NCBI GenBank assembly: GCA_025060015.1
Contig: JANXDB010000014.1
Span: 1-36,041 of the forward strand
DNA length: 36,041 nucleotides
Source: Caldimicrobium sp.
GTDB taxonomy: Bacteria > Desulfobacterota > Thermodesulfobacteria > Thermodesulfobacteriales > Thermodesulfobacteriaceae
Direction: 5' to 3'
Notes under the pieces: generated by a model
What the model was told of the DNA's origin: nothing
What the model saw: the letters and a program-made list of their open reading frames with translations, nothing else
Databases searched by the model: none
Part shown: positions 1-36,041 of the stretch, one piece after another
Position numbering within the stretch: the stretch's first letter is position 1
Layout of the letters: each line of letters begins with the position of its first letter
Made by a program: the position numbers and the translations under genes

Positions 1-1
1 A

Positions 2-241
2 AAAGAGGGAAGACTTGAAGGAAGACTTGAAGGAAGACTTGAGGGTTTACTTGAGGATGCTCAGGAGATGGTGCTTGAGGTGGTGGAGGTGAAGCTTGGG
101 AGATTGCCGAAGCAATTAGAAGAGCAGATCAAGGCAGAAACTGACCGAGAGAAACTTAAAAGGCTTCTCAGGGAGCTTGTTCTTGCCTCAAACCCCCTGG
201 AAGTAATCCAACAATTTGGCTATAGAGTTAATGAAAGCTAA
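2..241 (+). CDS. Rpn-family nuclease/transposase-like protein, C-terminal end (partial)
   Basis: The frame is open from the window edge to a TAA. The visible 79 residues begin with a short tandem repeat of Gly-Arg-Leu-Glu encoded by 12-nt repeats (GGAAGACTTGAA), then continue as an acidic/basic helical tail ending in PLEVIQQFGYRVNES. The tail is nearly identical to the C-terminus of the Rpn-like gene at 17136-17594, so the two are paralogues. Rpn (recombination-promoting nuclease, PD-(D/E)XK fold) proteins commonly carry such low-complexity C-terminal repeats. The catalytic N-terminal domain lies outside the window, so intactness cannot be judged. Confidence 0.75.
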   Translation, partial: KEGRLEGRLEGRLEGLLEDAQEMVLEVVEVKLGRLPKQLEEQIKAETDREKLKRLLRELVLASNPLEVIQQFGYRVNES

Positions 242-308
242 TCAAAAAACACCCTCCAGTTAATCCTTTAAACAAAGGGTTCTATTCACCCCTTTATAAA
301 TGTGCCTT

Positions 309-605
309 AAATCAATCTTAAGCAGGACTCTTAGAGAAAAAAGGTAAAACTAGGTAAGTGTGGGATCTTCATGCTCTCATCTAAGACTTAAAAACGTTAC
401 AAAGACTTTAAGCAATCAAAGATGCATCCCAAAGAAAAGAAGTGGCCTTTAGACTACTATGGGTATAGTCATTTATCGAACAGGAGTGGGAGGGACTTTT
501 GGAGTAAGTTTTGGCCTTGGGAATGTATCATTTTTGGAGTGGAATTGTTACAAATTTAACGAGAATTCCCCTCAGTCTAAAATCCTATGGACTCATACAG
601 GGGAT
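309..605 (+). mobile_element. Decayed transposase remnant, copy A
   Basis: This stretch has no intact reading frame but aligns by eye with the reverse complement of 16589-16952 (copy B). Shared blocks are the segment around AATCAATCTTAAGCAGGACT, the segment ATGCATCCCAAAGAAAAGAA encoding DASQRKE, and a distal block around GAGTGGGAGGGAC. Relative to copy B it lacks about 100 bp that encode the rest of the helix-turn-helix. It follows the Rpn gene tail, as copy B follows the second Rpn gene. The distal boundary is near GGACTCATACA, about 45 bp before tRNA-Lys. Confidence 0.7.
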
Positions 606-632
606 TGACAAGCCTATAATTTTGTTTATATT
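605..632 (+). promoter_or_regulatory. Putative sigma70-type promoter for tRNA-Lys/tRNA-Glu
   Basis: TTGACA (605-610) and TATATT (627-632) are separated by 16 bp and lie 12 bp upstream of the tRNA-Lys gene. The -35 box abuts the end of the transposase remnant. No other candidate is visible for the two tRNAs. Confidence 0.55.
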
Positions 633-644
633 TAGACACTAGCT

Positions 645-717
645 GGGCCGCTAACTCAGTCGGTAGAGTACCAGCCTTTTAAGCTGGGAGTCGCAGGTTC
701 GAGTCCTGCGCGGCCCA
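645..717 (+). tRNA. tRNA-Lys (anticodon TTT)
   Basis: The acceptor arms GGGCCGC and GCGGCCC pair perfectly. The anticodon stem CCAGC/GCTGG encloses the loop CTTTTAA with TTT at 678-680. The T arm carries GGTTCGAGTCC. The discriminator is A and CCA is not encoded (the sequence continues CAT). Only 9 bp separate it from tRNA-Glu, so the pair is probably co-transcribed. Confidence 0.95.
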
Positions 718-726
718 CATTATAAA

Positions 727-801
727 GCCCCCATCGTCTAGCCAGGTCCAGGACACCGGCCTTTCACGCCGGCGACAGGGGTTCGAATCCCCTTGGGGGC
801 G
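727..801 (+). tRNA. tRNA-Glu (anticodon TTC)
   Basis: The acceptor arms GCCCCCA and TGGGGGC pair. The anticodon stem CCGGC/GCCGG encloses CTTTCAC with TTC at 763-765. The T arm carries GGTTCGAATCC. The discriminator is G and CCA is not encoded. The convergent SAM synthetase pseudogene ends a few bases downstream. Confidence 0.95.
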
Positions 802-809
802 TTTTCTAA

Positions 810-1816
810 ACTAAACTCTAAATTCAATATCCTTCTGAAATACTTTTTTATATTATCAAGTTTTGAAAGAGTTGAAGCAATTACTTCTCTCTTTAGTATC
901 TCAGGAAGGTAATAGTCCTTGAAAGTTTTCTACCTTATGTGAATAAGGTAAGGTCTGTTAATTGGTTTACCTATCTGACTAACTAACATACAATAAACAC
1001 CCTTTACACCCTAATCCTTTAGTTGCTGATACGATGAATCTGCTAAATCTTTGGCAAGCACATTGTAAATCTTCCCTACGTGATTAACAGAGTTTTTACC
1101 TGTAGTGGCTTCCATAGGCATTGGTCTTGAAGGAGTAATTAGTCCCTTAACACGATTCCCTCTCCTTGTAGCACCATCATCACCATGTGCTGCGCTTGTT
1201 CCAGTTACGGTTAGATAAAAGAGTTTCTTCTCCGGAATGTCTCCAGTGTAAATAAAAAAACATCAACTTTATAATCAGGAGCTAATTCATTAGCCCCTCC
1301 GAGGAGCAAATGTGGGAGCTCTTCTTTTAAATTTAAGTACTCCCTGAGGAGGAAATGAAGTGCTCAACCATTGCTGAGGCAACTGTTAGATCAATATTCT
1401 CCACCTTTCTGACTCCAAGAACCTTAATATCCTCTCCTACTGATGGATAGCTTTTTTTTCATGGCAGGACTGTTCAAAAAATTCTCAATTTCCAAAACTA
1501 TTCTCTCAAGAGGAGAAGGGGAGCATAACCAATTCCAATACTTGTATCCTTTGCAAGTGGTATGACATCTTCACAGAGGATCTTTAAATCCAAACTTCCT
1601 GGTCCCACCTTATAGTCAATTGTAAGATGTAAAGAGGGATCAAGGAAACGGAATTTTTTAGTAAACCACTTTATAACAGATTCCCTTATTAGAATCCCAA
1701 GAGGAATTTTGTATTTTTGGGCATTTGTTATTAATTCATAGATGAGGCCGCCTGCTACGATAATTCTTATGGGCTGAATTAAATAACCGCCACCAAACTT
1801 GGGATCAGATTTCCAT
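810..1816 (-). pseudogene. Archaeal-type S-adenosylmethionine synthetase, degenerate
   Basis: Reading the minus strand in three frames recovers most of an archaeal-type methionine adenosyltransferase. In order these are SDPKFGGGYLIQPIRIIVAG, a middle block with DYKVGPGSLDLK, the block [18 protein letters not shown], then [19 protein letters not shown] and LVSQIGKPIN. The blocks are split by at least four frameshifts (near 1530, 1440, 1350 and 1255) and by internal stops such as the one in the LKD-stop-GVKG region. The first 50-60 residues of the family are missing. An ATG with a good Shine-Dalgarno (AAGGAG) survives at 1816 but leads to TGA after three codons in its own frame. The family makes SAM from ATP and methionine, an essential reaction, so another synthetase must be encoded elsewhere. 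Confidence 0.85.
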
Positions 1817-2032
1817 TTTTTCTCCTTTATAATTTTTAATGTTTACATAAAGGTTAATATTAAAATCTACAAGGGCAATTTACCCATTTTTTTCGGCTTT
1901 GAGATTTCAAAGAGAATCTTTAAAAAGAGTGTATGAAATATAAACAACTTTTAAAGTGAAGAGTTATTATTAAATGTTGAAAGACCTTTAACCTATAGTA
2001 AATTTTTTAAAAAATTGAGTATTAGACATCAT

Positions 2033-2698
2033 ATGTCCAGAGAATTAGCGGTTGTCCTTCTCAGTGGAGGCATGGACAGTACAGTATGTGCCAGTGTTGC
2101 TTCACTCAATTACAGCTTAGCTTTTTTACATGTTCAATATGGGCAAAGAACAGAGAAAAAAGAGTTAGAATGTTTTTACAAACTTTGCAATTATTTTAAG
2201 CCAGAAAAGATTTTGATCGCAAGGGCCCATTTTTTAAGGGATATAGGGGCTTCAAGTCTAACCGATGTGGGGATACCCTTACCAAAGGAGGAGTCAGGTA
2301 TTCCATCAACCTATGTGCCCTTTAGAAATGGAATTTTTTTAAGTATCGCTGCTTCCTGGGCAGAAGCCATAGGCGGATCAAAGATCTTTATTGGAGTTAA
2401 TCAGATTGATTTTTCCGGGTATCCAGATTGTAGAGAAACTTTTATAAAAGCCTTTAATAAAGCAATAGAGGTAGGCACCAGGCCTGAGACAAAAATTGAG
2501 ATTGCAACCCCACTTATTAATTTATCTAAGAGGGAGATTGTAGAGTTAGGCATGAAACTTGGCACCCCTTTTGAGCTAACCTGGTCATGTTACGGAGAGG
2601 AGGATTTAGCCTGTGGAGAGTGCAGTTCCTGCTCACTTAGATTAAGAGCCTTTGTTGAAACAGGATTTAAAGATCCCATTCCCTATAGGAAAAGATGA
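2033..2698 (+). CDS. queC: 7-cyano-7-deazaguanine synthase QueC
   Basis: QueC is an ATP-dependent amidoligase-type enzyme that turns 7-carboxy-7-deazaguanine and ammonia into preQ0 on the way to queuosine. The 221-residue protein has the PP-loop ATP-binding motif SGGMDS at residues 11-16. A C-terminal zinc cluster is formed by Cys186, Cys194, Cys197 and Cys200 (SCYGEEDLACGECSSC). The ATG is preferred over an in-frame TTG six codons upstream because it places the PP-loop at the usual distance from the N-terminus. Neither start has a clear Shine-Dalgarno. The 200 bp upstream are AT-rich and hold no convincing preQ1 riboswitch. The stop overlaps the next start (ATGA). FolE2, encoded at 7058, can supply the GTP-derived precursor of the same pathway. 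Confidence 0.93.
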   Translation: MSRELAVVLLSGGMDSTVCASVASLNYSLAFLHVQYGQRTEKKELECFYKLCNYFKPEKILIARAHFLRDIGASSLTDVGIPLPKEESGIPSTYVPFRNGIFLSIAASWAEAIGGSKIFIGVNQIDFSGYPDCRETFIKAFNKAIEVGTRPETKIEIATPLINLSKREIVELGMKLGTPFELTWSCYGEEDLACGECSSCSLRLRAFVETGFKDPIPYRKR

Positions 2699-3069
2699 AG
2701 GCCTTCAGTTGTAAAAGATGTGGTGCCTGCTGTAAGGGAGAGAGCACAGTCTCGCTTTCCTTAGAGGAAATGGACAGAATTGCCAAATATCTATCCTTAG
2801 ATAGGGAAGTCTTTATAGAGAAATTTACCGTGATCTATGGAAAAAATCGAATTGAAATGAAAACAAAAGAGGGATATTGTATCTTCTATGATAAAGACAA
2901 TAATCACTGTTTAATTCATCCAGTAAAACCAGTAAAATGTAAAGAATGGCCCTTTCCCTTAATCATTTTCTCAGACAGAGAAAATTTTGAGATAATTAAG
3001 GCCAGTTGTCCTGGTTTAGAATTTTTTTCTTTTGAAGATATTAAGCAGAGTAAAAACTTGACAAAATAG
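2695..3069 (+). CDS. YkgJ-family cysteine cluster protein
   Basis: The 124-residue protein opens with the signature Cys6-X2-Cys9-X2-Cys12-Cys13 and has further cysteines in EGYC, NNHC, KPVKC and KASCPG. This matches the YkgJ family of putative zinc- or iron-chelating proteins (PF03692), whose biochemical role is not settled. It overlaps queC by four bases and is therefore probably translated with it. No membrane segment or signal peptide is seen. Its place between queC and a PerR-type regulator suggests metal handling, but that is only context. Confidence 0.85.
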   Translation: MKAFSCKRCGACCKGESTVSLSLEEMDRIAKYLSLDREVFIEKFTVIYGKNRIEMKTKEGYCIFYDKDNNHCLIHPVKPVKCKEWPFPLIIFSDRENFEIIKASCPGLEFFSFEDIKQSKNLTK

Positions 3070-3085
3070 AAAAAGTTTTTATATT
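3058..3085 (+). promoter_or_regulatory. Putative promoter of the PerR-type regulator
   Basis: TTGACA (3058-3063) and TATATT (3080-3085) are 16 bp apart, with the -35 box inside the last codons of the preceding gene. The AT-rich stretch after it could hold an autoregulatory operator, but no clear palindromic Fur or PerR box is visible. Confidence 0.5.
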
Positions 3086-3122
3086 TAAACCAATGTTAAA
3101 AATTTCCTGAGGTGATACTCTG

Positions 3123-3536
3123 ATGAACAATTTACAAAGGAGATTGCAGACTTATAAAAAACTAGGGCTCAAGCTTACGCCTCAAAGACTTGCAATCTTA
3201 GAATTTTTGGAAACTACTAGAGAACATCCCTCTGCAGAGGATATTTATAATGCCTTAAAGGAACGGTACCCCAGTATATCCTTTGCCACTGTTTATAACA
3301 CCTTAGAGGTATTAATTGAAAAGGGCTTAGTAAAAGAACTAGGGCTTGACAGCTCAAAGAAACGCTTTGATCCTCATTTACATCACCATCATCATTTCAT
3401 CTGCAAAAAATGTGGAAAAATCGTCGATGTGGAGAGAAGTTTTGATGTAGTCATTCCAGAGGAATTAAGGGAATTTGAGGTAACAGAATTTCAGGTGGTC
3501 TTTACAGGGATCTGCTCGGCCTGTAAAGGTAAATAA
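3123..3536 (+). CDS. Fur/PerR-family transcriptional regulator
   Basis: The 137-residue protein has the Fur layout: an N-terminal winged helix (LTPQRLAILEFLE through SFATVYNTLEVLIEKGLV) and a C-terminal dimer and metal domain. The sequence RFDPHLHHHHHFICKKCGK supplies the histidine/aspartate regulatory site plus the first CxxC, and CSAC near the end supplies the second, giving the structural zinc site. The Asp in RFD and the His in EHPSAEDIY match ligands of PerR-type peroxide sensors better than classical Fur. A good Shine-Dalgarno (GAGGTGAT) precedes the ATG. The likely role is metal-dependent control of peroxide or iron genes; the targets cannot be told from the window. Confidence 0.9.
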   Translation: MNNLQRRLQTYKKLGLKLTPQRLAILEFLETTREHPSAEDIYNALKERYPSISFATVYNTLEVLIEKGLVKELGLDSSKKRFDPHLHHHHHFICKKCGKIVDVERSFDVVIPEELREFEVTEFQVVFTGICSACKGK

Positions 3537-3972
3537 ATCAACCACTTTATATTCTCCAGCCTATCAAAGATTTGAAAATCCTTATCAGACTATAATCATA
3601 AAGGAAACTAGACTCTTTATCAACAAAAATAACAATTGATGTCAATGTTGTCTATACTAATCCTACCTACAGTTGCAGGCTTGCAGTGGTTGTGCTAATA
3701 GTATTATCTATTTATTTACTCTCACTTCAAGAAAAAGTGGTCAAAGATTTTCAAGAGTGAATTTCTATCTTTTCTCTTCAGAGCGTTTTCTCAAACTGAT
3801 ATTTGATTCAAAAGGATACTTTGCCTATCAGTGTGGTTAAGTATAGCATGCTTTTTGTAAATAGCCCTATCCCTGATAAGTATTCTGGAGAAGACAGATT
3901 TTACGTAAGGGTGATGGAAACCCAGGTAAAGTGGTCATTGAGGAAGCCTCTTTTGGTGTAGACCTCTTGCCC
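3537..3972 (+). other. Gene-free stretch, possibly a decayed coding sequence
   Basis: No intact gene is present. Short open segments on the plus strand read like protein, for example EASFGVDLLPL in one frame and ITIDVNVVYTNPTYSCRLAV and PDKYSGEDRFYVRVMETQVK in another, but frames change and stops interrupt them. I could not assign a family. A rotted gene between the regulator and the tRNA-Met promoter is the best guess. Confidence 0.4.
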
Positions 3973-4001
3973 TTGACAAATTCCTCAATTTAATATATTT
4001 T
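3973..4001 (+). promoter_or_regulatory. Putative promoter for tRNA-Met and the downstream operon
   Basis: TTGACA (3973-3978) is followed by AT-rich candidate -10 boxes: TATATT at 3994-3999 (15 bp spacing) or TATTTT at 3996-4001 (17 bp). It lies about 20 bp upstream of the tRNA and is the only visible promoter for the gene run to 7873. Confidence 0.5.
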
Positions 4002-4023
4002 ATCATATAGTTTTAAACACAAT

Positions 4024-4097
4024 GGGCCCGTAGCTCAGCTGGTCAGAGCCACCGGCTCATAACCGGAAGGTCCCAGGTTCGAGTCCTGGCGGGCCCA
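4024..4097 (+). tRNA. tRNA with CAT anticodon (elongator Met, possibly Ile2)
   Basis: The acceptor arms GGGCCCG and CGGGCCC pair fully, which argues against an initiator tRNA, where base 1 is normally mispaired. The anticodon loop CTCATAA puts CAT at 4058-4060. The anticodon stem has four GC pairs and one A-A mismatch at its outer end. The T arm has GGTTCGAGTCC. The discriminator is A and CCA is not encoded. A tRNA-Ile read through a lysidine-modified CAT cannot be excluded. The next gene starts only 10 bp downstream. Confidence 0.93.
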
Positions 4098-4107
4098 TTA
4101 AGATTAT

Positions 4108-4899
4108 ATGTCCCTTAGGGTATCAGATCTCATAGATTTTTTAAATACCCTCGCTCCAGTCAATATCTCCGAAAAAAGAGATGTCAATGGGCTCCAAATA
4201 GGATCGGTTAATGATAATGTTAGGGGGATCCTTCTTGCAGTTGATCCCTCTTTGTCTGCCTTTAAGGAGGCAGGCAAACGCGGATTCAATCTGGTAATTA
4301 CCCATCATCCGCTTTTCTATGAAGCGCTGACTAAAGTTGATCTTGATACCCTCAAAGGCAAAATAATAGCTTTTGCCATAGAGAAAGGTATAAATCTCCT
4401 CTCCTGGCACACACCCTTAGATAAGGTCCCTTTTGGAGTAAGCGAGGCCCTGGCTCGCAAGCTAGGCTGGCAGACAGAGGGTTTTGTTGTGGAAGAAGAT
4501 GAGGGTATTGGGTGGGGGAGAGTGGTAAAATTTGAAAATTATGTTAATCTTGAGAGCTTGGCAAAGGAAATAAAGGCGAGGTTAAAATCCTGGGTGATGA
4601 TAGTGGGTGATCCACAGGAAGAGGTAAATGCCGTAGCTCTTTGTGGTGGATCCGGCGGATTCCTAAAGGATTATCTCAAAGAAACAGAAATCAATACCCT
4701 TCTTACCTCAGATATCAGATATCACCAGGCTAAGGATTCCTCTCAGGAGGGATTTAATTTCATAATTATAGATCATGGCGTTGCTGAAGCCTCCCTCTTG
4801 GAGGTTTTAAGGGAGAAATTGGAAGCCTATTTCCAAGAAAAAAACACTTCGCTTCCTGTGGAGATTTATTTAGAGGAAAGTCCTTATAAAATCATCTAA
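4108..4899 (+). CDS. Nif3-like dinuclear metal center protein (DUF34)
   Basis: The protein of 263 residues fits the short form of the Nif3/DUF34 family, toroidal hexamers with a two-metal site, sometimes annotated as GTP cyclohydrolase I type 2. Metal-ligand segments are visible: NLVITHHPLFY near residue 63, SWHTPLD near residue 98 and a C-terminal DHGVAEASLL block. The true substrate of the family is not established. The start lies 10 bp after the tRNA with no clear Shine-Dalgarno, suggesting one transcript from which the tRNA is cut. The cdsZ-like gene follows after 13 bp, a common neighbour of nif3 in bacteria. Confidence 0.88.
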   Translation: MSLRVSDLIDFLNTLAPVNISEKRDVNGLQIGSVNDNVRGILLAVDPSLSAFKEAGKRGFNLVITHHPLFYEALTKVDLDTLKGKIIAFAIEKGINLLSWHTPLDKVPFGVSEALARKLGWQTEGFVVEEDEGIGWGRVVKFENYVNLESLAKEIKARLKSWVMIVGDPQEEVNAVALCGGSGGFLKDYLKETEINTLLTSDIRYHQAKDSSQEGFNFIIIDHGVAEASLLEVLREKLEAYFQEKNTSLPVEIYLEESPYKII

Positions 4900-4912
4900 A
4901 GGGGGATTTATC

Positions 4913-5656
4913 ATGCAAGAGGATATTATGCGATTGATAGAACTACAAAGGCTTGACTTGGAGATAATCAAATTAGAAAGGGCTATGGCTGATATTCCCC
5001 AGAGTTTACAAAAGGCAAAAAAGGAAAGTGAAATAAAAGGTGAGCGCTTAAGTAAAATAGAATCTCAGATTGAAGAAAAGGAAAGACAGAAAAGACTTTT
5101 TGAAGAAGAGCTTCAGGAGGAGCAAAAAAGACTCAAGCAAACCCAAGCAAGACTAACTCAGATAAGAGGGTCAAGGGAATATCAAGTGCTTTTAAGAGAA
5201 ATTGACGAGATGAAGAGAATCATTAAACAAAAGGAGGAGGAAATCCTCAAAATGATGGAGGAAATTGAATCTCTTCAGAGGGATAAAGAGAAGATTCTAG
5301 AGGAACTATCAGAGGTAAGAAAGACTCTTGAAGAGGAGACTAATAAATTCGAAGATTTCAAAAGAACTTTAGAAAAAGAAAGAGAGGGGCTTTTAGCGAG
5401 ACGTTCTAATATCGCAGGGAAGATCTCTCAGTCCATTTTGAAAAAGTACCAGTTGATTGTTCAGAAAAAGGGTGGCATAGGTATAGCAGGAGTCGACAAT
5501 GGCATTTGCGAAGGCTGTTTCATGGCAATCCCTCCCCAACTTTACAATGAACTTCAAAAAGATAACAGGTATCATGAATGTCCCCACTGTAAAAGACTTA
5601 TTTACTACAAAAAAATCTATCATCCTGAGGAAAAGAATCACTTACCAGAAGAATAG
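4913..5656 (+). CDS. CdsZ-like coiled coil and C4 zinc ribbon protein
   Basis: The 247-residue protein consists of a long helical coiled coil (about residues 20-165, rich in Glu, Lys and Leu heptads) followed by a C4 zinc ribbon. The ribbon pairs are CEGC (in GICEGCFMAIPP) and CPHC (in YHECPHCKRLIYY). This is the PF02591 layout, known as zf-RING_7 or CdsZ, linked in some bacteria to handling of macromolecules and motility but without a firmly known reaction. A Shine-Dalgarno (GGGGGAT) precedes the ATG. A weak hairpin around 5655-5672 (AGGGTTT/AAACCTT) follows the stop and could attenuate the next gene. Confidence 0.85.
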   Translation: MQEDIMRLIELQRLDLEIIKLERAMADIPQSLQKAKKESEIKGERLSKIESQIEEKERQKRLFEEELQEEQKRLKQTQARLTQIRGSREYQVLLREIDEMKRIIKQKEEEILKMMEEIESLQRDKEKILEELSEVRKTLEEETNKFEDFKRTLEKEREGLLARRSNIAGKISQSILKKYQLIVQKKGGIGIAGVDNGICEGCFMAIPPQLYNELQKDNRYHECPHCKRLIYYKKIYHPEEKNHLPEE

Positions 5657-5677
5657 GGTTTCTAAAAACCTTTCTTA

Positions 5678-6316
5678 ATGATATTTAAGGTCTCCAAAGA
5701 TCCACAGAAATTAAAGTACCTATTGAATAGGGTTGCAGCACTCTTGAGAGATTACAAGGTGGGAGCTATTCCTACGGAGACCTTTTATGCCCTTGCTTGT
5801 GATCCCTTTTCAGAAATAGCCTTAGAAAGGCTTTTTAACCTCAAAAAAAGAAGCCCAGACAAGCCAATTTTATTACTCTTAGGGAAAATGGAAGATCTCT
5901 CCTTGGTAGTTGCAGAGGTCCCAGAGTTGGCAAAAAGGGTTATGGAGCTCTTTTGGCCTGGTCCACTAACCATAGTTATGCCAGCTAAAAGGGGTCTTCC
6001 CCAACTTTTAACAGCAGGGCTTAATACCATTGGTGTTAGGCTCTCTCCCTGTGAACTTACTCGTCAAATAGCTCTTGCCTTTGGTAAGCCTGTAACAGGG
6101 ACAAGTGCCAACATAAGTGGTTATCCACCTTGTAGAGAAGCTGAAGAAATCCTTAGATTTTTCCCAAACATAGATTTTGTGGTAGATGGAGGAAGAAGTG
6201 AAGCTACTTTACCATCTACCGTGGTGGAAATTAACGACAAAGAGATTAAATTAGTAAGAGAGGGAGCCATACCCTTTAGAGAAATATTAGCTAAAATTGA
6301 AGGTGATAGCCCATGA
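5678..6316 (+). CDS. Sua5/YciO/YrdC family protein, probable L-threonylcarbamoyladenylate synthase
   Basis: Enzymes of this family make threonylcarbamoyl-AMP from threonine, bicarbonate and ATP, the first step of the t6A37 tRNA modification. Diagnostic segments are AIPTETFYALACD near the N-terminus, KKRSPDKPILLLL (the KRxxxKP-type site), FWPGPLTIVM, and TGTSANISG followed later by LPSTVVEI. The length of 212 residues matches the single-domain form (TsaC/YrdC) without the Sua5 extension. The start lacks a clear Shine-Dalgarno. The gene overlaps cooC by four bases (ATGA). The paralogous subfamily YciO cannot be fully ruled out. Confidence 0.9.
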   Translation: MIFKVSKDPQKLKYLLNRVAALLRDYKVGAIPTETFYALACDPFSEIALERLFNLKKRSPDKPILLLLGKMEDLSLVVAEVPELAKRVMELFWPGPLTIVMPAKRGLPQLLTAGLNTIGVRLSPCELTRQIALAFGKPVTGTSANISGYPPCREAEEILRFFPNIDFVVDGGRSEATLPSTVVEINDKEIKLVREGAIPFREILAKIEGDSP

Positions 6317-7071
6317 AAATAGCCTTGTGCGGAAAAGGTGGCGTTGGTAAAAGTTCTCTTGCTAGTTTGCTTATATTGAGCTTTTTACATGCTGGCTATA
6401 AAGTTCTAGCCATAGATGCAGATCCTAGTCCTCATTTGGCAAGGCTCTTGGAGATTCCTCAGGAGGTTACCCCTCTTGCGGAGATGATGGATCTTCTAGC
6501 AGAAAGAGCCCAAAAATCTGGGCCTTACTATACTCTTAATCCCAAGATAGATGATTTGCCTGAAAAATTTGCTATTACCAAGGATGGTCTAAGGCTTATG
6601 GTTCTTGGTGCTATAAGAACAGCCGGTGGAGGATGTGCCTGTCCAGAACAGACAGTCCTAAAACGTTTACTTACCTATTTACTTTTAACCTCTAAGGAAG
6701 TAGTCCTTGTAGATATGGAAGCAGGAGTTGAGCACTTTGGTAGAGCTTCAGTTACTCCAATGGATGTCCTCTTGGTGATTACCCAACCCTTAAAGGGAAG
6801 TATTGAGACTACAAGACAAATCTTGAAACTCGCTAAAGAACTTGGATTAGAGAGGGTTTACGTTATTGGAAACAAAGTAAGAACTAAGGAACAAGAGGAG
6901 TTACTCCAGGGAGAATTTGGGGATAGGTATCTCCTTTCATTTCCACCTGATGAAGAACTCGAGAGGAGGGAGTTTGAGGGTAGAGGGCTCTGGACTTATA
7001 GAGGTGTTCTATTTAGCAAAGCTCAGGAACTCAGAGAAAAACTTACGGAGCTTCTGCATGAAATTACCTGA
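6313..7071 (+). CDS. cooC: CooC-type nickel-insertion ATPase for CO dehydrogenase
   Basis: CooC is a MinD/NifH-fold ATPase that uses ATP hydrolysis to help load nickel into the C-cluster of carbon monoxide dehydrogenase. The 252-residue protein has the deviant Walker A motif GKGGVGKSS at residues 7-15, IDADPSPHLARLL after it, and the CxC pair Cys108/Cys110 in GGGCACPE that binds metal at the dimer interface. LVDMEAGVEHFGR is the Walker B/switch region. No CODH gene lies in the window, but a RACo-like activator at 23050-24912 points to the same CODH/ACS system. The gene overlaps its upstream neighbour by four bases and folE2 by 14. Confidence 0.9.
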   Translation: MKIALCGKGGVGKSSLASLLILSFLHAGYKVLAIDADPSPHLARLLEIPQEVTPLAEMMDLLAERAQKSGPYYTLNPKIDDLPEKFAITKDGLRLMVLGAIRTAGGGCACPEQTVLKRLLTYLLLTSKEVVLVDMEAGVEHFGRASVTPMDVLLVITQPLKGSIETTRQILKLAKELGLERVYVIGNKVRTKEQEELLQGEFGDRYLLSFPPDEELERREFEGRGLWTYRGVLFSKAQELREKLTELLHEIT

Positions 7072-7873
7072 TGTTCAAAGTACTTCCCCTGAAGAGCAGA
7101 TTCCTATTGAAAAAGTAGGCATTAAAAACCTTCGTTATCCTATAAGGGTTTTAGATAGAGCTCGAGGATTTCAAGACACCGTGGGTGAGTTCAATCTGTA
7201 TGTGGATCTCCCTTCTCATTTCAAGGGCACTCATATGAGTAGATTTGTGGAGATTCTCAATGAGTTCAAGGATGAGATACATGTGAAAAACATAAATGAA
7301 ATCCTTAGAAAACTCAAGAGGAATCTCAACGCCCGCTGCGCCCATCTGGAGGTGTCTTTCCCTTATTTTCTTGAAAAGAAAGCCCCCGTATCCGGAATCC
7401 CCTCTCTAATGGAATATCAGGCCTTTATGCAGGCAAGTTTATCGAGGGAAAATGAAGATCTCGTTATTGGTGTAAAAGTGCCTGTTATGACTCTCTGTCC
7501 CTGTTCCAAAACGATTAGTCAATACGGGGCTCATAACCAGAGAGGGATGGTCACTTTAGCAGTGCGTTCCCATAAATTCATCTGGCTTGAAGAGCTGATA
7601 GAGATTGCCGAGGACAGTGCCTCTTCTCCAGTATATCCTCTGTTGAAAAGACCTGATGAAAAGTTCGTTACTGAGAAGGCCTATGAGAATCCAAAATTTG
7701 TTGAGGACGTGGTGAGATCCGTTGCTATAAAACTATTGAAGAGAAAGGAGATCTATTGGTTTATGGTAGAGGCAGAAAACTTGGAATCTATTCACGGACA
7801 TAACGCCTATGCCTATCTTCATTATCCCTTTGGAGATTACTCTTCAGAGAGTTCTATTTCCAGAAAGGAATAA
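7058..7873 (+). CDS. folE2: GTP cyclohydrolase FolE2
   Basis: FolE2 (type IB) converts GTP to 7,8-dihydroneopterin triphosphate, feeding folate and queuosine synthesis, and unlike FolE does not strictly need zinc. The 271-residue protein contains the conserved cysteine segment TLCPCSKTIS, SQYGAHNQRG, and the C-terminal SIHGHNAYAY block. An open frame extends 47 codons upstream inside cooC, but the ATG at 7058 is chosen because a Shine-Dalgarno (CGGAG) precedes it and family similarity starts soon after (QSTSPEEQIPIEKVGI). The 3' end overlaps the convergent small zinc ribbon gene by 37 bp. Confidence 0.92.
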   Translation: MKLPDVQSTSPEEQIPIEKVGIKNLRYPIRVLDRARGFQDTVGEFNLYVDLPSHFKGTHMSRFVEILNEFKDEIHVKNINEILRKLKRNLNARCAHLEVSFPYFLEKKAPVSGIPSLMEYQAFMQASLSRENEDLVIGVKVPVMTLCPCSKTISQYGAHNQRGMVTLAVRSHKFIWLEELIEIAEDSASSPVYPLLKRPDEKFVTEKAYENPKFVEDVVRSVAIKLLKRKEIYWFMVEAENLESIHGHNAYAYLHYPFGDYSSESSISRKE

Positions 7874-8037
7874 CCACATTCATAGCATTTAACATCAAGT
7901 ATGTTATCAATAAGTGCAACATAGATTGTATCACCACCACAGGCTTTACAGGCATCTCCAACATTCTCTTCATCTATAGTCTTTTGTAGGTCCTCCTTAA
8001 GATCCTCTGGTATATCAGGATCAAAGATGACTTTCAT
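7837..8037 (-). CDS. Small zinc ribbon protein of unknown function
   Basis: This 66-residue acidic protein has two CxxC knuckles, CKAC near residue 30 and CYEC near residue 52, spaced as in a zinc ribbon, with hydrophobic strands between them. I do not recognise a named family. A strong Shine-Dalgarno (GGAGG) lies upstream of the ATG, and a separate promoter is visible further upstream, so it is very likely real. Its last 12 codons are antisense to the end of folE2. It follows nadB in the same direction with an 80 bp gap. Confidence 0.75.
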   Translation of the reverse strand: MKVIFDPDIPEDLKEDLQKTIDEENVGDACKACGGDTIYVALIDNILDVKCYECGYSFLEIELSEE

Positions 8038-8069
8038 AGAGCCTCCAGTAGTTTATGGATTTAGTTAAA

Positions 8070-8098
8070 ATTTTAACAACCAAAGAAGATTTTGTAAA
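8070..8098 (-). promoter_or_regulatory. Putative promoter of the small zinc ribbon gene, with palindrome
   Basis: On the minus strand TTTACA (8098-8093) and TAAAAT (8075-8070) are 17 bp apart. The -10 box sits inside a perfect 14-bp palindrome GTTAAAATTTTAAC (8064-8077), which could be an operator or simply AT-rich symmetry. Confidence 0.5.
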
Positions 8099-8117
8099 GG
8101 GATTTTTTGAAAATATT

Positions 8118-9719
8118 TTAAAAATTTTTTTGTAGAATGGTATACCTTTGATAGTTGTAGTCTTTTTTAGGATAATCGAGAAGATAATGAGTTCCCCTAG
8201 ATTCCCTCCGTTGAAGGGCTGATTTTACAATTAGTTCTGCTACTAAACTTAAAAATTTTAATTCCATCACATCCAAGTCTAAATACACTGAATTCCAATT
8301 TTCTTCGATCTCCCTTCTTATTAGGGAGATTCTCTTTAAAGCAAATTCCAGCATTTTAGTAGTCCTTACAATGCCAACAAGATCCCACATGATCTTTCTG
8401 ATTATGTCCCAATTGTGGGATATGAATACCTTTTCTTCTTTTATGTCCATGATTATGGGTTCTTTTAGAGTGGGAAGCCTTATGGACCATTCTTTATAGA
8501 GGGCGAGGTCCTCTTTTATCCTGAGATAGGCTTGATGAGAGAAAACCACTGCTTCAAGCAGTGAATTGGAGGCCAGTCTGTTTGCCCCATGAAGTCCTGT
8601 GCAGGCACATTCACCTACAGCAAAGAGATTGGGAATATCCGTCTGTCCCCAGCAGTTGGTGAGAATCCCTCCACAAAGATAATGTGCTGCAGGCACTACA
8701 GGAATAGGTTGAGAAGTTATATCAATTCCATATTTAAGACAGGTCTCATAAATATGGGGAAATCTTCTTTTGACATAATCAGACGGCAAGGAGGTGATAT
8801 CCAAATAGACGCATTCCGCTCCGCTTTGTTTTAGTTCCATGTCTATGGCTCTTGTCACTATGTCTCGGGGAGCAAGCTCTAATCTCACGGGATCGTATTT
8901 GTGCATGAAAGGTTTCCCTTCAGCGTTTAGTAGGACCCCTCCTTCACCTCTAAGGGCCTCGCTGATGAGAAAGTTTTTGGCCTTGGGATGATAGAGACAA
9001 GTGGGATGGAATTGAATAAACTCCATGTTGGCAATCCTACATCCAGCCTCATAAGCCAGTGCTATACCATCTCCTGTGGCTGTATCAGGATTACTGGTGT
9101 AAAGATAAGCCTTACCTGCACCACCAGTACATATAGCGACAACAGGAGCTAAAAATAGTTTTATCTGGGATTTAATTAAATCTATGACATAGACACCAGC
9201 CACTCTACAGGTATCTGAGGAACATCCTTTTTCCAGGATAAGTTCAAAGGCCAAATGATTTTCTAAGAGGCTAATTGTTGGTGATTCTACGGCTCTCTGT
9301 ATAAGAGCGTTTTCAATAGCCCTTCCAGTATAATCACCCACATGGAGAACCCGCTTTCTTGAATGACCACCTTCCAAGGTTAGATGAAACCTTTTTGGAT
9401 TCTCTGGATCCCTATCAAAATTTACACCCCATTCAAGAAGGTCCTTTATTCTCTCTGGACCTTTTTTTATCACTAAATCCACTATTTCAGGATCACAGAG
9501 GCCATCTCCTGCAATTTCGGTATCTCTCCTGTGAAGATCAAAATGATTATCTTCTTCTAAAACGCAGGCAATGCCACCCTGAGCAAGGGAGGTGGCATTA
9601 TCAAATACTCTCTTTTTGGTTAGAACTATTACCTCTCCGAGATTTTTTAATTTTAGGGCTAGGGATAGTCCTGCTAAACCAGACCCTATAATTATGAAAT
9701 CTCCCTTGATTATCTCCAT
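8118..9719 (-). CDS. nadB: L-aspartate oxidase NadB
   Basis: NadB oxidises L-aspartate to iminoaspartate, the first step of de novo NAD synthesis; under anaerobic conditions fumarate can accept the electrons. The 533-residue flavoprotein has the FAD-binding GSGLAG at residues 12-17, the SLAQGGIACVL segment, EGGHSRKRVLHVGDYTG, and EFIQFHPTCLY and EALRGEGGVLLN from the succinate dehydrogenase/aspartate oxidase fold. AGECACTGLHGANRLASNSL is the second FAD segment. A helical C-terminal domain follows. The ATG overlaps the stop of the preceding gene as TAATG. nadA and nadC are not in the window. Confidence 0.95.
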   Translation of the reverse strand: MEIIKGDFIIIGSGLAGLSLALKLKNLGEVIVLTKKRVFDNATSLAQGGIACVLEEDNHFDLHRRDTEIAGDGLCDPEIVDLVIKKGPERIKDLLEWGVNFDRDPENPKRFHLTLEGGHSRKRVLHVGDYTGRAIENALIQRAVESPTISLLENHLAFELILEKGCSSDTCRVAGVYVIDLIKSQIKLFLAPVVAICTGGAGKAYLYTSNPDTATGDGIALAYEAGCRIANMEFIQFHPTCLYHPKAKNFLISEALRGEGGVLLNAEGKPFMHKYDPVRLELAPRDIVTRAIDMELKQSGAECVYLDITSLPSDYVKRRFPHIYETCLKYGIDITSQPIPVVPAAHYLCGGILTNCWGQTDIPNLFAVGECACTGLHGANRLASNSLLEAVVFSHQAYLRIKEDLALYKEWSIRLPTLKEPIIMDIKEEKVFISHNWDIIRKIMWDLVGIVRTTKMLEFALKRISLIRREIEENWNSVYLDLDVMELKFLSLVAELIVKSALQRRESRGTHYLLDYPKKDYNYQRYTILQKNF

Positions 9720-11005
9720 TAAGCCGAGTCCTCGCCTTTGGTAAAGGGTTTTCTCTCTAAGAAATATTCAAATAGCGCGGGTCCGGAGGAAAAGAATAGA
9801 TTTGAGTCATAGGCAAACTTTTCACAAAAATTGATTTCTCTTTTTTTATCTCGATCCTTAGCAGAGTCAAAGATAGCCCAAGGAACTGGTTTGGTAGAGT
9901 GCGTTCTAATCGGTATGGGTGTGAGATGGTCACAACAGACCATGATTTTGTAATTATTAGTCACTTCAGGGATTCGCTCCAAAAAGTATCTTACCACTCT
10001 TCGATCGAATTCATCTATGGCTTTAATCTTAAGCTCTAAATTTCCCTCATGCGCTGCCTCATCGGGAGCTTCTACATGAATCAGGACAAAATCAACCTCT
10101 TTTAGGGATTCAATGGCATAATCAACCTTTCCCTCGTAATTGGTATCAATGTATCCAGTAGCTCCGGGAACTTCTATTACCCTCAGGCCAGAGAGAACTG
10201 CTAATCCTTTAATAAGATCTACGGCTGAGATGACGGCCCCTATTAGCCCCCACTTCTCTTCAAAACTCTCTAAGCCCGGCATTCTTCCCTGTCCCCAAGG
10301 CCAGATAGCATTGGCAGGTCTTTTGTTTTCCAGTTTTCTTCGCTGATTGATGGGATGCTTTTCTAGGATCTCAATCGCCTTTAAGATGAACTCTTTGAGA
10401 TAGGGCTCCTCATCATAACTTTGAAAGGCAAACCAGACATTCTGTCCCAGTAGGTCATGGGGAGGATAGGTGTGAAGTCCACCAGAACCTCCTCTCCAAA
10501 GTAAAATGTGACGATAGCTTACCCCTGGTATGATTTCAATTTTGTCGGTTGAGGCCTTTAAGTTGATGCTGTTTATGAGTTCCATGGCCTCTTCAGTAGA
10601 TATGTGTCCTGCAGAATAATCCTCCATGATTAGGTCCTTGCCCTCAAAACGTAAAGTCACTAAGTTACAGCGATAGGCCACGTCTTCAGGCTTAAGATCA
10701 ATACCCTTGGCAGCTGCTTCAATTGGACCCCTGCCAGTGTATTTCTCCTCAGGTGGATAACCGAGAAGTCCCATAATAGCCACATCAGATCCAGGACTCA
10801 TGCCAATGGGAATGGTTTGACATGCTCCTATTTCCCCATAACTAGCTATGAAATCCATACCAGGTGTGATTGCTACCTCTAAGGGTGTCTTCCCGCCGAG
10901 TTCTTTCAGGGCAAAGTCTCCCATTCCATCTCCAATTAATAGGGCGTATTTTCTCGGTCCCAGAGGTTCATTTATTATTTTCTTTTTTCCAGATGCCTTT
11001 TTCAT
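9719..11005 (-). CDS. Cofactor-independent phosphoglycerate mutase / proposed homoserine kinase (ApgM-like)
   Basis: This 428-residue alkaline phosphatase-superfamily protein resembles archaeal ApgM mutases. The metal-binding LIGDGMGD is at residues 23-30, the catalytic serine in MSPGSDVA near residue 73, and YTGRGPIEAAAKGI follows. HVEAPDEAAHEGN and CCDHLTPIPIRTHS give the second metal site. A bacterial branch of this family has been proposed to act as an alternative homoserine kinase in threonine synthesis, and the sequence resembles that branch; no thr genes are adjacent to decide. A strong Shine-Dalgarno (AAAGGAGGAGG) precedes the ATG. The N-terminal 17 residues are a basic extension. Confidence 0.85.
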   Translation of the reverse strand: MKKASGKKKIINEPLGPRKYALLIGDGMGDFALKELGGKTPLEVAITPGMDFIASYGEIGACQTIPIGMSPGSDVAIMGLLGYPPEEKYTGRGPIEAAAKGIDLKPEDVAYRCNLVTLRFEGKDLIMEDYSAGHISTEEAMELINSINLKASTDKIEIIPGVSYRHILLWRGGSGGLHTYPPHDLLGQNVWFAFQSYDEEPYLKEFILKAIEILEKHPINQRRKLENKRPANAIWPWGQGRMPGLESFEEKWGLIGAVISAVDLIKGLAVLSGLRVIEVPGATGYIDTNYEGKVDYAIESLKEVDFVLIHVEAPDEAAHEGNLELKIKAIDEFDRRVVRYFLERIPEVTNNYKIMVCCDHLTPIPIRTHSTKPVPWAIFDSAKDRDKKREINFCEKFAYDSNLFFSSGPALFEYFLERKPFTKGEDSA

Positions 11006-11044
11006 AGGCCCTCCTCCTTTGATCTTTTTAAATGTGGTACTTTA

Positions 11045-11755
11045 TTACAGGATTTTGGCTATAAGAAAGGATAATTTAAAAAATAAGAAAAAAAATAAGG
11101 TTAACAAGATCTGACCAAAAAAATCCGCTGGTGCAAAAAGAAGACTAAGAAGATAAAATCCTCCCCAAAAGTATAACCTTCTTCGTCCATAAAGCTCCCT
11201 AGTTAGAATTCCCTCCTTTATCAGAAGGGCAAAGATTAAAGGCAACTGAAAGATGATTACCGAAAAGAGAATTACCTTAAGAAGGAAAAAGAGAAAGGCA
11301 TAAACTCGAAGATTGCTTTCAAAATTGTTACCAAAATATAGAAAGATTTTCAAAAAAAAGGGTGTGAAGAGAAAATAACCTGTTACCAATCCCATAATGC
11401 CAAGGAGGAGTACTAGAGAAAGAACCTTTTTAAAAAACCTTTTTTCATAATCCTCAAACTCTGAGGCAAGGGTTTTCCACAGACGAAGCATCAGAACAGG
11501 AATGGTCAAGGCTAAAGCTATATAAAAGGAGGCTCTTAGGACCACCAGGAGGGCCTCTTCAATACTTATGAAAACCAGGGATTTTCCAGAGATGAGTCCA
11601 AAGTAAGGATACAAAAGATAGGGAAAGAGTTTTGGAAAGGCCAAAAAAGAGGCTATCCAAAATAAAAAAAGTATTACAAGGTATAAAATTAACTCACGGC
11701 GGAGCCTTGATAAAAACCAGAGGTCAAGAGGATTAGGAAGATTTAGTTTGGCCAT
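11045..11755 (-). CDS. tatC: Sec-independent protein translocase TatC
   Basis: TatC is the multi-spanning receptor that recognises twin-arginine signal peptides. The protein has about six hydrophobic helices, beginning with LRRELILYLVILFLFWIASFLAF, and the expected charged loop WKTLASEFEDYEKRFFKK between helices. The ATG (MAKLNLPNPLD) was chosen over an upstream in-frame TTG because the shorter form, 236 residues, fits the family; both overlap tatB. It follows tatB by overlap and precedes the ApgM-like gene by 39 bp. The sequence is divergent for TatC and unusually rich in Phe and Leu. Confidence 0.88.
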   Translation of the reverse strand: MAKLNLPNPLDLWFLSRLRRELILYLVILFLFWIASFLAFPKLFPYLLYPYFGLISGKSLVFISIEEALLVVLRASFYIALALTIPVLMLRLWKTLASEFEDYEKRFFKKVLSLVLLLGIMGLVTGYFLFTPFFLKIFLYFGNNFESNLRVYAFLFFLLKVILFSVIIFQLPLIFALLIKEGILTRELYGRRRLYFWGGFYLLSLLFAPADFFGQILLTLFFFLFFKLSFLIAKIL

Positions 11756-12017
11756 TATCTCTGGGATCAATTCTATCAAGTAGTTTTATAGGGTCAGAAA
11801 CCTCTTCCTTAAGCCTTTCCAGATCTTCCTTTGCCTCCTTGATATCCTTTTCAACCTCTTCCAATTCCAGTTCTCTTTTTAGTTCATCAATGGCCTTTTT
11901 AATTTCAATGGAAAGCCTCCCGAGGAATCTTCCCACCTCTGGAAGTTTTTCAGGACCAAGCACAATCAGAGCAACTAAAAAGATTATAATGGCTTCAGTG
12001 AACCCTATGTTAAACAT
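11733..12017 (-). CDS. tatB: Twin-arginine translocase subunit TatB
   Basis: The 94-residue protein starts MFNIGFTEAIIIFLVALIVL and continues GPEKLPEVGRFLGR, the canonical TatA/TatB transmembrane helix, hinge and amphipathic helix. A charged coiled-coil tail follows. The glutamate at position 8 and the FNIG start favour TatB over TatA. TatB forms the substrate-binding complex with TatC, encoded directly downstream with overlap. A separate TatA is not in the window, so this protein might serve both roles or tatA may lie elsewhere. Confidence 0.9.
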   Translation of the reverse strand: MFNIGFTEAIIIFLVALIVLGPEKLPEVGRFLGRLSIEIKKAIDELKRELELEEVEKDIKEAKEDLERLKEEVSDPIKLLDRIDPRDNGQTKSS

Positions 12018-12022
12018 ACTTC

Positions 12023-13132
12023 TTAGACATATCTCCGTGGAATGGCTCTACCTAGATTGCAGAAAAGTTCATAAGAAATGGTGTAGGCAAGTTGTGCTAG
12101 CTCATCGGCTGGAACTTCTTCCCTCTCCCCACCTAGGAGGATCACCTCTTCACCCCTATGGGGAAGCTCAAGGTCAGTCAAATCAAGATATAATGCCTTC
12201 ATGGAGACCGTTCCTACCACCGGAACTCTTCTGCCTCTTATAACAGCAAATCCTCTGTTGCTGAGGATCCTTGGATAGCCGTCTCCATAACCAACAGGCA
12301 CCAAGCCCAAAAGGCTATCTCGCTTAGCTGTAAAGGTTGCACCATATCCCGCCGTATCTCCTTTTTTTATGCCCTTTATATCCACAATTCTTGATTTGAC
12401 AGTCATCACGGGCTTTAGCCTAAGGTGTGCTCTTGCTCTATAGGAGGGATATCCTCCGTAGAGAGCAATCCCTGGTCTAACTAGATTGCCTCTATACTCT
12501 TGACAAAATATCAGGCCTGCGGAATTGCAAAAATGGATGTGCTTGGGATGCACTCCCTGATTTTTTAGAGAGATTTCAACTTCCCTAAAGATATTAATCT
12601 GTCTTGTAAAAAGAGGGTCTTCAGGTTTTTCACCACAGGCCAAATGAGTCATAAGTCCAGTGAGATGCAACTGTGGATTTTCCTTAAGTTTATCAATAAT
12701 TTTAGGAAGGTCCTCAGGAAGTACTCCGAAGCGATGCATCCCTGTGTCAACTTTGAGATGGAATTCAAGTGAAAGTCCCTTTTTTAAAGTGAAATCAATC
12801 AGCCATTCAAGGGTTTCAAGGTTTGTCACAGTAGGGATAATTCTTAGGGCCTTTATGTCTGGAAGCCAATCTCTCTCAAATCCAGAAAGCAGGATTAACG
12901 GATGAATAAGACCCGCTTTTCTGAGTAGATAGGCTTCCTGTGGCTCGGCAATACCAAAGCCAAATACCTTTTCTTCAGCAAGTGCCCGTGCCACTTCCAG
13001 AAGTCCGTGGCCATAGGCGTCATTTTTAATTACAGCTAAGATCTCCACATTTCCTGGTAAGAGCCTCTTTATGGCACGTAGGTTGTGTTTTAAATTCTGG
13101 AGACTGATTTCTATGATCTTTGGCCAGAAAAT
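12023..13132 (-). CDS. alr: Alanine racemase, apparent ATT start
   Basis: Alr interconverts L- and D-alanine with pyridoxal phosphate for peptidoglycan. The PLP lysine is in AVIKNDAYGHG and the second catalytic tyrosine in DTAGYGATF; GYGDGYPR and VGTVSMKALYLDL are typical C-terminal domain segments. No ATG opens the full gene. The first internal start, GTG at 13048, would delete the first strand and helix and leave the lysine only eight residues from the N-terminus. Upstream, in frame, the protein continues as FWPKIIEISLQNLKHN and RAIKRLLPGN, typical of Alr. A GGAGG sits nine bases before ATT at 13132, giving 369 residues with the PLP lysine at position 36. Confidence 0.9.
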   Translation of the reverse strand: MFWPKIIEISLQNLKHNLRAIKRLLPGNVEILAVIKNDAYGHGLLEVARALAEEKVFGFGIAEPQEAYLLRKAGLIHPLILLSGFERDWLPDIKALRIIPTVTNLETLEWLIDFTLKKGLSLEFHLKVDTGMHRFGVLPEDLPKIIDKLKENPQLHLTGLMTHLACGEKPEDPLFTRQINIFREVEISLKNQGVHPKHIHFCNSAGLIFCQEYRGNLVRPGIALYGGYPSYRARAHLRLKPVMTVKSRIVDIKGIKKGDTAGYGATFTAKRDSLLGLVPVGYGDGYPRILSNRGFAVIRGRRVPVVGTVSMKALYLDLTDLELPHRGEEVILLGGEREEVPADELAQLAYTISYELFCNLGRAIPRRYV

Positions 13133-13147
13133 GGTTTTATTTCCTCC
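13130..13147 (-). promoter_or_regulatory. Shine-Dalgarno and ATT start of alr
   Basis: Minus strand GGAGGA (13147-13142) is followed after nine bases by ATT (13132-13130). It begins immediately after the stop of the thioredoxin reductase-like gene. Its position decides the start of alr. Confidence 0.65.
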
Positions 13148-13148
13148 G

Positions 13149-14051
13149 TTAAGAAGATATCTTGAGATTTTTTACGTAATCTGAAGCAGATATTCCAGCA
13201 ATACAGCCTTCTCCTACGGCCTTAGCTAACTGTAAAGGCGGACCTGTAAGGTCTCCACAGGCAAAGAGGCCTGGAATGTTTGTCTGCATCTTTCGATCGA
13301 CCTTGACATAATTGAAGGTTTCTGGATCTAATTCTACACCCAACGGTCCAAGAAGTTCAAGTGGACCCTTTGCTCCAAGCTCTATAAATATGCCATCTAC
13401 TTCGATGATCTGCTCATCCTCCAATTTCAAGCCCCTAACTTCCTCCTCTCCAACTATATCTATTGGTTTTTTAGAAACTACCTCAACCGGGCGATCCTTG
13501 ATCTCCTCATGGAGAGATTCCATTTTTTTTAGGGGTATGAGAAAAACTCTTGAGGCAAATTTGGTCAGGGTGAGGGCTCCATGGATGGCTGCTGAGCCAT
13601 CCCCAAGAACAGCCACTTTTTTACCTCTGTAAAACCAGGCATCACAATCCACACAATAGGAGACCCCTTTGCCCACGAAAGCATCTTCGTTTTTGAAGAT
13701 TTTCTTTTTTTTCTTTACACCTAAGGCAAGTATTAGGGCTAAACTTTTTATGGAAGAGCCCTTCTCTGTTTCAATGAAAAAATCTCCATTCTCAGACAAC
13801 TCAAGTTTGATTACATCTTCTGGAAGATAGGTTGTTCCGAATTTCAAGGCCTGATCAAGGCCTGCTAACAGCAACTCTTTGCCATCTATTTTTTCCTTAA
13901 AGCCAAAGTAGTTTTCAATATGGGCATGATAGAGGGCACTACTTTCGAGTTTTCCAAGAAGTAAAACCTTATGTCTTCTTCTGGCAGCATGGATTGCTCC
14001 CTGAAGACCAGCTGGGCCAGCTCCTATTATGACAATCTCATATTCTTGCAT
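13149..14051 (-). CDS. Thioredoxin reductase-like FAD/NAD(P) oxidoreductase
   Basis: The 300-residue protein has the FAD dinucleotide motif GAGPAG at residues 10-15, a redox pair Cys133/Cys136 in YCVDCDAWF, the NAD(P) motif LGDGSAAIHGAL, and the C-terminal FAD segment GLFACGDLTGPPLQLAKAVGEG. The layout is that of low-molecular-weight thioredoxin reductases. The CVDC active site differs from the usual CATC, and the NAD(P) motif is GDGSAA rather than GGGxxA. The electron acceptor may therefore not be a standard thioredoxin. The gene lies between yacG and alr in a tight operon. Confidence 0.85.
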   Translation of the reverse strand: MQEYEIVIIGAGPAGLQGAIHAARRRHKVLLLGKLESSALYHAHIENYFGFKEKIDGKELLLAGLDQALKFGTTYLPEDVIKLELSENGDFFIETEKGSSIKSLALILALGVKKKKKIFKNEDAFVGKGVSYCVDCDAWFYRGKKVAVLGDGSAAIHGALTLTKFASRVFLIPLKKMESLHEEIKDRPVEVVSKKPIDIVGEEEVRGLKLEDEQIIEVDGIFIELGAKGPLELLGPLGVELDPETFNYVKVDRKMQTNIPGLFACGDLTGPPLQLAKAVGEGCIAGISASDYVKNLKISS

Positions 14052-14072
14052 ACAAATTACCTCCCTATCAGT

Positions 14073-14258
14073 TTACTCTTTGATTTCCTTTTGTTCCTCT
14101 CGTTTGTCTAATGTGGGCATTCTGTACTTCTCTGAAAGCCAATTATAAAGATCAACAAGTTTACATTCCCTTGAACAAAAAGGTCTGTAGGGATTATTTT
14201 CCCAAGGGAATTCCCTACCACAAATTGGACATTTTCTCTTTTTTAAGGCACAATCCAT
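14073..14258 (-). CDS. yacG: DNA gyrase inhibitor YacG-like zinc protein
   Basis: The 61-residue protein has the YacG zinc knuckles CPIC near residue 10 and CSREC near residues 28-32, followed by KLVDLYNWLSEKYRMP, the conserved helix that in E. coli YacG contacts gyrase. The length is typical. A Shine-Dalgarno (GAGG) lies just before the ATG. It overlaps the end of the USP gene by 16 bp. Confidence 0.9.
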   Translation of the reverse strand: MDCALKKRKCPICGREFPWENNPYRPFCSRECKLVDLYNWLSEKYRMPTLDKREEQKEIKE

Positions 14259-15166
14259 ATGGCCTCACTTTCAAGTGAACTTATGAGTTTAGAGGAGACT
14301 GAGCCCAGGAGTAACCCAGGAAAGCCTCCACGCCCCCGCCTTCCAATGACCACCGTAGTGAATTCACCTCTTTTCACTTCTCTAATTATAGCAGGAGCTG
14401 CTCCTAAAAAAGAAGAAGTTAATTTAAAGTTAATCTTTTCCTGAGGAAGCTTTGCTTTCGAGATTAGTGTTTGGACCCTCAAGAGAAACTCTTTTAAATC
14501 AGGGGATATTTCATAATGAAGAAGGTCTTCCAGGGATCCCTCGTAGGAAGGTGACTTTGAGATAAGGCCCAGACAATGGAAGAAGGTTACTCTGTAATCA
14601 ATCAACTGAGAAAGAATCTTTAGGGCATAATCTATTACCCTTAGACCCCGTTCTCCTAGATCAAAGGCCACAAGGATGTTACGGTTAAAGACTTTATTTC
14701 TCACTATCCAGAGGGGTAAGAAAGAGTAAAGAAGCATTTTTTGAGAGAAAGAACCAGCCCAGATGCTTGCCAGTTTGCCAAGGCCTCTTTTCCCCATAAC
14801 AATAGCAGTGAAATCCCTCCCTTTCACAAATTGAAGGACCTTTTCTGCTTTATCTCCCTCAACCGGTTCAACAATAAAAGTTGTCTCAAGATCCATTACC
14901 TTTCTCAAATCCTCTAAAATCTCTCCTAGCTCTTTTAAAAAACTTTCCCTTTCACATTTTATGAACTTTTCCAGTTCTTCCTCACGTTGTATCTCTTTTA
15001 AATAATCTCTGCTTGGTAAAAGAAGGCTTTGGGGTATCTCTATCAGATGATAGAAAGTGAGATTAAGCCTGCTTCCCTCAAAGAGTTTCTTGAGATAGCT
15101 GATAATCCTCTGACCAAAGTGTCCTTTAGTGTAACAGCAGAGGAGATGAGGGACTAGCTCTTCCAT
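14243..15166 (-). CDS. Tandem universal stress protein
   Basis: Two USP domains are fused. The first (about residues 5-155) ends with GKRGLGKLASIWAGSFSQ and the second (about 160-307) ends with GRRGRGGFPGLLLGSVSS; both follow the G-2x-G-9x-G-S/T ATP-binding pattern. The protein is cytosolic in appearance, with no membrane segments. Such proteins bind ATP and respond to stress or energy state, but their partners vary. The start overlaps the end of argH by 13 bp. Confidence 0.88.
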   Translation of the reverse strand: MEELVPHLLCCYTKGHFGQRIISYLKKLFEGSRLNLTFYHLIEIPQSLLLPSRDYLKEIQREEELEKFIKCERESFLKELGEILEDLRKVMDLETTFIVEPVEGDKAEKVLQFVKGRDFTAIVMGKRGLGKLASIWAGSFSQKMLLYSFLPLWIVRNKVFNRNILVAFDLGERGLRVIDYALKILSQLIDYRVTFFHCLGLISKSPSYEGSLEDLLHYEISPDLKEFLLRVQTLISKAKLPQEKINFKLTSSFLGAAPAIIREVKRGEFTTVVIGRRGRGGFPGLLLGSVSSKLISSLESEAIWIVP

Positions 15167-16542
15167 TTCTCAAGGAACTCCCTAAAATTTCTTAGGTAGG
15201 TCTTGACTGACATTTTTCCTGTTCCACCTATAATTTCTCTTCTTTGCAGGGCATGATCTAAGGTTAGCCAAGTATAAACATCTTCTCCTATTAGACTTGA
15301 GAAACTCTTAAACTCTTCTAAAGTAAGGTCTTCCAATTTCTTCTTTCTCTCTTCAGCATAACGAACAATTCTGCCTGTGATATGATGGGCTTCCCTGAAG
15401 GGAATCCCCTTAGTTACTAGATAATCTGCAACCTCTGTAGCAAGCAAGTGACCTTCTTTTAGAACTGCCTCTAAACGATCTCTATTTAAGGTTATACCTT
15501 CAACAAGCAGGGTTGCCATTTTTATTGAGGCTTTAACTGTGTTTACGGCTTGAAATAAAGGTGGTTTGTCTTCTTGTAGGTCTCTGTTGTAACTTAAAGG
15601 TAGATTTTTTAGTAAAACCAGTAGTTGAAAGAGATTTCCCAAGACAACAGAGGTTTTGCCTCTGATGAGTTCCGCAGAGTCTGGATTTTTTTTCTGAGGC
15701 ATGATAGAGCTTCCTGAACACAGCCTGTCTGGAAGATCTATAAAGGCAAACTCGGGACTTATCCAAAGGATAATCTCCTCTGAAAGTCTTGATAGGTCAA
15801 GCATTATCAAGGTGAGAATGAATAGAAATTCTATGGAGAAGTCTCTAGAACTCACTGCATAGACACTATGTGAGAGGGGAGCACTGAAGCCTAGTTCTTT
15901 GGCCAGAGACTCTCTGTCTAAAGGAAAGCCAGTTCCAGCAAAAGCTGAGCTTCCCAAGGGACATAGTCTTAGCCTCTTTTCCCAGTCTTGTATCCTCTCA
16001 AGGTGAAAACGCGCAGCTTCTGCATAGGTGCTTAACCAGTGAGCAAAGAGGACAGGCTGAGCATGTTGGAGATGAGTAAAACCTGGCATAATCACATCTA
16101 AATTGTTTTCAGCTTTTTCAATTATTGCCGTGATAAAGCATAGGAGAAGATCTTTTAATTTATCTCCCTCATCCATTAGATATAGTCTTAAATCTGTAAC
16201 CACCTGCTCGTTTCTGCTTCTTCCAGTGTGAAGCTTATAAGCAACTTCACCTGTCTTTTCAAATAAGGCTTTTTCAATGTTCATGTGCACATCTTCATAT
16301 TCCCTTTTAAAATGAAAACTACCTTCGTTAATCTGATCTTCTATTTCCTCAAGGGCTTTAATTAAAGCCTCAAGCTCATCCTCTGATAGGATCTGAGCTT
16401 TTTTCAAAGCTTTAGCGTAGGCAATACTTGCTTTGATTTCATAAGGGGCTAAAATACTATCAAAGGACACAGACTCAGTGAATTCTTCAAAAAAAGTGTC
16501 TGTGGATTCTGTAAATCTACCACTCCAGGCTTTGTTTCCCAA
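15154..16542 (-). CDS. argH: Argininosuccinate lyase
   Basis: ArgH splits argininosuccinate into arginine and fumarate, the last step of arginine synthesis. The 462-residue protein begins NKAWSGRF, has HTGRSRNEQVVTDLRLY and FTHLQHAQPV, and carries the superfamily signature GSSIMPQKKNPD with its catalytic serine. The start is TTG, supported by a strong Shine-Dalgarno (AAGGAGG) six bases upstream and by the match of the family N-terminus; no nearby ATG exists. It heads a nine-gene minus-strand run. The fumarate made here could feed NadB, encoded last in the run. Confidence 0.95.
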   Translation of the reverse strand: MGNKAWSGRFTESTDTFFEEFTESVSFDSILAPYEIKASIAYAKALKKAQILSEDELEALIKALEEIEDQINEGSFHFKREYEDVHMNIEKALFEKTGEVAYKLHTGRSRNEQVVTDLRLYLMDEGDKLKDLLLCFITAIIEKAENNLDVIMPGFTHLQHAQPVLFAHWLSTYAEAARFHLERIQDWEKRLRLCPLGSSAFAGTGFPLDRESLAKELGFSAPLSHSVYAVSSRDFSIEFLFILTLIMLDLSRLSEEIILWISPEFAFIDLPDRLCSGSSIMPQKKNPDSAELIRGKTSVVLGNLFQLLVLLKNLPLSYNRDLQEDKPPLFQAVNTVKASIKMATLLVEGITLNRDRLEAVLKEGHLLATEVADYLVTKGIPFREAHHITGRIVRYAEERKKKLEDLTLEEFKSFSSLIGEDVYTWLTLDHALQRREIIGGTGKMSVKTYLRNFREFLEKWKS

Positions 16543-16588
16543 GAAAGGCCTCCTTAGTATTGTAGAGTATTTATTTTAGCATTTTTTT

Positions 16589-16952
16589 CTAGCTAATCCA
16601 CCATATGGGTATGAGCCATAGAATTTTAGATTGAGGGGAATTCTCGTTTAATTTATAACAAATCCACTTCAAAAATGATACATTCCCAAGCCTTAAACTT
16701 ACTCCAATAAGTTCATCCCACTCTTGCTTGATAGTAGCTTTACAGATACCAAAAGCTTCGACTAGGGCTTCTCTGCCAAAGGAGTTGTGAAATTCGATGA
16801 CCTTTAGCCTAAAGGCGACTTCTTTTCTTTGGGATGCATCTTTGATGGCTTCAAGTCTTTGCAGCTTTTTTATGTCTTTGATGGGAGCATGAAGATTCCA
16901 CACTTATCTCGTTTCTCCTTTTTTCTCTAAGAGTCCTGCTTAAGATTGATTT
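16589..16952 (-). mobile_element. Decayed transposase remnant, copy B (longest helix-turn-helix part)
   Basis: The minus strand has an open frame of 104 codons beginning MWNLHAPIKDIKKLQRLEAI and continuing with VIEFHNSFGREALVEAFGIC and KATI. This is the N-terminal helix-turn-helix of an integrase-core (IS481-like) transposase. After KATI the frame continues into unrelated sequence at a deletion joint (QEWDELIG...), so the catalytic DDE domain is absent. The distal end near CTCATAC lies about 67 bp upstream of argH. It is not an intact gene, although the short frame could be expressed. Confidence 0.75.
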
Positions 16953-17135
16953 CTTGATTTTCAATTTTCCCACTTTCTTAAATCACAGTCAAAAGGCAAA
17001 ACTTATGCACCTCTTTATGCTGATATAAAGGAAAGCTCGGAAGTTAATTTTAGAATTTAGAATTTATCATTTACAAAGACCTGTTTTTAAAAGAATGAAT
17101 AGAAGCCTTTGTTTAACTTTAAAGTGTTATTTTGA

Positions 17136-17878
17136 TCAGGTTTCATTGACTTTATAGCCAAATTGTTGGATTACTTCCAGAGGGTTTGAGGCAAGAATAA
17201 GCTCCCTGTGAAGCCTCTTTAGTTTCTCTCGGTTAGTTTCTGCCTTGATCTGCTCTGCCAATCGCTTGGGCACTTCCCCAAGCTTCACCTCCACCACCTC
17301 AAGCACCATCTCCTGAGCATCCTTTAAGAGGCCCTGCTGCAGGCCCTGTTTTAACCCCTGTTGCAAACCCTGTTTTAATCCCTGTTGTATCCCCTGTTCT
17401 ATGCCCTGCTGCAAACCCAACTCATACTTCCTCTCTGAATAGGTCTTCAACTCAAACTCCACTCTTTCACCCCCTACCTCTTTTAATTTAATCAACACCT
17501 CCTCCTCGTCAAGACCCTTCTCCTTTGACACTATCAACAAAAACAACTCCACATACCACCTCTCCCTCTCCCCTAACTTCCCCACCACCTCCACAAACCC
17601 ACTATCCCCCTCAATAACTCCTCAATAGGACTTGTGTTCAAGGAGGATGTAGAGTTGAAGAGGTTTTCCGAGGAGAGGGACTTGGGCGATGATGTCAGGA
17701 GGGAAGCGTTTTTCTTTGGGAAGGGAGATTTATTCTTCAGGGACCAGAGAGAGCTGAGAGAGAGATCTAAGTGGGGAAGGAGGTCCTTTTGAAGAAACTC
17801 TTGGAGGAAGGCCTTAAGATTTTCAGGGTCTTTAAGGATTGCCTTGGCATAGAGATCATAGGCCTTAAGCTCAGCCAT
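17136..17878 (-). pseudogene. Rpn-family recombination-promoting nuclease, frameshifted and internally deleted
   Basis: The start MAELKAYDLYAKAILKDPEN and the tail with QGLKQGLQQGLLKDAQEMV to FGYKVNET are clear, but no single frame links them. A middle segment, DIIAQVPLLGKPLQLYILLE followed by HKSY, appears in a third frame between about 17705 and 17625. It resembles the PD-(D/E)XK core of Rpn/transposase_31 proteins. At least one frameshift (near 17760) and a deletion with stop (near 17625) separate the pieces. The C-terminal part (17136-17594) has a 152-codon frame of its own with glutamine/glycine/leucine repeats. It is a paralogue of the partial gene at the left window edge. Confidence 0.8.
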
Positions 17879-17918
17879 AGAGGAAGCATAAAGGGAATCT
17901 CTTGAGAAGACAAGAGTT

Positions 17919-18222
17919 ATGTATGAGTCCCAAGCTCGGTCTGCACGCCCTTATATCAAAAGGAGCTACAGCCTTTAACTTTCTCCAAAAGTCCCTCCCA
18001 CTCCTGCTCGATGCTAGCTTTACAGATACCAAAAGCTTCAACTGTGGCTTCTGTGCCAAAGGAGTTCTGAAATTCGATGACCTTTAGTTTAAAGGCCACT
18101 TCTTTTCTTTGGGGAGGCATCTTTGATTGCTTCAAGTCTTGGCAGCATTTTTAAGTCTTATTTTTAAGGCTTTGATGAGAGAAGGGGTTAGTGAGAAGCT
18201 AAACAATTGATTTTCAATTTTA
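17919..18222 (-). mobile_element. Decayed transposase remnant, copy C
   Basis: The minus strand repeats the copy B sequence (EAIKDASP-like, then VIEFQNSFGTEATVEAFGIC, then KAS) with frameshifts. It joins to the shared distal block GAGCAGGAGTGGGAGGGAC and ends at GGGACTCATACAT, 41 bp before the Rpn pseudogene start. A 62-codon frame within it is not a gene. The 80 bp between its proximal end and the downstream promoter region hold nothing recognisable. Confidence 0.7.
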
Positions 18223-18301
18223 ACACCTTTTTCTTTCTAAAAAACCTAATGAACTTATGCAAAAAAGGATTTGTCCTGGTGAATAGAGCTCAGTTTTTAT
18301 C

Positions 18302-18330
18302 TTGACTTTTTAGTAAATCAATCTTAACAT
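18302..18330 (+). promoter_or_regulatory. Putative promoter for the DUF151 nuclease operon
   Basis: TTGACT (18302-18307) and TAACAT (18325-18330) are separated by 17 bp. The gene begins 28 bp further on, after a strong Shine-Dalgarno (GAGGTGAAAGG). Confidence 0.55.
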
Positions 18331-18357
18331 TTTATAAAATACCTCTGAGGTGAAAGG

Positions 18358-18876
18358 ATGAACAAGGTAAAGGTCTTACTTCATGGATTAGCGATAGATC
18401 CTGTGTCCAACAGCCCAGTTATGCTCTTAAAGGAAATTCAGGGAAATAGAATTCTTCCCATCTGGATAGGAGTTTTAGAGGCTACCTCCATAGCTTCTCG
18501 CTTAGAGAATATTCAATTTCCTAGACCTCTTACCCACGATCTGTTAAAAAATATTCTTGATTTTGTTGGTATAAAGGTCCCAAAAATCGAAATTGTTGAT
18601 CTAAAGGACAACACTTACTATGCTATTATAACCTTAGAGGTGCAAGGAGAGCGGGTTGACATAGATGCCAGACCAAGCGATGCAGTTGCCATGGCCTTAA
18701 GAATGGGGTCAGAAATATTCGTGCATGAGGAGGTTCTCCAGAAAAGCCAAACCTTTACAGAGGCACCCTATAAGGAACAGCAAGAGGAGATGGTAGGAGC
18801 AACAGAGGAGGAAAAGGAGAAACTGAAAGAGATTTTAGAAGAGTTAGACCCAAAGCATTTCAAATACAAAATGTAG
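18358..18876 (+). CDS. Bifunctional nuclease family protein (DUF151)
   Basis: The 172-residue protein matches the BFN/DUF151 family: NSPVMLLKEIQGNRILPIWI, then a strand-rich core, then DIDARPSDAVAMALRMGSEIFVHEEVL. The RPSDA block is its hallmark. Plant members were reported as RNase/DNase enzymes and a mycobacterial relative binds DNA; the bacterial function is poorly defined. A charged C-terminal tail of about 40 residues follows the domain. A strong Shine-Dalgarno sits right before the ATG. It is followed after nine bases by the PHP gene. Confidence 0.9.
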   Translation: MNKVKVLLHGLAIDPVSNSPVMLLKEIQGNRILPIWIGVLEATSIASRLENIQFPRPLTHDLLKNILDFVGIKVPKIEIVDLKDNTYYAIITLEVQGERVDIDARPSDAVAMALRMGSEIFVHEEVLQKSQTFTEAPYKEQQEEMVGATEEEKEKLKEILEELDPKHFKYKM

Positions 18877-18885
18877 AGGCTCTTT

Positions 18886-19527
18886 TTGTTTGACTTTCAC
18901 TGCCATTCAGTCTTTAGCGATGGAGAGCTCATACCTGCTGAGATCTGGCGAAGGGTTAAGGTTTTAGGTTATACTGCCATCGCCATCACAGACCACGCAG
19001 ATCATTCAAACTATCAATTAATCATAAACAATCTCATCAAAATCAGGGAAGCCTTCTCTGGATTAAGTCCAAGAATTCTGGTAGGGGTGGAATTAACCCA
19101 TGTGCCACCAGAACTGATTCCGGAGTTAATTAACAGGGCAAGATTATCAGGTGCTGAGATCGTTGTAGTTCACGGAGAAACCATAGTTGAACCTGTAGCC
19201 GAGGGCACAAATAGGGCAGCAATCATAGGTGGTGCTGACATTCTTGCTCATCCTGGGCTTATTTCTGAGGAAGAGGTGAAGCTTGCAGGTGCAAAGGGTG
19301 TATTTCTTGAATTATCAGGACGTAAAGGGCACTCCTTTACCAATGGCCATGTAGCAAAGCTCGCCCTAAAACATGGTGTACCCCTAGTGATCAACTCAGA
19401 TGCCCACAGTCCCTCTGATCTTCTCACACAAGACTTGGCTTTTAAAATAGCTACAGGTGCCGGTTTGAGTAAAGATGAGGTTGAAAACCTGTGGAAAATA
19501 GTCCAAACCCGCTTTCTAAAGGATTAA
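18886..19527 (+). CDS. PHP-domain phosphoesterase (histidinol phosphatase-like)
   Basis: The 213-residue protein has PHP metal motifs: FHCHSVFSDG at the N-terminus, AITDHADHSN, VGVELTHV, ADILAHPGLI and INSDAHSPSDL. These form a trinuclear metal site for phosphate ester hydrolysis. The family covers histidinol phosphatases and nucleotide or polymerase-linked phosphatases, so the substrate is uncertain. The start is TTG, preceded by GAGG, and is favoured because the metal motif begins four codons later. It overlaps the next gene by 37 bp. Confidence 0.85.
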   Translation: MFDFHCHSVFSDGELIPAEIWRRVKVLGYTAIAITDHADHSNYQLIINNLIKIREAFSGLSPRILVGVELTHVPPELIPELINRARLSGAEIVVVHGETIVEPVAEGTNRAAIIGGADILAHPGLISEEEVKLAGAKGVFLELSGRKGHSFTNGHVAKLALKHGVPLVINSDAHSPSDLLTQDLAFKIATGAGLSKDEVENLWKIVQTRFLKD

Positions 19528-19952
19528 CCACAGATGAGCTTTTAAATCTCCTGTTCAAAAAAGGCTATCCAGAATCTTCCTTAAAAAGAACCTACCATAT
19601 CTTCTACACTAAAGGACAAATCTCTAGATCAATCATCCTTCCCTTGGTGGTGAAAGGGGAAAGAACCTTATTAATTGTCGATTATGATCCATCTTTACGA
19701 GGCTTATCCTGTGGTGAGAGGCCACTTTTAGCAATAGCAAGGATATTCTTTGACCCTCCACCCTATTTTGCCCTTTTGACTAATCTTCGGGATTTTATTT
19801 TAATTGAAGTTGCCTCTCAGAAAATCCAAAAAGGGGGCCCAGAGATAATACCCACCTACGAAGAGCTTTTGAAGTATAATTCTAAGGAGAAAAAACCATA
19901 TAGAATAGATCTAGAGGAAAAGATCCTTGGTCTTTATCTTAGTGGAGGCTGA
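19491..19952 (+). CDS. HsdR N-terminal-like small protein
   Basis: The 153-residue protein resembles stand-alone homologues of the type I restriction HsdR N-terminal domain (PF13588), often annotated in deltaproteobacteria. RTLLIVDYDP lies where the first acidic residue of a PD-(D/E)XK core is expected. The following strand reads LLAIARIFF, without the usual E-x-K, so the nuclease site looks degenerate. The GTG start has GATGAGG upstream and overlaps the PHP gene. No methylase or specificity subunit is nearby, so a restriction system is not supported. The family call is tentative. Confidence 0.6.
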   Translation: MENSPNPLSKGLTTDELLNLLFKKGYPESSLKRTYHIFYTKGQISRSIILPLVVKGERTLLIVDYDPSLRGLSCGERPLLAIARIFFDPPPYFALLTNLRDFILIEVASQKIQKGGPEIIPTYEELLKYNSKEKKPYRIDLEEKILGLYLSGG

Positions 19953-19973
19953 AAGTAAAATTAAGGGGATGGT

Positions 19974-20729
19974 TCATCTCCTATCTTTGTAGTACCTCTG
20001 TCTTATCACTTCAAAAAGAAAGATACCTATTGCCTGAGATACATTAAGACTCTCAACTTTACCCCTCATAGGGATCTTTACCAGGAGATCACATTTATCC
20101 AGAATTGAGGGTCTTATCCCTCTTTCCTCGTTGCCTGCAATGGCTATGAGGGGTATTTGTAAGTCCACATCGTAAATGGTCTTTTCTGCTCGATGGCTTA
20201 AACCTATAACCCAGAGATTTCTCTCCTTAAAGTATAATAGGGCCTCTTTCAAATTGGTGACCTGAGAAATGGGTAAATTGAAAGCTGAACCAGCAGAAAC
20301 CTTCACCACCGTTCCGGTTATTTGACAACTTCTGTGTTTGGGTATTATAACTCCATGGGATCCTGAAGCATCAGCTAATCGTAAAATTGCCCCAAGATTT
20401 TGTGGATCCTCAATCTCGTCAAGGGCAATAACAATAGGAGTTTCACCAGAATTGATATAATTGCTCTCTATGTCTTCAAGGGTAGCATAGTGAAATTCTC
20501 GAAGATAAGCAACCACGCCTTGAGTATTCACTTGTGGTGGGATTTTTGGAGGTGCGAAGGGCTCTTTGGTATAAATTTTAAAAGGAATGCCCTCTTTTTT
20601 TGCTCTATCCAAGATCTGATAAACTCGCCCTTTAAGATGTCTTTTCTCGATTATTATCTCTTCTATTTGATCAGGTTTTGACTTGAGTGCTTCTAAAACA
20701 GGATTTATGCCCCAAATGACCTTGGACAT
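19974..20729 (-). CDS. rlmB: 23S rRNA (guanosine-2'-O-)-methyltransferase RlmB
   Basis: RlmB methylates the ribose of G2251 (E. coli numbering) in 23S rRNA. The 251-residue SpoU-family protein has an N-terminal L30e-like substrate domain (VIWGINPVLEAL) and the SPOUT knot motifs DPQNLGAILRLADASG, IAGNEERGI and SLNVSQAIGIFLFE. The gene starts three bases after gmk ends, at the tail of the minus-strand run from 24912. Other SpoU family 2'-O-methyltransferases share these motifs, but the WGxxPV N-terminus favours RlmB. Confidence 0.92.
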   Translation of the reverse strand: MSKVIWGINPVLEALKSKPDQIEEIIIEKRHLKGRVYQILDRAKKEGIPFKIYTKEPFAPPKIPPQVNTQGVVAYLREFHYATLEDIESNYINSGETPIVIALDEIEDPQNLGAILRLADASGSHGVIIPKHRSCQITGTVVKVSAGSAFNLPISQVTNLKEALLYFKERNLWVIGLSHRAEKTIYDVDLQIPLIAIAGNEERGIRPSILDKCDLLVKIPMRGKVESLNVSQAIGIFLFEVIRQRYYKDRR

Positions 20730-20732
20730 CTC

Positions 20733-21314
20733 TTAATATCCAAGGTGACATCGCCAGGGACGACTAAGCTCTGCTCTAACTATTGCTAAGAGAGAAGCTT
20801 TAGCCTGATCAAGGTCATCGTTAACAACGACATAATCGAAAAATGAAAGATAGGTCAACTCCAGTGAGGCTCTTTGAAGACGCTCTCTGATTTTTTCATC
20901 ATTTTCTGTGCCACGATTTTTAAGCCTTTCTTCAAGAACGCTAAGAGTTGGTGGAGCAATGAATATGGAAATGGCCTCTTGACCGAATTTGCGCCTTAGA
21001 TTGGATGCTCCGATAACCTCCACATCAAAAACCAAATGTTTCCCTAAGGAAAAGGCCTTTTCAACCTCACTGCTCGCTGTGCCATAGAAATTGGAATGAA
21101 CCTGTATCCATTCTAAAAACTCGTTCCTTTGAAGCATTTCCATAAAGGTATCTTTGGTGACAAAATAGTAGTCCTTACCATCTACCTCTCCTGGTCTTGG
21201 CTTTCTTGTTGTATGAGAGACGGAAAAGTAAAATTCCTCCTTTGGCAAGTGTGCAAGAAGTGTGCTCTTTCCCACACCCGAAGGACCAGAGATAATCAAG
21301 ATGAGCCTTTTCAA
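20733..21314 (-). CDS. gmk: Guanylate kinase
   Basis: Gmk phosphorylates GMP to GDP. The 193-residue protein has the P-loop GPSGVGKST near residue 10, the GMP-binding SHTTRKPRPGEVDGKDYYFV, and VFDVEVIGASNLRR as the Walker B region. The length is standard. It starts two bases after remA stops, a gene order well known in Firmicutes and seen here in a different lineage. Confidence 0.96.
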   Translation of the reverse strand: MKRLILIISGPSGVGKSTLLAHLPKEEFYFSVSHTTRKPRPGEVDGKDYYFVTKDTFMEMLQRNEFLEWIQVHSNFYGTASSEVEKAFSLGKHLVFDVEVIGASNLRRKFGQEAISIFIAPPTLSVLEERLKNRGTENDEKIRERLQRASLELTYLSFFDYVVVNDDLDQAKASLLAIVRAELSRPWRCHLGY

Positions 21315-21316
21315 AG

Positions 21317-21595
21317 CTAAGACTCTTCTTCTTCCTTGATTTTAAAGGACTCTGTGGTAAAACGCTGAGCTACTGTTTCAGCTTGTATGGCAGATAATAT
21401 CACATGATTACTATCAGTTAAGATGATTGATCGTGTTTTTCTTCCTTGAGTGGCATCAATTAACCTTTTTGTGTCTTTGGCTTCTTCTTTTAAACGTTTC
21501 ATCGGTGCAGAGTTAGGATTAACAATAGCAATAACTCTATCTGCAACTACATAGTTGCCGAATCCTATATTTAAAAGTCTACCTGTAATAGCCAT
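21317..21595 (-). CDS. remA: RemA-like regulator (DUF370)
   Basis: The 92-residue protein matches DUF370: [20 protein letters not shown] and [20 protein letters not shown], then [20 protein letters not shown]. In Bacillus subtilis RemA is a ring-forming DNA-binding activator of biofilm matrix and osmoprotection genes. In bacteria without those genes its role is unclear. A charged tail of about 15 residues follows the conserved core. The close link with gmk is conserved across phyla. Confidence 0.92.
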
Positions 21596-21652
21596 AAAGC
21601 CCCCTCTTTATAGGTTTGATCTGGAAAAATTTTGAAAATCTACATTAATATT

Positions 21653-22402
21653 TTAATCATCCTCTTGAATTTTGTCAATTTTTTTTACTTTTTCTCTTTT
21701 TTTAAATACTTTCACACATAAATCCGAACTACATCTCTTTATAACCACTAAGGGACCTAGAAGGACATAGAAAGCTGTTATGATGAACAGGATTAAAGGC
21801 GGATTAGAGGCAGTGAGAGTTAACATCAAAATGAACAATACCAAAAAGTAAAAGCTTTGAGCCTTTTTGAGTTTGATATCTTTAAAGGAAGGATATTGTA
21901 TAGGGGAAATAAGAAGATAGGAGATCAAATATACCATGAGCAGGATCATCCAATTTTTATAGAGAGGTTCAATTCCGAAATGTAATAGGAGCAGTACAAA
22001 ACTGGAAATAATGGCACCACCTGCTGGGGATGGCAGTCCTTCAAAATAATGGGAAGAGGATGACTTAACATTGAATCTTGCCAATCTGAGAGCAACACAG
22101 GCAGTGTAAAGAAATGAAGCTAGCCAACCCATTTTTGTAAAACTTTTAAGAGAGAAGTAGTAAATCAGAATTGCTGGCGCCACTCCAAAGGATACCATAT
22201 CAGCCAGTGAGTCGTATTCCTTTCCAAATTTACTGCTCTGTCCAGTGAGTCTGGCAATCCTTCCATCGAAGATGTCAAAGACGATGGCCAAAAGGATAGC
22301 AAGGGCGGCTCTTAAGTAATTTTCATCTAGAGTGGCTATGATGGAGTAGAAACCTGCAAAAAGGTTAAGAGTGGTAAAGATATGAGGAAGTAGAGAGATC
22401 AT
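21653..22402 (-). CDS. pssA: CDP-diacylglycerol-serine O-phosphatidyltransferase
   Basis: PssA makes phosphatidylserine from CDP-diacylglycerol and serine in the membrane. The 249-residue protein has the CDP-alcohol phosphotransferase signature DGRIARLTGQSSKFGKEYD followed by SLAD, and about seven hydrophobic helices. It overlaps psd by four bases (ATGA), so the two steps to phosphatidylethanolamine are coupled. A basic tail (VFKKREKVKK) ends the protein. Confidence 0.93.
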   Translation of the reverse strand: MISLLPHIFTTLNLFAGFYSIIATLDENYLRAALAILLAIVFDIFDGRIARLTGQSSKFGKEYDSLADMVSFGVAPAILIYYFSLKSFTKMGWLASFLYTACVALRLARFNVKSSSSHYFEGLPSPAGGAIISSFVLLLLHFGIEPLYKNWMILLMVYLISYLLISPIQYPSFKDIKLKKAQSFYFLVLFILMLTLTASNPPLILFIITAFYVLLGPLVVIKRCSSDLCVKVFKKREKVKKIDKIQEDD

Positions 22403-23046
22403 TCAGAGGTGACGATAGGGGGAATTCTAGCCAGCACTGTTTCACCAGCAAAAACCTTCTGACCAATCTTGACAAATAGCTCTGCATTCTGAGCAGGAAA
22501 GAAAAGTTCAACTCTGGAACTGAATTTTATGATACCTATAGGGTCTCCTACCACGAGGTCATCCCCAGGAAGAATGAAGCTTTTAATTCTTCTTGCAACG
22601 AGTCCTGCGATTTGAATGACCCACACTGGTAAACCGTCTTCTCTCTCAAAGAGATGAATCATCTTTTCGTTCTTGTCTAGAGCTTCTTCATAAAAAACTG
22701 GTCTCTTCTCTCCTGACAGATGAATCCTTTTTAAAAGTTTACCAGTAATTGGTGACCTATTGACATGAACATCCCATAGTCGCATGAATATTCCTATTCT
22801 GTAAAGAGGATGAGGATACCAGTCAGGTCTTTTTTCGATTTGGCAACAGATTATCTTTCCATCAGCAGGCGAGACAAGGAAATCAGATCTGTATAGAGGT
22901 TCTCTCCGGGGATTTCGGAAAAAAAAGGCATTGGCTAAGCTACAGGCAAGAAACCCAAGGGCTAGATGCCTTTTTCTAAATAAATAGGAAAGACCTGACA
23001 ACACAAGGGGTGTTAGAATGAAAGGTTTACCTTCTGGGTGAATCAT
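22399..23046 (-). CDS. psd: Phosphatidylserine decarboxylase proenzyme
   Basis: Psd decarboxylates phosphatidylserine to phosphatidylethanolamine and matures by self-cleavage that makes a pyruvoyl group. The 215-residue protein is the short form typical of archaea and many bacteria: VSPADGKI, the segment MRLWDVHVNRSPITGKLL, and the C-terminal IGIIKFSSRVELFFP where relatives usually have FGSRVD. The residue before the cleavage serine is thus Ser (AGT) instead of Gly. An N-terminal hydrophobic segment may anchor it. It starts three bases after the RACo-like gene ends. Confidence 0.9.
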   Translation of the reverse strand: MIHPEGKPFILTPLVLSGLSYLFRKRHLALGFLACSLANAFFFRNPRREPLYRSDFLVSPADGKIICCQIEKRPDWYPHPLYRIGIFMRLWDVHVNRSPITGKLLKRIHLSGEKRPVFYEEALDKNEKMIHLFEREDGLPVWVIQIAGLVARRIKSFILPGDDLVVGDPIGIIKFSSRVELFFPAQNAELFVKIGQKVFAGETVLARIPPIVTSE

Positions 23047-23049
23047 TGT

Positions 23050-24912
23050 TTAATTCTCCTTATTGATAGAAGGAAAAAGATCTTCTTGGGTGTGCGGTAA
23101 AAAGAGGGCTGCCATATAGTAATCCATATATTGGGGATGATTGGATAATTCTAAATGAGTCATCATCTGGGCTATACGATTGAGTTCCTCTCTTTTTTCC
23201 TGTGATAATAGCACTTTTTTTGCACCTTGTAAACTGGTATTTCCAAGGAAGTAAAATCTATCCCTGGGCAAATCTGGAAGAAGCCCAATAGTAATGGCAT
23301 CTTCAAGATCTATGAAACTCCCAAAGGTGCCAGCCAAAAAAACTCTCTCAAGATCCTGAAGAGTTAGCCCCACAGATTCGAGGAGAATCTGGTATCCGGC
23401 AAACATAGCACCTTTAGCTCTGATAAGATTTTCTATGTCATTCTCTGTAAAGACTATATCTTGCCCTGTAGCAGAATCTTCTTTAAAAACAAGAACATAT
23501 TCAAAGCCCTCTTCTCCCCTTCTTAGTCTTGGATGTTTGATATCTCTTCGGTACTTACCAACCCTGTCTATAAGACCAGTTCTGAAAAGACTGGCAAGAA
23601 GGGATATAATTCCTGAACCACAGATTCCCTTTGCCTTTTTCTTGCCTATGGTTAGTATCATAGGTTCTAAGGTTATTGGATCTATGCTAACACTTTCTAT
23701 GGCACCACTTGTAGCCCTCATACCATGTTTTATACCCCCTCCCTCAAAGGCAGGCCCAGCAGAACAGGCAGCACACATTAGAAAATCCTGATTTCCAACC
23801 ACGATTTCTCCATTGGTTCCAAGATCAATAAAAAGGGTTATTTCAGGCTCCTTGGTCATAAGAGAAGCTAAGACTCCTGCGGTGATGTCACCACCAACAT
23901 AACTTGCAACTGAGGGAGATAATATAAATGGAACATTTTCTCCAAGAGGCATATTCAACTCTCTTGCATAAATCGTAGGATAGTATTTAGCTACCGGAAC
24001 ATAGGGATATTCTCTGAGAAACTTTGGTTCAAGCCCCAAGAAAAGATGAGTCATAACGGTATTTCCGGCAAGAGAGACTATACTCACTTCGTTGATCTCC
24101 CTTTGAGCCTCTTTTAATAGCTCTTCAATAAGAATAAATAGCCTCTCCCTTACCCTCTCAGCTAAAATTTTCAACCCTTCCTTCTTCCTCGCAAATTCAA
24201 TCCTACTTATCACATCTTCCCCAAAACTTATCTGCGGATTGTAATCTGAGGTTTTAGCTAAAAGCTCTCCCTTGGTAAGATCAATTAGCTCTAACTGAAG
24301 GGTGGTTGTTCCCAAATCTACAGCCACTCCTAAAATCTTATCTCGGTTATCCCCTGGCTCTATATCGGTGATAGTTATCCTATTGACAGGGCCGTCTCTA
24401 AAGAGAGTTAGAGTGACTGTAAAGTCCTTTTCACGGAGTCTATGAGGTAAGTTCCTGAGAGTAGTATAGGGGAGTGTGACATTACTAAAGCCCCTGTTAC
24501 CGAGATGAGAAAAAAGACGCTCTAAATCTGGAGTATTATCTTCTATGGTTGGCGGGACTAGCTCTATGAAATGTTTAGAGATGGGAGGATTTATAACCAC
24601 TTCTTCCCTTCTCTCCAATGCCTGCGCACGAGTTTTCCTCAGGAGTGCCCTACGGTCATATTGGCTTTCAACAGGGACACGGACAACCACGTCAGTGATA
24701 GGTTTAAGGGTGCATGCTTTGAAATACAAATCCTCAATCTTCTCTCCCCTAACCTCTCCACTTTCCACCATTACCTTACATTTGTTGCAGGTTCCAATGC
24801 CACCACAACTAGCATTGATATGTATTCCCAATCTCATGGCTACATCGATAATTGTCTCTTCAGAAGCCACCTTCTCCTCTATTTGGAAAGGCAAAAAGAG
24901 CACCTTGGGCAT
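23050..24912 (-). CDS. RACo-like reductive activator of corrinoid proteins (ferredoxin plus ASKHA)
   Basis: RACo-type proteins use ATP and a low-potential electron to return inactive Co(II) corrinoid proteins to Co(I), as for the corrinoid iron-sulfur protein of CODH/ACS or methyltransferase systems. The 620-residue protein starts with a [2Fe-2S] ferredoxin domain (Cys36, Cys42, Cys45, Cys67), then a linker, then an ASKHA ATPase domain with AVDLGTTTLQLELIDL, SLAGNTVMTHLFLG, FIDLGTNGEIVVGN, CSAGPAFEGGGIKHGM and FLAGTFGSFIDLEDAITIGL. It heads the operon with psd and pssA, an unexpected pairing. Together with cooC it suggests a Wood-Ljungdahl type pathway. The exact corrinoid partner is unknown. 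Confidence 0.9.
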   Translation of the reverse strand: MPKVLFLPFQIEEKVASEETIIDVAMRLGIHINASCGGIGTCNKCKVMVESGEVRGEKIEDLYFKACTLKPITDVVVRVPVESQYDRRALLRKTRAQALERREEVVINPPISKHFIELVPPTIEDNTPDLERLFSHLGNRGFSNVTLPYTTLRNLPHRLREKDFTVTLTLFRDGPVNRITITDIEPGDNRDKILGVAVDLGTTTLQLELIDLTKGELLAKTSDYNPQISFGEDVISRIEFARKKEGLKILAERVRERLFILIEELLKEAQREINEVSIVSLAGNTVMTHLFLGLEPKFLREYPYVPVAKYYPTIYARELNMPLGENVPFILSPSVASYVGGDITAGVLASLMTKEPEITLFIDLGTNGEIVVGNQDFLMCAACSAGPAFEGGGIKHGMRATSGAIESVSIDPITLEPMILTIGKKKAKGICGSGIISLLASLFRTGLIDRVGKYRRDIKHPRLRRGEEGFEYVLVFKEDSATGQDIVFTENDIENLIRAKGAMFAGYQILLESVGLTLQDLERVFLAGTFGSFIDLEDAITIGLLPDLPRDRFYFLGNTSLQGAKKVLLSQEKREELNRIAQMMTHLELSNHPQYMDYYMAALFLPHTQEDLFPSINKEN

Positions 24913-24950
24913 TTCACTAACCTCCGCTCCTCTTTAGAACCATCTAAAAA

Positions 24951-24979
24951 TTTATAGTATGATAATTTTGAATTTTCAA
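24951..24979 (-). promoter_or_regulatory. Putative promoter of the RACo-psd-pssA operon
   Basis: On the minus strand TTGAAA (24979-24974) and TATAAA (24956-24951) are 17 bp apart. The RACo-like gene follows 38 bp downstream, with GGAGG before its ATG. Confidence 0.6.
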
Positions 24980-25050
24980 GAACTCAAGATTTTTATTCCA
25001 ATTTATCTCGATTTTTTTGAAAGACGCTAAAATTAAGGGAAAATAATTTA

Positions 25051-25620
25051 TTAACCGAAGATTTTCAATAGCGAAATAAAGATTGTCAAAAAAGTTAAAC
25101 CTCCTGCAATAAACCATTGCAAGAAATTTAATCTCTTTTCCAAAGATTCAAACCGAATATTGATGGCCTCAAAACGGGTATTCATTTCTCTTTGCAAAGC
25201 CTCAAAACGAGTATTCATTTCCCTTTGCAAAGCCTCAAAACGAGTATCCATTTCCTTTTGCAAAGCCTCAAAACGAGTATCCATTTCCTTTTGCAAAGCC
25301 TCAAAACGAGTATTCATCTCTCTAAGTAAGGCTTCAAAGCGGGCATTGGAATTTTCTTGCAAAGCTTCAAAGCGAGTATTCATAACCTCAAAACGATTAT
25401 TCATCTCCTTTAACAAAGTTTCAAATCTTTTCTCCTCAAATTCTCTTAACGCCTTTAATTCCTCTTCTACCTTTATGAGTCTTTCCACTAAAGAGATCTC
25501 TCTTGCCTTTTTCTCATGCTCCATTACAAACTCTGAAAACCTCTCTCTGAGTATTTCCTCAATTAGTGGTATCATCAAATTCCTAAACTCTTCTACTCTT
25601 ATACCCTCAAACTGAGGCAT
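25051..25620 (-). CDS. Tail-anchored coiled-coil repeat protein
   Basis: The 189-residue protein is a predicted coiled coil ending in one transmembrane helix (LQWFIAGGLTFLTIFISLL). Residues 65-165 are built from units RFEALQKEMDT or RFEALQREMNT of 11 residues, mixed with two 7-residue units (RFEVMNT and RFEAINI). This hendecad/heptad mix suits a long, weakly right-handed or straight coiled coil. The family is not named with confidence; it recalls DUF1640-type proteins. A strong Shine-Dalgarno (AAAGGAGGAAG) precedes the ATG. It may be a membrane-tethered spacer or scaffold, but no partner is evident. Confidence 0.8.
   Translation of the reverse strand: MPQFEGIRVEEFRNLMIPLIEEILRERFSEFVMEHEKKAREISLVERLIKVEEELKALREFEEKRFETLLKEMNNRFEVMNTRFEALQENSNARFEALLREMNTRFEALQKEMDTRFEALQKEMDTRFEALQREMNTRFEALQREMNTRFEAINIRFESLEKRLNFLQWFIAGGLTFLTIFISLLKIFG
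25166..25363. repeat. 33-bp tandem repeat within the coiled-coil gene
   Basis: Six units of 33 bp begin at 25166, 25199, 25232, 25265, 25298 and 25331 with GCCTCAAAACG or GCTTCAAAGCG; a seventh, partial unit starts at 25364. Units 3 and 4 are identical or nearly so, implying recent expansion. Each encodes one 11-residue repeat. Confidence 0.9.
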
Positions 25621-25832
25621 TTTAACTTCCTCCTTTGAATATATGATTGTGCTTACACTTACCTTTTAATAGAATTTTTGATTTTTTCAAGACCTTTGAT
25701 AGCGCCCTACTTTTAATAACCTGGGTCTTTGTTATAACTTTTGAGCTTATAATCTATTATCTTAGATCTCAGATCCAAAGACATCAAATCTTTCGGTAGA
25801 AAAATCTATCAAAAGTGCTTATCATTAAACTG

Positions 25833-26684
25833 ATGAAGAACTTCGTATCCGTTATCATTCCCACCTATAATCGTGCTTACATCCTATCAAAGGCCATTGA
25901 AAGTGTAGTAAAACAAACCTATAGAAGCCTTGAACTCATAGTGGTAGATGATGGATCAAAGGATGAGACCCCAAGAATCATCACTAAGTATCCAGTGAGA
26001 TATGTTAAACTTCCTCGAAATTTCGGTCCATCCTTTGCAAGAAATCGAGGGATCCTGAAATCAAAGGCCAAATTCCTTGCCTTTCTTGATAGCGATGACC
26101 ACTTCCTTCCCTATAAGATAGAAAAACAACTTCGTTTCCTTGATAAAAATCCCTGGTGTAAGTTAGTGCAAACTGAGGAAATCTGGTTCAAGGGAAATCG
26201 TAGGCTAAACCCCAAAAAACACCATGCTAAAGCCAAGGGTTATTTCCTCCACAGAGCTGTGAAACTCTGCGTGGTCTCTATATCAACGGTGTTAATGGAT
26301 AGAGAGGTTTTCAATAAGGTTGGGTACTTTGATGAAACCTTTCCACTCTGTGAGGACTATGAATTTTGGCTAAGGGTTGCTCTTCATTACCCCATGGGCC
26401 TAATAGAGGAGGCCTTAGTGATTAAAGATGGAGGCAGGGATGATCAGTTATCTCAGACACCGGGCCTTGATTTTTACAGAATAAAGGCCCTATTGAAGGT
26501 TTATAAATCATACCAATCCCTTCTAAAGCCAGAGGAAAAATTGTTGCTTCTCGGCGAGGCCAGCCGCAAAACTGAGATTTTCTTGAGAGGAGCTAAAAAG
26601 CATGGAAATCTTAAGGCAATCTTTCAACTTATAAAAATCTGGAAGGAGATCAACGAAATCTTAACTCTACCTTATCCACTTTAA
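25833..26684 (+). CDS. Family 2 glycosyltransferase
   Basis: The 283-residue GT-A fold protein starts VSVIIPTYNRAYILSKAIES, has IVVDDGSKDET, the DxD-like metal site AFLDSDD, and the acceptor-side motif CEDYEFWLRVALHYP. It lacks membrane segments. Sugar donor and acceptor cannot be told; cell-surface polysaccharide synthesis is likely. The ATG is chosen over an in-frame GTG six codons upstream because it abuts the conserved strand; neither has a clear Shine-Dalgarno. It stands alone, with no other glycan genes nearby. Confidence 0.88.
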   Translation: MKNFVSVIIPTYNRAYILSKAIESVVKQTYRSLELIVVDDGSKDETPRIITKYPVRYVKLPRNFGPSFARNRGILKSKAKFLAFLDSDDHFLPYKIEKQLRFLDKNPWCKLVQTEEIWFKGNRRLNPKKHHAKAKGYFLHRAVKLCVVSISTVLMDREVFNKVGYFDETFPLCEDYEFWLRVALHYPMGLIEEALVIKDGGRDDQLSQTPGLDFYRIKALLKVYKSYQSLLKPEEKLLLLGEASRKTEIFLRGAKKHGNLKAIFQLIKIWKEINEILTLPYPL

Positions 26685-26705
26685 GAATTCTTTTCCAGTA
26701 TTCAA

Positions 26706-26734
26706 TTGACTTTGGTAAATTTCCATTTTATAGT
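26706..26734 (+). promoter_or_regulatory. Putative promoter of recG
   Basis: TTGACT (26706-26711) and TATAGT (26729-26734) are separated by 17 bp, and the recG ATG follows 30 bp downstream. Confidence 0.6.
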
Positions 26735-26764
26735 TTAAGCAAAATAACAGGCAAAAGAGTCTCC

Positions 26765-29179
26765 ATGGAGGAATGGTTTAACAGCCTTCAAAAGATATTA
26801 AACTCTCTAAGTAAGAACAATTTCTCACTTCTTGCAAAGGCTAAACTCGAGCAGACCTTCAAAAATTTAATGGCTAAGTATCCCTCTTCTTACCCTGAAG
26901 AACTGAAAAACTCCCTGATGGATCTCTGCCAAGGATTTGATAGCCTCTCCCTTAAGGAAAAGAAATTGCGTCTCTCGAAGATTGAAGAGCTTATAAAAAA
27001 AGAGAAAACTATCGGAGCAAACAAGTCAGAAGAGGATTATCCTCAAACTGTCACCTCTATTGAGGAATACAGAAACAATCTAAGGATTCTATCTTCGCCA
27101 ATCAATGTGCTCAAGGGAATAGGACCAAAGATTGCAAAAAAACTTGAAAAAAAAGGACTTAAAACCATAGAGGATCTACTTTTCTTCATACCGAGAACCT
27201 ATGAGGACAGAAGAACTGTCACCCCTATTGGAAGGTTAAGAACCAATGACAAGGCTGTTATCTTTGGAGAGATCATAAGGAGTGGCACAAGTTTTTATAC
27301 CAGAAGAAAAACTTACGAAGCCTTTATAACCGATGGTTCAGGGGTTCTAACCCTCAAATGGTTTAACTTTCATGAACCAACCCTTAGAAGCCTTCTTCCC
27401 AAAGGCAGAAGAATCTATGCCATAGGTGTGGTGAACAGATTTCTAAATCAGTTGGAGATGATTCACCCTGAGATAATAGGAGAGGATGAAGAGGAAAAGA
27501 TCCACAGGGAGATAGGCCAAATAGTGCCCATATATCCCTCAGTTGAAAACCTATCGGAAAGCATGATCAGGAAGATAATGAAAGGATTGGTAGAGGAATA
27601 CCTTCAATATGTAAACACTCTCATACCCGCAAGACTGTTAATAAAAGCTAAGGTGCTCTCGCTCAGGGAGGCTCTAGAAATCCTCCATAATCCCACAAAT
27701 AAGGCAAAGATGGAGGACATTTTAAAGGAGGATAATATCTATTTAAAAAGCATTGCCTTTGAGGAGCTCTTTTTTCTGGAGCTAGCTTTTGCTCTTAGAA
27801 AAAGCAAACTTTCCATCGAGAAGGGTATAGCTTTCAAGGTAGAATCACCTTTGGTAGATGACTTTCTAAGAAAACTACCCTTTGATTTAACATCAGCCCA
27901 AAAAAGAGTTATTGAAGAGATAAAGAGAGACATGAGCAGAGAAGTTCCTATGAATAGACTTATCCAAGGAGATGTGGGCTGTGGAAAAACAGTTGTTGCC
28001 TTCCTCTCCTCTTTGATAGCCATTGACAACGGTTATCAGGTTGCTTTTATGGCCCCTACTGAAATACTTGCGGAGCAACATTACAGAAACTTCAGGCAAT
28101 ATACTCAGTTAATGGGTATCCAAAGTGCCTTACTTACCGGTGGTGTATCTCCCTCTCGAAAAAGAGAGATATACTATGGCTTATCTACGGGTTATATAAA
28201 TCTTATTTTTGGTACCCATGCCCTCTTTCAAGAAAATGTGGAATTTAAAAAACTGGGTCTTGTCATAATTGACGAACAGCATCGCTTTGGCGTTTTGCAA
28301 AGGGCAGCCCTAAGAGATAAGGCTAAGGGTATTGTCCCTGATACCTTAGTTATGACTGCTACCCCCATTCCCAGAACGCTTGCTTTAACTGTTTACGGAG
28401 ATTTAGATGTCTCTATAATTGATGAAATGCCAAAGGGTAGAAAGCCTGTGAAAACCTCTATTTATTACGAGTCCAATAGATTCTCTGCCTATGAAGCCCT
28501 GAGAGAGGAGATCAAAAAGGGTCATCAGGCTTATATCATATTGCCTCTTATAGAAGAATCGGAGGCCCTGGACCTAAAAGCTGTCATGAGTTATGGTGAG
28601 GAATTACAGAAAAAAATCTTTCCTGAGTTCAAAGTAGGTATCCTTCACGGTAAAATGTCCTCCTCAGAAAAGGATGCCATTATGCGAGAATTTAAAAGAG
28701 GTGATATTAAGATCTTAGTTTCTACCACGGTGGTTGAAGTGGGTGTGGATGTCCCCAATGCCACTGTGATGGTAATTGAGCATGCTGAAAGATTTGGATT
28801 GTCCCAATTACATCAACTCAGAGGACGAGTAGGCAGAAGCGATAAGCAATCCTACTGTTTTCTCATAGGCTATAATCTTAGTCCTGAAAGCGATGCCTCA
28901 AAAAGGTTAAAAATTCTCTGTCAAACCAACGATGGTTTTAAGATCGCAGAAGAGGATCTTAAAATCAGGGGACCAGGAGAACTCCTGGGGACTCAGCAAT
29001 CTGGTTTTTTGGAATTCAAAAGAGCAGATCCTGTGCGCGATATTGACCTCTTAATTAAGGCTAGAGACTTGGCCTTTGAACTTATAAATGAAGATCCCAC
29101 TTTAGAGAGATACCCTGCTATAAAGGAGGAATTATACAGGCGCTGGGAAGAAAGACTTAAACTATCAGAAATAGCCTAA
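26765..29179 (+). CDS. recG: ATP-dependent DNA helicase RecG
   Basis: RecG remodels stalled forks and branched DNA. The 804-residue protein has a helical N-terminal extension of about 110 residues before the wedge region (INVLKGIGPKIAKKLEKKGL). The OB-fold wedge follows, then the helicase core with Walker A GDVGCGKTVVA, IIDEQHRFGVLQR, TATPIPRTLALT, TTVVEVGVDVPNA and the motif VI region QLRGRVGRSDKQSYC. The C-terminal GPGELLGTQQSG is typical. The extension makes it longer than E. coli RecG but is common in other phyla. The ATG is preceded by only a weak Shine-Dalgarno. Confidence 0.97.
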   Translation: MEEWFNSLQKILNSLSKNNFSLLAKAKLEQTFKNLMAKYPSSYPEELKNSLMDLCQGFDSLSLKEKKLRLSKIEELIKKEKTIGANKSEEDYPQTVTSIEEYRNNLRILSSPINVLKGIGPKIAKKLEKKGLKTIEDLLFFIPRTYEDRRTVTPIGRLRTNDKAVIFGEIIRSGTSFYTRRKTYEAFITDGSGVLTLKWFNFHEPTLRSLLPKGRRIYAIGVVNRFLNQLEMIHPEIIGEDEEEKIHREIGQIVPIYPSVENLSESMIRKIMKGLVEEYLQYVNTLIPARLLIKAKVLSLREALEILHNPTNKAKMEDILKEDNIYLKSIAFEELFFLELAFALRKSKLSIEKGIAFKVESPLVDDFLRKLPFDLTSAQKRVIEEIKRDMSREVPMNRLIQGDVGCGKTVVAFLSSLIAIDNGYQVAFMAPTEILAEQHYRNFRQYTQLMGIQSALLTGGVSPSRKREIYYGLSTGYINLIFGTHALFQENVEFKKLGLVIIDEQHRFGVLQRAALRDKAKGIVPDTLVMTATPIPRTLALTVYGDLDVSIIDEMPKGRKPVKTSIYYESNRFSAYEALREEIKKGHQAYIILPLIEESEALDLKAVMSYGEELQKKIFPEFKVGILHGKMSSSEKDAIMREFKRGDIKILVSTTVVEVGVDVPNATVMVIEHAERFGLSQLHQLRGRVGRSDKQSYCFLIGYNLSPESDASKRLKILCQTNDGFKIAEEDLKIRGPGELLGTQQSGFLEFKRADPVRDIDLLIKARDLAFELINEDPTLERYPAIKEELYRRWEERLKLSEIA

Positions 29180-29195
29180 ATTCACAGGAGGCCCC

Positions 29196-30020
29196 ATGGA
29201 GGATAATTTTACCATTGGTATCATTGGTGGAGCTGGAAAAATGGGAAGGCTCTTTAAAAGTTTTTTCGAAAAAAGGGGCTTTCCTGTGGTGATCTCTGAC
29301 AAAAAGACAGGTCTTCGCTACGAAGAGCTTCTTGAAGTATCCAAAGTGATAATTCTCTCCCTGCCGATGGAGATATTTCCAGAGGTAGTCGAGACTATTG
29401 CCCCAAGGATCAAAGAGGACCACTGGATCATGGATATCTGTTCACTAAAACTTGAACCTGCAAAAGTCATGAAAAGAAATCTAAAAAGAGGAGAGCTTTT
29501 AGCAACCCATCCCCTCTTTGGCCCCTTTGAGAGAGATCTTCGAGGAAAAATAGTTGCCCTGTATCCCCTTCGAGGGAGAAATTTTCATAATTGGCTTAGA
29601 AAAATCTTAACAGAAGAAGGCTTAAAGGTTGTCAAGATTCCTCCCAAAAAGCATGATGAAATAATGGGACTGGTGCAAGTGCTTAATCATTTCTGGCTCC
29701 TACTCTTAGGGAAGGTCCTTCATGATTCTAAGTTGCCTTTAAAGGAGGTAATCAGTCTTTCAACACCAAGTTTTCTGGGTCAACTGCAGATTCTTAAAAG
29801 ATTAGCTTTACAGGATGAAAAGCTCTATGCTCGTATTCAACTTGAAAATCCCTTTGGCAACAAATTTAGAAAACTTCTCTGTCAAAACTGTCAAAAATTA
29901 GCGCGCAAACTCAGTCAAAGAGATAACTTTAGCTATGAGACCTTTTACGAAGCCTTTAATGTTGCCCAAAGGATTGCTAAGGAAGTTGAAAGCCTAATTC
30001 CTGCGGAGATAAAAGATTAA
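29196..30020 (+). CDS. tyrA: Prephenate dehydrogenase
   Basis: The 274-residue protein has the NAD(P)-binding motif IGIIGGAGKMG near residue 7 and the prephenate dehydrogenase block THPLFGPFERDLRG with its catalytic histidine, then a helical dimerisation domain. It makes 4-hydroxyphenylpyruvate for tyrosine. GGAGKMG resembles the TyrA of proteobacteria more than arogenate-specific forms, but specificity is not certain. A strong Shine-Dalgarno (AGGAGG) lies before the ATG. Its last 27 bp overlap the convergent lgt gene. Confidence 0.9.
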   Translation: MEDNFTIGIIGGAGKMGRLFKSFFEKRGFPVVISDKKTGLRYEELLEVSKVIILSLPMEIFPEVVETIAPRIKEDHWIMDICSLKLEPAKVMKRNLKRGELLATHPLFGPFERDLRGKIVALYPLRGRNFHNWLRKILTEEGLKVVKIPPKKHDEIMGLVQVLNHFWLLLLGKVLHDSKLPLKEVISLSTPSFLGQLQILKRLALQDEKLYARIQLENPFGNKFRKLLCQNCQKLARKLSQRDNFSYETFYEAFNVAQRIAKEVESLIPAEIKD

Positions 30021-30770
30021 AGTAAATCCCGTTAATAACATCAAAAGGGAAAGTATCTGTCCCATGGTCATCCATCCCAAAAAAAGGGCAAAACTCTGAC
30101 CAGGCTCTCTTAAAAACTCAAAGAGGAAGCGCAGCATTCCATAAAGAATTAGAAAAAGAGCCAATTTGCTTCCGGTTTTCCAAGGCTTATGCCTCAAAAC
30201 CCATAGTGTCAAAAAGAGTAGCAGTCCAGTAAAAAGTGCTTCGTAAAGTTGAACAGGATGTCTGGGAATAGGACCTCCCTCTGGAAAGACCATAGCCCAG
30301 GGAAGATTTGATGGTTTACCAAAGATCTCACCATTTATGAAATTACCTATTCTTCCGAAAAAAAGGCCCAAGGGAGCTGTAACAACTACCAGATCTGCCC
30401 AAAAAAGAAAGGGCTCTTTTTTGATTTTGAGATAAACATAACCACAAAGTATTGCACCAATGGCACCACCATGAAAGGACATACCGCCTTTCCAGATGGC
30501 TGGAATTTCCCAGGGGTTGTTTAGAAAGTAATCAGGATAATAGAAAAAACAGAACCCCAATCTTGCTCCAATAACAAGACCAACAAAGCTATAAAACATG
30601 AGATTTTCCAAAGTCTGATACTTCTCTATTAAACCCCTCTCCTTTAACTGATAACGACAGAGAAATAGACTTGTCAGAAAACTGACAATATACATCAATC
30701 CGTACCAACGAACCTGAAGGGGACCTATATGAAAAATAACAGGATCAATTTTGGGATAAGTAAGCATCAC
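29994..30770 (-). CDS. lgt: Prolipoprotein diacylglyceryl transferase
   Basis: Lgt moves diacylglycerol from phosphatidylglycerol to the lipobox cysteine of prolipoproteins in the inner membrane. The 258-residue protein has about seven hydrophobic helices, the MSFHGGAIGAI segment with a key histidine, and the Lgt signature GRIGNFINGEIFG. PRHPVQLYEA is also conserved. The start overlaps the end of nth by 26 bp. Confidence 0.95.
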   Translation of the reverse strand: MMLTYPKIDPVIFHIGPLQVRWYGLMYIVSFLTSLFLCRYQLKERGLIEKYQTLENLMFYSFVGLVIGARLGFCFFYYPDYFLNNPWEIPAIWKGGMSFHGGAIGAILCGYVYLKIKKEPFLFWADLVVVTAPLGLFFGRIGNFINGEIFGKPSNLPWAMVFPEGGPIPRHPVQLYEALFTGLLLFLTLWVLRHKPWKTGSKLALFLILYGMLRFLFEFLREPGQSFALFLGWMTMGQILSLLMLLTGFTLIFYLRRN

Positions 30771-31386
30771 AAAGATCCTTAAGGATACATTGTGGACATT
30801 TGGGTTTTTTAGCTAAACATATGGCTCTACCGTGTTGCTGTAGGAGGTAGGGAAAGATAAACCATTCCTCTTTAGGAACTATGTCCATTAGCACTCTCTC
30901 TATTTTTTCGGCATCTTTGGCTTTGGCTAAACCTAGTCTCTGAGAAAGCCTGCTGACATGGGTATCTACCGGAATACCTTCTATAATTCCATAGGCATTG
31001 GCTAAAACGATGTTTGCAGTTTTACGGGCAACTCCAGGTAACTCCAAAAGTTCCTCCATGGATCTAGGCACCTGTCCCTTGTGTTTTTCTACAATTATCT
31101 TACAGGCATCTTTAATATACCTTGCCTTTTGCAGATAAAAACCTGTGCTCTTTATATCCTCTGCCAGTTCCTCCAAAGGGGCCTTTACATAAGCCTCTGG
31201 GGTTGGATATTTTTTGAACAAATAGTTGGTTACCTGATTGACCCTCTCATCGGTGCACTGAGCTGAAAGGATGGTGGCAACTAGTAATTCCAGGGGATTA
31301 CTAAAGTTCAAAGCAATTCTTGCCTTAGGATAGGTCTTTTTAAGTCTCTCTATGATCTCCTTTGCTTTTTCTCTAATATTATCCAT
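30745..31386 (-). CDS. nth: Endonuclease III
   Basis: Nth is a DNA glycosylase/AP lyase that removes oxidised pyrimidines. The 213-residue protein has the helix-hairpin-helix LLELPGVARKTANIVLANA with the catalytic lysine, the catalytic aspartate in VDTHVSRLSQRLGL, and the C-terminal [4Fe-4S] loop Cys-X6-Cys-X2-Cys-X5-Cys (CLAKKPKCPQCILKDLC). It is complete and standard in length. Confidence 0.96.
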   Translation of the reverse strand: MDNIREKAKEIIERLKKTYPKARIALNFSNPLELLVATILSAQCTDERVNQVTNYLFKKYPTPEAYVKAPLEELAEDIKSTGFYLQKARYIKDACKIIVEKHKGQVPRSMEELLELPGVARKTANIVLANAYGIIEGIPVDTHVSRLSQRLGLAKAKDAEKIERVLMDIVPKEEWFIFPYLLQQHGRAICLAKKPKCPQCILKDLCDAYLSQN

Positions 31387-31436
31387 GAATACCTCGCATG
31401 CATAAAATTACATTTTAGAATTATACTTCCACAGGA

Positions 31437-32099
31437 TCATATGGCAATATGTCGAAAAAGCATTTCAACCTTTTCAATAAACTTCTCTCTTACTAAATCC
31501 CTGTCAACCTGGCTAAATGGATATTCTCCTTGAGTTAACTGCTGATTCATATCATGATAGGCCAATAACTCTTCAGCCTCCTCTATTATCTCTCTGCTTT
31601 TGCTAGGCTCTAAAGACTCAACACTTTTAAAAAAATTGACTACGCGAAAAAACCTTACCTCCATCCTAGCCGAATTTTCACTCTCTTTAGACTCCTTTAG
31701 ACCAAGAATCACCTCTTTTAGTCCTTTCAATAAAGAAATTTGAATTCGTTTTCTAACTTGTTCATCTAACAACAAAAATTCAATTGCCAATAATTTATAC
31801 TCTTCAGCACTAAAATCTCTTCTTTCAACTAAATCAATAAACCATATGGCGAAATTGTCCCTTAACATATCTACCAGCAGATAAAACTGATGTAAATTAG
31901 GGATTTCACAAAGGTTGGGTAATTTATAGCAAAGATTTTCCCTTACTCTGTTAAACACCGAATAATCTAGAATATGGAGTAAAGCCAAGCTAAAAACAGG
32001 GATCTCGAATGGTAAAAATCTTTCCTCAAAGGGTATTCCTCTTTGAATTTTATATGTTTGTAAAATATTTCTCATCCACTCAAGACTTCTAATTTTCAT
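31437..32099 (-). CDS. Hypothetical protein, largely helical
   Basis: I do not recognise this 220-residue protein. It appears soluble and mostly alpha-helical, with an aromatic-rich N-terminal half (residues 20-100) and a charged C-terminal half. No cysteine clusters, P-loop or membrane helix are seen. The first ATG has no Shine-Dalgarno; an in-frame ATG eight codons later (MRNILQTY) is an alternative. It is divergent from the next gene with only 19 bp between the start codons. Confidence 0.65.
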   Translation of the reverse strand: MKIRSLEWMRNILQTYKIQRGIPFEERFLPFEIPVFSLALLHILDYSVFNRVRENLCYKLPNLCEIPNLHQFYLLVDMLRDNFAIWFIDLVERRDFSAEEYKLLAIEFLLLDEQVRKRIQISLLKGLKEVILGLKESKESENSARMEVRFFRVVNFFKSVESLEPSKSREIIEEAEELLAYHDMNQQLTQGEYPFSQVDRDLVREKFIEKVEMLFRHIAI

Positions 32100-32118
32100 G
32101 TCGTAAAATATAAATCAA

Positions 32119-32637
32119 ATGAAGAACTACCACAATACAAATCATAGTTTTTCACATCTTTTCCTGATCGAGGCTGGCTCTGAGGAAGAAGCACTGTTAA
32201 TTTTAATGAATTTCGTTAATGGATACGAACTCATTCGCTACGAAGAGATAACTTTTCAGAGGAATGAGATTCTAGTGGCTTCCAAAGAAAAATTTTGGAT
32301 TGAACTTGAAAGGGCTTTGGAAGCTAATAGGAAGATTCTCTCTTCCCTTATAGATGAAATCAAAAATGAGGGTTATGTCCTGTTAGATGACCTTAAGACC
32401 TTCCCTCAGGGTTACCTCAGCAAGCTTCTCCACACCCTCGCCCATATTATTGATGGTTTTTTTGGTATCGATTCTTTTTTCTATAACCTTGTGGAAGATT
32501 CCCATTTCATCAGCCATGTTTTGTTGAGAAAAATCAGGGAGAATCCCCAGAGATATTATCTTCTTCCATGGATTGGACATATAAAAGAACCTATGAGACG
32601 CTTTGAAGTTTTAAATCCAAAAAAATTCATTAAATGA
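32119..32637 (+). CDS. Hypothetical protein
   Basis: I do not recognise this 172-residue protein. It starts with a hydrophilic segment, then a strand-like block FSHLFLIEAGSEEEALLILM that recalls small alpha/beta domains, and a helical C-terminal half containing FPQGYLSKLLHTLAHIIDGF and LPWIGHIKEPMRRFEVLNP. No membrane segment or metal motif is clear. There is no Shine-Dalgarno at the ATG. Its end is 11 bp from the TAA of the convergent thioredoxin-fold gene. Confidence 0.65.
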   Translation: MKNYHNTNHSFSHLFLIEAGSEEEALLILMNFVNGYELIRYEEITFQRNEILVASKEKFWIELERALEANRKILSSLIDEIKNEGYVLLDDLKTFPQGYLSKLLHTLAHIIDGFFGIDSFFYNLVEDSHFISHVLLRKIRENPQRYYLLPWIGHIKEPMRRFEVLNPKKFIK

Positions 32638-32648
32638 AGATCTTAATC

Positions 32649-32966
32649 TTAAATTCTAATAACTTCTCTTATTTTCTTTCTGATAACAGCCACCGAGGGA
32701 ACGGGGGTAACCCTACCACCTTCATCGACAAAGAGCCTTCAGGTAAATCCGCCTTGGGGTAATGGCTGAACTTCTTCGCCATTAATTCTGATAGTCGGAG
32801 ATCCTCTTAAATCTAGTTTACGTGCTTCCTCATCAGAAAGCCTTTGATAAGTCACCTCAGCAGTAACTCCCTCAAGTTCCAAGGCTCGAGAAATGTTATC
32901 CCTCAATTGTGTCTCACTGCTACAGCTCATATTCATATAAACTTCTATTTTTAAATCTTTATTCAT
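32649..32966 (-). CDS. Thioredoxin-fold protein with in-frame TGA, candidate selenoprotein
   Basis: The minus strand encodes 75 residues, then TGA at 32741-32739, then 29 more in-frame codons to TAA at 32651-32649. The first part has MNMSCSSETQLRDNI where thioredoxin-like relatives have their active-site segment, and LDLRGSPTIRINGEEVQPLP, the cis-proline strand of the fold. After TGA comes RLFVDEGGRVTPVPSVAVIR. In the related small thioredoxin-family proteins I recall, the motif is G-x-x-C-R-(L/V)-(Y/F), with the cysteine exactly at the TGA position. Full length would be 105 residues, normal for the family. The ATG overlaps the alaS stop (ATGAATAA). The alternative is a recent nonsense mutation of a cysteine codon. 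Confidence 0.7.
32703..32720 (-). promoter_or_regulatory. Candidate bacterial SECIS-like hairpin
   Basis: Downstream of the TGA the minus strand can fold as GG-T-GGTA, loop GGGT, TACC-C-CC: four base pairs, a T/C mismatch, then two GC pairs, with a possible weak extension. The loop begins 25 nt after the TGA and its first base is G. Bacterial SECIS elements are recalled to have the loop about 16-37 nt after UGA with a G in its first two positions. A competing GGG-TTA-CCC pairing is possible. Confidence 0.4.
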
Positions 32967-35553
32967 ATTTTGAAAGAACCTCTTCTAACTTCTTTTTTAT
33001 CAGATCTATTGATGTTGTTTTGGTGAAACTTCCTTGAGCCAGTTCAGCCTTTCCTCCACCCTTTAGTTCTAGTTCTTGTGATAGTTTTTTAAAGATCTCA
33101 CTTGCTGAAATCCTTTTTGCCAGATCTTTGGTTACCATACAGACAGCTAAGCTATCTCTCTCTCTTTCGCCGATAAGAAATAGGACGCCAGATTTGATTT
33201 TATTTTTGTAATAATCACCCCATTCCCTTAAATCCTCCATTTTGTCTGTTTGAAAAGAAGTGACTAAAAGTTTTACACCATCAACATCCTTTATATCGGT
33301 TAATCTGCTTTCTAACTCTGCCTTTATGTCTCTACTTTTGAGGGCTTTAATTTCTGTTTTTAGTCTGTTTAACTCCTCAGTTAGTTCCTTGATTTTTCTC
33401 AGGACCTCTTTAGGATTTGTCTTTAAGGTTAATGAGATTTCTTGAATTAGGTTTTCTGTGTTTAAAAGATATTGATAACTCTTTTCTCCACAAAGGGCTT
33501 CTATTCTTCTAACGCCACTTGCAACACTTGATTCAGATATTATCTTAAAAAGACCGATTTCTCCTGTAGCTTTTACATGGGTGCCTCCGCATAATTCCAT
33601 CGAAATTTTATCAATTTTTATCACTCTTACAATGTCACCATATTTTTCTTCAAAAAAAGCCAAAGCCCCAAGCTCTTCAGCTTCCTCTTTTTTGAGCCAC
33701 TTTATCTCTAGGGGATAATTTGCTAATACCCAGAGGTTAACCAGTCTTTCGATCTTTTGCAATTCTTCAAAAGAGAGAGCTTGAAAATGGGTAAAATCAA
33801 AACGAAGCCTGTTTTCCTCTACAAGGGAGCCAGCCTGTCTCACATGGGTGCCTAAGACCTTTCGCAAAGCAGCATGCAACAGATGTGTTCCGCTGTGATG
33901 CCTAGCAATATGCAGACGCCTTTCTTTGTTGACTTCTAAAGTAACCTCTTCCCCCGGAGACAATTTCCCTTCAAGAAGCCTTATTCTGTGATATATCAAA
34001 TCTCCTACCCTTTGAACATCAATAACTTCAGCCTTTCCGCTTTTACCGTGCACAAATCCAATGTCAGAAACCTGGCCTCCACCCTCAGCATAAAAGGGTG
34101 TAATATCAGTTACAAGATAATCCTCAGAGAGATAGAGGATCTTTCCCTTGCTAACCAGTTCTTCATAGCCTACGAAAAGGGTTTGAACTCCTTCTTGTAC
34201 AAGGGACTTAATTCCTTCAGGAACCTTATCTAGCACCCCTTTCCAACTCTTTCTGCTTTCAGATCTTGCCTTTTCTCTTAAGGTTTCAAAACTTGAAATA
34301 TCAAGCTCAAATCCAAGAGGCAATACATAATCTCTGACCAAATCGTAGGGAAAACCATAGGTATCATAGAGCTTAAAAATCAACTCTCCAGGAACTACTT
34401 TTTTCCCTTCGCTTTGCAGTTTTGCAACCTCTTTTTCTAAAACCTCTGTTCCGAAATTTAAGGTTTCAAGAAATCTCTCCTCTTCTATTTTTAGAACCCT
34501 ACTAATTGTGTCCTGGTTGTTAGAAACCTCAGGATAGATGGATCCATATTCATCAATCAAAGGTGGTAGAAGCTTATATAGAAAGGGGTCCTTTAAGCCT
34601 ATTTGTTTGCCAAAGCGTTCTGCTCTTCTGATTATTCTTCTTAGAACATAACCTCTTCCCTCATTGGAAGGCATAACACCCTCGGCTATCAGGAAAGCGC
34701 TAGCCCTAAGGTGATCTGCAATGACCCGAAAGGCTATCTCAGTATCATGGTTTTCTTTGAAAGATCTCCCAGATAACTCTGCTAAAAGGTTTATGATTCC
34801 TGCAAAGAGGTCGGTATCATAATTGGAGGGGACACCCTGCAAAACTGATGTGATCCTCTCTAAACCCATTCCTGTATCAATACTTGGCTTAGGAAGTGGT
34901 TTCAGATTACCATTTTCGTCTCTCTCGTATTGCATAAATACCAAATTCCATATTTCAAGATACCTATCACAATCACATCCCGGAGCACAATCTGGTCTCT
35001 TACAGGAAAATTGTTCGCCCTGGTCGTAGATTATTTCGGAACAGGGTCCGCAGGGGCCAGTTTCACCCATCGTCCAAAAGTTATCCTTCTCACCAAGCCT
35101 GACAATTCTATCTTCCGTAAAACCAGCAATTTTTTTCCAAAGGTCAATAGCCTCCTCATCCTCTCTAAAGACAGTGACCCAGAGTCTATTCTTCGGTAAG
35201 GAAAAATCCTTTGTAATCAATTCCCAGGCGAAGGCGATTGCCTCAGCTTTAAAGTAATCTCCAAAGGAGAAATTACCTAACATCTCAAAAAAGGTGTGAT
35301 GTCTAGCTGTATATCCAACATTTTCGAGGTCATTGTGTTTACCACCGGCCCTAATACACTTTTGACAGGTGACAGCTCTCTTGTAAGGTCTTGTTTCTTC
35401 ACCGAGAAAGACCCTTTTGAACTGAACCATGCCAGAGTTAGTAAAAAGTAAAGTTGGATCATTGGCTGGAATAAGGGATGAACTTGAAACCACGGTATGA
35501 TCTCTCTGAGCAAAAAATTCAATGAATTTGCTTCTGATATCTCTTCCTTTCAT
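32959..35553 (-). CDS. alaS: Alanine-tRNA ligase
   Basis: AlaRS charges tRNA-Ala and edits misacylated serine and glycine. The 864-residue protein has class II motifs (SSSLIPANDPTLLFTNSGM, RHHTFFEMLGNFSFGDYF), the insert with CKRPDCAPGCDCDR, the editing-domain HIARHHSGTHLLHAAL and ELCGGTHVKATG, and a C-terminal coiled-coil/DHHA1 domain (GGGKAELAQGS). The start MKGRDIRSKFIEFF is used because family similarity begins there and AGGTGA lies just upstream; the frame is open 17 codons further. It overlaps the thioredoxin-fold gene by eight bases. Confidence 0.97.
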   Translation of the reverse strand: MKGRDIRSKFIEFFAQRDHTVVSSSSLIPANDPTLLFTNSGMVQFKRVFLGEETRPYKRAVTCQKCIRAGGKHNDLENVGYTARHHTFFEMLGNFSFGDYFKAEAIAFAWELITKDFSLPKNRLWVTVFREDEEAIDLWKKIAGFTEDRIVRLGEKDNFWTMGETGPCGPCSEIIYDQGEQFSCKRPDCAPGCDCDRYLEIWNLVFMQYERDENGNLKPLPKPSIDTGMGLERITSVLQGVPSNYDTDLFAGIINLLAELSGRSFKENHDTEIAFRVIADHLRASAFLIAEGVMPSNEGRGYVLRRIIRRAERFGKQIGLKDPFLYKLLPPLIDEYGSIYPEVSNNQDTISRVLKIEEERFLETLNFGTEVLEKEVAKLQSEGKKVVPGELIFKLYDTYGFPYDLVRDYVLPLGFELDISSFETLREKARSESRKSWKGVLDKVPEGIKSLVQEGVQTLFVGYEELVSKGKILYLSEDYLVTDITPFYAEGGGQVSDIGFVHGKSGKAEVIDVQRVGDLIYHRIRLLEGKLSPGEEVTLEVNKERRLHIARHHSGTHLLHAALRKVLGTHVRQAGSLVEENRLRFDFTHFQALSFEELQKIERLVNLWVLANYPLEIKWLKKEEAEELGALAFFEEKYGDIVRVIKIDKISMELCGGTHVKATGEIGLFKIISESSVASGVRRIEALCGEKSYQYLLNTENLIQEISLTLKTNPKEVLRKIKELTEELNRLKTEIKALKSRDIKAELESRLTDIKDVDGVKLLVTSFQTDKMEDLREWGDYYKNKIKSGVLFLIGERERDSLAVCMVTKDLAKRISASEIFKKLSQELELKGGGKAELAQGSFTKTTSIDLIKKKLEEVLSKYE

Positions 35554-35590
35554 TCTTTCACCTGTAGCCTGGTTTACTGCTATAAATTTA

Positions 35591-35617
35591 GTTATAATTC
35601 GCAAATTTGCAACTCAA
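35591..35617 (-). promoter_or_regulatory. Possible alaS promoter
   Basis: Minus strand TTGAGT (35617-35612) and TATAAC (35596-35591) are 15 bp apart, a short spacing. The -35 box abuts the end of transposase remnant D. Confidence 0.35.
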
Positions 35618-36041
35618 ATGTATGAGTCCAAAAAGTCCCTCCCACTCCTGCTCGATAAATGACTACTCTTCATAGGCAAATCTACTTGCCACATCCTTCG
35701 CCCCCTCTTCTCCCTCTCAATAAACCTTCCCGTCTTTTCATAATAACTAAAGCTTCTTCACTACCTCTCCTCACACTTACCCCCTTTCTTTCAAATACTT
35801 TATTATCCTTCCAATCGTAGATACTGACACCAAAGCTATATCCCTCTTCCAACAAAATCTATCCACCAAGGGTTTAAGCTTCTTCTTGCGAGGATGTTTT
35901 CTCCTGTAACTCAGGATAAATTCTATTACCTCCTTTCGCCACCTCTTTGAGCATTTCCTTTTTGGTAAATAGTGGCCTCTATGCCAAAAGAGTTCTGAAA
36001 TTCGATGAGCCTTAGTCTAAAGGCGACTTCATTTCTTTGGG
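35618..36041 (-). mobile_element. Decayed transposase remnant, copy D (runs off the window)
   Basis: From the right edge the minus strand has the same helix-turn-helix coding block as copies B and C. It then has a longer middle segment absent from them: EVIEFILSYRRKHPRKKKLK and LVDRFCWKRDIALVSVSTIG, then RIIKYLKERG. That segment resembles the second DNA-binding part of an IS481-like transposase. After that the frame breaks and the shared distal block with GAGCAGGAGTGGGAGGGAC follows. It ends at GGACTCATACAT, 65 bp before alaS. No intact transposase frame exists. Confidence 0.75.

Follow-up and report, generated by a model that had tools for sequence, protein, structure and literature searches.

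An in-frame TGA very probably read as selenocysteine in a gene for a small predicted thioredoxin-fold protein of Caldimicrobium sp. and its relation to the DF family

The 36,041 nt contig of Caldimicrobium sp. which was analysed as a whole (the window) contains, directly downstream of the alanyl-tRNA synthetase gene alaS, a small reading frame with a TGA codon in its second half, and the question arises whether this codon ends the protein or is read as selenocysteine (Sec). Starting from the ATG at position 32966 there are 75 sense codons, the TGA, 29 further sense codons and a TAA (Table 1); the 3′ end of alaS overlaps the start of the gene by 8 bp. The TAA lies 11 bp from the end (32637) of a convergent ORF for which no Pfam family was matched. 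These coordinates confirm the layout described in a previous sequence-only reading which had proposed that the TGA encodes Sec. In this case the predicted product is MNKDLKIEVYMNMSCSSETQLRDNISRALELEGVTAEVTYQRLSDEEARKLDLRGSPTIRINGEEVQPLPQGGFT-U-RLFVDEGGRVTPVPSVAVIRKKIREVIRI. On the contrary, if translation normally ended at the TGA, the gene would code for a 75-residue protein or would be a pseudogene in which a Cys codon (TGT/TGC) has mutated to TGA. The open frame and the hairpin downstream of the TGA are weak evidence alone and leave room for an ordinary stop, because an open run of 29 codons or more follows 13% of the window's TGA triplets, and an equally stable SECIS-like hairpin arose in 27% of the trials in which the synonymous codons of the window copy were randomised. 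It is the comparative evidence that lifts the case above chance.

Table 1. Features of the predicted selenoprotein locus (positions in the window)
Feature	Position	Strand	Remarks
Predicted selenoprotein gene	32966..32649	minus	105 codons, in-frame TGA is codon 76; homologues collinear end to end
TGA codon 76, predicted Sec residue 76, motif GGFT-U-RLF	32741..32739	minus	based on column homology and sel machinery
TAA stop of the predicted selenoprotein gene	32651..32649	minus	
Codon of invariant Cys15	32922..32924	minus	probable redox partner of Sec76
alaS (alanyl-tRNA synthetase)	32959..35604	minus	identity recognised from sequence
Convergent 172-aa ORF	32119..32637	plus	beside the predicted selenoprotein gene in several genus members
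Position of the conserved putative SECIS stem–loop	32709..32723	minus	5 bp, 5-nt loop containing GG; +16..+30 after the TGA
SECIS candidate of the window copy, GG(U)GGUA-GGGU-UACCCC	32704..32720	minus	6 bp, one bulged U, -4.5 kcal/mol

The search for the sel genes which the sequence-only reading had proposed as a check revealed the full machinery in the host genome (1.6 Mb, 99% complete): a single copy of selA (591 bits), selB covering the whole model (398 bits), selD (333 bits) and a tRNA-Sec (84 bits) which is also called by ARAGORN and has the anticodon UCA. TGA terminates one of the nine ordinary window genes checked and is therefore still a stop codon in this host. The presence of selA does not tell whether a homologue has TGA or Cys and was discarded as an indicator, since nearly all genomes tested carry this gene. 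The selD gene of the host (L037) has an in-frame TGA of its own near the start (TASG-TGA-AAK) and is probably itself a selenoprotein gene.

Within the class, homologues were matched in 17 of 41 genomes. The close homologues come from five other genus members plus a single genome belonging to a different genus within the family. All of them have the TGA, and so do the more distant relatives of the class with the exception of two sequences from one genus (L034 and L035) which have Cys. A second layer of homologues was obtained by searching 395 genomes of the phylum with the NCBIfam model NF049942 and with a profile built from the close homologues. With the subfamily profile the window-type sequences score 112–140 bits and the next sequence 55 bits, which delimits a subfamily of 17 sequences that come from 8 families. 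Every one of them has TGA in the column of residue 76, and Cys occurs in this column only in a separate Cys clade; the designation as Sec-only refers to the one phylum sampled. Thus, the proposed alignment of residue 76 yields Cys or TGA at this position, as anticipated. Around this residue the subfamily follows, at least closely, the pattern G(F/I)(S/T)-U-R-x-(F/Y)-x-DE-x-GRL-x-x-VPSV. The invariant columns include Cys15, Gly55, Ser56, Pro57, Gly63, residue 76 and also Arg77, Glu82, Gly84 and Pro90, and the latter four are encoded after the TGA. In one genus member (G013, L025/L036) a frameshift near codon 49, upstream of the TGA, interrupts the gene; this could be an assembly error or reflect a decayed gene and would fit a TGA that is an ordinary stop. 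Another genome of the genus with high completeness (G014) had no match to the gene. Considering both cases the gene seems to be dispensable.

If the TGA were a stop, random substitutions would be expected behind it. Instead, the frame is under purifying selection on both sides of the codon. When five genus members are compared, pN/pS amounts to 0.27 over 70 codons before the TGA, 0.31 over 26 codons after it and 0.40 over the last 16 codons, which are mostly beyond the hairpin. As synonymous sites are near saturation in this comparison, the constraint after the TGA speaks against a recent nonsense mutation.

A bacterial SECIS has a G in its loop, and the loop lies about 16–37 nt after the TGA. 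In the subfamily the nucleotides +16..+20 pair with +26..+30 at all five positions in 14 of 17 members, for example, GAGUC-UGGAA-GACUC, GAGCA-GGGCA-UGCUC, and GAGGC-CGGGC-GCCUC. When synonymous codons were randomised (2000 trials), 2.2 members were fully paired on average and in no trial were there more than 9, and when the stem position was slid along the sequence at most one member was fully paired. Within the alignment 78 of 85 cells are paired (91.8%), seven cells are changed on both sides, and the covariation score was reached by none of 500 shuffles. Judged from these sequence patterns the covarying stem–loop of the relatives is a bacterial SECIS. The window copy is an outlier as it forms just two of the five pairs. 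The hairpin with the loop GGGT that had been pointed out in the sequence-only reading is indeed present, with 25 nt between the TGA and the loop, but it is not the conserved stem of the relatives; its loop is located five nucleotides further downstream. Its layout is shared with the fdhF SECIS of E. coli (6 bp, one bulged U and a 4-nt loop), which has -4.2 kcal/mol compared to -4.5 kcal/mol here. The stem–loop with a G in the loop is thus conserved in the subfamily and the hairpin of the window copy fits this description as well, but in view of the randomisations it is not significant alone and was dropped as stand-alone evidence. We suggest that the shifted hairpin has replaced the stem of the relatives as SECIS in the window copy.

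Taken together, it is very probable that the product of the gene is a selenoprotein of 105 residues, with a predicted thioredoxin fold and the TGA at codon 76 read as Sec, and we infer that Sec is actually inserted at this codon. The earlier proposal is upheld by the sel genes, the Cys/TGA column, the coding constraint and the covarying hairpin in the relatives. That the TGA is an ordinary stop, be it in a functional short gene or in a pseudogene, is very improbable, as the codon is kept across 8 families despite the near-saturated synonymous sites, and as the selection past the TGA, the covariation downstream and the Sec machinery of the host all argue against it; this explanation was rejected on the basis of the conserved TGA, the constraint and the covariation. 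Reading of the TGA as Trp or as some other standard amino acid, by near-cognate suppression or a change of the genetic code, would likewise predict a coding frame after the TGA, but we consider it still less credible, since the column holds Cys and never Trp in the homologues and an ordinary window gene terminates in TGA, on which grounds it was rejected, and since a tRNA-Sec with anticodon UCA and selection for a SECIS-like stem also speak against it.

Among named families the closest is NCBIfam NF049942, the "DF family (seleno)protein". The "hypothetical protein DF" was described in the deep-Sep study (Xiao and Zhang 2025, PMC12013277); Sec was reported in Desulfosediminicola flagellatus alone, together with Cys homologues, and other Sec-utilising bacteria had no homologue containing a TGA. 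The DF family is also listed in PMC13188914. The window protein is homologous to DF over its full length (E 2.8e-14, positions 1–95 of the 96-position model), and both share the Sec/Cys column, the N-terminal Cys, the GSPT motif, the U/C-R-x-(Y/F) motif and a downstream SECIS-like hairpin. Nevertheless, the protein scores 52.9 bits (45.3 bits in the genome scan) and the other subfamily members that were scored reach 35.9–52.3 bits, all below the curated cut-off of 70. In addition, the subfamily differs from DF in its conserved DESGRL-x-x-VPSV tail and in having Sec in all members. On the basis of the sequence comparison the window protein is best described as belonging to a Sec-only branch that lies either inside DF or next to it. 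Ordinary ORF calling would truncate the protein by 30 residues, as the sequence-only reading had expected for automatic annotation, and would thereby drop the putative catalytic residue; the NCBIfam model, which might otherwise rescue the truncated annotation, has a cut-off that the subfamily does not reach. In the literature library searched, no paper joined "DF family" and selenoprotein, and none joined selenoprotein and Caldimicrobium.

We constructed a tree of 49 sequences, 37 with Sec from 18 families and 12 with Cys, in which the subfamily is represented by 16 rows as the frameshifted copy of G013 was omitted. A single branch parts all Sec members from all Cys members (support 81/87, 82% of bootstrap trees), and this split was matched in none of 500 shuffles. 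Thus, Sec was probably gained or lost once in the sample and then kept. The window subfamily forms one side of a branch with support 100/99 and is nested among the DF members with Sec, where the support of the backbone is weak (85/71). Compared to the single Sec organism of the 2025 report, the selenoprotein family now proves to be widespread in its phylum.

The fold and the neighbouring genes of the relatives might give a hint on the function. The AlphaFold model (pLDDT 88, pTM 0.79) is thioredoxin-like with the order E-H-E-H-E...H, the reference being a beta-alpha-beta plus beta-beta-alpha topology with a cis-Pro strand, and its final helix (residues 92–103) is encoded after the TGA. In a structure search with this model the top PDB matches were mostly thioredoxins, though at modest scores (TM about 0.4–0.58, E about 1e-3), and a PDB sequence search gave just marginal glutaredoxin-like and thioredoxin matches. 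In the model Cys15 is placed directly before the first helix, at the position of the thioredoxin CxxC motif; a classical CxxC is not found, as the single Cys15 is followed by SSE and the second Cys is absent. The predicted thioredoxin-like fold is shared with Thioredoxin_3 (PF13192), which comprises the MTH895/ArsE-type proteins and the Thioredoxin-like selenoproteins Sec.1/Sec.2 and matches the window protein below threshold (E 5.6e-4). Whereas Sec.1 and Sec.2 carry CxU or UxC motifs (PMC13188914), the predicted Sec of the window protein sits 61 residues past the lone N-terminal Cys and after the GSPT (cis-Pro-like) strand. To DUF2703 (PF10865) there is a weak sub-threshold likeness (E 0.023) which is limited to residues 23–66 and ends before the Sec.

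We propose that SelB with Sec-tRNA(Sec) would bind the stem–loop just past codon 76 and decode the UGA as Sec, and that translation would proceed to the TAA and so complete the fold at its C-terminal end. Sec76, following the GSPT-x-x-x-x-G strand, would be the attacking selenol and the invariant Cys15 the resolving thiol, and in the simplest mechanism a Cys15–Sec76 selenenylsulfide would form. The protein would probably serve as a small relay in redox reactions or in the handling of metal(loid)s, similar to the family members in arsenic operons. Taken alone, we give this specific metal(loid)/redox mechanism an even chance. Two distant DF proteins, from G049 (L057) and G121 (L059), have a second in-frame TGA at the position of Cys15, with the motifs TQGUPAK and TQGUTAK, respectively. 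By their sequences these genes are probably double selenoproteins, possibly with a Sec–Sec pair. As they carry TGA at both positions, they support the pairing of Cys15 and Sec76.

Both double-TGA genes adjoin the gene of an ACR3 arsenite exporter. An ArsE-like thioredoxin gene lies nearby in G049 and a similar ORF in G121, where the DF copy also adjoins an arsenate-reductase-like (ArsC-like) gene; arsenic-operon context is thus common to these DF relatives and the ArsE-like proteins of Thioredoxin_3. Within the window subfamily one member adjoins an arsenite methyltransferase (ArsM; L068), one a MerA-like reductase (L098), and one has both a DUF2703 and a cation-efflux gene beside it (L100). 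Some DF members are near a MerR-type regulator. Fusions are found among Cys-type DF domains: two are joined in frame to an arsenate-reductase-like (ArsC) domain (L092 and L093, in G214 and G389), and two to a membrane region at the C-terminus (L065 and L069, in G368 and G351) which contains a CPACWP motif and resembles mercury-transport-type proteins. Given these DF relatives in arsenic operons and near mercury-type genes, thioredoxin-fold selenol/thiol redox chemistry or metalloid handling is the likely role of the family. For the window gene itself this role is extrapolated from the relatives, as in its genus the gene is located behind alaS and outside of any metal operon.

Two readings of the function have to be weighed. 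The first is a separate, obligately Sec-using DF subfamily that arose by one Cys-to-Sec replacement in an ancestor, never reverted in the sampled phylum, uses an unusual long-range Cys15–Sec76 redox pair for metal(loid)s and has double-Sec cousins in arsenic operons; as a whole we regard it as a tentative proposal with somewhat less than an even chance. According to the second, the protein is a selenoprotein as well but serves general thioredoxin- or glutaredoxin-like disulfide/peroxide redox, and the ars/mer context pertains to distant members only. This would agree with the genomic surroundings in the genus, where alaS and the convergent ORF coding for 172 amino acids are the only steady neighbours (the pair of alaS and the selenoprotein gene is also kept in one genome from a different genus of this family), and with the neighbour genes with a Thioredoxin_4 domain in two subfamily members (L099 and L100), which suggest general thiol redox. 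On the other hand, several relatives have ArsM or the MerA-like reductase as a neighbour or belong to an ArsE-like/ACR3 operon, and two carry the ArsC-like domain as a fusion; we rate general redox, too, as possible but not quite an even bet. The family is tied to arsenic genes and less firmly to mercury genes, and it offers small testable proteins, including those with a predicted double Sec, with which the contribution of selenium chemistry to metalloid handling could be addressed.

Elsewhere in the window, at 25051..25620 on the minus strand, a coiled-coil-like ORF contains several tandem copies of the repeat MNTRFEALQ(K/R)E.
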